Of a DNA stretch of 58,811 nt, positions 1 through 58,811 are shown in pieces. The notes beneath the pieces were generated by a model that saw nothing but the letters and a program-made list of their open reading frames with translations, searched no databases and was not told where the DNA came from. How positions within the stretch are numbered: position 1 is the first letter of the stretch; each line of letters begins with the position of its first letter. The position numbers were made by a program, and so were the translations under genes. The DNA is from Lachnospiraceae bacterium (GTDB taxonomy: Bacteria; Bacillota; Clostridia; Lachnospirales; Lachnospiraceae), in assembly GCA_029068555.1 (NCBI GenBank), contig JAIECJ010000126.1:1-58811 (forward strand). The letters are read 5' to 3'.

Positions 1-63
1 CATCGACCAAAATACCTGACTAACTCCAGACTGCAGCATGAGACTTTGCTCCCGAAGCACCAT
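1..63 (-). CDS. Possible 5' end of a gene leaving the window
   Basis: Reading leftward, an ATG at 63-61 follows a good ribosome site (AGGAGG at 78-73, nine bases away) and the frame stays open to the window edge (21 codons). The residues match no family I recognise. An integrase would be expected here next to the lysogeny genes, but this N-terminus does not look like one. Confidence 0.3.
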   Translation of the reverse strand, partial: MVLREQSLMLQSGVSQVFWSM

Positions 64-103
64 CCCAATCCACCTCCTAACAATGGTTTCTGGCCAGACG
101 TGT

Positions 104-568
104 CTAAACTGAATAAGCGTGTGCGTTAAATCCTAAATTAAGCGCAGAATTATTCTCAATCAAAAAAGAAATGGTTATATAATTTTTGTCTGAATTATAT
201 CCTTGCACGCTTATAGTTACATCATTTCCATTATATATCTCATTAGTCTGAATAAAAGTATTATCTGTTTTTTCATTTGTTTCTTTAATAGTATTTTCTT
301 TTGACTCGTCTGGTAATATAGTGTTCGTACTAACTATGTTGCCTGCCTGTTTAGATTGATTTTCACTATTTGTATTCTTGTCGTTAGAAGAAGGAACTAT
401 AACGCCAATAAATATTAAGAGACCAAATACAATCAATATAATAGCCAGACAACTTCCTTTTTTCTTTGTTTTTTGTGTCGCTGGAGTAATAGGACAACCA
501 CAATTTGGACAGCTCGTTGCCTTATCAGATATTTCCTTGCCACATTCGTTACATTTTATTATCGCCAT
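104..568 (-). CDS. Zinc-ribbon single-pass membrane protein
   Basis: A 154-residue protein. Residues 6-24 hold a zinc ribbon (CNECGK...CPNCGC); a Lys-rich stretch is followed by one membrane segment at about residues 40-60 (AIILIVFGLLIFIGVIV), then a Ser/Thr/Asn-rich linker and a short beta-rich end. Members of this prophage family, as I recall them, continue well past the point where this protein stops (FNAHAYSV), so the C-terminus may be truncated by recombination at the left edge (inference). It lies beside the repressor on the lysogenic strand, which fits a gene expressed from the prophage, perhaps acting at the cell surface. Its function is unknown. Confidence 0.7.
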   Translation of the reverse strand: MAIIKCNECGKEISDKATSCPNCGCPITPATQKTKKKGSCLAIILIVFGLLIFIGVIVPSSNDKNTNSENQSKQAGNIVSTNTILPDESKENTIKETNEKTDNTFIQTNEIYNGNDVTISVQGYNSDKNYITISFLIENNSALNLGFNAHAYSV

Positions 569-615
569 GTTATTTTTCTCCTAAGAAAATTATTTTATCA
601 TAAAAGCTTAAGCTT

Positions 616-1083
616 TTATTTCGGTAATACTTCCAGCGTTGGATTGAAAGAAATTTTATACTTACCAAATTCAATACCATCACCGTATTTGCTTTTGTAT
701 GTTTGCAATGTTTCTGACAAAAAATCTTCTGTAACTTCCAGATATTCCGCTGTTTCATATGGGCTTGTACAACCGTTTTCATAAGCTCGTATGATGCCAT
801 CTAGTCCTATGAGCTTGTTGTAAGCCCATAGTCTAGCGCGTAATTCCTGTTTTCGGTTTCCTTCGTCCGTCTGGTCAAGGATATTTCCCACGGTTGTATA
901 GTAGTGCCCTAATTCCTCTGCAAGAACACAAGACTTTCTTATTATACTCATGTCACTTCTTATTAATATTTTGTTTCCCTTTATTCTCCCGTCATGAAGT
1001 CGTAAAGGCTTTTCTTTAGTAATAATGTTGTTTCTATCGCTTTCCATCAGCAATAATTCATAATTCAACTTTATCACCACCAT
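616..1083 (-). CDS. ImmA/IrrE-family metallopeptidase
   Basis: A 155-residue protein with the zinc-peptidase signature AEELGHYYTT. Members of this family, typified by ImmA of ICEBs1, cleave the neighbouring phage or ICE repressor during induction. The ATG at 1083 lies two bases past the stop codon of the repressor gene and has no strong ribosome site of its own, so it is probably translated by coupling. The gene order repressor then ImmA is the classical arrangement. The role in derepression follows from family knowledge; the substrate is inferred from the neighbour. Confidence 0.88.
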   Translation of the reverse strand: MVVIKLNYELLLMESDRNNIITKEKPLRLHDGRIKGNKILIRSDMSIIRKSCVLAEELGHYYTTVGNILDQTDEGNRKQELRARLWAYNKLIGLDGIIRAYENGCTSPYETAEYLEVTEDFLSETLQTYKSKYGDGIEFGKYKISFNPTLEVLPK

Positions 1084-1084
1084 G

Positions 1085-1582
1085 TTATTCATCAAAATAT
1101 TTGTCGTCCACATCTTCTGGAATACCTGTAGTATCTATGTCTGTCCTGCGATGCGCGGCGTTTGGAATCAAATGTTCTTTTATTGGAACAATTTCAGCCG
1201 AAAATTCTGTCGGTTCAACTTTAATGTCGTCTTTTAGTTCTTGTGACCGTGCCCATTCCTCATTTAATGTAAAGTCAACCATTTTCTTTCCATGAGGGTC
1301 AAGAAAACGGTATTTTTCTATTATTATCCATTCGTCATCTGTAGGAATAGAATAATCTGCTTTTACAAAAGAAAATATTTGTAAAATATTTTTGCAATCA
1401 TATATTTTGCATAAAGCCATAAATACATCTGCATTTGGCATTCTTATTCCCGTTTCGTACCCCGAAAGAGTTTTGTCAGAAATTTCATACCCCATTGATA
1501 GTAATTTATCAACAGTTTCTTTTGCAGTAAGTTTTTTCTTTTTGCGCAATTCTCTTAACACAGCACCTAAACTTTTTTCCAT
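1085..1582 (-). CDS. XRE-family CI-like repressor
   Basis: A 165-residue protein with an N-terminal helix-turn-helix of the XRE type (about residues 5-60; LRKKKKLTAKETVDKLLSMG then SDKTLSGYETG). The C-terminal part ends in a very acidic tail (DVDDKYFDE). It is transcribed leftward, divergent from the Cro-like gene at 1744, with three matching operator-like repeats between them. The natural reading is that it maintains lysogeny and is destroyed or blocked through ImmA at 616-1083 or the AntA-type antirepressor at 44701. Confidence 0.88.
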   Translation of the reverse strand: MEKSLGAVLRELRKKKKLTAKETVDKLLSMGYEISDKTLSGYETGIRMPNADVFMALCKIYDCKNILQIFSFVKADYSIPTDDEWIIIEKYRFLDPHGKKMVDFTLNEEWARSQELKDDIKVEPTEFSAEIVPIKEHLIPNAAHRRTDIDTTGIPEDVDDKYFDE

Positions 1583-1640
1583 GTTATCACCTACCTTTTT
1601 ATATACTATACATCATATTTTTTATGTGGTCAATAAAATT

Positions 1641-1725
1641 CTTCAAATTGAAGATAAATTTTTATAAAAACTATTGACATACTTCATAAAGAGGAGTAAT
1701 CTATAAATAACTCTTCGGAGCGAAG
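1641..1725. promoter_or_regulatory. Lysogeny switch: three CTTC-N5-GAAG operators
   Basis: Two perfect 13-bp inverted repeats, CTTCAAATTGAAG (1641-1653) and CTTCGGAGCGAAG (1713-1725), flank a half-matching copy CTTCATAAAGAGG (1682-1694). A TTGACA -35 box at 1674-1679 points at the Cro-like gene, and the middle repeat falls just downstream of it. The layout is that of an OL/OR region bound by repressor and Cro. Confidence 0.7.
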
Positions 1726-1743
1726 ATTTACGGAGGTGATAAA

Positions 1744-1959
1744 ATGAAAATTTCGAGGAGAATTGGAGCTTATATTAAAGATAGGGGATTTAATCTTTCG
1801 GAAGTTGCTAGGAAAACAGGTCTTGATTACCAGTCTCTTTATGTTAGTCTGTACGACGAAAAGAGAGACAGAGATTTGAGAACAGAAGAGCTGATTCCTC
1901 TCTGCATATTTCTGAATGTTGACCCTAGGGTTTTTGCAGAGGACACAGTAGTCCAGTAG
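1744..1959 (+). CDS. Cro-like XRE regulator
   Basis: A 71-residue helix-turn-helix protein (RIGAYIKDRGFNLSEVARKT then DYQSLYVSLY). A strong ribosome site (CGGAGGTG) precedes the ATG. It is the first rightward gene, divergent from the repressor, so it is probably the Cro-like regulator that commits the phage to the lytic programme. Confidence 0.8.
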   Translation: MKISRRIGAYIKDRGFNLSEVARKTGLDYQSLYVSLYDEKRDRDLRTEELIPLCIFLNVDPRVFAEDTVVQ

Positions 1960-1967
1960 TCAATGAA

Positions 1968-2410
1968 AATAGATTTTGCCGTACCTTGAAAAGTTTTTAC
2001 CATTATATAAATCAAAAAAACCGCCAGAAGGCTATTCCTGACGGTTCTCTGCCAAATTTGTTTACCCTATGTACTTTGCAGGCTTTCGCCACACACTATA
2101 GCCCGTGTGCTTCTATTAAGCACCCTGCCACTTAAAGCACTTATGGTTCTGCTTATACGTTGCGCCCATTAGCTGACAGGTTATAAGGAGTACACAATAC
2201 GGTGAATTGAAACTCTTCTGAGCTTACTTTTGCCGTATCAGTTGCTACATTTAGCCAGTTTTAACTGCTTTGGCGCCAGTGTTGCGACCTTATAAGAAAG
2301 GAACAGGGCAAGTCAATTTTTTTATGAACATAAATACCTCCTTGCCCAAATGTAGGCAGTAACATTTTATTATAATGGTAAAAATTTTTCAAGGTATAGC
2401 AAAATTTATT
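1968..2410. mobile_element. MITE-like element with long inverted terminal repeats
   Basis: The 35 bp at 1973-2007 and the reverse complement of 2371-2405 match at 32 of 35 positions (shared core TACCTTGAAAA then TTTTTACCATTATA), and similarity extends about six bases further out (AAATAG/AAATAA). They enclose about 360 bp with no protein longer than a few codons. I see no convincing target-site duplication. A miniature transposable element, or a very long RNA stem, are the two readings. Confidence 0.55.
2014..2366 (-). ncRNA. Possible structured RNA ending in an intrinsic terminator
   Basis: On the minus strand this stretch ends in a good terminator (CCGTCAG, ten-base loop, CTGGCGG, seven T) at 2046-2014. 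Upstream the strand carries several local inverted repeats and only a 13-codon frame that follows an AAGGAGG. A stretch with a terminator but no gene, inside inverted repeats, suggests a non-coding RNA. The promoter is not clear: a TATAAT reads leftward at 2374-2369 but lacks a convincing -35. Confidence 0.4.
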
Positions 2411-2457
2411 TGATGGTTACTGATTGAGCGGTTGATTTAGGGAGGGGGTGAGAAAGG

Positions 2458-2706
2458 ATGGACAAAGAGAAAATGATTCAGATTTATGAAGCTATGGCAG
2501 ATATAACGCTGAATAGGATTAATAAAATCAAAGAAGCAGGCAACGTGCCTTGCGAAGATACGCTTGAAGCGGTTCGCACAACCCAGTCTCTGTATGAAAC
2601 TTTAAATTATGCGAACCAATTAGTAATTCCCACTGCATCAGCGCGTGATGTATCAAACAATCTGGAAAATGATTGTAAGTATACTGACCGTCCAGATGTT
2701 AGGTGA
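2458..2706 (+). CDS. Hypothetical early phage protein
   Basis: An 82-residue, mostly helical, charged protein (MDKEKMIQIYEAMADITLN start) preceded by a GGGAGGGGGTGAG ribosome site. No motif is recognised. It converges tail to tail with the leftward gene ending at 2699, overlapping it by eight bases. Confidence 0.6.
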   Translation: MDKEKMIQIYEAMADITLNRINKIKEAGNVPCEDTLEAVRTTQSLYETLNYANQLVIPTASARDVSNNLENDCKYTDRPDVR

Positions 2707-2971
2707 AAATTTGTTTCACTTTATCCCAGTCAGTTTCGATAAGTCGTCCGTTGTAATTATCGATGACTTCTATGACAAATAATGTGTCATTTCCGTCAAG
2801 ATGCTGGGAGATGAAGTCATTTATCTGCTTTGTAGTCATATTTGACTTAATCAGATAAGAGGATTTCCATGCTGAATACCATGAGACAGAACATTCTTTT
2901 ATTGCTTTAATTACACGTTCATAATTCTGTCCTTGTGCATTTAGGTCATAAGTAATCAAGTATGTGGACAT
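2699..2971 (-). CDS. SinR/Cas2-like small protein (lysogenic moron)
   Basis: A 90-residue protein starting MSTYLITYDLN, with an alternating strand-helix pattern. I recall related phage and ICE proteins annotated as SinR family, with a ferredoxin-like fold akin to Cas2/VapD; no nuclease activity can be claimed from sequence. The ATG at 2971 is chosen because AAAGGAG lies just upstream; the longer frame to 3037 would run through the promoter. It is transcribed against the early genes from its own promoter at 3048-3020. Confidence 0.65.
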   Translation of the reverse strand: MSTYLITYDLNAQGQNYERVIKAIKECSVSWYSAWKSSYLIKSNMTTKQINDFISQHLDGNDTLFVIEVIDNYNGRLIETDWDKVKQIFT

Positions 2972-3019
2972 AGTTTTTTCTCCTTTCTTCTGTATTCCAG
3001 ATGGCGGTCTGGTACTTAC

Positions 3020-3048
3020 AGTATAGGAGATAAGCAAAACAAAAGCAA
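3020..3048 (-). promoter_or_regulatory. Leftward sigma-A promoter TTGCTT-N17-TATACT
   Basis: TTGCTT (3048-3043), a 17-bp spacer and TATACT (3025-3020) read leftward into the SinR-like gene. The same arrangement, TTGCTT-N17-TATAAT, precedes the other isolated leftward gene at 46043, and both are followed by AAGTAC. Confidence 0.65.
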
Positions 3049-3066
3049 TATAAGGAGGACAAGCAA

Positions 3067-3285
3067 GTGAGAATCATCATTAAAGAGGGCTATTCATTAG
3101 TGATAAAGGAAATCAAAGAAGTGGTAATGCTTGATGATAAATCTGCACTTGGCATTTCGGAGCAAAGGAAAAAGTATCTCACAGGAGAGCAGACAGAAGA
3201 ATTATTTAAAAAAATTCTCACTGATGGATATGCGGATTTATCAGGATTTGATTACAGAAGATATGTTCGAGAAGTACTTCTATGA
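3067..3285 (+). CDS. Hypothetical protein
   Basis: A 72-residue charged protein starting at GTG, eight bases after AAGGAGG. No motif is recognised. Followed by about 125 bp without a gene that holds short direct and inverted repeats. Confidence 0.55.
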   Translation: MRIIIKEGYSLVIKEIKEVVMLDDKSALGISEQRKKYLTGEQTEELFKKILTDGYADLSGFDYRRYVREVLL

Positions 3286-3412
3286 AAATTAAAACGCCCC
3301 ATTCAGTAACGCGAATACCGAACAGGGCAGTAAAAGCATTAATCACAGTAATGCGATTACAGTAGGATTATAACATTTTCCTCTGGAAATCGCAAGAACA
3401 AGGAGGAAAAAT

Positions 3413-3592
3413 ATGGAATTTAAAACAGTTTTAAAAGAGCTTAAGAAGTCCGAAAAGCGCAAGGACAAGTTTCTTAAAGCGGCAAAGTTGCAGAGATGTG
3501 AGAAGCAGGGGCTTTCAGAGGAGACAGTCTTTGCAATGTTCTGCCTGCTGTTGTGCTTTGGACTTATGGCAGCATTGTTTATTTTTGGATAG
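3413..3592 (+). CDS. Small membrane protein, diverged paralogue of 22472 and 44357
   Basis: A 59-residue protein with ATG nine bases after AGGAGG. A charged N-terminal half (residues 1-38, with KDKFLKAAKLQR) is followed by one hydrophobic segment (residues 40-58). The charged part aligns with KDKFCKAARIER of the two identical 68-residue proteins at 22472 and 44357, so this is a third, diverged member. No function is known. Confidence 0.65.
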   Translation: MEFKTVLKELKKSEKRKDKFLKAAKLQRCEKQGLSEETVFAMFCLLLCFGLMAALFIFG

Positions 3593-3602
3593 GAGGGATT
3601 AC

Positions 3603-3761
3603 ATGGTACAGGAATCTTTAAAAGAAGCAGCGGAAAAGCTGGGGTACAAGCTCTTGAAGTCCGACAATATTGTCCTTGGCGGCGCAATTCCGCTACCTAA
3701 TAGCAGAAAAGCCGTGATTATGAAGGAGGTGGACGCATGCAGTTTCCAAAAGAAGTTATGA
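3603..3761 (+). CDS. Hypothetical 52-residue protein
   Basis: Starts at ATG 3603 with AGGAGGG just upstream (3591-3597). The protein opens MVQESLKEAAEKLGYKLLKS, and an in-frame extension to 3498 has no ribosome site and overlaps the previous gene. Its 3' end overlaps the next start by 25 bp. Confidence 0.5.
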   Translation: MVQESLKEAAEKLGYKLLKSDNIVLGGAIPLPNSRKAVIMKEVDACSFQKKL

Positions 3762-3931
3762 GTTTGCCGGAGATTCACCGCGAAATGGGTATTCCGGAGT
3801 GCATATTGCGAGACATTGCACGCACGCCTGGGCAAAAATGTGCTTTTAGGAGAAGTGCGACCAGTAAGGGTAAGATTTGGTTTTATACTGCCAAATTGAG
3901 CAAGGAGCTTGAAAAGCGTTTAGTGAGGTGA
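3737..3931 (+). CDS. Excisionase-like small DNA-binding protein
   Basis: A 64-residue protein with a helix-turn-helix-like start (SLPEIHREMGIPECILRDIA) and a basic C-terminus, preceded by AAGGAGGTGG. Its size and MerR/excisionase-like character suggest DNA binding (inference). Confidence 0.5.
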   Translation: MQFPKEVMSLPEIHREMGIPECILRDIARTPGQKCAFRRSATSKGKIWFYTAKLSKELEKRLVR

Positions 3932-3944
3932 GGAGGTGAGCAAA

Positions 3945-4094
3945 GTGAGCAATTTTAATTTAATGCCGTTGAGCAACTTGATTTTTTTGCACGAGAATGC
4001 AGGCGTGGAGTTTGACATCAATGACGGCGTGATTGTTGATACCAGCGCAAAAAAAGACAGCCCAGCAGAAGAATTAGCTGAACTGTCAAAATGA
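3945..4094 (+). CDS. Hypothetical 49-residue protein
   Basis: Starts at GTG 3945, seven bases after AGGAGGTG. It overlaps nothing and ends before a short palindrome (GCCTATTATAGCATAGGC). No homology is recognised. Confidence 0.45.
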   Translation: MSNFNLMPLSNLIFLHENAGVEFDINDGVIVDTSAKKDSPAEELAELSK

Positions 4095-4134
4095 TTGATG
4101 TGCCTATTATAGCATAGGCAGAAAGGAATTGCAA

Positions 4135-4305
4135 ATGATTGTTATGTGCGAAATTGAGGACTGCGCATATTGTAGAGATGGGCAGTGTGAAAAAGAAATA
4201 ATTTCTCACAAAAGGCAGACCTTTAGCGGATTCCGTAATGGAGAGCGCGAGTGGAGTCCGGCATGTTCGGATTATAAGGAGGTAAACGATGGTTTATCCG
4301 ATTGA
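4135..4305 (+). CDS. Small Cys-rich protein, possible zinc binder
   Basis: A 56-residue protein with Cys at positions 5, 10, 13, 18 and 44 (MIVMCEIEDCAYCRDGQC start). The spacing is typical of small zinc-binding phage proteins. RBS GAAAGGA. Overlaps the next gene by 17 bp. Confidence 0.5.
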   Translation: MIVMCEIEDCAYCRDGQCEKEIISHKRQTFSGFRNGEREWSPACSDYKEVNDGLSD

Positions 4306-4438
4306 AAATGCTATGGTGGTTGATGAGCATTGGACATGGAACGAGCTGGAACAGCTACCAGATAAGCACCGCCTAAAAATGGAAAAACAAGCCTACAAAG
4401 AGACAGAAAGAGAGGACAGGGAAAATGAATTTATATGA
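4289..4438 (+). CDS. Hypothetical 49-residue protein
   Basis: ATG 4289 follows AAGGAGG. The protein is hydrophilic with a strongly charged C-terminal helix (KQAYKETEREDRENEF). It overlaps the Gp157 gene by 14 bp, so the two are probably translated together. Confidence 0.45.
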   Translation: MVYPIENAMVVDEHWTWNELEQLPDKHRLKMEKQAYKETEREDRENEFI

Positions 4439-4901
4439 AATAGACCATGCAATACTTGATTGTGTGGATATGGAAACAGGAGAAATAGTCAATGTGGATG
4501 CGCTGAATACTTTGGAAATGGAGCGTGACGCAAAGATTGAGAATATCGCCTTGTGGATTAAGAACCTACTGTCCGATGCGGAGCAGATGAAAGCGGAGAG
4601 GGATGCGCTGGCAGAGCGTGAGAAATCGGCAAAGAATAAGGCTGAAAATCTCAAGAAGTATCTTTCTGGGTATCTGAACGGAAAGAAATTTAGTACCCCG
4701 AAAGTAGCAATATCATTTAGAAATTCTACGTCTGTTGAGGTTTCTGACATTAATAAGATAATGTCTCTTGATGATGCGGACAGCTACTTGAAATATTCTG
4801 AACCAACGCCGGACAAGACAGCTATTAAAAATGCTATCAAAAGTGGTGTGCAGATTCCGGGGTGCAGCTTAGTGGAAAAATCAAATATTCAGATTAAATG
4901 A
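4425..4901 (+). CDS. Siphovirus Gp157-family protein
   Basis: A 158-residue protein matching the Gp157 family: MNLYEIDHAILDCVDMETG start, a long central coiled coil (about residues 50-85), then a short beta-rich end that recalls phage host-nuclease inhibitor-type proteins. Gp157 was linked to phage resistance in Streptococcus thermophilus. It opens the recombination and replication module. Confidence 0.85.
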   Translation: MNLYEIDHAILDCVDMETGEIVNVDALNTLEMERDAKIENIALWIKNLLSDAEQMKAERDALAEREKSAKNKAENLKKYLSGYLNGKKFSTPKVAISFRNSTSVEVSDINKIMSLDDADSYLKYSEPTPDKTAIKNAIKSGVQIPGCSLVEKSNIQIK

Positions 4902-4965
4902 ATTGAATGGATATGCGGACTGCCGTTTGTGACGGTTGGAGAGGAATTATAGGAGGATAGGAAAA

Positions 4966-6099
4966 TTGGATAATGCAAAATGTTATGAACTGACATTGAC
5001 CCCTAATTATGTATCGGACTGGGCTTTTAACGATGCAATCAGGGAGTTGATTCAGAATGGTACAGACCAAGAGGTATTGGATAAAGAGAACCATTTCAGC
5101 ATTGAGTATGACGGAGAAAGACAGGTATTGCAGTTGAAGAACAGCAAGTCAGCTCTTAAAATCAATACTCTTTTGCTTGGCAGGAGCAGTAAGGCAGGAA
5201 ATGATGATACAGTTGGGCAGTTTGGCGAGGGATATAAGATAGCCGCCCTTGTGCTGAATCGCATTGGAAAAACCTTTACAGTGCTGAACAATGAAAAAAA
5301 CGAGGTATGGGAATCAAGGTTTAAGAACTCTGAAAAGTGGCTTGAAAAAATTCTTGCCTTTTACATCAACAAGAGAGAAACAGAAGATAAAGGGCTTTGT
5401 ATAGAAATTGGGAATGTATCTTGGAATGAATACAATAACCTGTCTGATGTTTGGATTGGAATGTGTGATTTTGACTATGAAAAAGTTGAAACACAGTACG
5501 GGGAAATCCTTACAGATGAAGGATTTGCAGGACAAGTATTTGTGAATGGACTATTTGTTGATTGTAACAGCGATTTGCAGTATGGGTACAATTTCAAGCC
5601 AAAATACATAAATTTGGAGCGTGACCGAAAAACCTGTGACACATGGAATGTGGAGGACATTACTTCTAAGATGATTGCGGAGGGCATGGTAAATGGTGGT
5701 ATTCCGATTGAGATTGTAAGGCAGATGGTGGAATCAAATAAAGATGATGTGTACCATTTGGAATTTAACACCTATCTTGGAGATGTGAAAAAGGTGCAGG
5801 AAATGCTTGTAGAATCCTTTGATGAGCAGAATCCACAGCCTTATTCAATCCCTGTTAGTTCGCAGGATGAAATAAAGAAAGTCAAGGCTTATGGCGGCAA
5901 TCCGGTTGTTGTTCCTGCAAAGGTGGCAAGTCTTTTGAAAAATGAAACAGCAAAGAGATTTGAGGAATTGGTGAAAATTCCATGCGGAACAGGAATGACA
6001 TTAAAGGATAGGTTTTTGCGATGGTATGACGCTTATTCCGAAAAGTTGTCTGATGTAGCAAAGAAAGAGCTGAAAAGCCTTATTGATGAAATGAAATAG
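4966..6099 (+). CDS. GHKL-fold ATPase (histidine-kinase-like ATP-binding protein)
   Basis: A 377-residue protein. The N-terminal half carries the Bergerat ATP-binding elements: an N-box-like helix ELIQNGTDQ and the glycine-rich GQFGEGYKIAALVL. The rest is unassigned; there is no HSP90, MutL or kinase signature. The TTG start at 4966, eight bases after AGGAGG, is preferred; the frame upstream lacks a ribosome site. It sits directly before a P-loop ATPase and the ssDNA-binding protein, which suggests a role in DNA transactions, but no reaction can be assigned. Confidence 0.7.
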   Translation: MDNAKCYELTLTPNYVSDWAFNDAIRELIQNGTDQEVLDKENHFSIEYDGERQVLQLKNSKSALKINTLLLGRSSKAGNDDTVGQFGEGYKIAALVLNRIGKTFTVLNNEKNEVWESRFKNSEKWLEKILAFYINKRETEDKGLCIEIGNVSWNEYNNLSDVWIGMCDFDYEKVETQYGEILTDEGFAGQVFVNGLFVDCNSDLQYGYNFKPKYINLERDRKTCDTWNVEDITSKMIAEGMVNGGIPIEIVRQMVESNKDDVYHLEFNTYLGDVKKVQEMLVESFDEQNPQPYSIPVSSQDEIKKVKAYGGNPVVVPAKVASLLKNETAKRFEELVKIPCGTGMTLKDRFLRWYDAYSEKLSDVAKKELKSLIDEMK

Positions 6100-6131
6100 T
6101 AGTTATTAGGAGATTGGAGGATTAGGGAAAT

Positions 6132-6761
6132 ATGGCAACACCAGTATTGATTATTGGGAAATCAGGTTCTGGCAAAAGCACAAGCCTGCGGAATTGTTCG
6201 GGCAATCCTGACTGGAACCTTATCCGAGTAATAAATAAGCCGTTACCGTTCAAGGGCAAGGTAAATGGATGGAAAACGGACGATTATCAAACGATTATGA
6301 AATGCCTTATTCAGTCAAAAGCAAACAACATTGTTATTGATGATGCAGGGTATCTTCTTACAAATATGTTTATGAGAGGACATTCCAATGCCGGAAAAGG
6401 TAATGATATATTTGTTTTTTACAATAAGGTAGGTGACAGCTTTTGGAACTTAATTACTTTTATTACGGATAGCGTTCCGCAAGAAAAAGTTGTCTACATA
6501 ATGATGCATGAGGATAAGAACGATTTTGGGGACGTGAAAGCAAAAACCATCGGGAAAATGATTGATGACAAAGTTTGCCTTGAGGGCATGTTTACCATCG
6601 TTCTGCGGTGCATAGAGGAATCCGGCAAGCACCTGTTTGTTACGCAGGCATCTGACGGGGCAGTAAGTAAATCCCCCATCGGAATGTTTGAAACGCTGAC
6701 AATCGACAATGACTTGCTTTTGGTGGAAAAGGCAATCAGGGATTATTACAAGGAGGATTAA
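6132..6761 (+). CDS. RecA-like P-loop ATPase (Sak4/AAA_24 type)
   Basis: A 209-residue protein with Walker A GKSGSGKST at residues 8-16 and a Walker B-like strand NIVIDDAGYLL. The size, motif placement and position before a DUF669 ssDNA-binding protein match the Sak4-like single-strand annealing or RecA-like ATPases of siphophages. It probably works with the 6983 protein in phage recombination or replication (inference from context). Confidence 0.75.
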   Translation: MATPVLIIGKSGSGKSTSLRNCSGNPDWNLIRVINKPLPFKGKVNGWKTDDYQTIMKCLIQSKANNIVIDDAGYLLTNMFMRGHSNAGKGNDIFVFYNKVGDSFWNLITFITDSVPQEKVVYIMMHEDKNDFGDVKAKTIGKMIDDKVCLEGMFTIVLRCIEESGKHLFVTQASDGAVSKSPIGMFETLTIDNDLLLVEKAIRDYYKED

Positions 6762-6763
6762 GG

Positions 6764-6970
6764 ATGATTATTTATGAAGTTGGAGAAATTGTAAAAACAA
6801 AGAACAAAGAGGGAAAAACTGTTCTTCCCGCAGTAGTTACCAAATCTTATGATGGCGGTGCAGTAGAGGTATTATTCGCAGATGGTACTTACGGATATAG
6901 GGGAAATAAAAAAGTAACGCGGACAGGCAAAAGTATTGATATGCAGAGCATTTTAGATTCAATCAAATAG
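6764..6970 (+). CDS. Hypothetical beta-rich protein
   Basis: A 68-residue protein starting three bases after the ATPase stop, with AAGGAGGATTAAGG as ribosome site. The alternating hydrophobic pattern (VGEIVKTKNKEGKTVLPAVV) resembles a small SH3-like barrel. It lies between the ATPase and its likely ssDNA-binding partner. Confidence 0.55.
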   Translation: MIIYEVGEIVKTKNKEGKTVLPAVVTKSYDGGAVEVLFADGTYGYRGNKKVTRTGKSIDMQSILDSIK

Positions 6971-6982
6971 GAGGACTAATAA

Positions 6983-7594
6983 ATGCAGAAACCTACAAAC
7001 TATGACGAAACGCAGGCAGGGGGAGAATGGCAGCCGATTGAATTGGGCGGCCATAGGCTGGTAATCAAGCAGGTCAACGAAACCAAGTCAAAGACTGGAA
7101 AGGATATGATTGTTGTGTTGTTTGACTTTGCAGAGGATGATAAGCAACCTAGGTACTTCATGGAGCAATTCCAGAACGATATCCGGCCGGATAAGAAGTG
7201 GCCTAATCAGGCAACGCAGTACATACTGACAGAGGATAACGAGGGAAAATGCAATCGTTCATTTAAGACTTTTACAACGTGCGTGGAACACTCAAACGCA
7301 GGTTTTCAGGTGCAGTGGGGAGATAAGTTCTGCCAGTGCTTCAAGGGTAAGAAAATCGGAGGCGTATTCGGTGAGCAGATGGACTACTACAACGGCGAGG
7401 AAAAGAAAAAGCGCGTCTTGCGGTGGTTTGTGTCACTTGACAAGGTTGCGGATGCCGCTGTGCCTGATATGAGCGAAACAAAGGCATATAAGGAGTACAA
7501 GCAGGGCGGCGGTATACAGAACTATGGAACACCAGGCAGTGACGGATTCATGAACATTCCGGACGGTATTGACGAGGAATTGCCGTTTAATTAG
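6983..7594 (+). CDS. DUF669 single-stranded-DNA-binding protein
   Basis: A 203-residue protein of the DUF669 family, the ssDNA-binding partner commonly encoded beside Sak4-type ATPases. An OB-like core (about residues 15-150) is followed by a flexible Gly-rich linker and an acidic tail ending DEELPFN, close to the C-terminal tip of bacterial SSB (DDLPF), which recruits repair and replication proteins. The VapE protein at 8957 ends in nearly the same way. Confidence 0.85.
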   Translation: MQKPTNYDETQAGGEWQPIELGGHRLVIKQVNETKSKTGKDMIVVLFDFAEDDKQPRYFMEQFQNDIRPDKKWPNQATQYILTEDNEGKCNRSFKTFTTCVEHSNAGFQVQWGDKFCQCFKGKKIGGVFGEQMDYYNGEEKKKRVLRWFVSLDKVADAAVPDMSETKAYKEYKQGGGIQNYGTPGSDGFMNIPDGIDEELPFN

Positions 7595-7603
7595 GAGGTT
7601 TGT

Positions 7604-7825
7604 ATGGATAGTATAAGAAGATGTAAAGGAACTTATTTTGAGAAAGGAAGAAAATTATCATTTGAAGTAGGATATTTCCTTTCTTGGGGAATGGATTTTG
7701 AGGAATTGGCAGAAAGCGTAGGACATTTTCCCGTTGCAATAGTTGAATTGCCTATCGGAAAAGTTATCACACCTTCGGCGGTTGATATTACCTTTATTGA
7801 CAAAATATCGGAAATGGATAGTTAA
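7604..7825 (+). CDS. Hypothetical protein
   Basis: A 73-residue protein with AGGAGG eight bases before the ATG. No motif is recognised. It lies within the replication operon with short spacers on both sides. Confidence 0.55.
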   Translation: MDSIRRCKGTYFEKGRKLSFEVGYFLSWGMDFEELAESVGHFPVAIVELPIGKVITPSAVDITFIDKISEMDS

Positions 7826-7837
7826 GGTGGTGTTGCT

Positions 7838-8359
7838 ATGCAAATACAAGTGGACACACGCGAACACGCTAAAGAATGGGAGCGTATAAAAGGGCAGTTT
7901 GACACGCTTGGAGTACAGTATTTCCGCTCAAAAATGTATGTTGGAGATTATCAATCATTAGACAATCCAAGACTGGTAATCGACCGCAAAAAGGACTTGC
8001 AGGAGATATGCGGTAATGTCAGTAGCAAACAGCATGAGCGATTCAAAGCGGAGTTGCTCCGTGCAAAGGAGCAAGGGATAAAATTGGTTATCCTCTGCGA
8101 GCATGGAGCGGATATAAAGAGCCTTGAAGATGTGTTCTTTTGGCAGAATCCCCGCAAGTATCAGATAAGGTGGAAAACGGTCAATGGCAAGCGTGTAAAG
8201 GACGTAATATCAGCAAAGGCAGTAGACGGAAATCAGCTTTACAAGTCGCTGTGTACGATTCGTGACAGGTACAATGTTGATTTTATATTCTGCCAAAAGG
8301 AAGAAACAGGGCAGAAAATCATAGAGATTTTAGGAGGTAGTCATGACAGTATATTGTGA
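7838..8359 (+). CDS. ERCC4-type (XPF-like) nuclease
   Basis: A 173-residue protein with the ERCC4 nuclease signature: an N-terminal acidic motif VDTRE, then VGDY and LVIDRKKDLQEI, the family's GDXn(I/V)(D/E)RKxxxD active site. Such nucleases cut branched or flapped DNA. Phage members have been linked to recombination intermediates. RBS AAGGTGGTG. It overlaps the next gene by 17 bp. Confidence 0.85.
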   Translation: MQIQVDTREHAKEWERIKGQFDTLGVQYFRSKMYVGDYQSLDNPRLVIDRKKDLQEICGNVSSKQHERFKAELLRAKEQGIKLVILCEHGADIKSLEDVFFWQNPRKYQIRWKTVNGKRVKDVISAKAVDGNQLYKSLCTIRDRYNVDFIFCQKEETGQKIIEILGGSHDSIL

Positions 8360-8480
8360 CACAGAAAATTGTGAACATAATGATGATGGATTTTGCCGTA
8401 ATGAAAAATTGAATATAAATGGCTTGTTTTGCAGTAGTAATCTATTATGCGAATCGGAAAACAAAGAAGGAAATGACTAA
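8343..8480 (+). CDS. Small Cys-rich protein
   Basis: A 45-residue protein with six Cys (MTVYCDTENCEHNDDGFC start), probably a zinc-binding miniprotein like those at 4135, 11077 and 30106. RBS TAGGAGG. Overlaps the genes on both sides. Confidence 0.5.
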   Translation: MTVYCDTENCEHNDDGFCRNEKLNINGLFCSSNLLCESENKEGND

Positions 8481-8973
8481 GGAAGAAATAAAAGACCTCT
8501 ACTCCATGAAAGATATTCTGGAACGGTACGGATTGCCGCAGCCAAACAGGGCAGGGTTTGTGTGTTGCCCGTTTCACAAGGAAAAAACGGCGAGCATGAA
8601 GATATATCCGAAATCATATTTTTGTTTTGGATGCGGAAACGGAGGGGACATATTTTCTTTTGTTCAGCAGATGGACGGAATATCTTTCAAAGAGGCATTT
8701 AAGGAACTTGGTGGGGAGACTGACAACAGTTTCTCTACCAGACTTAAAATTTATCAAGCGCAGAAGAAGCGTGAAATGCAACGGAAGATAGAGGAAAAGC
8801 TAAGGCAGAAAAGGGAATTAAACTATCTGCTGATGGAAGTTTACCACAAGTGTCTTGACAGGCTGGAACCGCTTTCTGATGCTTGGTGCGATACTTACAA
8901 TGCATTGCAGTATCAAGAATATCTATGGGAAATATTAAACGATCCGGAGGAATGTTATGAAACCATTAAATGA
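8473..8973 (+). CDS. CHC2 zinc-finger primase-like protein
   Basis: A 166-residue protein with a DnaG-type CHC2 zinc finger (CCPFHKEKTAS ... FCFGCGNGGDIFSFVQ, about residues 30-75). Full primases are much longer and contain a TOPRIM domain that is absent here, so this is a zinc-finger-only subunit, probably working with VapE next door. The start at 8473 is chosen for its GAAGGA site; the frame to 8419 overlaps the previous gene. Confidence 0.8.
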   Translation: MTKEEIKDLYSMKDILERYGLPQPNRAGFVCCPFHKEKTASMKIYPKSYFCFGCGNGGDIFSFVQQMDGISFKEAFKELGGETDNSFSTRLKIYQAQKKREMQRKIEEKLRQKRELNYLLMEVYHKCLDRLEPLSDAWCDTYNALQYQEYLWEILNDPEECYETIK

Positions 8974-10594
8974 ACTGAATAAGGAAGAAATTCTTTCCGG
9001 TGAAATATTTGAAGAAATTCTAAACGAAGAAAATAAAACGAAAATGGCTGATTTAATTTCAGATCTCAAATTGAAAGCGAAGGATTTAGGCGTTAAGGGG
9101 CTGTTTGATGAAAAGCTAAAAACCTATCAAGAGATTGACAGAGAAACAAAAAGGCAGTATACGGGCAGCGCTTCTATCAACAATTCGCCGACGGATTCTA
9201 GTGTTGCTGATGTGCTACAACTGCTTGATTACAAGATTGAGTATGACAATGATGGAAACGAGAAAAGTAGGAAGCTACAACAGACAGTACGAAACTTTGA
9301 AATAATAATGGACAATGACAACCGATTTGCCGGAAAGATTAAGTTTGATGAATTTTCGAGACAAGAGTATTTGATGGGAAAAGTCCCGTGGGAAAGTGAA
9401 ACTTGTGACCGTGCATGGGGAAGTCATGATGATGCTGCATTATATTCCATTATACAGACGGATTATGGAATAAAAAACAGGAACGATTATTTTGACGCAA
9501 TCAAGAATGTGTCCATGAGGAATAAATTTCATCCAGTTAGGGATATTTTGGACGGCCTAGAATTTGATGGGGAGGAGCATATACGAAGCTTGCTGCCGGA
9601 CTATTTAGGAGTAGAAGACACAGAGTATTCCTATCAGGTCATGCGTTTGTGGATGCTTGGAGCCGTTGCGAGGGTGTATGAACCCGGATGCAAATTTGAT
9701 TATACAATGATTTTCACTGGGCCACAGGGATTAGGCAAAAGCACTTTCCTTAAAATGATGGCATTAAATGATAGCTGGTTTAACGATTCACTTGACAGTT
9801 TGGATTCTGATAAGGCGGCGCAATCGCTTATGGGTTCATGGATTGTGGAGCTTGCGGAGCTGAAATCGCTGGCGCGGACTGCTGGCGGTGTAGAGAGCGT
9901 AAAGCGGTTTCTTACCGCAGTACAGGACAAGTACCGGGTTCCGTACGAGCGCAGGGCGGATATATTCTTGCGTCAGTGCGTGTTCGCCGGAACCACAAAT
10001 AAAAGTGATTTTCTCCAAGATGAAACTGGAAATAGACGTTTTTTGATTATCCAGACGGGTGTAAATAATCCTACAAAGAGTCTTTTCGTCCCAGAAGCTA
10101 TAGAAGACATGAAAGCAGCATGGGCGCAAGCAGTACATATCTGGAAAACGGAGCAGCCAGAGCTTATCTTGCCGGATTCATGCCGGGACGAGGCACGGCG
10201 GTTGCAGGACGAGAGTATGGCAGATGATGGAAAAGTTGGAATCATTACGCAATTTTTGGAGAATAAACAGCGAACTTGTGTTTTGGAGATTTGGAAAGAA
10301 GCATTAGAGGAAAACGGAAGACCGCAGAAGTGGCAGTCATCAGAAATCAGCGACATTATTTTGTCACTTCCTAATTGGGCGAGAGTAAAAAGCCCGACAA
10401 GATACAAGGAATATGGAGTGCAAAAATTGTTCCAGAAAAAGCTACCATCTAATCAAAATTTAGCTACCAACTGCATACCAAGTGCTACCAACTCGTCAAA
10501 AAATGGAGAAATTTCAGAAGATGGTAGCCAAAAATCAACAGATGGGTTTATGTCGTTAGATGATTTTTCGCAGGAAGAATTGCCGTTTCAGTAG
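8957..10594 (+). CDS. VapE-family replicative helicase
   Basis: A 545-residue protein of the virulence-associated E family. The N-terminal 200 residues are helical; the helicase core holds Walker A TGPQGLGKSTF (about residue 250) and a downstream Walker B-like stretch (GSWIVELAELKSL). The last 60 residues are low-complexity, rich in Asn, Ser and Lys, and are encoded by DNA full of GCTACC repeats, so an origin seems to overlap the gene's 3' end. The protein ends EELPFQ, like an SSB tip. Confidence 0.85.
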   Translation: MKPLNELNKEEILSGEIFEEILNEENKTKMADLISDLKLKAKDLGVKGLFDEKLKTYQEIDRETKRQYTGSASINNSPTDSSVADVLQLLDYKIEYDNDGNEKSRKLQQTVRNFEIIMDNDNRFAGKIKFDEFSRQEYLMGKVPWESETCDRAWGSHDDAALYSIIQTDYGIKNRNDYFDAIKNVSMRNKFHPVRDILDGLEFDGEEHIRSLLPDYLGVEDTEYSYQVMRLWMLGAVARVYEPGCKFDYTMIFTGPQGLGKSTFLKMMALNDSWFNDSLDSLDSDKAAQSLMGSWIVELAELKSLARTAGGVESVKRFLTAVQDKYRVPYERRADIFLRQCVFAGTTNKSDFLQDETGNRRFLIIQTGVNNPTKSLFVPEAIEDMKAAWAQAVHIWKTEQPELILPDSCRDEARRLQDESMADDGKVGIITQFLENKQRTCVLEIWKEALEENGRPQKWQSSEISDIILSLPNWARVKSPTRYKEYGVQKLFQKKLPSNQNLATNCIPSATNSSKNGEISEDGSQKSTDGFMSLDDFSQEELPFQ

Positions 10595-10809
10595 CCCAGA
10601 ACGCAAAAAGTTAGTTGTTTTGGTAGCAATAGTAGCTTTATGGTAGCCACGGAAACCCTTGATTTTACAGGGAAAAAACTAAAGCTACCAAAGCTACCAC
10701 TATATTAAAAAAGTATATATATAAATAAAAGGGATAGGAAAGAAAGTAGTAATAGTAATAAAGGAAAATGATTTTAAAGTTTGTTTGAAATCATGGTAGC
10801 TTTAGTAGC
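10441..10809. repeat. GGTAGC/GCTACC iteron cluster I, origin-like
   Basis: GCTACC occurs at 10441, 10463, 10484, 10684 and 10693; GGTAGC at 10523, 10622, 10642 and 10795; AGTAGC at 10631 and 10804. They flank an AT-rich stretch (about 10705-10735, TATATATA) and begin inside the VapE gene. An internal block (GGTAGCC ... TTGATTTTACAGGG ... AAAGCTACC) recurs at 31518-31575. This is the layout of iterons beside an unwinding element, so it may be the phage replication origin (inference). The region holds no other gene. Confidence 0.55.
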
Positions 10810-10831
10810 TTTGGTATTTAAGGAGATTATC

Positions 10832-11077
10832 ATGCAGGGAAAAATAGAGGAAAGGCATAAAGAAATTGCGCACATTCAGAATACGATATGGGCAATGTAT
10901 AAGGATTTTCTGTCAGACCATGATATGGCGGCATATAACCGGAAGATGGGAGAACTGACAAAGGAATATTACGATAAAGGCGATAAGCAGCTATTGTCAT
11001 TTTGTCAGAATATTTTAATCTCATGGTGTCCTGTCATAAATGGATTTGCGGAAGAATTTAGGAAAGGTGATGGATAA
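10832..11077 (+). CDS. Hypothetical helical protein
   Basis: An 81-residue protein beginning MQGKIEERHKEIAHIQNTIW, with AAGGAG before the ATG. The longer frame to 10781 would run through iterons and is rejected. First gene after the origin-like cluster; it overlaps the next ATG by one base. Confidence 0.6.
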   Translation: MQGKIEERHKEIAHIQNTIWAMYKDFLSDHDMAAYNRKMGELTKEYYDKGDKQLLSFCQNILISWCPVINGFAEEFRKGDG

Positions 11078-11268
11078 TGAAAACAAAAATATGTGGAGGA
11101 TATGTTGGCGTAACGTGCGTTGATGGAAGTTGCCCAAAAGCAAATGCTGATGAATATGCAGAAAGAGGAATGGATGTTGTTCATAGTTGTGATGAATGTG
11201 GGTTCTATAAAGGATGTGAGGACTGCGCCTTAGCTGATACGAAATATTGCGAAAATGCGGCTGATTGA
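11077..11268 (+). CDS. Small Cys-rich zinc-binding-like protein
   Basis: A 63-residue protein with nine Cys, including CDECGFYKGCEDC. The pattern is frequent in Clostridia prophages and plausibly binds zinc; the function is unknown. Confidence 0.6.
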   Translation: MKTKICGGYVGVTCVDGSCPKANADEYAERGMDVVHSCDECGFYKGCEDCALADTKYCENAAD

Positions 11269-11321
11269 GCAGAAAGTATCAAACTGCCCGCATTGGTGCA
11301 GGAAAAGGAGGGATAAGGGAA

Positions 11322-11621
11322 ATGAGAGTTGACCGAACAGATGAAATTATAAACAATATCCTGCAATTAAGGCTAGATATAGTAAAGATTGACTTAAAAC
11401 TTGACCAAGCGTTTAGGGCAATCGAAATAGCAAGCGGTAAGCAAACACCAAAGAAGCCAATAAAACAGCATGAAGAGCAGACAGAAAAAGAATGGGAAGA
11501 ATTAGCGGATTTGGGTTTTGGAGGTGGCGATGTAATGCGTTGTCCGAATTGCAATGAGTATGTCGTTATAGATAAACTCAAATATTGTATGGAGTGCGGA
11601 CAGAAATTAGATTGGACGTAA
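11322..11621 (+). CDS. Coiled-coil protein with C-terminal zinc ribbon
   Basis: A 99-residue protein. Residues 10-60 form a helical region, and the end is a two-knuckle zinc ribbon (CPNCNEY ... CMECGQKLDW). The ATG at 11322 follows AAGGAGG with good spacing; the longer frame to 11265 lacks one. Confidence 0.6.
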   Translation: MRVDRTDEIINNILQLRLDIVKIDLKLDQAFRAIEIASGKQTPKKPIKQHEEQTEKEWEELADLGFGGGDVMRCPNCNEYVVIDKLKYCMECGQKLDWT

Positions 11622-11633
11622 GGCGGTGATACC

Positions 11634-12089
11634 ATGCGCAGAAAATGCCACACCTGCCTATGCCGGACATGCTTAAACACATGCTGTGACCGGAAGGAAT
11701 GCCCTGGGAAGAAAACAGAGTGCAAACGATACAGCGGCTTTAGGCAGATGAGCATTTTTGAGCAGCAGCCGGAGCCAAAGTATCAGAAAGCTCCACGCTA
11801 CTCATGGAGCCACTACGGAATCACCAAAGAGCGGTACCGGCAGTTGACAGAGTACATACAGTCCGGCAGATATGCCGCTCTCGCTTCACAGGCGGCTCAT
11901 GCGGCGAATGAAATGATTGCGGAGTACATATTACTCTCAATCACAAAAAATAAGTCCTATGACGAATTACAGAAGAAATGGGAACTAAGAGAAATCAAAA
12001 GAATACCATGTTGCCGGACTGACTTTTATGGATACCGCAGATACTTTTATTATTTGCTTAACGAGAAAATAAAGGAGATAGGGAAATGA
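11634..12089 (+). CDS. Cys-rich phage protein
   Basis: A 151-residue protein: a dense Cys cluster at the N-terminus (CHTCLCRTCLNTCCDRKEC) followed by a helical half ending DFYGYRRYFYYLLNEKIKEI. The end is repeated, diverged, at 12251-12369. It overlaps the next ATG by four bases. I know of no function; the Cys cluster suggests metal binding. Confidence 0.65.
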   Translation: MRRKCHTCLCRTCLNTCCDRKECPGKKTECKRYSGFRQMSIFEQQPEPKYQKAPRYSWSHYGITKERYRQLTEYIQSGRYAALASQAAHAANEMIAEYILLSITKNKSYDELQKKWELREIKRIPCCRTDFYGYRRYFYYLLNEKIKEIGK

Positions 12090-12250
12090 GTGAAAAAGGA
12101 GAAGAATTTATAGAGCAGTGCAGAGCAAGCAATACATCCGTATCAGCATTTATAAGGCTGTTTAATCTTTGGGATAGAATGGATTCCAAACAAAGGGGAG
12201 AAGTCATTGACAGCGAGATTAAAAACGGAAGATTGCTTGTGGAGAAATAA
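12086..12250 (+). CDS. Hypothetical 54-residue protein
   Basis: ATG overlaps the previous stop (ATGA) and is preceded by AAGGAGATAGGGAA. A small helical, charged protein. It separates the 11634 gene from a copy of that gene's 3' end. Confidence 0.5.
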   Translation: MSEKGEEFIEQCRASNTSVSAFIRLFNLWDRMDSKQRGEVIDSEIKNGRLLVEK

Positions 12251-12369
12251 AAATAGAGATTGAGCGGATGGTGTGCGGCAGGTCGGATTTTTATGGGTAT
12301 AGGAGATATTTCTATCATTTGTTTAACGAAAATGTAAAGGAAATAAAAGAAGAAAAAAGAAAGGAATAA
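12251..12369 (+). pseudogene. Repeated 3'-end fragment of the 11634 gene
   Basis: This open stretch encodes CGRSDFYGYRRYFYHLFNE followed by a Lys/Glu tail and stop, closely matching the end of the 11634 protein (CCRTDFYGYRRYFYYLLNE). It has no start codon with a ribosome site. It looks like a leftover 3' end after recombination placed a new copy upstream. Confidence 0.65.
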
Positions 12370-12374
12370 CGAAT

Positions 12375-12520
12375 CCTCGGTAAACCGAGGTTGATATAAT
12401 GCTAGTATGGTGAATTGTATCATAAAGTCAGACGAAGTGGCTGTGCCTAGTTAAGCACTTAATAATGAATCCAAGCCGGCAGTCTGGTTATCCACGATTA
12501 CAAAGTGATTTGTAGCGTGG
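12375..12520 (+). promoter_or_regulatory. Structured leader before the PAPS-reductase-like gene
   Basis: Three hairpins lie in 150 bp without a gene: CCTCGG-TAAA-CCGAGG at 12376-12391; an outer pairing CAGAC/GTCTG around 12430-12486; and a strong one, CCACG...TACAAA-GTGA-TTTGTA...CGTGG (12492-12520), ending four bases before the ATG and covering the ribosome-binding zone. A translational control element is plausible; it fits no riboswitch class I recognise. Confidence 0.4.
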
Positions 12521-12524
12521 TGTT

Positions 12525-13253
12525 ATGAAAAAACAAAAACTCAAAGTATGTTGGATAAGTGCAGGAGTATCATCATTTATTGCAGGATATTTGGCAGAGA
12601 ATGTTGACGAATTTATTTACATAGACATTGAGAACCAGCACCCCGACAGCATGAGATTTATTAAAGACTGTGAGGTGGTGTTAGGAAAGGAAATACATAT
12701 TTTGCAATCCCCTTACAAAAATAAAGAGAATGTAATTAAACAGTTCAGATATATAAACGGAGTAGCAGGCGCAAAATGTACGGAAGTGTTAAAGAAAAGA
12801 CCGAGGAAAGAATGGGAAGATAAGCACAAAGATTATGACATTACTTATGTTTGGGGATTTGACATTGAGGAAAAGCACAGGGCGGACAGGCTTCTTGATA
12901 GTATGCCGCAGTTTGAACATGAATTTCCATTGATAGATAAAGGGCTTTCAAAATCAGATGTTCACGGAATGTTTGATAGATTGTTCGATTTTCCAAGACC
13001 AAAAATGTATGACATGGGATATAAAAACAATAACTGTATCGGTTGCGTAAAAGGCGGTATGGGATATTGGAACAAAATCAGAGTTGACTTTCCCGAAGTG
13101 TTTGAGCGAATGGCAAAATTGGAGCGAGAAGTCGGTCATTCCTGCATCAATGGGGTGTATCTTGATGAATTAGACCCAAACAGAGGGCGCATGGAAAACG
13201 AAATAATGCCTGATTGTTCTATCATGTGTCATTTATTAATGTACGGGGATTAA
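12525..13253 (+). CDS. PAPS-reductase-like PP-loop protein
   Basis: A 242-residue protein of the phosphoadenosine phosphosulfate reductase/ATP-pyrophosphatase superfamily. The PP-loop is the phage-type SAGVSSFIAGY rather than the usual SGGKDS; a central EKHRADRLLDSMP region and a Cys pair (NNNCIGCVKGG) follow. Phage members of this kind are common but uncharacterised; sulfur transfer to nucleic acid or protein is one possibility. A hairpin covers the region just before its ATG. Confidence 0.75.
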   Translation: MKKQKLKVCWISAGVSSFIAGYLAENVDEFIYIDIENQHPDSMRFIKDCEVVLGKEIHILQSPYKNKENVIKQFRYINGVAGAKCTEVLKKRPRKEWEDKHKDYDITYVWGFDIEEKHRADRLLDSMPQFEHEFPLIDKGLSKSDVHGMFDRLFDFPRPKMYDMGYKNNNCIGCVKGGMGYWNKIRVDFPEVFERMAKLEREVGHSCINGVYLDELDPNRGRMENEIMPDCSIMCHLLMYGD

Positions 13254-13261
13254 CTTAAAAT

Positions 13262-13294
13262 TGGTACAACGGTTCCCCCTGAATCTCTTATAAT
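13262..13294 (+). promoter_or_regulatory. TGGTACAA-N19-TATAAT promoter, site A
   Basis: TGGTACAA (13262-13269), 19 bp, TATAAT (13289-13294). One of several sites with the same upstream box and exact spacing. The following 175 bp hold no clear gene before the ATG at 13472. Confidence 0.65.
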
Positions 13295-13471
13295 ATCATT
13301 AGAAAAAACGGCAACCGTCAAGACCTTGGGCGGGAAATAGAGTGTGACCGATGGCAAAGAATAACAATGCCCTCATGCTTATCCGGTTATAAAGGTGTCA
13401 GGGCAACGCCACACGAAGCCGATTTGCATATCATTAGGGGGTTTAGGGGGATTGTGGAGGGAAAGGGAAAT

Positions 13472-13861
13472 ATGGATAGATTGACAGTAGATTATTGCGG
13501 CGAGTATGTGCCAAAGGATATGTGTAGCATAGACAGATTAGGTGGTGCAGATGATTGTGATTTGTGCTGTGAATACTGTAAAGCAACAGAAGAAGGAAAC
13601 GAGGATTGCAGAGAATGCGCAATTAGCAAGTGTTTTAATAAGTTAGGCGAATATGAAGATTTAGAGGAACAAGGGAAACTGTTGAAACTGCAAACAGAAA
13701 CGGTTTGGTTTATTTGCGACAAGAATACTAAGTATGCAATGGTTATGTCAAAATCAATCAGAGATTTGAAGGTTTATGAGATTGAGGGAATTGATATGGA
13801 AGGCTATTATTGGTCGACAAAAGAAGCAGCCGAAGCCGCATTGAAAGAAATGAGCGAATGA
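13472..13861 (+). CDS. Cys-rich phage protein
   Basis: A 129-residue protein with eleven Cys in its first 60 residues (DDCDLCCEYCKATEEG, CRECAISKC) and a C-terminal half similar in style to small phage regulators (EGYYWSTKEAAEAALKEM). ATG 13472 is chosen for its GGAGGGAAAGGGAAAT leader; the frame upstream to 13367 lies in the leader of promoter A. Confidence 0.6.
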   Translation: MDRLTVDYCGEYVPKDMCSIDRLGGADDCDLCCEYCKATEEGNEDCRECAISKCFNKLGEYEDLEEQGKLLKLQTETVWFICDKNTKYAMVMSKSIRDLKVYEIEGIDMEGYYWSTKEAAEAALKEMSE

Positions 13862-13873
13862 CGGAGGGCGAAA

Positions 13874-14038
13874 ATGAATCTTGCAGATAAGCTTAAACAT
13901 AAAAAGCATATGGTTTTTTCGAAAAGAGAGTCTGCTGAAAGCATGGCTAAAGTTTTAGAAAAGCGTGGATGCATTATAGAGTGCTTAGATTGGGATGAGG
14001 ATTGGTTCATAATTTACAGAGAACCAATGAGCGAATGA
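13874..14038 (+). CDS. Hypothetical 54-residue protein
   Basis: ATG 13874 follows GGAGGGCG. The protein (MNLADKLKHKKHMVFSKRES start) is basic then acidic. Its tail REPMSE resembles the LKEMSE tail of the previous gene, and both are followed by TGACGG. Confidence 0.5.
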   Translation: MNLADKLKHKKHMVFSKRESAESMAKVLEKRGCIIECLDWDEDWFIIYREPMSE

Positions 14039-14056
14039 CGGGGAAAGGATAGGGAA

Positions 14057-14290
14057 ATGAGATATAAATGCATAAAAGAAATGTGTTTGCCAAAGTGTGA
14101 TGGTGATGGTTTTGAAATTCCGAATGAATATGGGTTCGTGGCAGTTGGAAGCATCTGGGAAAGGGACGATAGAACAAGTTTTATAGGAGGCGATGTGCAT
14201 TTAGATTCGTTAAATGACGATTCCGATTTTGGATGGATGGAAATTCCATTTGAAGAATTGGAAGAGAATTTTGTGCTGATAAATGATTGA
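14057..14290 (+). CDS. Hypothetical acidic protein
   Basis: A 77-residue acidic protein (MRYKCIKEMCLPKCDGDG start) resembling small phage proteins with an SH3-like beta pattern. RBS within GGGAAAGGATAGGGAA. Confidence 0.55.
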   Translation: MRYKCIKEMCLPKCDGDGFEIPNEYGFVAVGSIWERDDRTSFIGGDVHLDSLNDDSDFGWMEIPFEELEENFVLIND

Positions 14291-14324
14291 CAGGCAGAAA
14301 GCATTTGCGGATTGAGGTGAAGAT

Positions 14325-14498
14325 ATGAAGTATTGGAGAATCGAAAAATATATAGGCATTGAGGGTATGAGTATAAGAGAATTTGCGGATAAATGTGGAA
14401 TTGCGCCCTCTACTATGAGCCGATTCCTTAATGGCAAAACTGATATTCAGAAAAAGAATATTGATAAGATTCTGAAAGTGACCGGGCTAACCTATTAG
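14325..14498 (+). CDS. XRE-type helix-turn-helix protein
   Basis: A 57-residue protein that is almost only a helix-turn-helix: MSIREFADKCGIAPSTMSRF then LNGKTDIQKKNIDKIL. RBS TTGAGGTGAAG. Lies directly before the terminase genes, a common place for late-gene regulators (inference). Confidence 0.65.
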   Translation: MKYWRIEKYIGIEGMSIREFADKCGIAPSTMSRFLNGKTDIQKKNIDKILKVTGLTY

Positions 14499-14554
14499 GA
14501 ATGCTTTGAAGTAATAGAACCATTTGCATAATTTGTGGATTGAGGTGAGAGAAA

Positions 14555-15091
14555 GTGGCGAACGTTGGCGGTAAGCCTCCGAAGTATAAAAGCAAAGAGG
14601 AAATACAAGAAAAAATTGAACAGTATTTTGAAGACTGCAAAGGCGAGCCGCTCTGTAATGCTGATGGAAATCCAATGCTTGATAAATGGCAGAATCCTAT
14701 CATGATAGGGCAAAAGCCGCCGACAATCACCGGATTAGCCCTTGCGTTGGGATTTGCGAGTAGGCAAGCATTGCTGAATTATCAAGGAAAAAAGGAGTTT
14801 AATGACACGATAACGCGCGCGAAGTCCCGTGTCGAGGAATACGCCGAGAGCCGTCTATTTGACCGGGACGGTTCTAACGGCGCACAATTCAGCCTGCGGA
14901 ACAACTTCAAGGGCTGGAATATCGACAACGAGCAGAAACTTGAAATCGAACTTCTGAAGCTGGAAAGCCAGGTCAAGGACAGCCAGCCGGAGGAAGAAGC
15001 AGAGGACAACTTCTTGGACGCTCTGAACGGAACGGCGGCGGAAGTGTGGGAGGAAAGTGAGGTAGAGGAAGATGCAACAGAGGTTGATTAG
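14555..15091 (+). CDS. terS: Terminase small subunit
   Basis: A 178-residue protein starting at GTG 14555. It carries a DNA-binding helix-turn-helix region (TITGLALALGFASRQALLNY), a middle segment NFKGWN and a highly acidic C-terminus, as in gp3-like DNA-packaging small subunits. It precedes TerL. Recognition of pac or cos DNA is family knowledge. Confidence 0.85.
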   Translation: MANVGGKPPKYKSKEEIQEKIEQYFEDCKGEPLCNADGNPMLDKWQNPIMIGQKPPTITGLALALGFASRQALLNYQGKKEFNDTITRAKSRVEEYAESRLFDRDGSNGAQFSLRNNFKGWNIDNEQKLEIELLKLESQVKDSQPEEEAEDNFLDALNGTAAEVWEESEVEEDATEVD

Positions 15092-15275
15092 AACGGAACC
15101 AGGAATTGAACAAAAAACAGGAAGAATAGATCAGGCATGCCAGCGTTATGGAGTTGGAAGAAATACCATGCGAAAGATTGCCGAAGATGCAAATGCCGTT
15201 ATAAGAATTGGACGAAATTATTTGATTGATTTCCCTAAAGTTGATAAATACATGGATGATTTAGCAGAAAAATGA
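15072..15275 (+). CDS. Excisionase-like helix-turn-helix protein
   Basis: A 67-residue protein (QACQRYGVGRNTMRKIAEDA then NYLIDFPKVDKYMD) of the Tn916-excisionase-like winged-helix type. It overlaps TerS by 20 bp and TerL by 4 bp, an odd place for such a gene; it may modulate packaging or late expression. Confidence 0.65.
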   Translation: MQQRLIRTEPGIEQKTGRIDQACQRYGVGRNTMRKIAEDANAVIRIGRNYLIDFPKVDKYMDDLAEK

Positions 15276-16615
15276 GAAATTATAAAGAAAAAAAGCACGG
15301 TATTGACACACGAATAGAAAATATCCGCAAAGGCATAACAAAACGTGCCGCCGCCATGAAAGCAAAGGTGAAGAAGCAAGGCTTCCAGTTCAAGCCGTTC
15401 TCTGAAAAGCAGAAGAAAGTCCTCACATGGTGGTGCTCCGCCAGTCCGGTCAAGGATATGGATGGAATCATAGCAGATGGGGCAATCCGAAGCGGAAAGA
15501 CGCTTTCCATGTCGCTGTCCTATGTGCTGTGGGCTATGAGCAGCTTCAATCAGCAGAATTTCGGTATGGCTGGTAAGACAATCGGTTCATTCCGGCGGAA
15601 CGTCTTATTTTGGTTGAAGTTGATGCTTGCAAGCCGGGGATATACAATATCAGACCGCCGGAGTGATAATCTGCTGATAGTCAGCAAAGGGAATACAGTC
15701 AATTACTTTTACATATTTGGTGGAAAAGATGAACGCTCCCAGGACTTAATTCAGGGTATCACATTGGCTGGCATGTTTTTTGATGAAGTAGCGCTCATGC
15801 CTGAGTCCTTTGTCAACCAGGCAACCGGGCGATGTTCGGTGGACGGTTCCAAATACTGGTTTAACTGCAACCCGGACAATCCACGGCATTGGTTCAAGGT
15901 GAACTGGATTGATAAGGCAGAGGAAAAGCGGATTCTGTATCTGCATTTTACCATGGACGATAATCTGTCATTGTCAGAACGGATAAAAGCCAGGTATCGT
16001 GGTATGTACACTGGCGTGTTTTATTTGCGCTATATAGAGGGGTTATGGAGAGTTGCAGAAGGGCTTGTCTACTCCATGTTTGATGAGGACAAGAACGTCA
16101 CAGATAAGTGCATGACCGGGGCGAAGGAATACAATGTGTCTGTGGATTATGGTACTGTCAATCCGTTCTCTGCTAACCTATGGGCTTTTGATGGAAAGAA
16201 ATCCGTAATGGAAAAGGAAGTATATTACGACAGCCGGGAAGAGGGAACGAGGGTTGATGATGAAGCCTATTACAAGATGATGGATGAAATGATAGGCGAT
16301 AAGAAAGTGACATTCATCATTGTTGACCCGTCAGCAGCTTCGTTTAAAGAGGTTATAAGAAAATATGGAAAATATATTGTAAAGGACGCAGATAATGACG
16401 TTTTGGATGGAATACGGGTTACAACGACCATGCTGAACAAAGGAATGATACAGATACATGAAAGCTGCAAAAACACCATCAATGAGTTTGGCCTGTACTG
16501 CTGGGATGAAGATAGCGGAGAGGATGCAGTAATCAAAGAGAATGACCACGCAATGGACAGTGTGCGCTATTACTGCTATACATTCCTGCGAAAGCGGTTG
16601 AGATGGATGTATTAG
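15272..16615 (+). CDS. terL: Terminase large subunit
   Basis: A 447-residue packaging ATPase-nuclease. Walker A-like ADGAIRSGKTLSMS (about residue 70), Walker B GMFFDEVAL, and the RNase H-like nuclease domain starting VDYGTVNPF with a later acidic motif IIVDPSA. Order and length fit PBSX/SPP1-type terminases. It starts inside the end of the preceding gene. Confidence 0.93.
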   Translation: MRNYKEKKHGIDTRIENIRKGITKRAAAMKAKVKKQGFQFKPFSEKQKKVLTWWCSASPVKDMDGIIADGAIRSGKTLSMSLSYVLWAMSSFNQQNFGMAGKTIGSFRRNVLFWLKLMLASRGYTISDRRSDNLLIVSKGNTVNYFYIFGGKDERSQDLIQGITLAGMFFDEVALMPESFVNQATGRCSVDGSKYWFNCNPDNPRHWFKVNWIDKAEEKRILYLHFTMDDNLSLSERIKARYRGMYTGVFYLRYIEGLWRVAEGLVYSMFDEDKNVTDKCMTGAKEYNVSVDYGTVNPFSANLWAFDGKKSVMEKEVYYDSREEGTRVDDEAYYKMMDEMIGDKKVTFIIVDPSAASFKEVIRKYGKYIVKDADNDVLDGIRVTTTMLNKGMIQIHESCKNTINEFGLYCWDEDSGEDAVIKENDHAMDSVRYYCYTFLRKRLRWMY

Positions 16616-16645
16616 AAATTAACTATGTGGTAGAAAGAGAAAGAT

Positions 16646-16858
16646 ATGGCAAGCGTATTGATACATAAGTGCAAATTATATTCTGGAAGTCCTTATGTTG
16701 CAGAGCATGATGGCAAATATCATGTCATGCAAGGAAGTATGCAAAAGGCTGATATTAAGGAGTGGTATGATACAACAAAAGAAGCGGTTGAGCGGTGGAA
16801 TAATAGGTTTAAAGGTTCTGCAATATGCGGTAAAACTGTCAGAGTGAATATTATTTGA
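16646..16858 (+). CDS. Hypothetical protein
   Basis: A 70-residue protein (MASVLIHKCKLYSGSPYVAE start; a helix ending EAVERWNNRF resembles the NTRAxE-like end of Lar-type phage proteins). RBS AGAAAGAGAAAG. No firm family. Confidence 0.5.
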   Translation: MASVLIHKCKLYSGSPYVAEHDGKYHVMQGSMQKADIKEWYDTTKEAVERWNNRFKGSAICGKTVRVNII

Positions 16859-16893
16859 AACATCTGCCAATGTGGTAAGGAGAGGATAGGAAA

Positions 16894-17049
16894 ATGATTT
16901 GGACGATATTAGCTAAGATACAGGTAATCACAGCGAAAATAAGAGGTAAATCATGCTTGAATTGCAGATACAATAATCCAAATGGATTTACTTGTGGTAA
17001 GAAGCACGGATTTTGGCAGGGAATATTTTTTACATGTTGGGAGGATTGA
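16894..17049 (+). CDS. Small Cys-containing protein
   Basis: A 51-residue protein with a hydrophobic N-terminus (MIWTILAKIQVITAKI) and Cys pattern CLNCRYNNPNGFTCGK. RBS AAGGAGAGGATAGG. Possibly a membrane-peripheral zinc miniprotein. Confidence 0.45.
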   Translation: MIWTILAKIQVITAKIRGKSCLNCRYNNPNGFTCGKKHGFWQGIFFTCWED

Positions 17050-17053
17050 TAGA

Positions 17054-17530
17054 ATGAGCATGATTATCGAACGGGTAAAGGAATTGAGAAGGGCAGGGGA
17101 TATTAGGTTATACACAGGAGGAATATGCATACCAGAAATGAGTAAGCTTTTCAATCAAGCCGCCGACACTATAGAAGCCCTTTCTGCCAAACTGAAAGCG
17201 AAAGAGTATTGTGACGGATGCCCAGGAGCAGATATTATAGAAATTCCTTGCACAGAAGAATGTAAAAGACGACATTTTAAAGCGGAAAATATGCAACGGT
17301 CAGCGGCGGATTGTGTCGGTGGGTGGATTCCGTGCAAGGATAGATTGCCAACAAAAGAGGAATGTATAAAAAGCGATTGCAGATTTATTGTCAGTGACGG
17401 AAACAGAGTGCATCAAGGAATATTTGATTACGATATTAACCATTTTGTATGGTTTAATTGCAATGGAACACAAATAGATGAAGTGTCTATCGCTTGGATG
17501 CCACTTCCAGAGCCATACCATGAGCCTTGA
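17054..17530 (+). CDS. DUF551-domain protein
   Basis: A 158-residue protein. The C-terminal half is DUF551: GGWIPCKDRLPTKEE at its start and AWMPLPEPY at its end. The N-terminal half is helical with a Cys cluster (CDGCPGADIIEIPCTEEC). DUF551 proteins are common phage accessories of unknown function; a second, shorter one is at 24487. ATG 17054 is used instead of the frame opening at 16982, which overlaps the previous gene. Confidence 0.75.
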   Translation: MSMIIERVKELRRAGDIRLYTGGICIPEMSKLFNQAADTIEALSAKLKAKEYCDGCPGADIIEIPCTEECKRRHFKAENMQRSAADCVGGWIPCKDRLPTKEECIKSDCRFIVSDGNRVHQGIFDYDINHFVWFNCNGTQIDEVSIAWMPLPEPYHEP

Positions 17531-17585
17531 AAGGATTGCGGCAGGAGCAGGAGTTGAAAGAATATTTTGATTAGGAGATGGGGAA

Positions 17586-17885
17586 ATGAATAGCAAAGAA
17601 GCAATCGAAGTGTTGACAAACAAAAATACAAGCATTGGAACGCTGAAATGTGATGATGTGGCATGGAGAAAGTTACAGCCAGCAATAGATATGGCTATTA
17701 AGGCACTCGAAAAGCAGATTCCACAAAAAGTAATCAACAAGAAAATGTTTCCGGGAAATTGTGGAGAAATTCATGTTCCTAATTTTTCCGGTAAATGTCC
17801 GTCATGCGGACATGCAATCATTAGAGGGGTTGCCGCACACAAAGGCTGTCCGTACTGTTTGCAGGCGTTGGATTGGAGTGAATAA
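17586..17885 (+). CDS. Zinc-ribbon protein
   Basis: A 99-residue protein: an N-terminal helix typical of phage accessory proteins (MNSKEAIEVLTNKNT) and a C-terminal zinc ribbon (CPSCGHAII ... CPYCLQALDW). Shares its last base region with the portal start. Confidence 0.6.
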   Translation: MNSKEAIEVLTNKNTSIGTLKCDDVAWRKLQPAIDMAIKALEKQIPQKVINKKMFPGNCGEIHVPNFSGKCPSCGHAIIRGVAAHKGCPYCLQALDWSE

Positions 17886-19366
17886 TGGGTTTAATCGCAT
17901 GGTTTAAGGAGAAGATAAGAATGTTATTTAAAACGGACACTGAAAAGGCTTTCGGTGTGGAAACATACCTGTCGCCGGAAATGGAGAACGCTATTAAGCT
18001 GTGGGAGCAGTTGGAGAGTGGCAAGCCGCCGTGGGTAGGTGATGAAACACGTACAATACGGTTTTCAAATACTGTTGCCCGGGAGTTGTCAAAGCTGGTG
18101 ACGCAGAACATTGACATCAAGGTGCAGGCTAAGTACGGCAACGGCGAGACGGCTGCAAAAATCCAGAAAGCCATTGATGATTATTTCTTGAAGAATGCAC
18201 AGCAGATTATGCAGGATGTGATTATGCTGGGCGGCTCTATGGCGAAGTGGAATGGAAAAGGAATGGACTACATACCGCCGGACCGGTTCTTGGTAACAGA
18301 GTTTGACAGCAACGGGGATATACACGGGGCAATCTTTTTCTCTTACTACCAGAAAGAAAAGAAGTTCTACACAAGGGCAGAGTGGCACCGGTTTGAGGAT
18401 ATGGTTCGCCGGTCCGATAACGGAAAAGAGCCTGCCGGACCGGTTCGTATATACCGAGTATCAAACAAGGCTTTTGTATCGGACCAGCAAGACCAGATAG
18501 GCCGGGAAATATCGCTTAAAAATACAAAGTGGGCCGATATTGTGCCGGAGTTTACCGCAGAGAATCTTGAAAAGCCTTTATTTGTGTACATAAAGAACCC
18601 ATACAGCAATACCATAGATCCGGATAGTCCGCTTGGCGTGTCGTGCTTTAGCGAATGCATAGAAGAGCTGCGGTGGCTGGATATTGCAATGTCCACTATG
18701 GGAACAGAAACAGAAACATCTGCGCCTATGATGATGGTTGACCAGTCTGTTATCCAATATGCAACTATGAACGGGATTAAGCTTCCAAAATTCATCGCAA
18801 ACACTGGACTGGATTTAAGCGGTGATGGGAGTAATCCGGTGGAACAGTGGCAGCCGCAGCTGCAAGTGGCGAGTCGGACGGAGGGGATTAACTTCTATCT
18901 CTCAATCATCAGCTATAAAACGGGATTTGACCCTGGATTCTTTGTATTTGATGGCCAGAATATACAGATGGCCACCGCCACACAGGTGGAAAGCACAGAG
19001 CGCCGAACAGTCAATACGGTGCTGTCATACCGCAGCCTGCTTGACCGGCCTAATTCCAACGGCGACGGGCGAATAGGTGTAATCCATGACATAGTGTATA
19101 TTATAGACGCTATGGCTGTAATTAATGGGGAATATGCGCCGTCAGAACATGGAAATTATGAATTGTTCTGTGATTTTGCCGATATCACGGAAAATAAAGA
19201 AGAAGATAAGATGTTCGAGTATCAGCTTGCCAACAATGGCTATATGTCAAAAGCCCGTTTCCTTGTCCGGCACCTGGGACTGACAGAGGAGGAAGCGATT
19301 GCAATGGTTCAGGAAGCACAGGCAGAGCAACAGCCGGAGGGCGGCGGATTGTTTGGGGAGGAATAG
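17885..19366 (+). CDS. Portal protein
   Basis: A 493-residue portal of the SPP1 gp6 class, forming the ring through which DNA enters the capsid. Recognisable by the arrangement WFKEKIRMLF start, the internal ELSKLVTQNIDI and EELRWLDIAMST segments and a Gln/Gly-rich tail. It follows TerL after four small accessory genes. Confidence 0.88.
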   Translation: MGLIAWFKEKIRMLFKTDTEKAFGVETYLSPEMENAIKLWEQLESGKPPWVGDETRTIRFSNTVARELSKLVTQNIDIKVQAKYGNGETAAKIQKAIDDYFLKNAQQIMQDVIMLGGSMAKWNGKGMDYIPPDRFLVTEFDSNGDIHGAIFFSYYQKEKKFYTRAEWHRFEDMVRRSDNGKEPAGPVRIYRVSNKAFVSDQQDQIGREISLKNTKWADIVPEFTAENLEKPLFVYIKNPYSNTIDPDSPLGVSCFSECIEELRWLDIAMSTMGTETETSAPMMMVDQSVIQYATMNGIKLPKFIANTGLDLSGDGSNPVEQWQPQLQVASRTEGINFYLSIISYKTGFDPGFFVFDGQNIQMATATQVESTERRTVNTVLSYRSLLDRPNSNGDGRIGVIHDIVYIIDAMAVINGEYAPSEHGNYELFCDFADITENKEEDKMFEYQLANNGYMSKARFLVRHLGLTEEEAIAMVQEAQAEQQPEGGGLFGEE

Positions 19367-19369
19367 GAA

Positions 19370-19696
19370 ATGGATAAAGAGGACGCTATCAAATTATTTG
19401 AAACTGTATTAACTGCTCTTGCGTGTCCGTTTGGTCTTTTGCCAATCATGGATGGGGACGCAACAAAGGACATTCTGAAAGTGCATTTAAAGCCGGAAGA
19501 ACCGCCGATAATTCCGCTAAAGATTCCACGCTATGAGCCATTGTATTTTCATGATACGGGATTAGATAAAGTGCCGCTTCCGTATTTGTTGGTTGGAATG
19601 AATGACAAAATTGACACTTCAAAAATTGTGTATGTCAGGCTGAATGAGAAACACGAACCTGACGGAATTGTGGAAGTGCCAGAAAGCGAGGTCTAA
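19370..19696 (+). CDS. Hypothetical protein
   Basis: A 108-residue, Pro-rich protein (PPIIPLKIPRYEPLYF). Begins four bases after the portal gene. No family is recognised; it may be an insertion in the head operon. Confidence 0.55.
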   Translation: MDKEDAIKLFETVLTALACPFGLLPIMDGDATKDILKVHLKPEEPPIIPLKIPRYEPLYFHDTGLDKVPLPYLLVGMNDKIDTSKIVYVRLNEKHEPDGIVEVPESEV

Positions 19697-19697
19697 C

Positions 19698-19901
19698 ATG
19701 GTTATCAGCTTTGAAGAAAAAGACAGGGTGGCGATTGAGGAAGCATGGAATGCTGTTTTAGACGAATTGAAAAAGCATGGAAGTTTTTATGATAATTTAT
19801 ACAAGGAAATGTTTGAAGCTATTGATACGCCTGATATGATGGCGGATGCAGACCCGGAATATATTGTCAAAGCAATTTTTGATAGGATATTGCTTGAGTA
19901 G
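19698..19901 (+). CDS. Hypothetical acidic protein
   Basis: A 67-residue acidic protein. ATG 19698 lies just after the previous stop; the frame opening at 19644 overlaps that gene without a ribosome site. Confidence 0.5.
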   Translation: MVISFEEKDRVAIEEAWNAVLDELKKHGSFYDNLYKEMFEAIDTPDMMADADPEYIVKAIFDRILLE

Positions 19902-19953
19902 AAAGCGTAATTTTACGAGAATCAGAATAAGAACAGGATTGGAGAGATAATAA

Positions 19954-20307
19954 ATGGAAAAGTATACAGAAACGTATTATAAAGCAAAAGATGGAACTAA
20001 ATTTAAAACCGAGGAAGAATGCAGAGAGTACGAAACAGAGAAAGAACGGCATGAGGCGGCACTTGCGAAGAAAAAAGAAGCCGAAAGAGAACTTGCGATT
20101 ATTGAGTATGAAAGGTTTAAAAGAGAAAATGGAAGATTTGCTCCCCAAACGGTTGGTAATTTTGGGTGTGGTCATGATGGATATTATTCAAAATGCCCGC
20201 ATTGTGGAGAACTGACAGGAAATTATGAGCGTAAAAACTTGGGCTTTAAAGTTGATAAAAACATTTATAAATGTGAGAAATGCGGGAATTTCTTTTCTTA
20301 CAGTTAG
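19954..20307 (+). CDS. Coiled-coil zinc-ribbon protein
   Basis: A 117-residue protein: an N-terminal module YKAKDGTKFKTEEECREYE seen in many Firmicute accessory proteins, a charged coiled coil, then a zinc ribbon (CPHCGEL ... CEKCGNFF). RBS GGAGAG. Confidence 0.6.
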   Translation: MEKYTETYYKAKDGTKFKTEEECREYETEKERHEAALAKKKEAERELAIIEYERFKRENGRFAPQTVGNFGCGHDGYYSKCPHCGELTGNYERKNLGFKVDKNIYKCEKCGNFFSYS

Positions 20308-20316
20308 GGTGATTTT

Positions 20317-20754
20317 ATGAGAATAAGACAGCACACAGGGAATGTTGATATTGACATAAGCGATGCGAGATTACAGCGCAATCTAAGAGAATGCCAGAAA
20401 GTTTTGAATTTACAAATAGCCGCAGACTGCGACCCTTTGATACCATTTCAACAAGGTCAATTACGGAATAGTTTAGTTTATCCTGAAGGAGTTTATGGCG
20501 GCGAATTGGAGTGGAATGCGCCCCATGCACATTATCAATACGAATCTATCGTATATTCTCCCAATATTCCAATCAAGGATAGTGCCGGAAATATAACTGG
20601 TTGGTTTTCTCCGCCCGGACAAAAGAAACAGCCAACAAACAGAACATTGCAATACCATACGCCGGGAACTACCGGGCATTGGTTTGAGGTTGCTAAGGAA
20701 AGACACAAGCAGGAATGGATAGATTTAGTCAAGAGGACAGCCGGAAAGGAGTAG
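20317..20754 (+). CDS. Minor capsid / head-tail protein (Minor_capsid_2-like)
   Basis: A 145-residue protein of the phage minor capsid type: DPLIPFQQGQLRNSL and TTGHWFEVAKERHKQEWI are characteristic. In most related phages this gene lies among the head-completion genes after the major capsid gene; here it lies between portal and minor capsid protein 2. Confidence 0.7.
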   Translation: MRIRQHTGNVDIDISDARLQRNLRECQKVLNLQIAADCDPLIPFQQGQLRNSLVYPEGVYGGELEWNAPHAHYQYESIVYSPNIPIKDSAGNITGWFSPPGQKKQPTNRTLQYHTPGTTGHWFEVAKERHKQEWIDLVKRTAGKE

Positions 20755-20759
20755 GGGGA

Positions 20760-21065
20760 ATGGAAAATATCTTATCAGAAACCATTTCAAAAATCACAAG
20801 GCAATATGACGATTTGTGTAAAGAAGCGTTTAAAAAGTGTGGATATGATTTAGATTATGTACTTAAACATCCGACTGCATTTTTTCGTTATCATTCTGAT
20901 TTTACGATGGGATTTAGAGATACATACTGGTTGGGTGACCCGACAAAAGGAAATGCACTTGCTTTGTTTGAAATTGAACAGATAACAGACTTTGAGAAAA
21001 ACAAGATTTATGTACAGTGTAACATTTTAAAGAGTATCAAGGAGGCGCAAGGTGCTATCTCCTGA
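20760..21065 (+). CDS. Hypothetical protein
   Basis: A 101-residue protein (MENILSETISKITRQYDDLC start). ATG 20760 is chosen over the upstream frame at 20715, which overlaps the previous gene. It overlaps the minor capsid gene start by 14 bp. Confidence 0.5.
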   Translation: MENILSETISKITRQYDDLCKEAFKKCGYDLDYVLKHPTAFFRYHSDFTMGFRDTYWLGDPTKGNALALFEIEQITDFEKNKIYVQCNILKSIKEAQGAIS

Positions 21066-21834
21066 CTACTTTACAAACAAAGAGGACAGATTGCTTGAAC
21101 TATACCGCCAGTTAGAGGATTTCATTCTCAAAGACATAACCCGCCGCCTACTCTCCGCCGGTGAAATGACCGCAACTGCCGACCGCCTTATCTGGAAATT
21201 AAAGCAAATGGGAGAAAGTCAAGCGGCGATTGAGAAGAAATTGCGGAAATTAACAGGGCTGACGCAGAAAGAGTTGCGTTCGCTCCTGCAAGATGCCGTT
21301 CTCACCTCATGGGAGGACGATAGAGCCACGTTAGGGCAGTTAGGCATAGAATTATCCAATCCGCTTAAAAACGCCGCTGTAATCCGTGTTATGGACGCAG
21401 AATACAAAAAGAGTTTGGGAGAACTTTCAAACCTAACAAGAACGACCATGAAACAAAGTCAGATTGACCTTATTAATATGCTTGACGAAGCTGATTTGAG
21501 GGTGGCGGCAGGTGTGCAAAGCTATTCGGCGGCGGTTTGCGATATTTTGGACAGGTATGCCGGACGGGGAATATATGTGGATTATCCAACAGGAGCAAGA
21601 CGGACACTTGAAGCGGCGGTTCGGTGCTGCGTGGTAACGAGTATGGCGCAGACTGCTTCAAAAGTGAGTTTAGAGTATATCAAAGAAGCAAAAACAAATC
21701 TCATATTGGTGTCTGCGCACGTTGGTAGCCGAACGGCGCAAAAAGGCAGACCGCCATACGCAGACCATAGCGCATGGCAAGGCAAAGTATACCATATAAA
21801 AGACGAAGATTTAGAGAAACTGACTACCGTTTAA
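21052..21834 (+). CDS. Minor capsid protein 2, N-terminal part of a split gene
   Basis: A 260-residue protein matching the N-terminal two thirds of the phage minor capsid protein 2 family (SPDYFTNKEDRLLELYRQLE start; VSAHVGSRTAQKGRPPYADH, then SAWQGKVY near the end). Family members continue directly into a segment like KYPDF...GYGT...GWNCRHHF; that segment is instead found at 23359-23832. The last dozen residues here (IKDEDLEKLTTV) are probably encoded by the inserted cassette. Confidence 0.88.
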   Translation: MLSPDYFTNKEDRLLELYRQLEDFILKDITRRLLSAGEMTATADRLIWKLKQMGESQAAIEKKLRKLTGLTQKELRSLLQDAVLTSWEDDRATLGQLGIELSNPLKNAAVIRVMDAEYKKSLGELSNLTRTTMKQSQIDLINMLDEADLRVAAGVQSYSAAVCDILDRYAGRGIYVDYPTGARRTLEAAVRCCVVTSMAQTASKVSLEYIKEAKTNLILVSAHVGSRTAQKGRPPYADHSAWQGKVYHIKDEDLEKLTTV

Positions 21835-21850
21835 AAATTCATTTTTCTTA

Positions 21851-21879
21851 TTGACTTTTTGCACGCGCAGTAATATAAT
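21851..21879 (+). promoter_or_regulatory. Promoter TTGACT-N17-TATAAT
   Basis: TTGACT (21851-21856), 17 bp, TATAAT (21874-21879), 31 bp before the RHH gene. The inserted cassette therefore brings its own promoter. GC-rich CACGCGCAG in the spacer may be an operator. Confidence 0.65.
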
Positions 21880-21909
21880 TATTGCAAGGGCAGAAAGTGG
21901 GGTGATAAA

Positions 21910-22092
21910 ATGAGCCCTAGAACTGGAAGACCACCGAAAGAAAACCCTAGAAATGTCAACTTGAATATCAGAATAACAAAAGAGGAATCTGAAAGAATCC
22001 AAAATTGCGCTGAAAAGCTGAACATGACAAGGACAGATACCATTATGAAAGGTATTGAAATGGTGGAAAAGGAAGTAAAGGAGCAAAAATAG
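21910..22092 (+). CDS. Ribbon-helix-helix (CopG/Arc-like) regulator
   Basis: A 60-residue protein starting MSPRTGRPPKENPRNVNLNI, with the strand NLNIRITKEE and two helices typical of RHH DNA-binding dimers. A paralogue at 43824 starts MSPAYGRPPSKDPK. Both are followed by two consecutive hairpins and small genes including the same membrane protein. It probably controls its own cassette (inference). Confidence 0.8.
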   Translation: MSPRTGRPPKENPRNVNLNIRITKEESERIQNCAEKLNMTRTDTIMKGIEMVEKEVKEQK

Positions 22093-22093
22093 A

Positions 22094-22178
22094 GGTTGCG
22101 CCCCGTCAAAGACTGCAACCCCTATATATCACCAACTCCCGAAAGAATTGATAAATCTATTATATCATGCCTTTCGGG
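22094..22178 (+). terminator. Two consecutive hairpins after the RHH gene
   Basis: GGTTGC/GCAACC (22094-22120) and CCCGAAAG/CTTTCGGG (22138-22178). Neither is followed by a long T run, so they may attenuate or protect the transcript rather than end it. The same two-hairpin layout follows the RHH gene at 43824. Confidence 0.45.
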
Positions 22179-22206
22179 AAATTCAAGAGCAGAAAGGAAA
22201 ATGATT

Positions 22207-22350
22207 ATGGTAGAACGGTACATGAGCAAGAAAGAGCGGTTAAAGGCAATCTGGAAAATTATCAGAAACATTAACGATTCTTGGATTCTCTGGCAGATAC
22301 ACAGGACTTGCGTTCACATGACAGAAGATGAGAAAGGCGGTGCCGCATGA
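22207..22350 (+). CDS. Hypothetical basic 47-residue protein
   Basis: Starts MVERYMSKKERLKAIWKIIR; ATG 22207 has the better spacing to GAAAGGA, though ATG 22201 in the same frame is possible. Overlaps the next gene by four bases. Confidence 0.5.
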   Translation: MVERYMSKKERLKAIWKIIRNINDSWILWQIHRTCVHMTEDEKGGAA

Positions 22351-22475
22351 GTGATGAACAATTTTACAAGGACAATATTGTTAAAATGGTGTTTTCCATC
22401 CGCAATGTGGATTGGCTTTTAAAAATTTACTCATTCATAAAGGTATTCGCAGATGATAAGGAGGGCGCGGAATGA
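22347..22475 (+). CDS. Hypothetical 42-residue protein
   Basis: ATGA overlap on both sides and RBS AGAAAGGCGG. Opens MSDEQFYKDNIVKMVFSIRN, a recurrent small phage protein as I recall; no known function. Confidence 0.5.
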   Translation: MSDEQFYKDNIVKMVFSIRNVDWLLKIYSFIKVFADDKEGAE

Positions 22476-22678
22476 AAGACGAACGTAAATTCAAAGAGGT
22501 TATTCATACAATCAAAGGCGCAGAGAAAGACAAGGACAAGTTCTGCAAGGCGGCGAGGATTGAAAGACAGCCTATGAGTGATGAACGGTTCAAACTGATT
22601 ATCGAATCGGCATTATTGGCGTTGGGTATGATTTTACTGTTTCTGTTTTTCTTCACACTGTTTTACTTGTGCAGATAG
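22472..22678 (+). CDS. Charged small membrane protein, copy 1
   Basis: A 68-residue protein: charged N-terminal half (residues 1-42) and one membrane segment (about residues 44-67). The protein is identical at every residue to that at 44357 although 16 codons differ synonymously; a diverged relative is at 3413. The ATG overlaps the previous stop and is preceded by AAGGAGG. Function unknown. Confidence 0.75.
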   Translation: MKDERKFKEVIHTIKGAEKDKDKFCKAARIERQPMSDERFKLIIESALLALGMILLFLFFFTLFYLCR

Positions 22679-22687
22679 GGGGTATAT

Positions 22688-23359
22688 ATGGGAAATAATA
22701 TATCCGATTCTAATATGATAGGTAAGCGATTTGGAAAATTGACTGTGTTAGAATACGCCGGAGTGGATAGCCATAGGTGCAAACTTTTTAAATGTCTATG
22801 TGATTGTGGAAAAGAAACCACTACAAGGAAAAGCAGATTGATAAGCGGTGGAACTCAATCATGCGGTTGCCTGATTTCGGAAGTTTGGAGCAAAATGACA
22901 TACAAACACGGTTACGCCACGCATGAAAAATACAACAGAGTTTACGCTATATGGTCGCATATGATAGATAGGTGCCACAATGAGAATAATCCTGCATATC
23001 AGAGATATGGAGCGAGAGGAATTACTGTTTGTGATGAATGGAGAGAAAATGTTGATTCATTCATAGATTGGGCAAATAAAAACGGGTATTCTGACAATTT
23101 GAGCCTTGACAGAAAAGACAATGATAAGGGTTATTCGCCGGATAATTGCAGATGGGCTGATGATGTAACACAAGCAAATAATAAAAGGAATAATATAGTT
23201 CTTGAATATAATGGAGAAAAGAAGACACTTTCTCAGTGGGCAGAATTAGTTGATATTCCGAGGTATGTTTTGGCTAACCGATATTACGCCGGGTGGAGTA
23301 CAGAAAGAATTTTAATAGAACCAGTACATAATACTGGAAAAAGAAAGAACGGTGTTTAA
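22688..23359 (+). CDS. HNH homing-type endonuclease
   Basis: A 223-residue protein. An N-terminal zinc-ribbon module (GKRFGKLTVLEYAGVD ... CLCDCGKETT ... SCGC), a central HNH-type nuclease core (LSLDRKDNDKGYSPDNCRW) and a C-terminal helix-turn-helix-like region (KTLSQWAELVDIPRYVLANR). This is the architecture of free-standing phage homing endonucleases. It is the last gene of the cassette that splits the minor capsid gene, and its stop overlaps the start of the C-terminal half. Confidence 0.82.
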   Translation: MGNNISDSNMIGKRFGKLTVLEYAGVDSHRCKLFKCLCDCGKETTTRKSRLISGGTQSCGCLISEVWSKMTYKHGYATHEKYNRVYAIWSHMIDRCHNENNPAYQRYGARGITVCDEWRENVDSFIDWANKNGYSDNLSLDRKDNDKGYSPDNCRWADDVTQANNKRNNIVLEYNGEKKTLSQWAELVDIPRYVLANRYYAGWSTERILIEPVHNTGKRKNGV

Positions 23360-23832
23360 TGAGCGATACAAAATATCCTGACTTTATAGAATCAACTGGA
23401 TATGGAACTGGCGACGGTTTGTGCGGGTGGAACTGTCGCCACCATTTTCAAGCATGGGACGACCGCCTTAGAAATCCATATGTGGACGAAAATGGAAATC
23501 TGAAAATTGACAGTGAGGAAAACAAAAAGAGGTATGAGCTTCAGCAGAAACAGCGTGCTATGGAACGGTCCATCAGAGCCACTAAACGAAAGCTGATTGA
23601 AAAGCAGGAGCAGATAAACAACCCTCGTGATGATATGGACGTTGATAGGATGCAAGAAGAGTATGATCGCATGGCTTTTCGAATGACGCAGCAGAACAAA
23701 GCCTATAACGATTTCTGCAAACAGAACGATTTACAACCGCAGTATGACCGCATAAAGGTAGCTGACTTCGGCAGGGAGCAGACAAAGCGGAGCAATGCAG
23801 GGGCGAAAAGGTACAAAAAGGAACATGAATAG
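23359..23832 (+). CDS. Minor capsid protein 2, C-terminal part of a split gene
   Basis: A 157-residue protein that starts MSDTKYPDFIESTGYGTGDG and has GWNCRHHF, exactly the C-terminal region of minor capsid protein 2 families, followed by their usual helical tail (KKRYELQQKQRAMERSIRAT). There is no independent ribosome site; the ATG overlaps the HNH stop (TAATG), so translation is probably coupled to it. Confidence 0.85.
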   Translation: MSDTKYPDFIESTGYGTGDGLCGWNCRHHFQAWDDRLRNPYVDENGNLKIDSEENKKRYELQQKQRAMERSIRATKRKLIEKQEQINNPRDDMDVDRMQEEYDRMAFRMTQQNKAYNDFCKQNDLQPQYDRIKVADFGREQTKRSNAGAKRYKKEHE

Positions 23833-23840
23833 TGTATAAT
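23810..23840 (+). promoter_or_regulatory. GGTACAA-N18-TATAAT promoter, variant site H
   Basis: GGTACAA (23810-23816), 18 bp and TATAAT (23835-23840), overlapping the end of the minor capsid gene. It differs from the other members by one base of spacing and by A in place of T before GGTACAA. Confidence 0.5.
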
Positions 23841-23871
23841 GTACTTATAAAGTGAAAAGGAGATTGTGATT

Positions 23872-24204
23872 ATGATGTCATGCAAGGATTGCCCGTATTA
23901 TAAAGATACAGACGAAATCAGAAGCGAAACTACTTTTGTATACGATAATGAGGAATATAAATTCTATTTGGACGATTACACAAGAGAATTTGGATATCTT
24001 TTCACAAGATTTCATATTATTGCAGATATGGAACATGCAAAGAGGTTTCTTGATAATAAGACATTATTCAAAGGATTATTCCTTAAACTCAATATGCCTG
24101 TCGAATGTTATATAGCAGGATTTGAGCGTGACAGCATGTTTGGGGTAGACAGAACGAAAGACAAGTTCAAAATTTCTATTGTCGGAGAGGAAAAACTCAG
24201 TTAG
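23872..24204 (+). CDS. Hypothetical protein
   Basis: A 110-residue protein (MMSCKDCPYYKDTDEIRSET start) with AAAAGGAGA upstream. First gene after the head genes and directly behind promoter H. No family recognised. Confidence 0.55.
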   Translation: MMSCKDCPYYKDTDEIRSETTFVYDNEEYKFYLDDYTREFGYLFTRFHIIADMEHAKRFLDNKTLFKGLFLKLNMPVECYIAGFERDSMFGVDRTKDKFKISIVGEEKLS

Positions 24205-24245
24205 ATGAATGCAGGGGCAAGGAGATATAAGAAGGAGAAGGAAGG

Positions 24246-24431
24246 ATGAAGGATTTTTTCTTATCATTAAGAGCGGAAATATTGATTTTAAAAGAGCAAA
24301 ATGCAAGGATAAAGGCGGTTAAGCGGCAAATAAAACTTGCCAACTTTTACAATAAGTACGAAAACGAATTATATCGCTCAAAGTCTTCTGTATTAAGGCA
24401 ATTACAAATTATCAAGAAACTCACTGAATAA
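24246..24431 (+). CDS. Hypothetical coiled-coil protein
   Basis: A 61-residue, basic, wholly helical protein (SLRAEILILKEQNARIKAVK). RBS AAGGAGAAGGAAGG. Confidence 0.5.
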   Translation: MKDFFLSLRAEILILKEQNARIKAVKRQIKLANFYNKYENELYRSKSSVLRQLQIIKKLTE

Positions 24432-24432
24432 A

Positions 24433-24465
24433 TGGTACAATCCCCGCCCGAATCTGTTGTAAAAT
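24433..24465 (+). promoter_or_regulatory. TGGTACAA-N19-TAAAAT promoter, site B
   Basis: TGGTACAA (24433-24440), 19 bp, TAAAAT (24460-24465), upstream of the DUF551 gene. The spacer contains CCCGAATC, echoed as CCTGAATC in site A and CTTGAATC in site C. Confidence 0.65.
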
Positions 24466-24486
24466 TGTGGTAGGAGGGGTAAGAAG

Positions 24487-24804
24487 ATGATTGATGAAAA
24501 GAAATTGGTTAAAAATCTTGAAAATGAGTGGGAAGAATTGTGTGATTATTCCGAGAATGTGGAAATATTGCTTGAATATGTAACAAAATTTATTGAGGAA
24601 CAACCTAAAATCGGCGGCTGGATTCCATGCAGTGAGCGGTTGCCGGAGGAAAATGGATATTATATGGTTACAAAGAAGATAAAAGAGACAGGAAAACGAT
24701 TTACCGGAAAAAGCCGTTTTGATACTGAAAAAGGCTGGAACGACCCTTTGAATTTTGTTGATATAGTGGCATGGCAACCACTGCCGGAGGAATATCATGG
24801 ATAG
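24487..24804 (+). CDS. DUF551-domain protein
   Basis: A 105-residue protein: a short helical N-terminus, then DUF551 from GGWIPCSERLPEE to VAWQPLPEEYHG. Directly behind promoter B. Unknown function. Confidence 0.75.
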   Translation: MIDEKKLVKNLENEWEELCDYSENVEILLEYVTKFIEEQPKIGGWIPCSERLPEENGYYMVTKKIKETGKRFTGKSRFDTEKGWNDPLNFVDIVAWQPLPEEYHG

Positions 24805-24868
24805 ATGGATAAAATGCAACCACAACCCAAAGGAGAGGCGTGCCGAAGAGGTGAGGATAAATGTTTGA
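24797..24868 (+). CDS. Possible 23-residue peptide
   Basis: A short frame (MDRWIKCNHNPKERRAEEVR) between the DUF551 gene and the next start, overlapping both by eight bases and preceded by GGAGGAA. It may serve only for translational coupling. Confidence 0.25.
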   Translation: MDRWIKCNHNPKERRAEEVRINV

Positions 24869-25397
24869 CACATTAAAATCCATAGAAATAATAGAGAACT
24901 TTATGCAGACCGCCAGCAGACGGGTATGTGATGATAAACTTTACAGCGCACTGAAAAAGGCTGTTGAAATCATGGAGGAACACAGTGCAGATTATGCAAC
25001 AAAACGTGGAAGGTATACAGATTCGTTAAATAACTTTTGGATAAAATATAATCCGAACCCACGTTCACGGCGTGTCGGTGACTGCGCCATTCGTGCATGT
25101 TGCAAGGCTACGGGGCGCACATGGAATGAAGTCTTTGACGACCTTGTACAGATTGCATACAGGCAAAAGGACGTTCTGTCGGCAAACAAAGTATGGGGCG
25201 AATATCTGGCAGACAACGGATATGTACGATATGAGCCAGATTATCCTATGGACGTTTACAAGTTCTGCTGCAACTTCCCACATGGTACATATGTACTGGG
25301 TCTTGACGGGCATGTGGTGACGGTGGTTGATGGGAGATACTGGGACACATGGGACAGCGGTGGTAAGAATGTGATTTATTTTTGGGAGAGGAAATAA
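24861..25397 (+). CDS. Papain-like cysteine-protease-fold protein
   Basis: A 178-residue protein. After a 60-residue helical N-terminus comes a segment GDCAIRACCKATG with a candidate nucleophile Cys, and later a strand-turn GTYVLGLDGHVVTVVDG with a candidate His, followed by WDTWDSG. This Cys...His order is typical of the papain-like fold (C39/NlpC-like). Catalysis is inferred; neighbours do not identify a substrate. Confidence 0.55.
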   Translation: MFDTLKSIEIIENFMQTASRRVCDDKLYSALKKAVEIMEEHSADYATKRGRYTDSLNNFWIKYNPNPRSRRVGDCAIRACCKATGRTWNEVFDDLVQIAYRQKDVLSANKVWGEYLADNGYVRYEPDYPMDVYKFCCNFPHGTYVLGLDGHVVTVVDGRYWDTWDSGGKNVIYFWERK

Positions 25398-25694
25398 ATG
25401 AGAATTGATTTACCACTATGCAGTTTTAAGGATTGCAGATACAATTTTGATGGAAACTGTAAAGATGCGAAAAAGAAAGAAAAGTGCGAGTTTAGCATAG
25501 TTGCTGAAAAGCAGGTACCAAAGAAAGTGAACAACTGGGCTTTAATTGCTCTATCTTTTCCAGCTTATATACGCGGCGACTGCCCTGTTTGCGGAAGCAG
25601 GTACTTATCATCGGCAGATACGAATTATTGCAATGTCTGCGGGCAGAAATTGGATTTTGGAGAAATCACAGAAGAAGCTGCTAAACTATTGTAA
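25398..25694 (+). CDS. Two-domain Cys-rich protein
   Basis: A 98-residue protein: N-terminal Cys motif (CSFKDCRYNFDGNCKD) and C-terminal zinc ribbon (CPVCGSRYL ... CNVCGQKLDF). Follows the previous stop directly. Confidence 0.6.
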   Translation: MRIDLPLCSFKDCRYNFDGNCKDAKKKEKCEFSIVAEKQVPKKVNNWALIALSFPAYIRGDCPVCGSRYLSSADTNYCNVCGQKLDFGEITEEAAKLL

Positions 25695-25717
25695 ACGGTT
25701 AATTAGACTGCTATAAT
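25689..25717 (+). promoter_or_regulatory. Promoter TTGTAA-N17-TATAAT
   Basis: TTGTAA (25689-25694), 17 bp, TATAAT (25712-25717), 33 bp before the GTG of the membrane protein gene. It does not carry the GGTACAA box. Confidence 0.5.
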
Positions 25718-25749
25718 GAGGGAAATATACATAGAAAGAGGGTTAATTT

Positions 25750-26091
25750 GTGGAAAACAGGGATAATGTTAGTGGAAAAGATAATAATGAAGTATTTGCA
25801 TATGAGCTTTTATCAGACGCGAGGGATAATTCGGAAAGGTGGTTCAAAGCATTTCTTGCTATGGTAAAAATCAACTTAATTGAGGTATTTGTAATGCTTG
25901 CTATGGTGTTTGCTTTTATTTGGTACCTCAATCAATATGATTTTGTAAGCACTGTTGAGCAGACAGGGATTTATACACTTACAGATAGCCAAGGCAACGT
26001 AATCAGCGCGGATATTACACCAGAGCAGATAAAGGAAATCATGGAGATTTTAAACGATGGCAAAGACGAAGGTAACGAAAACAAGAAGTAA
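25750..26091 (+). CDS. Single-pass membrane protein
   Basis: A 113-residue protein starting at GTG. Membrane segment at about residues 40-60 (INLIEVFVMLAMVFAFIWYL) and a C-terminal acidic domain (DITPEQIKEIMEILNDGKDE). Starts the cassette of unusual small proteins that runs to 30 kb. Confidence 0.65.
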   Translation: MENRDNVSGKDNNEVFAYELLSDARDNSERWFKAFLAMVKINLIEVFVMLAMVFAFIWYLNQYDFVSTVEQTGIYTLTDSQGNVISADITPEQIKEIMEILNDGKDEGNENKK

Positions 26092-26137
26092 AAAGAGCGG
26101 GAACAGCAAAGGGACTGCAAGACGGAAAAAGAAGTAG
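26057..26137 (+). CDS. Possible 26-residue basic peptide
   Basis: A frame of almost only Lys, Arg, Ser and Thr (MAKTKVTKTRSKKSGNSKGT start) overlapping the 3' end of the membrane protein gene. It ends exactly where the next gene begins. Could be a real DNA- or RNA-binding peptide or only a linker. Confidence 0.3.
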   Translation: MAKTKVTKTRSKKSGNSKGTARRKKK

Positions 26138-26404
26138 GTGCTTGATTTGAAAGTATATGATTTTACATTGCCGCAAATTGAATACTACCGCACGTTTTGC
26201 AACTTTGAGGAAAAAGAAGCGGCACTATTTGAATTACGTAGACAAAACATACCTCTCGAACGATGCGCAGAAATTTTACAATATGAAGATATAAAGAATT
26301 TAAGCCGCAGAGTAAACAAAAAAGTTATACAAATGACTAATAAAGAGCGTATGGAAGAATGGATTGAACACGTATACTGGAAAAATGTGATACAAAATCA
26401 GTAA
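26138..26404 (+). CDS. Sigma-like helix-turn-helix protein
   Basis: An 88-residue protein. The first part (LPQIEYYRTFCNFEEKEAAL) and the recognition-like helix (FELRRQNIPLERCAEILQY) resemble the region-4-like small regulators found in Firmicute phages. It starts at GTG immediately after a stop codon and is followed by an intrinsic terminator. Confidence 0.6.
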   Translation: MLDLKVYDFTLPQIEYYRTFCNFEEKEAALFELRRQNIPLERCAEILQYEDIKNLSRRVNKKVIQMTNKERMEEWIEHVYWKNVIQNQ

Positions 26405-26431
26405 CTTTTTGCCAACTTTTTAAGAACTTTT

Positions 26432-26479
26432 ATAAGCCTAAAACGGTACTTTTTGATACTGTTTATGGCTTATTTTTTA
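26432..26479 (+). terminator. Intrinsic terminator
   Basis: ATAAGCC (26432-26438) pairs with GGCTTAT (26467-26473), with further pairing inside, followed by six T. The stretch 26480-26600 contains no gene I can support. Confidence 0.65.
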
Positions 26480-26600
26480 TGCAAAAATATTACCATGAAC
26501 ACAGGAATACTTTTCAATTTATGGAATTTCAATCCGCACTATCAAAGCGCAAGCGATGGAATGATGATAGAGCAACTCTTAAAGTCGATGGAGGAGAAAG

Positions 26601-27089
26601 ATGTATCCGAACAATCCCATGTTAAATCAGCAGATGGCATTATTAGACCAGGAATATTCGCAGAAGAAGGCTAATCTGATGCAGAATTTTTATAATCAGG
26701 CACAGCAGAATAGTTGGGGGCAGCAGAATGTGTCAACGCAGGCAGCAGCACCGACACCATCCCAGAATGTCAACTGGATTCAGGTATCTGGCGTTGATGG
26801 AGCAAAAAACCAAATTGTGCAGCCCGGACAGACCGCATGGATGATGGACAATAACCAACCGTATTTCTATGTCAAGTCTGTGGATAACGTGGGCAGTTCT
26901 GATTTCCGCATATTCCAATTTGCAGAGGTAGCGGATGCTGCACAGGAACAGGCAGCACAACCGCAGATAGACACCTCACAGTACGTCCAGAGGGCTGAAT
27001 TTGACGAGTTAAAAGCACAGCTTGAACAATTCACTACGCAGAAAAAACAGCCCAATAAGGCAAATAAGGGGGTAGAGGACAATGGCTAA
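26601..27089 (+). CDS. Gln-rich hypothetical protein
   Basis: A 162-residue protein (MYPNNPMLNQQMALLDQEYS start) rich in Gln and Asn, with a conserved central part (WIQVSGVDGAKNQIVQPGQT, then AWMMDNNQPYFYVKSVD) and a C-terminal coiled coil. RBS GGAGGAGAAAG. Similar proteins recur in gut Clostridia prophages; the function is unknown. Confidence 0.65.
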   Translation: MYPNNPMLNQQMALLDQEYSQKKANLMQNFYNQAQQNSWGQQNVSTQAAAPTPSQNVNWIQVSGVDGAKNQIVQPGQTAWMMDNNQPYFYVKSVDNVGSSDFRIFQFAEVADAAQEQAAQPQIDTSQYVQRAEFDELKAQLEQFTTQKKQPNKANKGVEDNG

Positions 27090-27366
27090 TCCTTTAATGG
27101 GAATGATGGGCGGCACTCCGGCAGCCGGAATGAATATGGGAATGGTTCAGCAAATGCAGCAGGCTATGGGTATGCTTCGGGCTATGAAGAATCCGCAGCA
27201 AGCGTTGCAGATGATTGCACAGCAGAATCCGGAGAGTGCATCTATATTGCAAATGGCACAGGGCCGGAATCCGGTGGAAATATTCAGAGAAGAATGTCAA
27301 AAACACGGTAAAGACCCGGACCAGATGATGAAGATGTTAGGGCTAACACCACCGAAAGGGTGTTAA
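27082..27366 (+). CDS. Met/Gln-rich hypothetical protein
   Basis: A 94-residue protein with a Met/Gly-rich N-terminus (MANPLMGMMGGTPAAGMNMG) and a helical part (NPVEIFREECQKHGKDP). Overlaps the previous gene by eight bases. Followed by a hairpin (GGCACGC/GCGTGTC, 27378-27400) without a T run. Confidence 0.6.
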   Translation: MANPLMGMMGGTPAAGMNMGMVQQMQQAMGMLRAMKNPQQALQMIAQQNPESASILQMAQGRNPVEIFREECQKHGKDPDQMMKMLGLTPPKGC

Positions 27367-27436
27367 GAATAAAAACCGGCACGCAAAAGGAGCGTGTCGC
27401 TAACCTCAAACAATTAGAGGTAGAAAGGAGAATACT

Positions 27437-28057
27437 ATGGATGGTTCAGTATCTTTAGCTGACATCGCCGCTGTGACTGACAGAAACGGCTATGGATGCG
27501 GCAATGGCATGTGGGGAATGGAGTGGCTGTTTGCGCTGCTTATCCTGCCTATGATGTGGGGCGGCAATGGCCCGTTTGGCAGAAACAACGGCGAACCCGT
27601 GACAGAAGCCGGGCTGTGTAATGCTATGAACTTCAACAACCTGGAAAATGCCGTTGGCAGACTGAGCGACCAGCAGAACCAGATTGCCATGCAGATACAG
27701 CGTGATATGTGTACCGGCTTTGCCAACACAAACGCTGCGGTCAATCAGGCAAGGTTCGAAAACCAGCAGTGCTGCTGCGAGACGAAGCAGGCACTCATGG
27801 AGAACCGCTATCTGGCGGAGAAGAATGCAGCAGACACCAACGCAACCATTATTGCGCAGGTGCAGTCCGTTAAGGATTTGCTGTGTCAGCAGGAAGCGGC
27901 AAGAAAGGATGCCCGTATCTGGCAGCTTGAATTGAATCAGGCTATGTGTGGGATTGTGAGATATCCTACGCAGACCACCTATTCCACCAACTGCAACCCG
28001 TTCTTCGGGGGCGGCTATGGCTGTGGAAATGGTTGCTGCGGAAACGGCAACATCTAA
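27437..28057 (+). CDS. Hydrophobic, Cys- and Gly-rich protein
   Basis: A 206-residue protein. An unusual N-terminus holds a Gly/Asn-rich stretch and one hydrophobic segment (MEWLFALLILPMMWGG); a long helical middle (NFNNLENAVGRLSDQQNQIA) includes a Cys cluster (QQCCCETK); the C-terminus is Gly/Cys-rich (GYGCGNGCCGNGN). It recalls virion or membrane-active proteins. RBS AGAAAGGAG. Unknown function. Confidence 0.65.
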   Translation: MDGSVSLADIAAVTDRNGYGCGNGMWGMEWLFALLILPMMWGGNGPFGRNNGEPVTEAGLCNAMNFNNLENAVGRLSDQQNQIAMQIQRDMCTGFANTNAAVNQARFENQQCCCETKQALMENRYLAEKNAADTNATIIAQVQSVKDLLCQQEAARKDARIWQLELNQAMCGIVRYPTQTTYSTNCNPFFGGGYGCGNGCCGNGNI

Positions 28058-28085
28058 TCATTGGTCACACTGACCGGGAGAAAGG

Positions 28086-28119
28086 CGGGGTGACTGAATC
28101 AATCGGTCGCCCCGTTTTT
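28086..28119 (+). terminator. Strong intrinsic terminator
   Basis: CGGGGTGAC (28086-28094) pairs with GTCGCCCCG (28106-28114), followed by five T. Ends the transcript of the 26601-28057 genes. Confidence 0.8.
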
Positions 28120-28171
28120 ATATGCACATTGAAAACCGAATATAGACGATAGTTTGTGAATCTCTGTTAAA

Positions 28172-28204
28172 TGGTACAACAAGCACTTGAATCCATGAGA
28201 TAAT
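28172..28204 (+). promoter_or_regulatory. TGGTACAA-N19-GATAAT promoter, site C
   Basis: TGGTACAA (28172-28179), 19 bp, GATAAT (28199-28204). The -10 box touches the first possible ATG at 28205, so the methyltransferase must start further on, at 28229. Confidence 0.65.
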
Positions 28205-28228
28205 ATGAGCATGGAAAGAGGTGCGGAA

Positions 28229-28939
28229 ATGATAGAAATGAACAGCTTTATTTGCGGAGATTGTATGGAGTATTTTCCGCAATTCCCAGACAAGCATTTT
28301 GATATTGCCATAGTAGACCCACCATATTTCAGCGGGCCAGAAAAGCGAAATTATTATGGACGGACAGTAAGCCCTATTGGAGTACAAAGACACTATAAAC
28401 CGTCTGCAGAGTGGAGCGTTCCCGAAAAAACATATTTTGATGAACTGGCCAGAGTTTCAAAACATCAAATTGTATGGGGTTGCAATTATTTTGATTATCA
28501 TTTCGGTTCTGGCCGGATTGTGTGGGATAAATGCAATGGAGAGAGTAGTTTTTCTGATTGTGAGATTGCTTACTGCAGTATGCATGATTCTGTAAGATTA
28601 TTCCGGTACATGTGGAACGGAATGTTCCAAGGGAAATCAATAGCAGAAGGGCATATACAGCAAGGAAATAAGAAATTGAACGAAAAGAGGATTCACCCAA
28701 CGCAAAAGCCAGTCGCATTGTATGAATGGATTTTAAGCAGATACGCAAGAAAAGGCGACAAAATCCTTGATACCCATGTTGGAAGTGCAAGCAGTCTGAT
28801 AGCGTGTCACAATATGGGGTATGAATACATTGGATTTGAAAAGGACGAACATTATTACAATCTGGCCAAAGAAAGACTTGAACGAGAAACAGCACAAATG
28901 TCACTGTTTGATTTAGGAATTGACAGAATGACAATTTAA
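28229..28939 (+). CDS. DNA (adenine-N6 or cytosine-N4) methyltransferase
   Basis: A 236-residue methyltransferase of the beta order: catalytic motif VDPPYFSG near the N-terminus, HPTQKPVALYEW, and the SAM-binding motif ILDTHVGSASS towards the C-terminus. It stands alone with its own promoter and terminator and no restriction partner, typical of phage anti-restriction morons. The start is set by AAAGAGGTG and by the promoter position. Confidence 0.88.
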   Translation: MIEMNSFICGDCMEYFPQFPDKHFDIAIVDPPYFSGPEKRNYYGRTVSPIGVQRHYKPSAEWSVPEKTYFDELARVSKHQIVWGCNYFDYHFGSGRIVWDKCNGESSFSDCEIAYCSMHDSVRLFRYMWNGMFQGKSIAEGHIQQGNKKLNEKRIHPTQKPVALYEWILSRYARKGDKILDTHVGSASSLIACHNMGYEYIGFEKDEHYYNLAKERLERETAQMSLFDLGIDRMTI

Positions 28940-28950
28940 TAGAAGTTTAG

Positions 28951-28985
28951 AAACTATCGGCTATATGTCGGTAGTTTTTTATTTT
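28951..28985 (+). terminator. Intrinsic terminator after the methyltransferase
   Basis: AAACTATCG pairs with CGGTAGTTT (one G-T pair), followed by TTT and ATTTT. With promoter C it makes the methyltransferase a self-contained unit. Confidence 0.75.
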
Positions 28986-29007
28986 GCAGAAATGGAGGAA
29001 AAATATT

Positions 29008-29412
29008 ATGAGTTGTAAAGCGGCAATATACACAGCAAATCAGGGCGCACAAGCATTACAGATTGGGAGCGTACTTTCTCTTGGCTCCATTATCCGGCGT
29101 TTCGGGTGCGGCGTGAATCTGAACGGGAACGGGATTGTGATTGACAGAGAGGGATATTACGATGTTGACGCATCTATCACCGCAACGGCGGCAGCGGCAG
29201 GAACCGTAACGGTCACTCTGCTCCGGGATGGCGTGGCAGTACCGGGTGCAGTAGCTTCTGCAACGGCAGCGGCGGCAGGCACAGTTGCACTCCCCATAAC
29301 CGCATTAGTCCGGCAGGCTTGCGGATGTTCCGGCGGCTCTACTCTCACGCTTGTCCTTGGCGGCACAGCGGCAACTATCAACAATGTTGCGCTGAAAGTC
29401 ATTAAGCTGTAA
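29008..29412 (+). CDS. TNF/BclA-like jelly-roll protein
   Basis: A 134-residue beta-rich protein made almost wholly of Ala, Thr, Val and Gly strands (DASITATAAAAGTVTVTLLR, then ATAAAAGTVALPITALV) with a Cys pair (CGCSGG). The pattern resembles the C-terminal jelly-roll domain of BclA-type exosporium or decoration proteins. It could be displayed on the virion or on the host. ATG 29008 follows GGAGG. Confidence 0.6.
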   Translation: MSCKAAIYTANQGAQALQIGSVLSLGSIIRRFGCGVNLNGNGIVIDREGYYDVDASITATAAAAGTVTVTLLRDGVAVPGAVASATAAAAGTVALPITALVRQACGCSGGSTLTLVLGGTAATINNVALKVIKL

Positions 29413-29651
29413 TGGACGATAGGCAGTTTAATTTTCTGGACGCTCTGAATGTGGCTTCGTTTCTTTTGGGATTACAAAATCTCGAAGAAAACCGTGCCCA
29501 GAGCGCACAGAATGACGTAGGAGCGGAAAACGATAAGCAGGCGTCTTATTTACTGTCTGAGATAGGAAAGCGCCTTGACAGGCAGGACAGGACACTTGAA
29601 GCGATAATGGAGAAGTTAGAACAGATGGAAAGGAGATTGAGCGATGCATAA
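29412..29651 (+). CDS. Small coiled-coil protein
   Basis: A 79-residue protein (FNFLDALNVASFLLGLQNLE start) with a C-terminal coiled coil (GKRLDRQDRTLEAIMEKLEQ). Overlaps the genes on both sides. Companion of the jelly-roll protein in this cassette. Confidence 0.6.
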   Translation: MDDRQFNFLDALNVASFLLGLQNLEENRAQSAQNDVGAENDKQASYLLSEIGKRLDRQDRTLEAIMEKLEQMERRLSDA

Positions 29652-30087
29652 ATTGATGGAACGGATTGAGAAAGAACTCCATGAGATTTCCGAAAAGGGG
29701 TTCTCTCCCACCAATATAGACAATGCCATGAAGTTTGTGGACATGTACAAAGACCTCAAATATGTGGAGTACATGGGATTCACCGAGGGCGCATACCATG
29801 AGGTGAAAGAAGAAATGATGCCCGGCAAGTCAAGAACTATGGAGCGCAGAGCAGACGCAAAGTTTGACCGGAATATCAACGAACTGTACGACAAGTACCT
29901 GTGGTGCAAGAAAGAGTATGCCCGGGACGGTTCGGCAGTTCACCGGGAAAAGGTGACGGACGCGCTTGAAAGGCTGATGTCGGAAATTTGCGATTTGCTG
30001 TTTGACATCCACAGGGATTGCGACTTCCGGGAAGAAAGAGAAATTGTGGATAAGCATGTTAAGAGCATGAAAGAGACCATGAAGTAA
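29644..30087 (+). CDS. Helical hypothetical protein
   Basis: A 147-residue, highly charged helical protein (MHKLMERIEKELHEISEKG start; KFVDMYKDLKYVEYM). Related proteins recur beside the 29008 type in gut Clostridia as I recall. It is the last rightward gene before the leftward operon. Confidence 0.6.
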   Translation: MHKLMERIEKELHEISEKGFSPTNIDNAMKFVDMYKDLKYVEYMGFTEGAYHEVKEEMMPGKSRTMERRADAKFDRNINELYDKYLWCKKEYARDGSAVHREKVTDALERLMSEICDLLFDIHRDCDFREEREIVDKHVKSMKETMK

Positions 30088-30105
30088 GAAAAGGGGCGGT
30101 AGGTG

Positions 30106-30285
30106 TTATCCTGCCGCCTGTTCTCTTGGAGAGCAAGTGCAATATTCATTCTCAAAATATTCAAAATTCTTATCATATTTTCTGCAATGAGCGCACGTTC
30201 CACAATTGTGCCCTCCAATATAGCACTCAGAGCCATTAACTTCCGAACACTTTTTGTATTTTTTTGCAAAATCTTTTTCTATCAT
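30106..30285 (-). CDS. Small Cys-rich protein
   Basis: A 59-residue protein read leftward with seven Cys (CSEVNGSECYIGGHNCGTCA then HCRKYD). It is probably a zinc-binding miniprotein. It is the last gene of the leftward operon that starts at about 31102. Confidence 0.6.
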   Translation of the reverse strand: MIEKDFAKKYKKCSEVNGSECYIGGHNCGTCAHCRKYDKNFEYFENEYCTCSPREQAAG

Positions 30286-30335
30286 ATCTTTTTCTCACTT
30301 TCTCCCTGCATTACCCGGCAGGGACGGGATGAAAT

Positions 30336-30542
30336 CTACCAATCTGGCTTTGCAATGATATCTTCTTCCTTGACCTCAAAAGAGCATTTCTTATATCTGC
30401 TGTAGGGCTTATTCGCTTTTGCTGTTGCATATTGTAAAGCCGTTTCCTTTGCTTCTCCCTTGGAATCCGAATTTATCAGGTATCCCCACTTTCGGATTTT
30501 TGAAGGTGAATTTATAATTGTCACCCAAATGTCATACATCAT
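30336..30542 (-). CDS. Hypothetical protein
   Basis: A 68-residue protein (MMYDIWVTIINSPSKIRKWG start) with a good leftward ribosome site (GAAGGGAAG). The Lys/Ala-rich middle (ETALQYATAKANKPYSRYKK) resembles the helical part of the next gene upstream, at 30591. Confidence 0.55.
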   Translation of the reverse strand: MMYDIWVTIINSPSKIRKWGYLINSDSKGEAKETALQYATAKANKPYSRYKKCSFEVKEEDIIAKPDW

Positions 30543-30590
30543 ATCTTCCCTTCTTTCTCCCGGCGAATCCCCGCCGGGTGGGTGGTGTGG

Positions 30591-30737
30591 TTAATTACGC
30601 AACTTTATTTCGAGAATTTTGCGCGAATATCTTAGTTTAAAAAGTTTTATCGCCTCTTTCTTTGTGTCGGCGTGTATAGAAACATTGTTAAAGCGATTTA
30701 GCGTTTGAAATTTAATATCGTATGTTTTATTTCCCAT
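30591..30737 (-). CDS. Hypothetical 48-residue protein
   Basis: Read leftward from ATG 30737 after AGAGGTG. Pattern strand-helix (FQTLNRFNNVSIHADTKKEA) like the 30336 protein, so the two may be distant paralogues. Confidence 0.5.
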   Translation of the reverse strand: MGNKTYDIKFQTLNRFNNVSIHADTKKEAIKLFKLRYSRKILEIKLRN

Positions 30738-30755
30738 GATTTCACCTCTCTTTTT

Positions 30756-30929
30756 TTAATATAAGTCAGCTAATTTGTTCCAATCGTCTGATGCAATCAT
30801 CGCGTTATCGTAAAGCCATGCAAGATAATCTCCTATAATATTTTCGTCTTCCCTTTCTTCAATCATTTTTCTGATTTTTGAAGCGTATTCTTCGATATTA
30901 TCATTTTTTACAATACTGTAGTTTAACAT
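30756..30929 (-). CDS. Hypothetical acidic 57-residue protein
   Basis: Read leftward from ATG 30929; acidic and helical (KMIEEREDENIIGDYLAWLY). RBS AGAGG, weaker than its neighbours. Confidence 0.5.
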   Translation of the reverse strand: MLNYSIVKNDNIEEYASKIRKMIEEREDENIIGDYLAWLYDNAMIASDDWNKLADLY

Positions 30930-30952
30930 TTTGCCATGCCTCTGTTTTATTT

Positions 30953-31102
30953 TTACTGAAAGGGAAGTGTTTTGTCATCTCGCTTGTATTGCAAGTTTTC
31001 GCCGTTTTCTCCATTGCCCTGCGTCAGGTGTACGCCCTTCCCGTACTCGATATCTCGGTTTATTCTTGTCACATTTACAGGTTTCAGTATTGTCAACGTC
31101 AT
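30953..31102 (-). CDS. Possible 49-residue protein with LPFQ end
   Basis: First frame behind the leftward promoter, ATG 31102. It ends KRDDKTLPFQ, which recalls the SSB-like tails EELPFN and EELPFQ of the DUF669 and VapE proteins. The ribosome site (GCAGG) is weak, so the gene is only probable. Confidence 0.4.
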   Translation of the reverse strand: MTLTILKPVNVTRINRDIEYGKGVHLTQGNGENGENLQYKRDDKTLPFQ

Positions 31103-31140
31103 CCTGCTTACGACTGCTTGCCTTCCCTTTCGGTAATTAT

Positions 31141-31232
31141 AGTATATACTAACGTTAGTATAATGTCAACACCTTTTTGGAAAAATTTCAAAAATATTTA
31201 TACTTGCGTTAGTATGTGCTATGTGGTATTCT
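31141..31232. promoter_or_regulatory. Divergent promoters with palindromic RHH operators
   Basis: Leftward: TTGACA (31169-31164), 17 bp, TATACT (31146-31141), with the 18-bp perfect palindrome TATACTAACGTTAGTATA (31145-31162) filling its spacer. Rightward: TTGCGT (31204-31209), 17 bp, TATTCT (31227-31232), overlapped by the related imperfect palindrome ATACTTGCGTTAGTAT (31200-31215). The palindrome centres are 54 bp apart, about five helical turns. The RHH gene follows at 31259. Confidence 0.75.
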
Positions 31233-31258
31233 GTTCCTATCGGAAAGGAGCGTGTGAA

Positions 31259-31453
31259 ATGGCATATTCAGAAGCACAGAAAAAGGCAAGCCGAAAATAC
31301 AATGAGAATAACTATAAGCGGATAAATATGTATCTTCTGCCAAAGGACAAGGAGCGGTGGGATGCAGAAGCAAAAGCACAGGGTATAAGCCTAAGCGAAT
31401 TTATCAAGCGGTGCGTGAATGAAAGAATCTCCCACGACAATGGGCGGCAGTGA
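31259..31453 (+). CDS. Ribbon-helix-helix regulator of the divergent unit
   Basis: A 64-residue Arc/MetJ-type protein: basic N-terminus, strand RINMYLLPKD, helices DKERWDAEAKAQG and LSEFIKRCVNERI. RBS AAAGGAG. It probably binds the two ATACT...AGTAT palindromes just upstream, silencing itself and the leftward operon (inference from position). Confidence 0.8.
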   Translation: MAYSEAQKKASRKYNENNYKRINMYLLPKDKERWDAEAKAQGISLSEFIKRCVNERISHDNGRQ

Positions 31454-31483
31454 TGCCGCTCTTTTTCTGTCAAAAGCAACTAT

Positions 31484-31758
31484 GGTAGCTAGTTAGTAGC
31501 CTAGTTGGTAGTCAGATGGTAGCCGTTGAAAGCATTGATTTTAAAGGGTTTGTAACCAAAGCTACCAAAACTACCGTTTTTTTTAACAATCTCTATTATA
31601 TATTATAATATATATTATATATATCCTTTTTTCTTTTTATTATACTTATTTTACTTTTTGGTAGTTTTAGTAGCTTTAGTAGTATATAGGGTAGCATAGT
31701 AGCAAAATCAAGGGTTTGCGGATTTCATAAAAATGCTACCAAGACTACTAATGCTACT
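31484..31758. repeat. GGTAGC/GCTACC iteron cluster II, origin-like
   Basis: GGTAGC at 31484, 31518 and 31690; GGTAGT at 31507 and 31660; AGTAGC at 31495, 31669 and 31698; GCTACC at 31561 and 31735; ACTACC at 31570; GCTACT at 31753. They flank a long AT-only stretch (about 31585-31622). Block 31518-31575 matches cluster I (TTGATTTTAAAGGG then ACCAAAGCTACCAAA), and an inverted partial copy (CAAAATCAAGGG) lies at 31703-31714. No gene lies in this region. Confidence 0.55.
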
Positions 31759-31793
31759 AACTCATTATTCCTCTCTCTTTTTGCGCTTAACTT

Positions 31794-31826
31794 TGGTACA
31801 ACTGATTAAAAAAGCTGTGGTATGAT
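31794..31826 (+). promoter_or_regulatory. TGGTACAA-N19-TATGAT promoter, site D
   Basis: TGGTACAA (31794-31801), 19 bp, TATGAT (31821-31826). It should start the RNA that carries the leader, the tRNA-like elements and the radical SAM gene. Confidence 0.65.
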
Positions 31827-31832
31827 GTAATT

Positions 31833-32150
31833 GTCCGGCAGATGGAAACCGGATATTGATCAGATTGCCGCTTCAAGCGGAGGGAACGCACGCCGAGTGA
31901 CGGTTGGGTGCATGATTGTGAGTTAGGGTGCCAGTTGGGTTTTAGCAATCAAAAATTATAAGGAGGATGCGGCCATGAAGAAGCGATGTTGCAGTTATGC
32001 GAATATGAAAAAATTTGAAATCATGTGATCGGCAGCGGCCAGCGGCGAAGTAATCGCCAAACGTGGCGTTTTTCGCAACGATTCGCGGCTTTAAGAACAC
32101 GTTAAACTATGTAAGCCCGCACTGCACAGTCCTTGCAGACAGAAAATGGA
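31833..32150 (+). ncRNA. Structured leader RNA, possible attenuator
   Basis: Just behind promoter D the sequence is rich in hairpins, for example CCGCT/AGCGG (31872-31884) and a GCAC...GGTGC hairpin at 31889-31914. It holds a 17-codon leader frame (31975-32028), then GGCGA/TCGCC (32044-32058), competing with CGCCA-AACG-TGGCG plus five T (32055-32073). The last is terminator-like. The whole may be part of a large non-coding RNA continuing into the tRNA-like elements. Confidence 0.45.
31975..32028 (+). CDS. 17-residue leader peptide
   Basis: ATG 31975 has an excellent ribosome site (AAGGAGG). The peptide MKKRCCSYANMKKFEIM contains adjacent Cys codons and ends 15 bp before the competing hairpins, as in attenuation leaders. 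It might instead be a small bioactive or modified peptide. Confidence 0.4.
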   Translation: MKKRCCSYANMKKFEIM

Positions 32151-32153
32151 CGG

Positions 32154-32267
32154 TGGATAGTAGCTTAATGGTAGAGCCGGAGTAGGAGGCTAACCGAAAC
32201 GAAAAGGAGTGCAAATCTCCGTGGCTATAGTGTGCCTAATATGCAGGTTCGATTCCTGCCTATCCAT
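32154..32267 (+). other. tRNA-like element 1 with enlarged anticodon region
   Basis: Acceptor stem TGGATAG/CTATCCA, D-arm GCTT-AATGGTA-GAGC and a perfect T-arm GCAGG-TTCGATT-CCTGC are all present. Between D- and T-arms there are 65 bases rather than about 25: a stem CGGAG/CTCCG closes a 34-base loop instead of seven, followed by a long variable region with GGC/GCC pairing. No normal anticodon can be assigned. A degenerate tRNA, a tRNA mimic or an interrupted tRNA are the options. Confidence 0.5.
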
Positions 32268-32314
32268 TAACATGTAGCTGACGCATGTATAAATTAAAGA
32301 TTAGAATGGATGGC

Positions 32315-32403
32315 GGCAAAGTCGATAGGTTCGGTTCGATTCCGATGAACTTTGGATAGACTATTTTTTGGAGAGTTAGAGGGTTCGATTCCCTTCTTTG
32401 CCA
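32315..32403 (+). other. tRNA-like element 2 with duplicated T-arm
   Basis: Acceptor GGCAAAG/CTTTGCC plus A and a T-arm GAGGG-TTCGATT-CCCTT form a normal 3' half. The 5' half contains a second T-arm-like hairpin (TCGG-TTCGATT-CCGA, 32331-32345) and an alternative acceptor pairing CAAAGT/ACTTTG. No D-arm or anticodon arm is recognised. Confidence 0.45.
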
Positions 32404-32404
32404 T

Positions 32405-32530
32405 GTTGCGTAGTCGCTCTACGCTAGACAGGAGCAAGCGGTCACTGCCCTGTCGAAAACAAAATAACTCTGATATGCAAAAACATATAAAACTATGTGC
32501 AGAACATATCAGAAACCGCAATATCAGGGA
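32405..32530 (+). other. Hairpins and CTCTGATA...GAAACCGCAA RNA motif, copy 1
   Basis: Hairpins GCGTAG/CTACGC and GACAGG/CCTGTC are followed by CTCTGATATG, which pairs with CATATCAG and leads into GAAACCGCAA, ending at the ribosome site of the radical SAM gene. The same design recurs twice after the peptide gene. Confidence 0.45.
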
Positions 32531-32541
32531 GGGGATTGGAA

Positions 32542-33399
32542 ATGAGAAAATTAAAATGTAATTGCTGTGATGGCATTTATAATTCGTTTGATGTGCATTT
32601 TACAAGTGCTTGTGACAATAAATGTGCTCATTGCGTAGACCAATGTTATGAGGGATTACACATCAATAAGCCGGATATTGAAAAGATTGCCAATGCCATT
32701 ATTTTAAACAGTGATGGATTGGACGATGTTCTTTTCTTAGGCGGTGAGCCTTGCTTGTATTTAGAAGAACTTATACAGTGCATTGAACTATTGAGAGAAA
32801 AAACAGTCCTTAAATTATATGTCACAACTTCTGTGCCTAAGATTTGTTATAACAAGAGAGATAGATTTGAATATCTTATCTCAATATTAGATGGGATTAA
32901 TATATCGGCACAACACTATAAAGAAGATGTGGCAGACGAAATAAGAAAAACCAAGTCACAGTACGACAGGCAGAAGTTTTATAACTCACTCCCACACAAA
33001 GAAAAAATAAGGATAAATCTAAATATCGTTAAACCATATCTGCACACAAAAGAGGATTTGACAGAGTGCTTAAAGCATTATGACAGAATGGGTTTTAATT
33101 CAATAAAATTGTCTGAAATACAGCATGGGAAAGAGCATTTTGTATCTTTTGAGAAAACATTTGGCATTAAATTGGGAAGTCCATATGCTACTGGCTGTCA
33201 GACCTATCTTGATATGGACAGAATTATAAAAGGTTTTAAAACGCCTGTGCTTCTGAAAAGGTCATGCTTTATGTGCGAGGAAACCCTAAGGGCAAGCATT
33301 GATGATGGGATAAAGGTTTTTAGAACTTTATTCAGAAAACCAACAAATAAATATGGGGTTGTCTATGAGAACGGAGAACTCAAGAAAGGATGGGTTTAA
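32542..33399 (+). CDS. Radical SAM enzyme, candidate peptide- or RNA-modifying
   Basis: A 285-residue protein. Cys24, Cys28 and Cys31 form the CxxxCxxC iron-sulfur motif (CDNKCAHC) and GGEP at 67-70 is the SAM-binding motif. Further Cys (CNCC at 6-9, CFMCEETL near the C-terminus) may hold an auxiliary cluster, as in SPASM/Twitch enzymes that modify peptides. It ends two bases before the ATG of a 30-residue peptide gene and follows tRNA-like RNAs. QueE, MiaB or NrdG identity is not supported by motifs. ATG 32542 is chosen for GGGAGGGG. Confidence 0.8.
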   Translation: MRKLKCNCCDGIYNSFDVHFTSACDNKCAHCVDQCYEGLHINKPDIEKIANAIILNSDGLDDVLFLGGEPCLYLEELIQCIELLREKTVLKLYVTTSVPKICYNKRDRFEYLISILDGINISAQHYKEDVADEIRKTKSQYDRQKFYNSLPHKEKIRINLNIVKPYLHTKEDLTECLKHYDRMGFNSIKLSEIQHGKEHFVSFEKTFGIKLGSPYATGCQTYLDMDRIIKGFKTPVLLKRSCFMCEETLRASIDDGIKVFRTLFRKPTNKYGVVYENGELKKGWV

Positions 33400-33401
33400 T
33401 T

Positions 33402-33494
33402 ATGTATACGAAGATTTTAAGAAAAATAGTAAAAATGATGAGAACAATGGCAGGTCATTGTGATGGCGGCGGTTCAACTGGACATTGTTATTAA
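33402..33494 (+). CDS. 30-residue precursor-like peptide
   Basis: ATG 33402 lies two bases after the radical SAM stop, with AAAGGA in that gene's 3' end. Residues 1-16 are basic and amphipathic (MYTKILRKIVKMMRTM), like a leader; residues 17-30 (AGHCDGGGSTGHCY) contain two GHC units around a Gly-rich centre, like a core that could be cross-linked. A ribosomally made, radical-SAM-modified peptide is the best hypothesis. No protease or transporter gene is nearby. Confidence 0.6.
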   Translation: MYTKILRKIVKMMRTMAGHCDGGGSTGHCY

Positions 33495-33650
33495 ATAACT
33501 CTGATAGGGGAGTTTTCCCCTGTCGGAAACCGCAAAATAATAAAAAGGGTACCGTGTCAGACTAAGACCGTTAAAACGGGGCGGTGAGTAAGGTAATAAA
33601 GCTGGGAACGCTCTTACAATTTTATTTTGTCGGAAACCGCAAAAGGGAGG
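33495..33650 (+). other. GAAACCGCAA RNA motif, copies 2 and 3
   Basis: CTCTGATAGGGG-AGTTTT-CCCCTGTCG then GAAACCGCAAAATAA (copy 2, about 33499-33540), and GTCGGAAACCGCAAAA before the next ribosome site (copy 3, 33629-33644). The stem of copy 2 differs in sequence from copy 1 but keeps the pairing, so the structure appears conserved. Confidence 0.5.
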
Positions 33651-33658
33651 ATATGGGA

Positions 33659-33856
33659 ATGGATAATGCAGTTACAACAAATTCAACTGTAACGGGGGTT
33701 GCAAGTATTAGAATACCGAAAGAAATTGCTAAAATTACAATATGCGGAGCGTTTCAACTTACTGTAACAGATATAATGAAATGGATTCCGCCCACAGAAG
33801 AACAGCGGAAAAATCTGAAAGATATACTTTGCATTGATGTGGAGATTTTGGAATAA
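33659..33856 (+). CDS. Hypothetical protein downstream of the peptide gene
   Basis: A 65-residue protein (MDNAVTTNSTVTGVASIRIP start; KEIAKITICGAFQLTVTDIM). ATG 33659 has AGGGAGG at the right distance; the GTG frame from 33584 would translate through the RNA motif. It could belong to the radical SAM unit since no terminator separates them. Confidence 0.5.
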   Translation: MDNAVTTNSTVTGVASIRIPKEIAKITICGAFQLTVTDIMKWIPPTEEQRKNLKDILCIDVEILE

Positions 33857-33858
33857 CT

Positions 33859-33891
33859 TGGTACAACAACCTCACCAAACTGCGGTACAAT
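33859..33891 (+). promoter_or_regulatory. TGGTACAA-N19-TACAAT promoter, site E
   Basis: TGGTACAA (33859-33866), 19 bp, TACAAT (33886-33891), 25 bp before the next ATG. Confidence 0.65.
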
Positions 33892-33916
33892 ATAGGAAAT
33901 CGGGAGGGATAGGGAA

Positions 33917-34264
33917 ATGAAAACATTAAAATTTCACGGTTACAGTGATGATACTTTTGGAGAATATGGAGTAACAAATCAGGACTGCGACAACTGCTCA
34001 AATGGCAAGCCTATTCAATGCGTGGTAGACTGCGGAGAACGTGGCAGAGTTCTTGTTGTTGGGCAGTATAGCAATGTTTCTATGGGTAGCGGCTGTTGGC
34101 TTGTTGGAATGACAAAGGCGAGCGAGTGGGAGGAATTGCCGGATTGGAATTTCAGATATGAAGAATCTGATTGCGGTTATTCTCTGGCGTTGCTTATGGA
34201 TTTGCCAGAGGGAGATTTTAACCTTGAATGGTTCATTGACGGAAAAAAGGTTGAACAGCCATGA
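33917..34264 (+). CDS. Hypothetical acidic protein
   Basis: A 115-residue beta-rich acidic protein (MKTLKFHGYSDDTFGEYG start) with a Cys pair (DCDNCSNG). RBS GGGAGGGATAGG. Resembles small phage accessory proteins without known function. Confidence 0.55.
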   Translation: MKTLKFHGYSDDTFGEYGVTNQDCDNCSNGKPIQCVVDCGERGRVLVVGQYSNVSMGSGCWLVGMTKASEWEELPDWNFRYEESDCGYSLALLMDLPEGDFNLEWFIDGKKVEQP

Positions 34265-34428
34265 CACAATACCAATGGGTACTCTGCCCCATCTGCGGCG
34301 GCAAAACCCGAACGAAAATCAGACCGGACACCGAGGCGAAAAACCTCATTGTGTTCTGCCCGAAGTGCAAAAATGAATCTGTGGTGGATATTAAAGATAT
34401 GGAGAGTAGAGAGAAAAAGAATGTGTGA
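34261..34428 (+). CDS. Cysteine-rich KTR-type zinc protein
   Basis: A 55-residue protein: CPICGGKTRTKIRPDTE then FCPKCKNE, the Cys-rich KTR pattern found in many Firmicute mobile elements. Overlaps both neighbours. Confidence 0.7.
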   Translation: MTQYQWVLCPICGGKTRTKIRPDTEAKNLIVFCPKCKNESVVDIKDMESREKKNV

Positions 34429-34618
34429 ATATTGCGATAAGAAAGATTCTGAAATTATGCAAGGAAATCAGTACAATATACTTGGGAGAACCTTTTTAAC
34501 TGGCGTATATGTCGGAGAGGGTTCGAGAGATTTGATAGTTGAATTTGGAGATGAAAGGATATTTCAAGGGAAAATCAATTATTGCCCTATGTGTGGAAGA
34601 AAATTGAATACGGATTAG
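34421..34618 (+). CDS. Zinc-ribbon protein
   Basis: A 65-residue protein starting at ATG 34421 inside the previous gene: CEYCDKKD at the N-terminus and CPMCGRKL at the end, with a small beta domain between. Common phage accessory type. Confidence 0.6.
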   Translation: MCEYCDKKDSEIMQGNQYNILGRTFLTGVYVGEGSRDLIVEFGDERIFQGKINYCPMCGRKLNTD

Positions 34619-34643
34619 TTTAGTGCCAGTAACAAAGTTTCAG

Positions 34644-34685
34644 TGCCAGTAGATGCGTGAGAGCGTGTTTGCTGGCATTTTTATT
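34644..34685 (+). terminator. Intrinsic terminator
   Basis: TGCCAG (34644-34649) pairs with CTGGCA (34672-34677), followed by five T and ATTTT. The sequence TGCCAGTA also occurs just upstream at 34624. The 240 bp between here and the tRNAs hold a further hairpin (AAATGCG/CGCATTT) and tRNA-like element 3. Confidence 0.7.
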
Positions 34686-34775
34686 TTGAAATGCGTCAAA
34701 CGCAATAAAACGCATTTAAGACGCAATTATTTTGACATTATCTAATTTTTGATAAATCCCAAACCCTCCCAAGAG

Positions 34776-34829
34776 GGTACATCCATCAGTAATGGTGCTG
34801 TAAAGGCGGTTCGATTCCGCACGGGTACA
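34776..34829 (+). other. tRNA-like element 3, lacking an anticodon arm
   Basis: A T-arm GCGG-TTCGATT-CCGC and a D-arm-like CAG-TAATGGTG-CTG lie only a few bases apart, flanked by GGGTACAT copies at both ends that do not form an acceptor stem. It may be a degraded tRNA; the T-loop matches those of elements 1 and 2. Confidence 0.35.
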
Positions 34830-34926
34830 TTAGGTGAAAATCATCCCAGTTACTTTGCGGAGTGCTGACCGTGACAGGCGGTATTTCCCCTATCTTAGCG
34901 TCTGCCCTTGTGGGTGGGCGCACCCT

Positions 34927-35000
34927 CGGAATTTAGCTCAGTTGGCTAGAGCGGCGGCCTTATAAGCCGTGTGTCGGTGGTTCGAGTCCACCAATTCCGA
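34927..35000 (+). tRNA. tRNA-Ile (anticodon UAU)
   Basis: Complete cloverleaf of 74 bases without CCA: acceptor CGGAATT/AATTCCG plus A, D-arm GCTC/GAGC, anticodon arm GCGGC-CTTATAA-GCCGT, T-arm GGTGG-TTCGAGT-CCACC. Anticodon UAU would read AUA, a codon often rare in hosts and frequent in AT-rich phage genes. Confidence 0.93.
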
Positions 35001-35004
35001 TTGA

Positions 35005-35076
35005 TGGCGTATCGCCAAGTGGTTAAGGCACAGGACTTTGACTCCTGTATCGTTGGTTCAAATCCAACTACGCCAG
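35005..35076 (+). tRNA. tRNA-Gln (anticodon UUG)
   Basis: Cloverleaf of 72 bases: acceptor TGGCGTA/TACGCCA plus G, anticodon arm CAGGA-CTTTGAC-TCCTG, T-arm GTTGG-TTCAAAT-CCAAC. Four bases after tRNA-Ile, so both are on one transcript leading to the scaffold gene. Confidence 0.93.
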
Positions 35077-35156
35077 TTACCCCGGCAAAGGTTTATTTGC
35101 CTAAATCCATACCGCTGACGGGCGGTTAAAAATGACGTTAAGGAGGATAACGACAC

Positions 35157-35765
35157 ATGAAAAACATTGAACAGATTTTGAAAGATGCAGGAGTAGAGTT
35201 GACGGACGAGCAGAAAGCGGCGGTCAACAAAGGCGTGATGGAGAATTACAAGACTATCGCAGAGTTTGATAAGCAGTCAAAAAAACTTGAAGCGGCAGAA
35301 ACTGACCGGGACACTTACAAAGGACAGCTTGATACGGCAAATGAAACCCTGGAAAAGTTTAAGGACATTGACCCGGACAAGCAGGCGGCGGAGATTGAGA
35401 AGTACAAAAAAGAAGCAAGAGAAGCGAGGGAAGAATCTGACAGAAAGATTCTCCAACGTGACCAGCGTGACTATCTCAATGCAGAGTTTGACAAGTTGGG
35501 CGTTGAATCTCCCAGATTTCGTGATTCCCTCATGCGTGACATCATGGGCGAGGACGGCTTGAAGTGGAAAGACGGCGCTTTTATGGGGTTGTCTGACTAT
35601 CTGGCAAAGGAAAATGAGAAAGACCACTTCTACCAGACTGAGGCAGAAAAAGCTGAGGCAGAAGCGAAAGAAAAAGCCGCTGGCAATGCGCCGAAGTTCA
35701 CGGACAAGTCTGAATCAAAGCAGCAACCAGCAAAGGATACCAGTCCGGCTCCTGTGATTTTCTAA
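35157..35765 (+). CDS. Capsid scaffolding protein (GP20 family)
   Basis: A 202-residue protein of the phage minor structural GP20/scaffold family: MKNIEQILKDAGVELTDEQK start, a long central coiled coil (about residues 40-110), FDKLGVESPRFRDSLMRD, and a disordered C-terminus. Directs capsid assembly and is absent from mature heads (family knowledge). RBS AAGGAGG. Confidence 0.88.
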   Translation: MKNIEQILKDAGVELTDEQKAAVNKGVMENYKTIAEFDKQSKKLEAAETDRDTYKGQLDTANETLEKFKDIDPDKQAAEIEKYKKEAREAREESDRKILQRDQRDYLNAEFDKLGVESPRFRDSLMRDIMGEDGLKWKDGAFMGLSDYLAKENEKDHFYQTEAEKAEAEAKEKAAGNAPKFTDKSESKQQPAKDTSPAPVIF

Positions 35766-35842
35766 ATCGAGTACCGGCTTGCGTTTGAGTAAGTCGCTGA
35801 CCCACACACCTTTTAAAAATTATGGGTAGAAAGGATTATTTT

Positions 35843-36796
35843 ATGGCTATTGATTCATTAAATCTTACAAAACTTTCCGATTTGGCAGGAACAGAGGACG
35901 GAAAGTTAAAACTTGCAGAAGAGTACAAGGGCATTATTGAGAATGTCGGCAGACAGACTATTTCGAGCCTTTTCAAAAATCAGAGGCTTTCCGGCGACCC
36001 ACAGGCTGGAACGCTGGTTGCAAAGAGGTTTGCGTCTGCAAAATCAGAGGAATATGGAACAGCAAGGGCAGCAAGAAAAGGTAAGCCCGGCAGAGGAATG
36101 GAAGTTGCTGTTGACATTGACATTGACAAAGAAATCATGGAGGAGTACGAGGAAAAAGACATCCGTCTTGGTGGAATCCCGGGGCTGTTGTCAGAGAGAA
36201 AAACAGCTATCACCCGTGCTATGGTTCGGGAACTGGACGAGAATTTCTTCCTTGTAGCTGTCGGAAAGCGCAAAGAAAGTGACGGCACTATCGGAACGGT
36301 TGACGGCGGCACAGAGGTAACAGCGTCCGGCGATACCCTCAAAGACCGGGTAACGGCAGTAGTGATGAAGCTGCACACCACAAAGAATGAGTTTGTGGAC
36401 GGAATCGAGAAAGAGGATATCCATGTGGTTCTTTCCCCGGAAGCATATGAGGAAATGCGGGATTATATCGACACCAAAGGCAACGCCAATGTTCAGACAG
36501 ACGTTGCAGAGTTCGGGCGGTATCACGGCGCATGGATTTACTCTAATGTACACCAGCCGGAAGATGTCGAGATTATCGCCATGTGTACCGGGGCGATTGC
36601 AGAGCCGGTTATGCCGGATGAATACCAGGCAAAGCAGATTGAATTGTCAAATGCTTATGCAATCGGTATGTTCTTCCATTACGGCTGCAAGGTTGTTATG
36701 CCTGACCTGATTTTCTATAGCAAGAAAGCGTCTGGCGCAAGCGTGCAGAGTGAAGAAGGCAGCGCAAGCAAGGCAAAGAGTACTAAACTGTCATAA
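35843..36796 (+). CDS. Major capsid protein
   Basis: A 317-residue protein following the scaffold gene, with an HK97-like pattern (ETAFRD-type segments replaced by TRAMVRELDENFFLVAVG; a beta-rich axial domain around DIHVVLSPEAYEEMRDYI). Length and position agree with A118/SPP1-like capsid proteins. ATG 35843 follows AGAAAGGA; the in-frame ATG at 35822 lacks a site. Confidence 0.88.
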   Translation: MAIDSLNLTKLSDLAGTEDGKLKLAEEYKGIIENVGRQTISSLFKNQRLSGDPQAGTLVAKRFASAKSEEYGTARAARKGKPGRGMEVAVDIDIDKEIMEEYEEKDIRLGGIPGLLSERKTAITRAMVRELDENFFLVAVGKRKESDGTIGTVDGGTEVTASGDTLKDRVTAVVMKLHTTKNEFVDGIEKEDIHVVLSPEAYEEMRDYIDTKGNANVQTDVAEFGRYHGAWIYSNVHQPEDVEIIAMCTGAIAEPVMPDEYQAKQIELSNAYAIGMFFHYGCKVVMPDLIFYSKKASGASVQSEEGSASKAKSTKLS

Positions 36797-36809
36797 GGAG
36801 GATTCCGGC

Positions 36810-36968
36810 TTGGGAGAAGAAAAACTCAAAGAATTTGAAGCGGCAATGAAATCTGCTGTTGAATGGTTCCGAGCAAACTGCAATCCACATCAGCGGATAA
36901 TTATCGAAGCTGATGGAGTTGAACTTGTCAGTGGAGAAATGGCTTTCCCTGTTGAAATTGTGGATTAA
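36810..36968 (+). CDS. Hypothetical acidic 52-residue protein
   Basis: TTG start at 36810, nine bases after AAGGAGG. Acidic helix (KEFEAAMKSAVEWFRANCNP) and a short beta end. Inserted between capsid and connector genes. Confidence 0.5.
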   Translation: MGEEKLKEFEAAMKSAVEWFRANCNPHQRIIIEADGVELVSGEMAFPVEIVD

Positions 36969-37036
36969 AGTAGGATACCGGCATGGGATATGTCAAGTAT
37001 TTCATGCCGGAAATCGGATTGGAGGAAAATAAAAGC

Positions 37037-37333
37037 ATGAAGAAATTATTTATATCACAGCCAATGAGGGATAAGACAGACGAGGAAATCAAAGCCGAAA
37101 GAGCGGCGATTGTTGCAAGGGTAACAGAGCGTTTCGGCGAGGTTGAAGTAATCGACAGCTTCTTTGAAAAAGCACCACATGACGCAAGACCGTTATGGTT
37201 TCTTGGAAAGTCTTTTGAGTTGCTCTCTACTGCCGATTGTGCTTACTTTGCAGAGGGGTGGAAAGATTACAGAGGGTGCAAGATGGAGCATGAGGCGTGT
37301 GTGCAGTACGGCATTGATATTGTCGGAGAGTAG
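37037..37333 (+). CDS. DUF4406 nucleoside-deoxyribosyltransferase-like protein
   Basis: A 98-residue protein opening MKKLFISQPMRDKTDEEIKA, the DUF4406 signature, related to nucleoside 2-deoxyribosyltransferases. CAYFAEGWKDYRGCKMEHEA matches the substrate-site region. It may salvage or modify nucleotides; the reaction is inferred. RBS GGAGG. Confidence 0.8.
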   Translation: MKKLFISQPMRDKTDEEIKAERAAIVARVTERFGEVEVIDSFFEKAPHDARPLWFLGKSFELLSTADCAYFAEGWKDYRGCKMEHEACVQYGIDIVGE

Positions 37334-37335
37334 AT

Positions 37336-37905
37336 ATGGGATATGTAACCTATGAATACTACAAGAGCATATACGGCGAGGATTCCATGCCAGAAACCGA
37401 CTTCAACCGTCTTTCATGGGAGGCTTGCCGCCGGATAGACGCACTCACGCTGAATAAGCTGAAATTTGCATTTCCGACCAATGAGGACGATGTGGAAACC
37501 GTTCGGCGATGTGTCTGCAAGCTGATAGACATTGCCGGGCAGATTGAAGCGGCAAACAAGCGTGTGACAGAGGGGCAGGGGTACATAACGGACGAATCCG
37601 GCGCACTCCGGGGGAAAGTGGTATCTTCCGTTTCTTCCGGCAGTGAATCTATATCGTACACAGCAAAGGCAGAATCCGGCAGTACGCTGATTGATGCTGT
37701 TTTGTCAGACAAGGCGGCGCAGGATAAGCTATACCGGGATACCGTCCGGGAATATCTCTCACTTGTCCCGGATTCCAACGGCGTAAATCTACTGTATGCC
37801 GGAATCCCATACCCTGTCAGACACGCACCAATCAGACGACCGCCGGAGAATAAGCCGGAAATTCCACCAGAGGAAAGCGAGGGCGGCGAAGATGGGACTG
37901 TTTAA
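37336..37905 (+). CDS. Head-tail connector (adaptor) protein
   Basis: A 189-residue protein directly after the capsid region: a helical N-terminal domain (MGYVTYEYYKSIYGEDSMPE; RLSWEACRRIDALTLNKL) typical of gp15/gp6-type connector proteins and a Pro-rich C-terminus. Joins portal and tail completion proteins (family knowledge). Confidence 0.78.
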   Translation: MGYVTYEYYKSIYGEDSMPETDFNRLSWEACRRIDALTLNKLKFAFPTNEDDVETVRRCVCKLIDIAGQIEAANKRVTEGQGYITDESGALRGKVVSSVSSGSESISYTAKAESGSTLIDAVLSDKAAQDKLYRDTVREYLSLVPDSNGVNLLYAGIPYPVRHAPIRRPPENKPEIPPEESEGGEDGTV

Positions 37906-38104
37906 GAAAATGTGTTCGCATGATTATGTAGTAAAGGAACGGTCAAACGCTCTCCAACAGGACGAAATGGGTTATCCACTAAGGCTCTGCATTTGTGTGT
38001 GTTCTAAGTGCGGAAAATCAACGCAACAATGGCTTGACACAAATGAAAGCGCATTAGATGAGTTAAAGACTGGAAAATCGTTTCTTGTAAAGTGGGATAG
38101 GTGA
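37892..38104 (+). CDS. Hypothetical Cys-containing protein
   Basis: A 70-residue protein (MGLFKKMCSHDYVVKERSNA start; CICVCSKCGK) starting inside the connector gene after GGCGG. Likely a zinc-binding accessory protein. Confidence 0.55.
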   Translation: MGLFKKMCSHDYVVKERSNALQQDEMGYPLRLCICVCSKCGKSTQQWLDTNESALDELKTGKSFLVKWDR

Positions 38105-38108
38105 CGCT

Positions 38109-38585
38109 ATGGGAATAGGCTATGTTGATTCAGTCGTGGTATATAACAGATATGTAAATGGACTGATGGAAACCGAACAGTATTTCGGCACACGGTTTGA
38201 TAATGTGCGGATTGAACTGACGCAGGGCGCAAACCAAAAGGCAAGCGGCATGGAAAACGCCAGCGCTTGTAAAGTGTGCATACCAAATGACAAAAATCTA
38301 CCAAAACCATATAAAGCACCTAAAAAGTGGGAAAAACTCACGACGGCAGAAATGTTAAATTATTTTACCCTTGACGAAAAAGAAGATTTTTTTGTAATTG
38401 TCAAAAAAGAGGAATTAGGCATTGATGAAAATATTCCTGTTGGACTTGTTGAGAGTAGCGAATATGAGGGTGGATATTTTGAGTTTTGCAAGGGCGAATA
38501 CGGATATACATTTTCTGTTGATGAAGTTGATTCGTATAAAAATGTTGCGGGATATGGCGCACGTTGGGAAATAAACGGACGCTAA
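38109..38585 (+). CDS. Head-completion/minor capsid protein with extended C-terminus
   Basis: A 158-residue protein. The first 75 residues (SVVVYNRYVNGLMETEQYFG start) look like a phage head-tail joining or minor capsid protein; the second half (FFVIVKKEELGIDENIPVG to YGYTFSVDEVDSYKNVAGYG) is the part repeated after the stop codon. Position between connector and tail terminator supports a head-completion role. Confidence 0.65.
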   Translation: MGIGYVDSVVVYNRYVNGLMETEQYFGTRFDNVRIELTQGANQKASGMENASACKVCIPNDKNLPKPYKAPKKWEKLTTAEMLNYFTLDEKEDFFVIVKKEELGIDENIPVGLVESSEYEGGYFEFCKGEYGYTFSVDEVDSYKNVAGYGARWEINGR

Positions 38586-38684
38586 TTTTTTGAGCATATC
38601 AAGACAAAATTCGGGTATGCGTTTAGCGTTGATACGGTGGACGTGTATACCTTGATACCGAGGTTTGAGATTGGAGGAAGATAA
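38586..38684 (+). pseudogene. In-frame repeat of the previous gene's 3' end
   Basis: Directly after the stop codon, in the same frame, the DNA encodes FFEHIKTKFGYAFSVDTVDV and ends EIGGR then stop, a diverged copy of the preceding gene's end (CKGEYGYTFSVDEVD, EINGR). It has no start. It looks like the former end of the gene, displaced when a new 3' half was inserted. Confidence 0.7.
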
Positions 38685-39251
38685 GTGAAATTATTTTTTG
38701 ATACAGAATTTACTGGACTGCATAAGAGAACATCTCTTATCAGTATCGGTATCGTAGCGGAGAATGGCAAGCGGTTCTATGCGGAGTTTTCCACTTACAA
38801 AGAAAATCAGTGTGATGATTGGATAAGGGAGAACGTGCTGAAACATACCATTCTTGCCGGAAATGATGCCCTTGCCGCAAGGCTTGGAGAGGACAGCAAC
38901 ACAACGGTCATTCTTGGAAGTAAAGCGGATATTCGGTATGAGTTGGGTGAATGGCTGAAACAGTTTGACATCGTTCAATTTGTGTCTGATGTGAGCCATT
39001 ATGACTTTGTTCTGCTGATTGACATTTTCGGCGGTGCGTTTGACTTGCCGGGGAATGTGTCGGCGGCTTGCCGTGACATTAATCAGGACATTGCAAGGCA
39101 TTATGGCATTTCTGAAAGAGAAGCCTTTGACAAGAGCAGAGAGGACATTGTTTCCGAACTGTGTGGGCGGCGGATTGAGGGAGAAAAACACAATTCCCTT
39201 TATGACGCAGAAGTTATCAAGGCTATCTATGCGGAAATCTGCGGAGAGTAG
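38685..39251 (+). CDS. DEDD-type 3'-5' exonuclease
   Basis: A 188-residue protein with the RNase T/DnaQ-like motifs: FFDTEFTGL (Asp and Glu of ExoI), SHYDFVLL (ExoII Asp) and KHNSLYDAEVIKAIY (His and Asp of ExoIII). It is unusual inside a head-tail operon and is probably an accessory gene. GTG start after GGAGGAA. Confidence 0.8.
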   Translation: MKLFFDTEFTGLHKRTSLISIGIVAENGKRFYAEFSTYKENQCDDWIRENVLKHTILAGNDALAARLGEDSNTTVILGSKADIRYELGEWLKQFDIVQFVSDVSHYDFVLLIDIFGGAFDLPGNVSAACRDINQDIARHYGISEREAFDKSREDIVSELCGRRIEGEKHNSLYDAEVIKAIYAEICGE

Positions 39252-39254
39252 CCT

Positions 39255-39704
39255 ATGCCCGAAGAAGTCAAAGAACGCCTGTCAAAAACGGAATATGATA
39301 AAGTCGGGGAAATGCTTCTGGAACTGATTGCGGAGTGTCCGTTTATACCAGAGGGCGCAAAAATCAAGTACAACTCAAAGGATGTTGGAAAGTGCGTGTA
39401 TATCATAACCGCTGGCGGAAATATCAAAAGCCGTAATGTGCTTGGCGGATTTACGGCGGAGCTGACTATCCAGATTGCCTACCAGAGTTTTCCGCAAGGC
39501 AACGGGCAGATGATAAATGCACAGGCAGTTGTGGATAACATTACCGGGTGGCTGGAAGATATTCAGAACCTTCCCCGGCTAACAGGAAACAGGACAATAA
39601 CAAAGATTACCGCAGGTGGCAGCTTCCCGGATGTGGAAGAGGTTGAGGGAGATAAGTCAACCGTATTTGCTGCCAATGTGGTGATGGAATATGAAGTAGA
39701 GTAG
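39255..39704 (+). CDS. Tail terminator / minor capsid protein
   Basis: A 149-residue protein of the small phage minor capsid type (RNVLGGFTAELTIQIAYQSF; INAQAVVDNITGWLEDIQ) typical of the tail-terminator gene directly before the major tail protein. Confidence 0.72.
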   Translation: MPEEVKERLSKTEYDKVGEMLLELIAECPFIPEGAKIKYNSKDVGKCVYIITAGGNIKSRNVLGGFTAELTIQIAYQSFPQGNGQMINAQAVVDNITGWLEDIQNLPRLTGNRTITKITAGGSFPDVEEVEGDKSTVFAANVVMEYEVE

Positions 39705-39718
39705 AAAGGAGAAACAAA

Positions 39719-40282
39719 ATGAAATTACCAAGAGCAGCACTTGCACAGTGGTTATCATTCGACAAGGAAAACTGGACTTTGTTGGGGAGAGATACTGACT
39801 CCTTGTCCACCGAGTTAAATCCTGATGTTGAAACTACCAAAAATGTACAGGGGGATAACAACACAAACCACAACGGATTCAACCCTGAAACGGCTGTTGA
39901 TTCCTATGCGGCAAGAACAGAGGATTCTATCTATGAGAATCTGCTTGACATTGTTATGAACAGAAAATCAGACGAAGAATCTACAAAAGCATATTTTTTG
40001 GAAGCTGTGCTTGATGAAGCAGTAAACATTTCTGATAATAAAACGCTAACAGGAAAAGGGTGGATGGAAGAAGTTATTGTTGTTCCGCAGTCTTACGGCG
40101 GCGATACATCAGCATTTGGAATTCCGTTTAATCTTAATCCTAAAGGTGGAGAGAGGAAAGAGGGAACGGTATCTGTCACAAAAAGAGTTCCTACATTCAC
40201 TCCGGCGGCTGGTGGAGGTTCGCAGCCTGCGGCGATGAATGAAACACAGACCAAGACAAGCAGCAAAAGTTTGAGTGACTAA
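39719..40282 (+). CDS. Major tail (tube) protein
   Basis: A 187-residue protein opening MKLPRAALAQWLSFDKENWT and TLLGRDTDSLSTELNPDVET, as in major tail proteins of this siphovirus group. Forms the tail tube. RBS GAAAGGAG. Followed by a hairpin that may dampen transcription downstream of this highly expressed gene. Confidence 0.82.
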   Translation: MKLPRAALAQWLSFDKENWTLLGRDTDSLSTELNPDVETTKNVQGDNNTNHNGFNPETAVDSYAARTEDSIYENLLDIVMNRKSDEESTKAYFLEAVLDEAVNISDNKTLTGKGWMEEVIVVPQSYGGDTSAFGIPFNLNPKGGERKEGTVSVTKRVPTFTPAAGGGSQPAAMNETQTKTSSKSLSD

Positions 40283-40303
40283 GGTATTAAGGAAACTTAA
40301 TAT

Positions 40304-40337
40304 AATGGGGTGCGCACCTTTCAGTCGTGCCCCATTT
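40304..40337 (+). terminator. Hairpin after the major tail gene
   Basis: AATGGGG (40304-40310) pairs with CCCCATT (40330-40336), followed by TTCTG rather than a full T run, so termination would be partial. Such leaky terminators behind structural genes are common in phages. Confidence 0.5.
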
Positions 40338-40354
40338 CTGAAAGGATGTTAAGA

Positions 40355-40855
40355 ATGGCAGAGATTAAAGAAATGAATCTGGAAGCAGAAAACAGTAAAA
40401 TCGAAGAATTAAAGGCAAGTAACGATGTCATCATCACAAGAGTTGTCTTTGATAACGGATCCTGCATTTATGTTTCTGGCAATGACGCTTCTATTATCAT
40501 GCGTTTTTTAAAGGCCGGAGACGAGCTGGAAGATCTGGGGAAAGAGGAAGACAAGATAAAAGATGAATATGGCGAAAACGATTATGAAGAAGCCATTGAG
40601 ATACGAATGAACATTTCTAAAAGGGCATCGGAAATCATGGATGGCGTTTTCGGAGAAGGAACGACAGATAAATATTTCGGAGATGTTCTAAGGCTTATCC
40701 CAACATTTATACCAGATGTTGAGTGCTTTCTTGGATATTGGGATTCCTTTATTCCGTTAATTGAAAGAATGATGGGGCACAAGGAAAAACTGGCTAGTAA
40801 AAAGCGCATGGCAAAGTACCAGCCACAAGATCATAAGAGGAAAGGCGCAAAATGA
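40355..40855 (+). CDS. Tail assembly chaperone
   Basis: A 166-residue protein (DUF6673-like, as I recall): beta-rich N-terminus (RVVFDNGSCIYVSGNDASII) and helical rest. It lies between the tail tube and Gp15 genes, where siphophages encode tail chaperones. ATG 40355 after GAAAGGATG; the upstream frame runs through the hairpin. Confidence 0.72.
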   Translation: MAEIKEMNLEAENSKIEELKASNDVIITRVVFDNGSCIYVSGNDASIIMRFLKAGDELEDLGKEEDKIKDEYGENDYEEAIEIRMNISKRASEIMDGVFGEGTTDKYFGDVLRLIPTFIPDVECFLGYWDSFIPLIERMMGHKEKLASKKRMAKYQPQDHKRKGAK

Positions 40856-41445
40856 TAGGCGCATTACCGGAGGCATTGACGGTAGGCGGCGCGGAATATC
40901 CGATTCGTACCGACTATCGCAATGCCCTCCAAGTCTTTGAAGCGTTCCAAGACCCAGAGCTGACACAAGAGGAAAAATGGATAGTTGCTATCTACCTGCT
41001 TTTTGAAGATTTCTCCTGCGCTGATGATGTGCTGCAGGCGGCGCAGGATGGATTTGATATCGGAGAAGCCGTAAAACAGATATCATGGTTCATTTCTGCC
41101 GAGCAGCCGGAGAAAGAAGTTTTGGAACTGCCGACATACAACTGGAAGCAGGACGAGCAGATGATATTTTCCGCAGTCAACAAGGTTGCCGGAAAAGAGA
41201 CAAGGGAGCTGGAATACCTGCACTGGTGGACATTCCTAGGATATTTCAACGAAGTGGGAGAGGGAACATTCTCCTTTATTGTAGGTATCCGGCACAAGCT
41301 GAATAAGGGGAAGAAACTGGAAAAGCATGAGAAAGAGTTTCTTTCCCACAACAAGGAACTTGTGCAGCTTAAAAAGCCAAAGACCAAGGAAGAGCAGGAG
41401 CAGGAGGACGCATATAAGGCATTGTTGGATGAGGTGTTGGGATGA
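40852..41445 (+). CDS. Tail assembly chaperone, Gp15 family
   Basis: A 197-residue Gp15-family protein (ALPEALTVGGAEYPIRTDYR; YLHWWTFLGYFNEVGEGTFS). It works with the previous protein in tail assembly. The ATGA overlap suggests coupled translation; I see no slippery site needing a programmed frameshift. Confidence 0.85.
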   Translation: MIGALPEALTVGGAEYPIRTDYRNALQVFEAFQDPELTQEEKWIVAIYLLFEDFSCADDVLQAAQDGFDIGEAVKQISWFISAEQPEKEVLELPTYNWKQDEQMIFSAVNKVAGKETRELEYLHWWTFLGYFNEVGEGTFSFIVGIRHKLNKGKKLEKHEKEFLSHNKELVQLKKPKTKEEQEQEDAYKALLDEVLG

Positions 41446-41582
41446 CAGACAAAGAAATTGGAAAGACTGCCCGGGAGATTGCGGAACGGGGCAATACCGC
41501 GGAGGTCAAGCGGAATAAAGACGGGATTGTGATTCTGGAAGTCGGAAAGAAAATTGTCAAATCAGATAAGGGGCGTGATTGA
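41442..41582 (+). CDS. Small basic protein
   Basis: A 46-residue basic protein (MTDKEIGKTAREIAERGNTA start, then VKRNKDGIVILEVGKKIV), overlapping the Gp15 gene by four bases. Its pattern resembles small phage proteins encoded before tape-measure genes. Confidence 0.55.
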   Translation: MTDKEIGKTAREIAERGNTAEVKRNKDGIVILEVGKKIVKSDKGRD

Positions 41583-41583
41583 T

Positions 41584-42144
41584 ATGGGCGGTAGGGGAGC
41601 GGCGTTTGAAAGTAAAGGATATTCAAGCGCAATAAAAGCGGCAGAAAACAGAATATATAAGGATAAAGTTGAAAGTGCAATTCTCCTTGACCGTAAAGGA
41701 AATACAATTTTCACAGAAAGCAGTAATGCCACTAACTATGTACAATTTACGGCGGAACAGCTTGCAAAAATGAAAGATGCTAATTTGACGCACAATCATC
41801 CGTCTAATTCAACTTTTAGCGGAGCGGATATTTCACTTTTAACTTATCGGGAATTAAAGACAATACGGGCAACTGGTGAAAATCGTACATATCAGCTTAC
41901 TAAAATAAATGGGGATTTCCCTAGAAATGAATTTGCAAAAGCGTTTACGGAGGCGTATAATAGAAATAAGAGTATAACCGATAAAGAATATAATAAGATA
42001 AGGAAATATCAGCATACAAACCCAGCGCGATATCAAAGAGAATGTGAAAGCCTTAGTGCAAAACTGAATAGCTTGAATAGCGAATGGCTCAAAAATAATT
42101 CTAAAAAGTATGGATACCGATATGGGGTAATTGAAAGGAGATAA
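41584..42144 (+). CDS. JAMM/JAB-like metalloprotease-fold protein
   Basis: A 186-residue protein starting MGGRGAAFESKG. Residues about 75-90 read LTHNHPSNSTFSGADI, the HxHPx(n)SxxD zinc motif of JAMM/RadC-type domains. The rest is helical and charged. Start chosen at ATG 41584, two bases after the preceding stop. Tail JAMM peptidases exist in lambda-like phages, but this gene's place before the tape measure and the MGGRG start suggest an effector-like accessory (inference). Confidence 0.6.
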   Translation: MGGRGAAFESKGYSSAIKAAENRIYKDKVESAILLDRKGNTIFTESSNATNYVQFTAEQLAKMKDANLTHNHPSNSTFSGADISLLTYRELKTIRATGENRTYQLTKINGDFPRNEFAKAFTEAYNRNKSITDKEYNKIRKYQHTNPARYQRECESLSAKLNSLNSEWLKNNSKKYGYRYGVIERR

Positions 42145-42148
42145 TATT

Positions 42149-42298
42149 ATGCCAAAAACGAAAAATGGTGGATTTATATTAGATGACAGTTCGTGTGACC
42201 CTTATGGAGTGGTTGAAATGCGCGAGAAAACAAAAAGTGGAAAGCAGGAAAAATCTAAGGGCGAAGGAAAGAAAAGCAAGGCTGGAAAGAAGAAGTGA
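42149..42298 (+). CDS. Small Lys-rich protein
   Basis: A 49-residue protein: a short globular start (MPKTKNGGFILDDSSCDPYG) and a Lys/Gly tail of some 20 residues. RBS AAAGGAG. Followed at once by an intrinsic terminator. Confidence 0.5.
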   Translation: MPKTKNGGFILDDSSCDPYGVVEMREKTKSGKQEKSKGEGKKSKAGKKK

Positions 42299-42308
42299 TT
42301 TTGAGATG

Positions 42309-42339
42309 AAAGGGCAGTAGGAATACTGCTCTTTAATTT
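42309..42339 (+). terminator. Intrinsic terminator
   Basis: AAAGGGCAGTA (42309-42319) pairs with TACTGCTCTTT (42324-42334) with one mismatch, then AATTT. Ends the tail-chaperone transcript; the tape measure therefore needs read-through or its own promoter. Confidence 0.7.
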
Positions 42340-42405
42340 GGTAAAATATTCCCTTTTTCGCCAATATCTGATATAGTGTAGGTATTGGGAAAGGTGGGAA
42401 TAACC

Positions 42406-42465
42406 ATGTCATTCATAAGCAAAATACTGGACGCTTTCAAGATGGAAAGCACAAAATATGATTAA
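42406..42465 (+). CDS. 19-residue amphipathic peptide
   Basis: ATG 42406 follows AAAGGTGGG. The peptide MSFISKILDAFKMESTKYD has an amphipathic first half like type I toxins or phenol-soluble-modulin-like peptides. It stands alone between a terminator and the Mrr gene promoter. Confidence 0.35.
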   Translation: MSFISKILDAFKMESTKYD

Positions 42466-42543
42466 GTATGTGGCAATCTATTCCATTTTGTGCTGTTCTT
42501 TGGTATAATGTGGAATATTGTAGAATTTTAGGGGGATGGGAAA

Positions 42544-43707
42544 ATGAGTATACATAGCGGAACTCTTTCTATTAATGAAATCGGGAAAATTTATAATGTG
42601 GGATTTGCTTATGCAAAAAATATAGTGGATAAGCTTGAAGAAATAGGATATATCAAAAAGAGTACAAATTTTGAATACTCCATGATACAGACAGAGCAAG
42701 CCATAGACGCATACATAAAAGAGCATTTGGAAGAATTTAGGCCTGATTATTATAACACTCTTGAACTGAAAAATAATGGAAAACCCACCTTAAAAGCCAA
42801 AGCTAAAAAAGCTTGGAAATCTGCTCCGATGTTTATATGCAGGATTTTCCTGTCTTTATTTTCTGTTTTTGTATTTATAATATCTCCCAGTTTTGCTTCA
42901 CTTATTTTTGGCGCAATGTGTAATATCGGGTATGGGATATATATATCAAAAAGAAAAAATATGAAATTTACAGAATTTATGCTTCGTCCGTGGTTTAATG
43001 TGAGGGTTAGGACGGTATCAGAAATTCGTGGAATAATGCGAAAAAGCAATATAAAATTCAAGTCATCTGGTTATTATGAAACTTTAAGAAGATTAAAAAT
43101 ACATTTAAGTGCCAAAAAGAAATTAGCAGAGCATTATGCAGATATGGCGAATAATGCTGAAAGTGAAAATGAGTTTTATCAATCAATTAATAGCTGTTTA
43201 GAAGTATTAGAATGGATGTCACAATTTGAGAAATATGAAGTATATAATATTTTGGAAGAACCCTCCGAAGATATAAGGAAGATTAAAGAGGGAATGCCTA
43301 TATCCATTGAACGTTTTAAGGACAGAATGAAATCATCTGGGAAAATTGCTTTAGAATATGATGATATGGAGGGGCATGATTTTGAATACTATTGTGCTGA
43401 CATTTTAAGAAAAAACGGATTCGCAAATGTAGAGGTAACGCAAGGTAGCGGTGACCATGGAATTGACATATTGGCAGAAAAAGACGGTATTACATACGCA
43501 ATACAGTGCAAACGCTACTCTTCCGACATAGGAAATGCCGCTGTACAACAGGCGCATACCGGAAAGAGTATATATAAGAAGGACATTGCTGTTGTTTTGA
43601 CAAACCGCTATTTCACAGCGCAAGCTAAAGAAGAGGCGCAGGCTCTGGGCGTTAAGTTGTGGGATAGGGATAAACTGAATAGTATGATTGAAAAAGCAAA
43701 TAGTTAG
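42544..43707 (+). CDS. Membrane-linked Mrr-type restriction endonuclease
   Basis: A 387-residue protein in three parts: an N-terminal winged-helix-like domain (LSINEIGKIYNVGFAYAKNI), two close hydrophobic segments (about residues 98-140), a helical linker, and a C-terminal Mrr_cat domain (GHDFEYYCADILRKNGF; GSGDHGIDILA; YAIQCKRY; LTNRYFTAQAKEEA) with the PD-(D/E)xK residues Asp and Gln-x-Lys. Mrr enzymes cut modified foreign DNA, so this is probably a prophage defence gene. TATAAT at about 42503 may serve as its own promoter. Confidence 0.82.
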   Translation: MSIHSGTLSINEIGKIYNVGFAYAKNIVDKLEEIGYIKKSTNFEYSMIQTEQAIDAYIKEHLEEFRPDYYNTLELKNNGKPTLKAKAKKAWKSAPMFICRIFLSLFSVFVFIISPSFASLIFGAMCNIGYGIYISKRKNMKFTEFMLRPWFNVRVRTVSEIRGIMRKSNIKFKSSGYYETLRRLKIHLSAKKKLAEHYADMANNAESENEFYQSINSCLEVLEWMSQFEKYEVYNILEEPSEDIRKIKEGMPISIERFKDRMKSSGKIALEYDDMEGHDFEYYCADILRKNGFANVEVTQGSGDHGIDILAEKDGITYAIQCKRYSSDIGNAAVQQAHTGKSIYKKDIAVVLTNRYFTAQAKEEAQALGVKLWDRDKLNSMIEKANS

Positions 43708-43756
43708 TGCTATGGGGCAGAGAATGAAAATTTTCTGCCCTTTTACATTTTGGGTA

Positions 43757-43802
43757 TTGACATTAAATGTGCAACCATTTATAATAAATGTGCAACCATT
43801 TA
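43757..43802 (+). promoter_or_regulatory. Promoter with 17-bp direct-repeat operators
   Basis: TTGACA (43757-43762), 17 bp, TATAAT (43780-43785). The sequence AAATGTGCAACCATTTA occurs twice exactly (43765-43781 and 43786-43802), 21 bp apart, that is two helical turns, covering the spacer and the -10/+1 region. The RHH gene starts 22 bp on. Confidence 0.8.
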
Positions 43803-43823
43803 ATATAAGAAAGGAGGGTAGTG

Positions 43824-44000
43824 ATGTCACCAGCATATGGCAGACCGCCATCAAAAGACCCGAAGATACATGATACAAAAATCAGAATGTCGGATACAGA
43901 TATTGAAATGCTCGAATATTGCTGTGAGAAAACAGGAAAGAAAAAGGCAGATATTATCCGAATGGGAATTAAAAGGGTTTATGAGGAATTAAAAAAATAG
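43824..44000 (+). CDS. Ribbon-helix-helix regulator
   Basis: A 58-residue RHH protein (MSPAYGRPPSKDPKIHDTKI start; DTDIEMLEYCCEKTGKKKAD). RBS AAAGGAGGG. Paralogue of the 21910 protein (same MSPxxGRPP start). It most likely binds the direct repeats in its own promoter. Confidence 0.8.
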   Translation: MSPAYGRPPSKDPKIHDTKIRMSDTDIEMLEYCCEKTGKKKADIIRMGIKRVYEELKK

Positions 44001-44094
44001 AGCGTTACCGCCCTGAGAAAGTGATAAACGCTCTATCAACCACACACGCCAAAAGGAGTATGCCTTATTATTGTATCTCCTTTTGGCGTGGTTG
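43997..44094 (+). terminator. Two strong hairpins after the RHH gene
   Basis: ATAGAGCGTT/AACGCTCTAT (43997-44036), whose left arm includes the RHH stop codon, and a long stem CACGCCAAAAGGAG (44045-44058) with CTCCTTTTGGCGTG (44077-44090) extended by CAAC/GTTG. No T tract follows; AAGGAG is locked inside the stem. Same layout as after the RHH gene at 21910. Confidence 0.6.
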
Positions 44095-44123
44095 TCAAAT
44101 ACATTGAAAGGAGATTTTTTATT

Positions 44124-44360
44124 ATGGACAAACTGAACGATTTAATGAATAGTGAGTATGACGCAATGGCGGCAATGGAGATTCCCATGCCCGAAGCATT
44201 TGAAAAGGCAATGGCTCTTATCAAGACAAAGCTGACAAAGAAAGAATTTATGGACGTAGAGAGTGCAATATATGATGGGTGTATCAACTCGGAGCATATA
44301 GCCTTTGAGCAGGGGTTTATGCGTGGTATCGTGGTTGTGAAAGGCGGTGCGGCGGTATGA
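44124..44360 (+). CDS. Hypothetical helical protein (DUF6809-like)
   Basis: A 78-residue acidic helical protein (MDKLNDLMNSEYDAMAAMEI start; YDGCINSEHIAFEQGF), a type I recall as DUF6809. ATG 44124 after GAAAGGAG. Overlaps the membrane protein gene by four bases. Confidence 0.6.
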   Translation: MDKLNDLMNSEYDAMAAMEIPMPEAFEKAMALIKTKLTKKEFMDVESAIYDGCINSEHIAFEQGFMRGIVVVKGGAAV

Positions 44361-44563
44361 AAGACGAACGTAAATTCAAAGAGGTTATCCACACCATAAA
44401 AGGAGCAGAGAAAGACAAGGACAAGTTCTGCAAGGCGGCGAGGATTGAAAGACAGCCAATGAGTGACGAGCGGTTCAAACTGATTATCGAATCGGCATTG
44501 TTGGCACTGGGTATGATTTTGCTGTTTTTGTTCTTCTTCACACTGTTTTACCTCTGTAGATAG
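44357..44563 (+). CDS. Charged small membrane protein, copy 2
   Basis: Encodes exactly the same 68 residues as 22472 with 16 synonymous codon changes and no replacement. One membrane segment near the C-terminus. ATGA overlap with the gene before it, as in copy 1. Confidence 0.75.
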   Translation: MKDERKFKEVIHTIKGAEKDKDKFCKAARIERQPMSDERFKLIIESALLALGMILLFLFFFTLFYLCR

Positions 44564-44565
44564 AA

Positions 44566-44598
44566 TGGTACAAATTATTTCCGATTCTATGATACGAT
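44566..44598 (+). promoter_or_regulatory. TGGTACAA-N19-TACGAT promoter, site F
   Basis: TGGTACAA (44566-44573), 19 bp, TACGAT (44593-44598). A 100-bp leader with GAGAAACGGTTAAGG-type pairing follows before the antirepressor ATG. Confidence 0.6.
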
Positions 44599-44700
44599 TA
44601 TTTCAGCGGAGATAGTGCAGTACTCACGACAAGCGGTAAGCCTTAACCGTTTCTCCGCTATTCTGATAAAAGGCAATTTTACAGAAAGGCGGTAAAGCGT

Positions 44701-45480
44701 ATGAATGAGATTGTAAACGCAACAATGCAGACACCCATTGAAATTGCTTTGGGTATTGATGAAAATGGAATGACAACTGCAAGAAAGCTGTTTGATTTCC
44801 TTGGAATGAGTCCAAACAATTATTCGAGATGGTTCAAAAGCAATATTACAGATAATGATTTTGCAGAAGAAAACGTGGATTATTTTCTGTTCCTCACTAA
44901 TGAGGAGCACAAAGGACATGCTTCACAAGACGCAAAATTAACCTCTGCTTTTGCTAAGAAACTTTCCATGCAACAAAAGAATGAACGTGGAGAACAGGCA
45001 AGAAATTATTTTGTCAGAGTTGAGGGCAAGGCAAAGGATATGGTTCTCTTGCTGAAGGAAGCATCCAGCAATCCCATGAAGCTGTTGGAACTTCACTACA
45101 AGGCATTGAAAGAAGTTGACGGAAAAGTAAATGCTCTGTCAGATGGTTTATCCACAGTGCGGAAAGATTTAGAGGACTTCAAGAACGATATGCCGATACT
45201 CGGCGTGGAGGAATCCAAAATCACAAACGCCGTTAAAAGAAAAGGCGTGGAGTGCTTGGGCGGCAAGGAGAGCAACGCATACAACGACAGGAGCGTTAGA
45301 GGGCGGCTGTATTCCGATTTGCACAATCAGTTGCGGAGAGAGTTCGGAGTTTCCACATATAAGGCAATCAAGCGGAATCAAGCCGACACAGCAGTATCTA
45401 TTATCCAGTGTTATGTGCCGCCGCTTGTACTGTCAGAAACAATCGAAACCATGAACGCACAGCAGACATTAAATGTATGA
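44701..45480 (+). CDS. AntA/ORF6C phage antirepressor
   Basis: A 259-residue antirepressor. The N-terminal AntA/AntB domain (TTARKLFDFLGMSPNNYSRW to ENVDYFLF) is followed by a coiled-coil linker and a C-terminal ORF6C domain (ITNAVKRKGVECLGGKESNA to RGRLYSDLHNQLRREFG). Such proteins free the phage from its own or a related repressor. It is far from the lysogeny region and under promoter F, so it may respond to other signals than the ImmA pathway. Confidence 0.85.
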   Translation: MNEIVNATMQTPIEIALGIDENGMTTARKLFDFLGMSPNNYSRWFKSNITDNDFAEENVDYFLFLTNEEHKGHASQDAKLTSAFAKKLSMQQKNERGEQARNYFVRVEGKAKDMVLLLKEASSNPMKLLELHYKALKEVDGKVNALSDGLSTVRKDLEDFKNDMPILGVEESKITNAVKRKGVECLGGKESNAYNDRSVRGRLYSDLHNQLRREFGVSTYKAIKRNQADTAVSIIQCYVPPLVLSETIETMNAQQTLNV

Positions 45481-45519
45481 CGAAAGAGGGCGGCGCAACC
45501 GCTCTTTTTCATTTTAATT

Positions 45520-45552
45520 TGGTACAAATATCCCTTAAAATAATGGTACAAT
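45520..45552 (+). promoter_or_regulatory. TGGTACAA-N19-TACAAT promoter, site G
   Basis: TGGTACAA (45520-45527), 19 bp, TACAAT (45547-45552). Initiation would be near 45559, directly before the two hairpins of the small RNA candidate. Confidence 0.65.
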
Positions 45553-45558
45553 AATCAT

Positions 45559-45648
45559 AATTAAATTAATGCGCCCTATGAATTGGCATAGGGGAAGGAC
45601 TAAAAGGTGTCATGGATGCGTGTAATGCGCGTCTGTGGCACTTTTTTA
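45559..45648 (+). ncRNA. Candidate small RNA or attenuator
   Basis: Behind promoter G: hairpin CCCTATG-AATTGG-CATAGGG (45574-45593), then a 14-bp terminator stem with G-U pairs, GTGTCATGGATGCG (45607-45620) with CGCGTCTGTGGCAC (45628-45641), and seven T. A transcript of about 90 bases with two hairpins would result. Alternatively this is the terminator of the antirepressor gene or an attenuator for 45668. Confidence 0.5.
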
Positions 45649-45667
45649 TTTTTAGGGAGGTGAGAAA

Positions 45668-45826
45668 GTGAGTCCGACTGAAAAACTGACAGAAGGTGAC
45701 GAACGCCTTATCACAAGAGAAATAGTAAAACTTCTTTTGCAAAAAGGCGCTTCGTACAATCAGTCCGTAAGAATTTTAAAAGAGGCAAAAAAAACACTGC
45801 GAGGAATCCCGATTACTGGATGTTGA
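45668..45826 (+). CDS. Hypothetical 52-residue protein
   Basis: GTG 45668 after AGGGAGGTG. Helix-turn-helix-like pattern (ITREIVKLLLQKGASYNQSV) as in small regulators encoded ahead of phage morphogenesis genes. Ends inside the convergent leftward gene by 14 bp. Confidence 0.5.
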   Translation: MSPTEKLTEGDERLITREIVKLLLQKGASYNQSVRILKEAKKTLRGIPITGC

Positions 45827-46043
45827 GAATGAAATGTTTTGCGTTTTCGTCCATGGTGACATCAGGATGATTTTTATCATATTCCTCTAAAGTTATTGCG
45901 GCTGTTTTGAGTTTTTCAAATATATCGTCTGATAGCTTGGCAGAGCAATTAGGACATACAAGATTTTCCTTTTTAACAAGGTATCTTGATTCTACATTGA
46001 ATTTCTCATTGCAGTCGCAACATTGAAAATTATATGTACGCAT
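45813..46043 (-). CDS. Leftward zinc-ribbon protein (lysogenic moron)
   Basis: A 76-residue protein: MRTYNFQCCDCNEKFNVESR and CPNCSAKL form a zinc ribbon, then an acidic helical end. ATG 46043 follows AAAGGAG; the frame to 46076 lacks a site. It is the only leftward gene in the tail region and has its own promoter. Confidence 0.65.
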   Translation of the reverse strand: MRTYNFQCCDCNEKFNVESRYLVKKENLVCPNCSAKLSDDIFEKLKTAAITLEEYDKNHPDVTMDENAKHFILNIQ

Positions 46044-46094
46044 ATTGATTTTTCTCCTTTCTTTTGTACTGAGCATCTTAGTGCCTGTACTTAA

Positions 46095-46123
46095 ATTATA
46101 AGGGAAATAGATTTCTAAAGCAA
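46095..46123 (-). promoter_or_regulatory. Leftward promoter TTGCTT-N17-TATAAT
   Basis: TTGCTT (46123-46118), 17 bp, TATAAT (46100-46095), followed by TTAAGTAC. Same -35, spacing and downstream AAGTAC as the leftward promoter at 3048-3020. Confidence 0.7.
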
Positions 46124-46135
46124 TAAGGTGGTTTT

Positions 46136-49100
46136 ATGGCAGAGTATGACGGAAGTATAAGGATAAATACAAAAATAGATAGTAAACAAGCGTCTGCACA
46201 GCTTATGAGTCTTGAAAACCGTATTGTTAAAACGGCTGACAAGGTTGCTTCCTTGCGCTCAAAAATGGATGCTTTGAAAAATGCACAAGTACCAACACAA
46301 GAATATAAAGATATTTCTGCGCAAATAGAAAAAGCAGAACGTGAATTTGATAAGTTATTGGAGAAACAGGAGCAAATGCAACGCGAAGGAAAAGACCATG
46401 GTGTTGCTTGGGATAGGCTAAATCAAAAAATGGAGGAAATTGGAAATACAATAAATTATGCGAAAGGAGAATTAAGAGACCTTGTTGATTCAGGAAAAGC
46501 ATTTACTCTTGGAAGCGAATCACAAGAATACGCTAACCTTGGACAGCAGTTACAATATGCAGAAAACGATTTATCTGCATTAACACGCCGGCATGATGAG
46601 TTAATTGAAAGGCAAAACAGGACAGCCAATGGATATAAAGAATTAAAAAAATCTATACAGAAATTTGGAAGTTTGGGGAAAAGTATTCTTTCGTTAATGC
46701 AAAAGTCTGTAAAGAAGATAGAAAGCGGTTTTAAGAAGCTGGGTGATACTGCAAAGAAATCTTTTACCAAAGTAAATAAGTCTGCAAATGGGACGAACAA
46801 CATTTTTCAGACCGGACTTAAAAACATCCTTAAATATGGCCTTGGAATCCGAAGCATGTATGTTCTTATTAATAAACTTAGGACAGCAATAAAAGAGGGT
46901 TTCTCAAATCTTTACAATGATAAAAACATGGCGTCTTTCAAAGCTCAGGTGGACAGCTTGAAAGCAAGCCTTTTAACTCTAAAAAACAGCTTTGCCGCAG
47001 CGTTTCGTCCTCTGGTAGAGATTGCAATACCGTATATACAACTGTTAATCGACTACATGATACAACTGCTCAATGTGGTTGGACAGTTTATGGCATCTAT
47101 TACAGGGCAGGACAAGTACACAAGGGCAGTAAAGCAGACCACGGCGGCAATCGAAGAACAGAACAAGGCGCAGAAGAAACAGCTTAGCAACCTTGACAAC
47201 CTTAATAACTTAACTTCTGATAATGGCAGCGGGGGTAAGGACACTACAGGAATGTTTGAGGAAGTGCCAATCGAAAGTGGAATTGAAAACATTGCAAATA
47301 AAGTAAAAGATATATTGTCGCGCTTTTTTGAACCTTTAAAAAAGGCTTGGAAAAGCCAAGGTAAATCCGTCATGGACGCATGGAAACACGCTATAAAGGA
47401 AATCGGAAAACTTTTAAAGAGTGTGGGAAGTGATTTTCTGGAGGTTTGGCAACAGCAAAAAACGGTGCAAATTTTTAAGGATATTTTGCAAATTATTAAA
47501 GATATCGGGCTTGCAATCGGACATCTTGCTGAAAACTTTCGAAAAGCATGGGAGGAAAACGATACAGGGCTGCGTATTTTTGAAAATATTAGGGATATAA
47601 TCGGCGTTATTATTGCAAATGTAAAGCGTGCTGCTGATGTAACCGTTGATTGGGCAAAAAATTTGAATTTTACGCCATTGCTGGAAGCGGTTGAACGCTT
47701 TACAAATTCACTTGAACCTGTGATGGACGCTTTAAGCGGAATACTCACTGATTTTTACGAACAGGTAATGCTGCCGCTAGGGAAATGGGCGCTTGAAAAA
47801 GGGCTTCCTAAGTTGCTTGACGTGTTTACAGCGTTTAATGAAAAAGTTGACTGGAATGCACTTAGGGAAAACTTTTCAGAGCTCTGGGAACACCTAGAGC
47901 CATTCGCGGAAACAGTCGGGGAAGGACTTATAATCTTTATTGAACGTATTTCTGACCTTGTAGCGAATTTCCTTAATAGTGAAACATTTATGAATTTTTT
48001 GAATGACTTGGGCAGCTGGATGGACAGTGTTACTCCGGAAGATGTTGCAGATGGGATTGAGAAGTTTGTAAAAGCACTTATTGGATTAAAATTTGTATTG
48101 TTGGGATTAACAGCCTTAAAAGGAATTGCAGAATTTACTGTATCAATGGTAAATTTAGGAAACGCTATAGGTTCAATCGGATCTTTATCAGGTGTTGCAA
48201 GTGCAATAGGAGGTTTTCTGACAGCAGACATAGGAACGCTTGCTGCAGGAGGTTCGCTTGCCACGCTAGGCGCCACTATCGGAACTGCCATAATAGGAGG
48301 AATCGTGGCGGCAATCGCCGGATGGAATTTTGGACAGTTTTTGTATGAAAAGATTACAGGCGAAGAAATTGAAATGTCTTTTACCGAACAGGTAAAGGAA
48401 ATATTCAGCTCCTTTACGGACGGTTCGTGGGTTGAAGCATTTAAGCTGTGGGGAAGTGATATTGTAGAAGGACTCAAGGCAGGGATTACGGATGCATTTT
48501 CGGCAATTGGAAGCTGGATAGACGAGCATATATTTAAGCCTTTTGTTAATGGGTTTAAGAAACTGTTTGGAATCCATAGTCCATCAACTGTTATGGCTGG
48601 AATGGGGAATAATATTGTAGAAGGTTTGTTAAACGGATTAAAGGAAAAGTGGAAAAGTGTCGTTAGCTGGATAACAGAAAAGATAAACTGGCTTAAGGAC
48701 AAGTTAAACGGCATAACTGGAAAAATAACATATGTCTTTACAGGCGGTGGTGACAGTAAAAACAAAAGTACGGTTTTCTCAACGCGCGCAGCAAATGTGT
48801 CAACCACGCCTTACAACGCAAACTCTGCTTTTTCCGCACTTAACATTACGCCGATACCAAAGCTTGCACTAGGCGCGGTCATTCCAGCAAACAGGGAATT
48901 TCTTGCGGTGCTTGGCGACCAGAAACATGGTACAAATATCGAGGCTCCGCTTAGTACGATAGAAGAAGCAGTTATAAATGCTATTGCAAAAGTGAATGCA
49001 AATTCAGGGAATAACAATAGCGGAAGTATTACATTGGAAATTCCGGTAGTTATTAAAGGAATTGGTGAGATTGGCCGTGCAGTACAGCAATTTGACAGGG

Positions 49101-49138
49101 AGTTTTTTAAGCAATCAGGCAAACATGCATTTACATAG
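46136..49138 (+). CDS. Tape measure protein
   Basis: A 1000-residue protein, the longest in the window. N-terminal coiled coils (about residues 1-190), hydrophobic segments around residues 280-320 and 660-740, and a C-terminus with LFGIHSPSTVMAGMGNNIVE and FLAVLGDQKHGTNIEAP, which are hallmarks of Firmicute tape measure proteins. Sets tail length and helps DNA entry. A long continuous leftward frame inside it is a coding shadow. Confidence 0.93.
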   Translation: MAEYDGSIRINTKIDSKQASAQLMSLENRIVKTADKVASLRSKMDALKNAQVPTQEYKDISAQIEKAEREFDKLLEKQEQMQREGKDHGVAWDRLNQKMEEIGNTINYAKGELRDLVDSGKAFTLGSESQEYANLGQQLQYAENDLSALTRRHDELIERQNRTANGYKELKKSIQKFGSLGKSILSLMQKSVKKIESGFKKLGDTAKKSFTKVNKSANGTNNIFQTGLKNILKYGLGIRSMYVLINKLRTAIKEGFSNLYNDKNMASFKAQVDSLKASLLTLKNSFAAAFRPLVEIAIPYIQLLIDYMIQLLNVVGQFMASITGQDKYTRAVKQTTAAIEEQNKAQKKQLSNLDNLNNLTSDNGSGGKDTTGMFEEVPIESGIENIANKVKDILSRFFEPLKKAWKSQGKSVMDAWKHAIKEIGKLLKSVGSDFLEVWQQQKTVQIFKDILQIIKDIGLAIGHLAENFRKAWEENDTGLRIFENIRDIIGVIIANVKRAADVTVDWAKNLNFTPLLEAVERFTNSLEPVMDALSGILTDFYEQVMLPLGKWALEKGLPKLLDVFTAFNEKVDWNALRENFSELWEHLEPFAETVGEGLIIFIERISDLVANFLNSETFMNFLNDLGSWMDSVTPEDVADGIEKFVKALIGLKFVLLGLTALKGIAEFTVSMVNLGNAIGSIGSLSGVASAIGGFLTADIGTLAAGGSLATLGATIGTAIIGGIVAAIAGWNFGQFLYEKITGEEIEMSFTEQVKEIFSSFTDGSWVEAFKLWGSDIVEGLKAGITDAFSAIGSWIDEHIFKPFVNGFKKLFGIHSPSTVMAGMGNNIVEGLLNGLKEKWKSVVSWITEKINWLKDKLNGITGKITYVFTGGGDSKNKSTVFSTRAANVSTTPYNANSAFSALNITPIPKLALGAVIPANREFLAVLGDQKHGTNIEAPLSTIEEAVINAIAKVNANSGNNNSGSITLEIPVVIKGIGEIGRAVQQFDREFFKQSGKHAFT

Positions 49139-49147
49139 AGGTGAGCT

Positions 49148-49549
49148 ATGGCACAGTTTAAATTTGGAAGTTTCGATTTTCCTGATAACTTAATTAAGTG
49201 GGGGGCGGTAAACGTAAAGCCGAACCAGCGCCAAAGCATTGATGCTTATACGGACGATACGGGAGTTACGAGAGATTTTCCGCTGCCCCACACAAAGACG
49301 CAGATACAATTCACAACACTGCCCATGAGTGCGCAGAGTTTTCGCAATATTATGTCGGGACTTGTTACAAATTACATAGATTATAAGCTGCGCGATGCGA
49401 ATTGTACCTACTACGATGACGAAAATGGAGCAATGAAAACGGGTCATTTTTATTTCGACAAAAGCTTTCAGGCAAATCGAAATGAAGTTGATGAAAATGG
49501 AAGACCTACAAAATATGGAGAAATGACATGGACATTTATTGAATATTAG
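49148..49549 (+). CDS. Distal tail-like protein (DUF6711 type)
   Basis: A 133-residue protein directly after the tape measure (MAQFKFGSFDFPDNLIKWGA start; FPLPHTKTQIQFTTLPMSAQ). Size and position suit a tail-tip adaptor. I recall this pattern as DUF6711. Confidence 0.7.
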   Translation: MAQFKFGSFDFPDNLIKWGAVNVKPNQRQSIDAYTDDTGVTRDFPLPHTKTQIQFTTLPMSAQSFRNIMSGLVTNYIDYKLRDANCTYYDDENGAMKTGHFYFDKSFQANRNEVDENGRPTKYGEMTWTFIEY

Positions 49550-49558
49550 AGGTGTGGA

Positions 49559-50920
49559 ATGGAAGTATCTGAAGCTGTAAAAAATGCTTATTTAAGTATT
49601 GGAAAAACTAAATACATAGATTTGTATTTCCCCGAACTGGATTTGTCTATATTGGGTGGTACGGGACGCATGTATTCCGATTCCATGTATCTTTCCGAAA
49701 AGCTTGTAAGTTCTAACAGTATAGAATTTGTCGGATGCATATCGAGTATGTTTAAGATACAGGTAAATAATTTAAAAGAGGATATCAAGGGCAAGAAAAT
49801 TACGGCGACAATTCATACGGAGGGAGCGGAAAGCGAACTGATTACGCTTTTTAACGGCATTGTTGATAGTGCGATGAAGCAGAGTAATAAGCGAATAAAG
49901 GAAATTGTTGCCTATGACGAGCTTTATACCAAGGGGAGTACGGACATTTCTGCATGGTATAAGTCCCTTACATTTCCGATAACATTAAAAGTTTTGCGTG
50001 ATAGTCTCTTTGCCTATATCGGAATTGAGCAAGTGGAGATAGTCCTCCCAAACGACAATATAGAGATAAAAAAGCAGTATAATCCGAGCTCTTTGCAGGC
50101 TTTACCTGTAATTAAAGCGATATGCCAGATTAATGGTGTATTTGGTATTATAAATCGCAATAATAAATTTGAATACAGAATATTGGGAGCGATTGATAGC
50201 AGCTTATATACACCTTTTTATCCTGGTAAAGATGTCTTTCCAGGAATATCAAAGAGCGCTTTAGGATTGGATAATATTCAGGAGACTGGCTTTTCCTTTT
50301 ATAAAGATGTGGATTACGAAGAATATGTGGTCAAGCCGGTGGATAAGATTACAATACGCCAGTCCGAAGATAATGAGGGTGTGACATATGGAACCGGCAC
50401 TAATAATTATATTATTCAAGGAAGTATGTTTACTTATGGGCTTTCTAAAGATGTTCTCCTACAGATTGCAGAGAATATATATCCGAATGTACAGGGATTT
50501 TCGTATCGCCCGTTTAAATCTGTGAATAATGGCTTACCTTACCTTGAGTGCGGATTAGACGCAGTATCGTACAAAATGATTGATTGGGAAAATACAGAGA
50601 GTAGTAACGATATTGTATATGAAGGAAAAAGTTTTTATATATTAAATCGCGAGCTTACTGGCATACAGTCGCTTACAGATTCTTACAGCGCACAGGGGGA
50701 GGAGTACCAAACCGAGTTTGTTACAGATTTACAGACGCAGATTGACACACTAAAGAAAAGTGTTAAGCAGGAAGTTGAGGATTATACATATCCGAAAGAA
50801 GAAATTGACAATATGATTGCATCAAGTGGCGGTTGGAATGTTGAATCAGTTCCGGTGCTTCCAGTATCGGTTGCCGCGAATACGATTTACCTGATACAGG
50901 GGGAAGTGACGGTGGAATAA
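49559..50920 (+). CDS. Tail-tip / baseplate hub protein
   Basis: A 453-residue protein: a beta-rich N-terminal hub-like part (SIEFVGCISSMFKIQVNNLK), a middle (LPVIKAICQINGVFGIINRN) and a C-terminal coiled coil that joins later fibre proteins. It follows the distal tail gene, the usual place of the tail-associated hub. No lytic domain is visible. Confidence 0.7.
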   Translation: MEVSEAVKNAYLSIGKTKYIDLYFPELDLSILGGTGRMYSDSMYLSEKLVSSNSIEFVGCISSMFKIQVNNLKEDIKGKKITATIHTEGAESELITLFNGIVDSAMKQSNKRIKEIVAYDELYTKGSTDISAWYKSLTFPITLKVLRDSLFAYIGIEQVEIVLPNDNIEIKKQYNPSSLQALPVIKAICQINGVFGIINRNNKFEYRILGAIDSSLYTPFYPGKDVFPGISKSALGLDNIQETGFSFYKDVDYEEYVVKPVDKITIRQSEDNEGVTYGTGTNNYIIQGSMFTYGLSKDVLLQIAENIYPNVQGFSYRPFKSVNNGLPYLECGLDAVSYKMIDWENTESSNDIVYEGKSFYILNRELTGIQSLTDSYSAQGEEYQTEFVTDLQTQIDTLKKSVKQEVEDYTYPKEEIDNMIASSGGWNVESVPVLPVSVAANTIYLIQGEVTVE

Positions 50921-51984
50921 TGGGAAGACAGAGTGCAAGGCTTTATTTTCAAGGGAAAGACCATAAGGACATATATTTTAACGGGCATTACCATGATGCG
51001 ATGTATCTGACGGACAGCGAGGGGAATGCAACGCTTGTGTGGGAGAAACTTAAAGATATCCCGATAGAAGATAACGTCTTTAAGTTTGCCATAATACCAA
51101 ATGGCAGATACGCAGTTGCATTAAAAGGAAATATACACATAGACTGGGGGGATGGGGAAAGCACGGATTTTGAACGCGATAGTCAGCTTGTGATAACCCA
51201 CACCTATAATTCGGTTAAAAGGTACATAGTACAGATAACAGGAGATTTAAAAAATATAAAATTTACCGGTGGATTTTATAATGTAAAGGATGCATTAGTG
51301 GAGATATTAAGCGCATTTCCAAAAACAATGGAAAAAGAAACTGATTTTTCTGATTTGCTTGGAGGTAGCGCTAAAATAGAACAAATTCCTAAAGACTTGC
51401 TTGCAAACTGCTTAAGTGCACAAAATTTCTCCGCTGCATTTCGAGGATGTACAGGATTAAAGAGCATTCCGGCAGGACTTTTTGACAACTGCCATGCAGC
51501 AACCAATTTCCAAAATGTTTTTGCATCCACAGCCATAACACAAATACCACAGGGACTGTTTAAGAATTGCACAAACGCAGAAACATTCTATAATGCATTC
51601 TCTGATTGTGCTGGTATAACGCAAATACCGCAGGACTTATTTTGGGGGCAAAAAAAGGCGACAAACTTTTCACATGTATTTTATTCCTGCAAAAATCTGG
51701 AAAATTTACCGCAGGGACTGTTCAAGGATTGCGTCAATGCCTATACTTTTGAAAGGGCGTTCATGAGTTGCGACAAATTAGAACATGTCCCTGAAAATCT
51801 GTTTGATAATTGCAATTTTGTAAACAATTTTGGATATACATTTTACTATTGCAAAAGCATTACCAGCAATGTTCCCGAGTTGTGGATTACACATTCAGGG
51901 GTGAACGAACATAAATATTGCTACTGGCATTGCGAAAAAGCAGCAAATTATAGCAGCATACCTATGAATTGGATAGCATACTAA
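50920..51984 (+). CDS. BspA-like leucine-rich-repeat tail protein
   Basis: A 354-residue protein. The N-terminus (LYFQGKDHKDIYFNGHYHDA) resembles a tail attachment domain and is followed by a PKD-like beta domain (IDWGDGESTDFE). From residue 155 there are at least five repeats of about 25 residues (IPAGLFDNCHAATNFQNVFA; IPQGLFKNCTNAETFYNAFS), the BspA-like LRR pattern. It is probably a receptor-binding or host-surface-binding tip protein. Confidence 0.72.
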   Translation: MGRQSARLYFQGKDHKDIYFNGHYHDAMYLTDSEGNATLVWEKLKDIPIEDNVFKFAIIPNGRYAVALKGNIHIDWGDGESTDFERDSQLVITHTYNSVKRYIVQITGDLKNIKFTGGFYNVKDALVEILSAFPKTMEKETDFSDLLGGSAKIEQIPKDLLANCLSAQNFSAAFRGCTGLKSIPAGLFDNCHAATNFQNVFASTAITQIPQGLFKNCTNAETFYNAFSDCAGITQIPQDLFWGQKKATNFSHVFYSCKNLENLPQGLFKDCVNAYTFERAFMSCDKLEHVPENLFDNCNFVNNFGYTFYYCKSITSNVPELWITHSGVNEHKYCYWHCEKAANYSSIPMNWIAY

Positions 51985-51998
51985 GAAAGGGTGATATT

Positions 51999-53045
51999 AT
52001 GGCAGACATTCCAAAACCAATAACAAAAAAGGACGCATATTATACTTACCTTATTAATGGAACTGGGAAAATACCAAAACCAATTACGCGTGAAGACACT
52101 TATTTATATTATCTTTGCCAGAATGGATTCGGAGGAGATTCAGGTGGTGGAGTTACAGCAGAAATGATTGACAAAGCCGTTGATGCTGCACTTAAAATTG
52201 CAAAAGATTATACCAACAGCGAAATTATGAAATTAGACGCAGAAAGTGTTGGAGCCCTGCCTTTGACAGGGGGCGAGATGGATGGAGATATTAAATTTGA
52301 AAGTCTTGAAGGTGATTATAATATAAAATATCCAGCAAAAATCCAAATGAAATATGAAGGGGTAATTGATGCTAACGGTGGATATATTAACAGAGTCGAA
52401 GAATTAAGTTTTGACGACAAAACCCATCCAGTAAGAGATAGTGCAGTCCTTACAACAAAAGAACAGGTAAACGCAAATGTAGATACAACAAATGTCGCAG
52501 CAGCCACAGCTGTTAAGGAAATGGTTGGTGAGATAAAAAATAATTTATCTGGAAAAAATAACTTTAATGCAACATTTAAACGTAACTATGACTATAAAAC
52601 AGCATCCGGATGGCAAAATATATTACAGTGGATGGATAAAAACATCCGAACAGGATATTTGGCAGAAAACATTAGTAATGGTGGCATAAACTTACATCTA
52701 AATAATGAGCGTGGGGATATTTATATAAACGGCAATTCGATTGCGTATGTTGCAAATAGTATTAGCAGTCTTATAAATGCTAAAGAATGGAGACAGGTAT
52801 TATCCGTAAAAGAAAACGGAATACATGAAGTGCTAAATCTTTATGGTGCGGAAATTTTGTTAATTTATGGTTATGTTTTTAGAATTGAAGACACAATGAC
52901 GATGCCCCTTAGCTTGTTACTTGGCGCAAGTGGAGCGGGTGCAAAAATATTATTTAGTGGATTGGAAATTGAGACTGTGGATAATACACACATAAGTGTT
53001 AAAGGGATTCAAACAGACTATTTATTTAGAATTTTTGCTAGATAA
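51999..53045 (+). CDS. Tail fibre protein
   Basis: A 348-residue protein. The N-terminus repeats IPKPITKKDAYYTYLINGTG and IPKPITREDTYLYYLCQNG, a signature of Clostridia phage fibre proteins, then ALPLTGGEMDGDIKF and a long beta-rich domain. ATG 51999 after AAAGGGTG. Confidence 0.75.
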   Translation: MADIPKPITKKDAYYTYLINGTGKIPKPITREDTYLYYLCQNGFGGDSGGGVTAEMIDKAVDAALKIAKDYTNSEIMKLDAESVGALPLTGGEMDGDIKFESLEGDYNIKYPAKIQMKYEGVIDANGGYINRVEELSFDDKTHPVRDSAVLTTKEQVNANVDTTNVAAATAVKEMVGEIKNNLSGKNNFNATFKRNYDYKTASGWQNILQWMDKNIRTGYLAENISNGGINLHLNNERGDIYINGNSIAYVANSISSLINAKEWRQVLSVKENGIHEVLNLYGAEILLIYGYVFRIEDTMTMPLSLLLGASGAGAKILFSGLEIETVDNTHISVKGIQTDYLFRIFAR

Positions 53046-53110
53046 TTATGTTACCATTTATCCGACCAAATGGAACCTGTAAATCGAAAAAACAGAAAGG
53101 AAAATTAAAA

Positions 53111-53815
53111 ATGTTAAACATGAATTATATAGAGGATAGCACAATCTATCCCGTAGAATTTAGTATCGTATCTGATAACGTAATAGATTTAAAGGGAGAT
53201 TTCCCGGTCTTGACAAAGGGATTTATCCTATCACGCCCCGACCATGATGATAATTGGGATTATAGTGCATACACCACTGTCTACCGCAAAATTGACGGTG
53301 GTGTACAGTTTTCTAATGACGAAAGCATTTATATTCCACCAGAATCGATGCCGAAACCGGATTTTCCACCAATTGAACCATACGAACCAACGCTGGAGGA
53401 AATCAAGGAACAGAAGATAAACGAAATGAATGCCGAACAGCAAAAGATTATCCAGAATGGGGTAGAAGTGCCACTATCAGATGGCACCGTGGAAAGGTTT
53501 ACATTAAAAGACCAAGACCAAATGTCGCTTATGGGATTGCAAACGTTGGCGCAACAGGGAGTTGACAAAATCCCATGGCACGATGCAGACAACGCAGAAC
53601 ATTGCAAATACTACAGCGCAGAGGATATGGACAGAATCACAGGTGCGGCATTGTCTTTTATCAGCTACCAAGTAACATATTTTAGAGATTTGCGCATCTA
53701 TATCAATAGTATGCAAGACAAAGAGAGTGTGCAGTCTGCATTTTACGGAATGTACATTCCACAGGAATACCAGTCAGAAGTATTGGCGGATTTTTATTCC
53801 GCTAAAAATGCGTAG
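53111..53815 (+). CDS. DUF4376 tail-associated protein
   Basis: A 234-residue protein: a short beta N-terminus, a Pro-rich linker (PKPDFPPIEPYEPTLEEIKE) and a C-terminal DUF4376-like helical domain (LSDGTVERFTLKDQDQMSLM). Such proteins follow fibre genes and may act in fibre assembly. ATG 53111 after GAAAGGAAA. Confidence 0.7.
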   Translation: MLNMNYIEDSTIYPVEFSIVSDNVIDLKGDFPVLTKGFILSRPDHDDNWDYSAYTTVYRKIDGGVQFSNDESIYIPPESMPKPDFPPIEPYEPTLEEIKEQKINEMNAEQQKIIQNGVEVPLSDGTVERFTLKDQDQMSLMGLQTLAQQGVDKIPWHDADNAEHCKYYSAEDMDRITGAALSFISYQVTYFRDLRIYINSMQDKESVQSAFYGMYIPQEYQSEVLADFYSAKNA

Positions 53816-54230
53816 GCTGATAAAGCCGTCAGTTTTGTTTGCGATTGGCGGTTTGCTATACATATTAATAGAACTGCTATGGCGCGGCAGGACACATTGG
53901 ACAATGTTTTTTGTTGGAGGATTTTGTTTTTTGACAATTGGTCTCGTTAACGAGATATTTACATGGGATATGCCGTTAATTCAACAGCAAGCCATCAGCG
54001 CGGTGATGATAACTATTGTAGAGCTGTTGGCAGGGCTATTGATTAATTGCAATTATGCAATATGGGACTATCGCAGTATGCCTTTAAATATCATGGGACA
54101 GATATGTTTGCCATATACAATCTTGTGGTTTATCCTGTCGCTTCCGGCGATTATACTGGACGATTATCTACGGTACTGGATTTTCGGGGAGGACAAGCCA
54201 CATTACACATTTTTTAAATCGAGGAGGTAA
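53808..54230 (+). CDS. Multi-pass membrane protein (CmpB-like permease family)
   Basis: A 140-residue protein with four membrane segments, of the family often labelled putative ABC-transporter type IV permease. Phage copies lie just before endolysins, so a role in lysis or envelope change is plausible. ATG 53808 overlaps the previous gene by eight bases. Confidence 0.65.
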   Translation: MRRLIKPSVLFAIGGLLYILIELLWRGRTHWTMFFVGGFCFLTIGLVNEIFTWDMPLIQQQAISAVMITIVELLAGLLINCNYAIWDYRSMPLNIMGQICLPYTILWFILSLPAIILDDYLRYWIFGEDKPHYTFFKSRR

Positions 54231-54233
54231 TTT

Positions 54234-55124
54234 ATGTCAAACAAAAAAGGTATCGATATTGCACAGTGGAATGTAATAAACAATTACCAGTCCGTAAAAG
54301 ATGCAGGGGTGGAGTTTGCGATAGTCAAGGTAATCAATGCAAGCAATGTTGCAGATAAGCTTTTTCACACGCACGTCGCAGGATGTAACAGCGCAGGAAT
54401 ACCAATAATCGCAGGATATACATACAGTTATGCAAACACGCAGGAAAAGGCTAAAAAGGCGGCTGATGCGTTTGTGACAGCAGGCGCTCCAAAAGGCATT
54501 GACACCATGGTACTGGATTTAGAGGACAAGTCCATGATGGGGCTAGGGAGTAATATTATACCGATAATCAATATTTATCGTGATACAGCGCGCGCGGCAA
54601 ATATGGACTTTTTGATTTACACGGGTGCGCAGTACTACACGCCATATTTAAAACCTTATGCGCGTGAGATTGCAGGCATACCTATCTGGTGGGCGCGGTA
54701 TCCGTTTGTAAAAGACTATACGCCTACAACAGAGGTTCCCGATATCAAATATCTGCCAACAGGTATAGAGCTTGCAGGATGGCAGTACACAAGCCAGGGC
54801 ATTATTTCGGGCGTATCTGGATACGTCGACCTCAATGTCTGGTATCGCGACGAGTCAGCGGTAAATACTGATTATGAGATTATAGTTGAGTACAATCCGT
54901 TTATCGAGCCAGCATCCAATGTCAAAATTGGCAAGACAGGCAACGACGCTATGTGGGTGCAGTGGTACTTGTGGCGGTTTGGATTGCTACAAAAAGACGA
55001 GATTGACGGAATCATCGGTGTAAAATCTGATGGGGCAATCAGGGAGGCACAGCGCAGGTTGGGACTTGCAGAAGATGGCATTGTAGGGATAATCACGCGT
55101 GCAACGTGGAAAAAGTTATGCTAA
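54234..55124 (+). CDS. Endolysin: GH25 muramidase with peptidoglycan-binding domain
   Basis: A 296-residue protein. Residues 1-200 are a GH25 lysozyme (KGIDIAQWNVINNYQ at the start, catalytic acidic pair in MVLDLED); residues 225-295 are a PG_binding_1 domain (DAMWVQWYLWRFGLLQ; DGIIGVKSDGAIREAQRRLG). It cleaves the glycan backbone at lysis. RBS GGAGG. Confidence 0.9.
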   Translation: MSNKKGIDIAQWNVINNYQSVKDAGVEFAIVKVINASNVADKLFHTHVAGCNSAGIPIIAGYTYSYANTQEKAKKAADAFVTAGAPKGIDTMVLDLEDKSMMGLGSNIIPIINIYRDTARAANMDFLIYTGAQYYTPYLKPYAREIAGIPIWWARYPFVKDYTPTTEVPDIKYLPTGIELAGWQYTSQGIISGVSGYVDLNVWYRDESAVNTDYEIIVEYNPFIEPASNVKIGKTGNDAMWVQWYLWRFGLLQKDEIDGIIGVKSDGAIREAQRRLGLAEDGIVGIITRATWKKLC

Positions 55125-55138
55125 GGAGGATAAAAAGT

Positions 55139-55627
55139 ATGATGAGAATAAGAAATGTGGATAAAACAAAGGGATTTTTGACAATCGTATTATCCGCTAT
55201 CATGGACTTTTTGGGGATTCTTGCAATCCCCGTGTTTCTCATGGTAGCGTGTAACATTATTGATTACATAACAGGGTTGGCAGCGTCCAAATACAGGCAG
55301 GAGCAGATTAACAGCTATAAGGGTATGCGTGGCATCGTCAAAAAGGTGTGTATGTGGTTGCTAGTTGTTGTAGGCGCTATGGTGGACGTGCTTATTCGAT
55401 ATGCGGCTGAAACAATGGGGTTGGCTGTTCAGATACCATTTATAGTAGCAACACTGGTTGCGGTGTGGATAGTGGTTAATGAGATTATCAGCATTTTGGA
55501 AAACATGATTGACATCGGTGTTGAATTGCCGCCGTTTCTTATGCCAATTGTAAAGCGGATTAAAAAGGAAGTGGAAGAAGTCGGGGAGAGTGAAGCTGGT
55601 AATGTACAGACAAACCAAAAACTATGA
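55139..55627 (+). CDS. Holin (phage holin family 4 type)
   Basis: A 162-residue protein with three hydrophobic segments and the family pattern ACNIIDYITGLAASKYRQEQ, NSYKGMRGIVKKV. It should form the membrane lesion that lets the endolysin out. ATG 55139, ten bases after AAGGAGG, is preferred to an upstream start inside the endolysin gene. Confidence 0.88.
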   Translation: MMRIRNVDKTKGFLTIVLSAIMDFLGILAIPVFLMVACNIIDYITGLAASKYRQEQINSYKGMRGIVKKVCMWLLVVVGAMVDVLIRYAAETMGLAVQIPFIVATLVAVWIVVNEIISILENMIDIGVELPPFLMPIVKRIKKEVEEVGESEAGNVQTNQKL

Positions 55628-56216
55628 AAACCTCCAAAAGCGCATATTTGGCGGCGTGGGAGAATATGGCATACCGCAGATACAGCCAACAACATATAAA
55701 AGTTGTGACTGGATAGGCTTCAACTATGCCAGAAGCGAGAAGAACAGAGCTGGTAAGGGTGTGCATTTTTTTCTTGATGATTACCAGTTTAATTCCGTTT
55801 GGCAGACGCCAGACAAATATCTTGATATGTTCCGGCAGTTCACACATGTTATGTCTCCGGACTTTTCTACATACACTGACTTTCCGAAAGCGATTCAGAT
55901 TTACAACCACTATCGCAAGCATTGGTTAGGTGCATATCTGCAAGAAAACGGCGTGAATGTGATTCCAACAATCTCATGGAGTACGCAAGATTCTTTTGAA
56001 TGGTGCTTTGATGGGGAGCCTGTGGGCGGCGTGGTTGCAGTATCTAGTGTAAGTGCGGCAAATAGCAAGACAAAGAAAGAATTGTTTTTGGCAGGATACA
56101 ATGAAATGATGGACAGATTGCGGCCAGAAGTGGTATTATTTATGGGTAAGGTGCCGGAGGAATGCAAGGGAAACATTGTGCAGATTAAGGCATTTCAAGA
56201 AAGGTTTAAAAGGTGA
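55602..56216 (+). CDS. DUF4417 protein
   Basis: A 204-residue protein with the DUF4417 signature (GVGEYGIPQIQPTTY; HFFLDDYQFNSVWQTPDKYL; SFEWCFDGEP). Widespread in Clostridia phages and plasmids with unknown function. The GTG at 55590 in the same frame is an alternative start; both lie inside the holin gene. Confidence 0.78.
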   Translation: MYRQTKNYENLQKRIFGGVGEYGIPQIQPTTYKSCDWIGFNYARSEKNRAGKGVHFFLDDYQFNSVWQTPDKYLDMFRQFTHVMSPDFSTYTDFPKAIQIYNHYRKHWLGAYLQENGVNVIPTISWSTQDSFEWCFDGEPVGGVVAVSSVSAANSKTKKELFLAGYNEMMDRLRPEVVLFMGKVPEECKGNIVQIKAFQERFKR

Positions 56217-56220
56217 TGTG

Positions 56221-56478
56221 ATGGGTGGGCGTGGTTCTTCAAGCGGATTAATCGGTGGGAGTGGCGTTCCTAAAATGCCACAATTGCAAGGAACTGAAAA
56301 ACAAATTAAATGGGCGGAGGATATACGTTCTAAGAAAATATACGGACTGTCAGAAATAAATCCTGATTCTGAAAATTTTAAACAAAATTTAGCAGTAAGA
56401 GTAAGAAATTCATTAAGCAAATTTGGCTATGATGAGTATATGCCCGATATGCAAAAAAAGACAAGAAAGAAGCTATGA
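56221..56478 (+). CDS. Small MGGRG-type protein
   Basis: An 85-residue protein beginning MGGRGSSSGLIGGSGVPKMP, then a helical domain (EKQIKWAEDIRSKKIYG). The MGGRG start is shared with the JAMM-like protein at 41584. Begins five bases after the previous stop. Confidence 0.55.
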   Translation: MGGRGSSSGLIGGSGVPKMPQLQGTEKQIKWAEDIRSKKIYGLSEINPDSENFKQNLAVRVRNSLSKFGYDEYMPDMQKKTRKKL

Positions 56479-56636
56479 ACAAATTAAAGAAAATGTATGT
56501 AGATGCAATGAAAAAAATGTCTAAAATTGACAGTGCGAAATGGTTTATAGACAAAAGATATGGAAGTGACGCAATGTCTGTTTTCCCTGATTTATTTCCT
56601 GATAAGAAAAAGACAGGGAAAGGGTTTGGATGGTAA
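56475..56636 (+). CDS. Small basic protein
   Basis: A 53-residue protein (MNKLKKMYVDAMKKMSKIDS start) with a C-terminal FPDKKKTGKGFGW. Overlaps the previous gene by four bases; last gene of the prophage. Confidence 0.5.
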   Translation: MNKLKKMYVDAMKKMSKIDSAKWFIDKRYGSDAMSVFPDLFPDKKKTGKGFGW

Positions 56637-56644
56637 ATATACAA

Positions 56645-56672
56645 AAAGGGCTGTGATTAGCAGTCCTTTTAT
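56645..56672 (+). terminator. Intrinsic terminator at the right prophage end
   Basis: AAAGGGCTG (56645-56653) pairs with CAGTCCTTT (56661-56669), followed by TATC. Ends the late transcript. The next 75 bp up to the att site are AT-rich without a gene. Confidence 0.65.
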
Positions 56673-56746
56673 CATTGGCACTATAGCAAAATTATAGCAA
56701 ACATTCCCAAAAACCTTGTAAAATAAAGCTTTTTAATCAATTAACT

Positions 56747-56794
56747 ATCTGACTTTTAATCAAGTTGTCCGGGGTTCGAGTCCCCGATGTCTCA
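56747..56794 (+). other. Attachment site: 3' part of tRNA-Lys(UUU)
   Basis: The sequence from the anticodon arm (CTGACTTTTAATCAAG) through the T-arm (CCGGGG-TTCGAGT-CCCCG) to the acceptor end GATGTCTCA is the 3' two thirds of a tRNA-Lys; no 5' part precedes it. This is the usual partial copy at one prophage junction; the intact tRNA should lie left of the window. Confidence 0.75.
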
Positions 56795-57104
56795 TGAATA
56801 CAAGGAAGATAGGGCAGTGCGCCTTATCTTTTTTGCTTTCACCGCCATCCAGACCACTTGATACGAAATAAAACCGTCCGGTTTCGGTGCAAAATAAAGA
56901 TGCAGTAAGCTGGCTATATCCCCTTGTCACATTGTAATCCGAATGACCAAGAAATACACGTAAAAATTCCAGGTTGCCGCCGCCGACAAGGTAAGAGGTT
57001 GCAAATGTGTGCCTGAGCAGATGCGCATGAAGGCGGCTGATTCCAGAATCTTTCTTCAGGCGGGCAAACAGGTCGGTAATGCAGTCAGCACTTAGTTTCG
57101 CCAA
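56760..57104 (-). pseudogene. C-terminal remnant of a tyrosine integrase
   Basis: Leftward frame with LHAHLLRHTFATSYLVGGGN (catalytic HxxR) and FLGHSDYNVTRGYSQL (His and the nucleophile Tyr). The N-terminal two thirds, including the first catalytic Arg, are missing; the frame stays open some 70 bp upstream without a start. It runs into the tRNA on the opposite strand. It is outside the prophage att site, so it is left from another element at the same locus. Confidence 0.75.
56806..56834. terminator. Terminator behind the tRNA end
   Basis: AAGATAGGGC (56806-56815) pairs with GCCTTATCTT (56821-56830), then TTTT. It would end a rightward transcript from a tRNA at this locus. Confidence 0.7.
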
Positions 57105-57222
57105 ATAGTGTATGGGAAAATTGATAAAAAGATAATGAGAAGGAGCTGTGAAAGCTCTTTTATTTTGAAAGTATGTATGCTATAATATATTTTATATGCT
57201 AAAACAAATACAAGGAGGAATC

Positions 57223-57780
57223 ATGGAGCAGGTTTCATTGAAGATAGGAGAGCGGTTGAAAGAAATCCGAAATACAAGGCATCTTACGCTTGATGACGTT
57301 GCAGAGCTGACAGGTGTCAGCAAGCCCATGTTAGGGCAGATCGAGCGTGGGCAGTCCTCACCCACCATCAACATATTATGGAAGATTTCAACAGGGCTGA
57401 AAATTCCGTTGTCGTTTTTCTGTAAACAGGAGCAAGCGGAATATGCGGTTGCTGGGCTTGATGAAAAGGATATGATCATGGAAGAAAACGGGAGAATGAG
57501 GGCATACCCGTTGTTTCCCTTTGACCCGGTAAGGAATGTGGAAGCCTTTTATATTGAGCTGGATGCAGGGGTATGCCATGAATCACTTCCCCATGTGGCA
57601 GGCGTGGAGGAATATGTCTTTCTGGTGCAGGGGACGCTGAAAATGGTAATAGGCGGGAAGGAAGTGCTATTGCAGGAAAAGCAGTCCATACGGTTTGGAG
57701 CAGATATTTCCCATGCATACCACAATATTTCAGATAAAGCCTGCGCCGCTTATAATGTGATATTTTATCCGAACAGTTAA
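57223..57780 (+). CDS. Host XRE-cupin transcriptional regulator
   Basis: A 185-residue protein: XRE helix-turn-helix (LTLDDVAELTGVSKPMLGQI, about residues 5-60) and a C-terminal cupin (HVAGVEEYVFLVQGTLKMVI). This pair senses small ligands in metabolic control. ATG 57223 after AAGGAGG; a TATAAT lies at 57181-57186. First intact chromosomal gene, forming a pair with the next one. Confidence 0.85.
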   Translation: MEQVSLKIGERLKEIRNTRHLTLDDVAELTGVSKPMLGQIERGQSSPTINILWKISTGLKIPLSFFCKQEQAEYAVAGLDEKDMIMEENGRMRAYPLFPFDPVRNVEAFYIELDAGVCHESLPHVAGVEEYVFLVQGTLKMVIGGKEVLLQEKQSIRFGADISHAYHNISDKACAAYNVIFYPNS

Positions 57781-57795
57781 AGGAGGAAACGAAAA

Positions 57796-58674
57796 ATGTA
57801 TGAATTGGTACAAGTCAGTGAGAAATGCTATTACATAAACTGCCCGGCAAAGATAGGTGTCTATGTTGCGGACAAGGATAATGTATATCTGGTTGACAGT
57901 GGGAATGACAAGGATGCAGGGAGAAAGGTCAGACAGATACTGGATAAGAACGGCTGGCACTTAACAGCCATACTTAACACCCATTCCAACGCAGACCATA
58001 TCGGTGGGAACTGTTACCTGCAGGGGCAGACAGGATGTAAGGTCTATTCCGGCGGAATAGAGGCGGCTTTTACAAAATACCCGGTCTTGGAGCCGTCCTT
58101 TCTTTATGGTGGTTATCCGTGTAAGGATTTACGGCATAAGTTCCTGATGGCGCAGGACAGCAATGTGACAGATTTTTCAGATGAGGGGTTTCCAAAGGAG
58201 ATAGAGACTATACCTTTGCCGGGACATTTCTTTGATATGGTTGGGTTCCGTATGCCGGATGGGGTGGTATTCCTTGCGGATTGTATCAGCAGCCGGAAAA
58301 CGCTGGAGAAGTATGCAGTATCTTTCATTTATGATGTGAGAGCCTATCTGGAAACGTTAGATATGGTGGAGAAAATGGAAGCCGCCATGTTTGTTCCGGC
58401 TCATGCGGAAGTGTCTGCTGATATAAAGGAGCTTGTATGCTTCAACAGGGATAAGGTACATGAGGTGGCGGATAGAATTTTATCCATCTGCATGGAGCCG
58501 ATGTGCTTTGAGAGAATTTTGCAAGAAGTGTTCAAAGGTTACAGGCTTTCCATAAATTTTGAACAGTATGTGTTGGTAGGCAGTACGGTGCGCTCATATC
58601 TCTCATGGCTGAAAGACAATGGAAAACTTGCAGCTACGTTTCAGGACAGTATGCTGTTTTGGCAAAGGTTGTAG
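57796..58674 (+). CDS. Host metallo-beta-lactamase-fold hydrolase
   Basis: A 292-residue protein with the zinc motif NTHSNADHIGGN, in which Ser replaces the first His of the usual HxHxDH, then PLPGHFFDMVGF and FLADCIS. Glyoxalase II-like overall; the missing first His may alter metal binding. Fifteen bases after the regulator, so probably co-transcribed. Confidence 0.82.
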   Translation: MYELVQVSEKCYYINCPAKIGVYVADKDNVYLVDSGNDKDAGRKVRQILDKNGWHLTAILNTHSNADHIGGNCYLQGQTGCKVYSGGIEAAFTKYPVLEPSFLYGGYPCKDLRHKFLMAQDSNVTDFSDEGFPKEIETIPLPGHFFDMVGFRMPDGVVFLADCISSRKTLEKYAVSFIYDVRAYLETLDMVEKMEAAMFVPAHAEVSADIKELVCFNRDKVHEVADRILSICMEPMCFERILQEVFKGYRLSINFEQYVLVGSTVRSYLSWLKDNGKLAATFQDSMLFWQRL

Positions 58675-58678
58675 TTTT

Positions 58679-58793
58679 GATGATCCGCAGGTGGCTTGTG
58701 AGGCTTATCAGCAAAGCACGGAAAACCTCAAGTCCTATATGCAGCGCCAGTGGAGCCTTGTGGGAGGAATGGCTGGCACGTTCAGGGAGATGG
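58679..58793 (+). pseudogene. Unidentified 3' gene fragment
   Basis: An open stretch with no start codon encodes DDPQVACEAYQQSTENLKSY and ends TFREME before a stop. The composition looks coding, but the family is unknown. Possibly the end of a deleted gene. Confidence 0.3.
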
Positions 58794-58811
58794 AGTGATG
58801 TGTGGAAAGAA

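Follow-up and report, generated by a model that had tools for sequence, protein, structure and literature searches.

Most known radical SAM enzymes that modify peptides come from bacterial gene clusters for antibiotics and signalling. In radical SAM RiPP systems such as SkfB, EpeE/YydG and HxsC a short peptide gene adjoins the radical SAM gene, the arrangement is conserved across relatives, and the peptide combines a conserved N-terminal part with repeat-like C-terminal sites; genes for leader removal and export nearby are common, although not universal. In the His-Xaa-Ser (Hxs) system the substrate contains a short repeated His-containing motif, whereas viperins act on a nucleotide, and in phage-borne bacteriocin clusters a peptide and a modifying enzyme are carried on a prophage.

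The locus described here has the same gene arrangement and the same division of the peptide as the radical SAM RiPP systems, and both EpeE and SkfB (as Foldseek matches) and HxsC (as a profile match) appear among the similarities of its enzyme. It differs from these systems in that the enzyme reaches no curated maturase cut-off, no exporter or protease family recurs around it, the genes are phage-carried and, in relatives, the tail is found within larger proteins. The window is the whole stretch of DNA that was analysed, 58,811 nucleotides of Lachnospiraceae contig JAIECJ010000126.1, and the features of the unit are collected in Table 1. As proposed in the first-pass annotation, the unit contains a radical SAM gene with a CxxxCxxC motif (CDNKCAHC, residues 24–31; PF04055, E = 1.3e-8), a peptide ORF that starts two bases past the enzyme ORF and carries AGHCDGGGSTGHCY, and a further small protein.

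Table 1. Features of the enzyme–peptide unit and its surroundings in the window.
Feature	Position	Strand	Basis
Promoter-like motif TTGGTACAAC-N13-TGTGGTATGAT, start of unit	31793..31826	+	Exact match to 33858–33891; function inferred
Hairpin just 5' of enzyme gene, then AACCGCA and ribosome-binding-like GGGAGG	32469..32513	+	z −2.23 (32430–32530)
Radical SAM enzyme, proposed maturase	32542..33399	+	ORF of 285 aa from the ATG at 32542 to a stop codon ending at 33399
Partner peptide, 30 aa, proposed substrate, MYTKILRKIVKMMRTMAGHCDGGGSTGHCY	33402..33494	+	In-frame conservation 3' of enzyme in relatives; purifying selection on core
Peptide N-terminal part MYTKILRKIVKMMRTMA, basic/hydrophobic, proposed leader	33402..33452	+	Start alike in relatives
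Peptide C-terminal core GHCDGGGSTGHCY, proposed modified region	33453..33491	+	His-Cys pattern in relatives
Strong hairpin between peptide and 67-aa ORF, then AACCGCAAAA	33500..33527	+	z −5.24 (33490–33545), 0/200 shuffles
67-aa ORF	33653..33856	+	No family match; outside all families recurring around relatives
Promoter-like motif, second copy, start of next unit	33858..33891	+	Exact match to 31793 copy

The first-pass annotation had proposed conservation of the peptide frame beside enzyme homologues as a check, and this frame is conserved. Of the 20 non-redundant loci of close relatives (clade 1), 19 have a peptide with the pattern HC...HC no more than 150 nt downstream of the enzyme, in comparison with two of the 2761 other short ORFs of the same 239,758 bases. 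In the reverse test, a leader-only scan of IMG/VR matched eight places; the enzyme is present at both of the matches with a GHC core and was not found beside the six without this core. The GHC clade forms a single branch of the enzyme tree (100/98), and the type of partner follows the enzyme tree. Across 21 peptides that were compared, His precedes 50 of the 54 Cys residues and the final Cys is situated 1–3 residues before the C-terminus. The number of HC pairs in clade 1 varies from two to four and their spacing also varies widely; four HC sites are present in each peptide of L043–L048 and L056, and L006 contains two GHC peptides in tandem. The core is under purifying selection (eight synonymous and no nonsynonymous changes between L004 and L007; 4.75 and 2.25, respectively, between the window and L002). 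Over 18 pairs, the identity between leaders correlates with that between enzymes (Mantel r = 0.712; 0 of 5000 permutations), a co-divergence that may be explained by plain shared descent alone.

Nearly all of the relatives found come from phage records or viral contigs, some of them very large, rather than from bacterial genomes, where the pairing is rare. Enzymes with 34–45% identity occur in Lak megaphages and other large phages, those with about 25% identity occur in phages of 635–735 kb, and in these distant relatives the enzyme is adjoined by a protein of 86–166 aa with a Gly/Ser/Cys tail. Dereplication at 85% enzyme identity gave 33 loci over three clades, 30 of which have an adjacent partner, with the partner a gene further on in one more. 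With tail definitions drawn up once the tails were known, 30 of the 33 loci have an ORF directly next to the enzyme that carries either a Gly/Ser/Cys tail or two HC pairs, versus 37 of 3695 other ORFs; with a tail defined by two Cys only, the counts are 24 of the 33 versus 29 of 3695. In clade 3, where the partner is placed upstream of the enzyme, the two enzymes that BLASTP aligns over most of their length (L080 and L083) are 24–26% identical to the window enzyme, and the alignment does not cover 70% of the length for the other six enzymes tested; the kinship of this clade therefore rests largely on the shared partner. Scans using the L063 and L045 enzymes revealed no further lineage and a plasmid search gave no match, while two distant radical SAM proteins without a visible partner (L057 and L065) were left out of the 42 loci. 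Counted against a maturase–substrate relationship were the remote kinship and upstream partner of clade 3, L055 and L009, in which the enzyme gene has an internal deletion and the peptide core is still readable, L077–L079 in clade 3, with a single Cys per tail, and L072 and L084, in which no partner was seen.

The enzyme is probably a virus-borne radical SAM maturase and the peptide its substrate, the two forming a phage module of two genes that would modify the Cys-containing C-terminal tail of an adjacent peptide or small protein. The N-terminal part of the peptide would guide the enzyme, which would cleave SAM to form a radical and target the HC or GGC/SCG/SSC sites that recur in the tail; in the large phages the modified tail would belong to the small protein encoded next to the enzyme. 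The likeliest chemistry, which we name only tentatively, would be a thioether joining the Cys sulfur to a Gly, Ser or His residue close by. That the enzyme would make a modified peptide, as the first-pass annotation had suggested, is well supported by the conservation of the pair, the selection on the core and the parallel Gly/Cys-tailed partners of distant relatives. The recurrence of the enzyme with a cysteine-tailed partner in distant and giant phages suggests that these viruses chemically modify small proteins of their own. The prophage, Lak megaphage and 635–735 kb phage loci may together represent a putative class of protein-tail maturation by radical SAM enzymes that is specific to viruses. 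Phages would thereby place a new modification centred on Cys, perhaps linking it to His or Gly, on the C-terminal tails of their own peptides and small proteins, and the 30-residue peptide of the window would be a minimal form consisting of guide and tail; we regard this broader reading as a serious possibility that stops just short of being probable.

The composition of the tails also bears on a different role, in which the Cys/His tail would bind metal or Fe–S as a helper (an electron donor or cluster carrier) of the enzyme, whose substrate would lie elsewhere. The tails are Cys-rich, being rich in His-Cys in clade 1, and lie within Gly/Ser-rich C-terminal stretches, and one clade-3 partner is predicted to form a helical domain of three helices with the tail at low confidence, a model for which structural matches below an E value of 0.001 were not found. 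The clades share Cys residues close to the C-terminus within a Gly/Ser-rich tail, a feature that would also fit metal binding and was counted against modification. However, the variable number and spacing of the sites in clade 1 and the single Cys of L077–L079 would be odd for a fixed metal site and fit repeated modification sites, and we consider such a helper unlikely.

The folds nearest to that predicted for the enzyme are viperin, MoaA, EpeE and SkfB (Foldseek), the top match being viperin 5vsl (E = 8.4e-9, TM-score 0.60), and the best profiles are likewise viperins (37 bits for NCBIfam viperin_w_prok; 41.9 bits for PADLOC pVip, a model supplied with no cut-off). The viperin matches were counted against a peptide maturase and the predicted similarity to the peptide-acting EpeE and SkfB was counted in its support. 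The enzyme could be a divergent viperin-like protein making a modified nucleotide during infection, with the peptide as a regulator or stabilizer, and NadR-like genes near the enzyme in 13 of the 22 clade-2 and clade-3 loci would suit this role. Nevertheless, the NCBIfam score is one fifth of the cut-off of 180 bits, the match stops near residue 198, the TM-score is 0.60, no NadR-like match lies near any of the 20 clade-1 loci, and the conserved Cys-tailed partner is left unexplained. Viperin identity was rejected at the curated cut-off, and a viperin-like activity appears quite improbable. To our knowledge, neither a peptide partner nor the conserved Cys9, Cys102, Cys219 and Cys242, which lie outside the CxxxCxxC motif, are viperin features. 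Cys219 and Cys242 flank predicted strands 220–223 and 236–239; Twitch-type radical SAM enzymes contain a conserved Cys pair around a β-hairpin after the core, together with further Cys ligands.

With E values of up to 1, the window enzyme matches 15 NCBIfam models, and all of these scores fall below the curated cut-offs. Pfam gave no SPASM match at E = 0.1, which, with no maturase model at cut-off, distinguishes the enzyme from the SPASM maturases of sactipeptides and ranthipeptides. The repeated short motif and a weak HxsC similarity recall the Hxs system, but the score of 20.5 bits is far from the cut-off of 267.9 and the motif is His-Cys or Gly-Cys, not His-Xaa-Ser, so HxsC identity was rejected. 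The known unrelated activities that the first-pass annotation had named as a check were also rejected, since no curated model came near its cut-off: NrdG2 scores 20 against 131.15 bits, NrdG3 scores 18.3 against 151.7 bits, and QueE is absent from the 15 matches, with weak QueE matches far under the cut-off in relatives L063, L071 and L072.

Besides the enzyme and the peptide, no gene family occurs in more than four loci when 21 loci of clade 1 are compared with 13 kb of the window; one of the widest, in four loci, is methyltransferase-like (L031, L047, L048 and the window). When the clade-1 neighbours were clustered into families, no recurring family was a candidate exporter, protease or immunity gene, and no leader-binding domain was identified. 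Neither the phage collection nor 298 other genomes of the family contain a relative (E = 1e-40) of the protein encoded behind the scaffold gene; this protein also has no PHROGs match and is assigned as capsid by position only. These neighbourhoods bear on whether the phage encodes an antimicrobial peptide (bacteriocin) that is exported to the benefit of its host. The window peptide has a short cationic N-terminus and a Cys-containing core, an outline that we take to resemble RiPP bacteriocins. Unlike phage-borne bacteriocin clusters, however, the clade-1 loci show no recurring export or immunity genes, and the relatives extend into Lak and other giant phages, where the partners are larger proteins; a bacteriocin is very unlikely. 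The product of the proposed maturase most likely works in the infected cell or the particle, not as an exported antibiotic, because no exporter, protease or immunity family recurs beside clade 1.

Upstream of the enzyme, the two tRNA-like elements reported in the first-pass annotation were recovered in part. In a permissive search, element 1 (32154–32267) matches the Rfam tRNA model with 42.5 bits (gathering threshold 29) and has 61 bases from the D arm to the T arm, but it is reported neither by ARAGORN nor by a default Rfam search; element 2 (32315–32403) is called as tRNA-Phe by ARAGORN but scores 24.8 bits, under gathering. That the enzyme modifies these RNAs, as had also been suggested, is favoured by their position only, and was rejected as highly implausible given that ARAGORN, which misses element 1 too, found no tRNA gene other than one tmRNA in 25 relative loci, a permissive Rfam search of 15 of these found none, nothing matching the 5' region occurs in the phage collection or in 37 further genomes of the genus, and it is the peptide that is co-conserved. 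An activase placing a stored glycyl radical on a Gly-rich partner is equally implausible: the tails are Gly-rich and activase profiles score in several members, but all lie under their cut-offs (PFLA in L072, 44.4 of 231.75 bits; NrdG2 as above) and the tails are marked by Cys.

The hairpin-rich leader described earlier did not hold up, as the folding energy of 31830–32150 is no better than that of shuffles (z = +0.84; 77 of 100 at least as good), although single hairpins stand out elsewhere (Table 1). The motif TCGGAAACCGCAAAA occurs at 32509 with two mismatches, and exact copies of the motif lie at 33523 and 33630. As for a promoter at the start of the unit, sigma-70-type matches are at chance (eight found versus 7.9 expected), but the motif TTGGTACAAC-N13-TGNGGTANNAT is exact at 31793 and 33858 and, derived from these two copies themselves, has five matches with up to three mismatches in the window versus 0.07 expected. 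The two exact copies make a phage-specific promoter plausible, and the unit would presumably form a single transcript.

In conclusion, the idea of a new kind of prophage-encoded system stands in substance, but nearly all of the relatives are viral records rather than bacterial genomes. No title or abstract opening retrieved from the open-access PMC literature describes the pairing, a scope outside which subscription journals and preprints lie, and an earlier description is possible. The enzyme, which scores under every curated cut-off, has a Cys-tailed partner in phages that range from a prophage to some of the largest known, and nothing points to export. If phages do carry out such a modification, they would produce chemically altered proteins that act within the cell or the particle, and one enzyme with a 30-residue peptide would offer a very small system for discovering the chemistry.

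The 30-aa micro-peptide that the first-pass annotation had placed behind the radical SAM enzyme is a real gene tied to this enzyme, as judged from the ORFs downstream of related enzymes, the substitutions in the core and a scan with the leader. In scans of IMG/VR and bacterial genomes, close relatives (clade 1) encode enzymes that are 57–80% identical to the window enzyme, followed by peptides that start with M-Y, M-F or M-W (M-L-Y in L049; L-numbers denote relative loci, mostly viral contigs or phage records) and end in HC...HC. After near-identical contigs had been dropped, 19 of 20 loci had an ORF containing two or more HC pairs at most 150 nt downstream of the enzyme; such pairs were present in 2 of the 2761 other short ORFs of this DNA. 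The sole miss is L055 (the same contig as L009), in which the enzyme gene is internally deleted and the core behind it is still readable; as read from its sequence, this is evidently a decayed copy, with the start of the enzyme running into the peptide core. Cys is preceded by His in 50 of 54 cases in 21 peptides, a set that takes in the L055 remnant and two peptides of L006, and the final Cys lies 1 to 3 residues before the C-terminus. The cores of L004 and L007 differ by 8 synonymous and 0 nonsynonymous changes, and those of the window and L002 by 4.75 and 2.25, respectively. A leader-only DNA pattern matched eight places in IMG/VR: two carry a GHC core, with the enzyme upstream in both, and in the six that lack the core the enzyme was not found in the available DNA (only about 250 bases upstream for L089). 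Leader identity was correlated with enzyme identity (Mantel r = 0.712, 0/5000 permutations, 18 pairs), as guided recognition predicts, and shared descent alone would equally suffice.

Features of the window, with the loci that carry a NadR-like gene
Feature	Position or locus	Size	Remarks
Phage genes	window		
FuFi-1 RNA	2015-2180 (-)		123.5 bits
Terminase, portal, minor head protein	15-22 kb		
DNA methyltransferase	28.2 kb		
Promoter-like motif TTGGTACAAC-N13-TGNGGTANNAT	31793-31826, 33858-33891; weaker at 13261, 24432, 45519		occurrence above chance
Tiny ORF (MKKRCCSYANMKKFEIM)	31975-32028		preceded by AAGGAGG site; read by eye
tRNA-like element 1	32154-32267		
tRNA-like element 2	32315-32403		
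TC(G/A)GAAACCGCAA(A/T)A	32469-32523, 33500-33537, 33630-33644		behind hairpins, upstream of small genes
Radical SAM gene	32542-33399	285 aa	between methyltransferase and scaffold genes
Peptide gene	33402-33494	30 aa	starts two bases past radical SAM gene
ORF	33653-33856	67 aa	also between methyltransferase and scaffold genes
Head scaffold	35.2 kb		
Anti-repressor	44.7 kb		
Tape measure	46-49 kb		
NadR-like gene	L051, L058-L062, L064, L071, L077-L081		near enzyme or partner

Searches of NCBIfam (E 1), Pfam and PHROGs (both E 0.1) gave no match to the window peptide or the 67-aa ORF. The AlphaFold2 model of the window enzyme (pLDDT 86.3, pTM 0.84) was matched by Foldseek first to viperin (E 8.4e-9, TM 0.60) and next to MoaA, EpeE and SkfB, while the 50 structural matches listed from the viral library share 10–20% identity; scores against NCBIfam models lay far below the cut-offs, as for viperin (37 of 180 bits), NrdG2 (20 of 131 bits) and HxsC (20.5 of 267.9 bits). 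Outside CxxxCxxC, Cys 102, Cys 219, Cys 242 and, nearly, Cys 9 are conserved across 20 aligned rows from clades 1 and 2, and Cys 219 and Cys 242 flank a predicted hairpin; we infer a second Fe–S cluster in the window enzyme.

The enzyme is also found in fifteen Lak megaphage records (34–37% identity). In the four of these that were read and in three IMG/VR contigs, the partner is the next gene, encoding a protein of 153–166 aa with the C-terminus SGGCGNTY...SGGC. In other large-phage contigs (L051 and L058–L064), enzymes that are 36–45% identical to the window enzyme where measured have partners of 92–121 aa with GGC, SCG or GRC repeats and a terminal Cys, that of L051 lying one gene further from the enzyme. 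Clade 3, from phages of 635–735 kb, was reached via L051 and L063 with 27–28% matches over about 60% of the length of those two; the window enzyme did not match its records at E 1e-5, and aligns at only 24–26% identity to the enzymes of L080 and L083 and otherwise not over 70% of its length. In eight of ten clade-3 loci (L071 and L077–L083, of which L077–L079 are near-identical), the immediate upstream neighbour of the enzyme is a Cys-tailed protein; L072 and L084 have none at this position. Under partner rules written once the tails were known, so that the counts are descriptions and not blind tests, a strictly adjacent partner (tail or two HC pairs) was present in 38 of 42 loci. Dereplication at 85% enzyme identity left 33 loci, 30 of them with such a partner, and 37 of the 3695 other ORFs in this reduced set fitted the same rule; the two-Cys tail rule alone gave 24 of 33 loci versus 29 of 3695 ORFs. 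L051 adds one locus with the partner a gene away; the loci without a partner are L055 and L072, joined by L084 in the set before dereplication. In the enzyme tree the 18 rows of the GHC type group in a single branch (100/98) and the 8 rows of clade 3 in another (100/100); long branches separate the two, and the placement of L063 is unsure.

The enzyme would be guided by the N-terminal part of the peptide, and the radical SAM centre would modify the tail at Cys sites. Cys, richness in Gly/Ser and nearness to the C-terminus are common to all clades, whereas His before Cys is peculiar to clade 1, which suggests that Cys is the residue changed and that its neighbour may vary; the simplest such product may be a thioether, a first guess that we regard as possible rather than probable. 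Around clade 1, where neighbours were compared by clustering only, there is no recurrent family that resembles an exporter, a protease or an immunity protein, so that use inside the infected cell or the particle is likelier than release. Baseplate-like genes then follow in L051, L058–L061 and L064, mostly by sequence resemblance (34.4 of 155.8 bits for the baseplate model in L059). A NadR-like NAD-salvage gene is near the enzyme or partner in 13 of 22 clade-2 and clade-3 loci and in 0 of 20 clade-1 loci, and in L058 a PnuC transporter gene separates the NadR and enzyme genes. Directly upstream of the L063 enzyme (3316–4970) are a flavin-reductase-like gene and another radical SAM gene, which resembles RlmN but scores far below the cut-off. 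None of these neighbours is constant across loci.

The enzyme is sporadic in bacterial genomes. Strong E-values were confined to the window's own genome in searches of 200 family members, 40 relatives and 398 genomes of the phylum; in one of these searches 28 other genomes gave weak matches, the strongest of them at 4.6e-9 (32% over half of the length). The exact peptide patterns occurred at two loci in a collection of 84,980 species, one of which, L011, has an enzyme identical to that of the viral contig L007. Plasmids gave no match. The enzyme thus seems to belong to a viral family that at times resides in prophages.

A hairpin-rich leader and two tRNA-like elements had been assigned to the same unit. 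The 5′ region shows no unusual structure. Rfam identifies element 1 as tRNA-derived, at 42.5 bits; its middle is enlarged, with 61 bases from D arm to T arm, in which CGGAG/CTCCG possibly closes a 34-base loop where the anticodon loop belongs; element 2, called as tRNA-Phe by ARAGORN, scored below the Rfam threshold and is doubtful. No tRNA was found near the enzyme in relatives by ARAGORN (25 loci) or by a permissive Rfam search (15 of these), and the 5′ region with element 1 had no match across 37 other genomes of the genus; the tRNA-like elements are neighbours of the enzyme–peptide pair and not parts of it. The viral contig L008 (183 kb) carries a tmRNA gene at 6560–6900, some 1.7 kb downstream of its enzyme gene. 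The promoter-like motif may represent a phage-specific promoter class, and its copies at 31793 and 33858 fit the unit boundaries proposed previously. The TC(G/A)GAAACCGCAA(A/T)A repeat, the third copy of which lacks a strong hairpin, has one more near copy in the host genome and, with the hairpins, is perhaps a regulatory RNA element.

In conclusion, no description of a phage enzyme paired with a Cys-tailed partner was found in the open literature, absence from which is not proof. A peptide adjoining a radical SAM enzyme is of an already known kind; the novelty apparently lies in the viral nature of the family, in the tail motif and in the placement of the tail on larger proteins of giant phages. 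If the chemistry is also new, the pairing would be more than a new version of the known arrangement of a peptide and a radical SAM enzyme.
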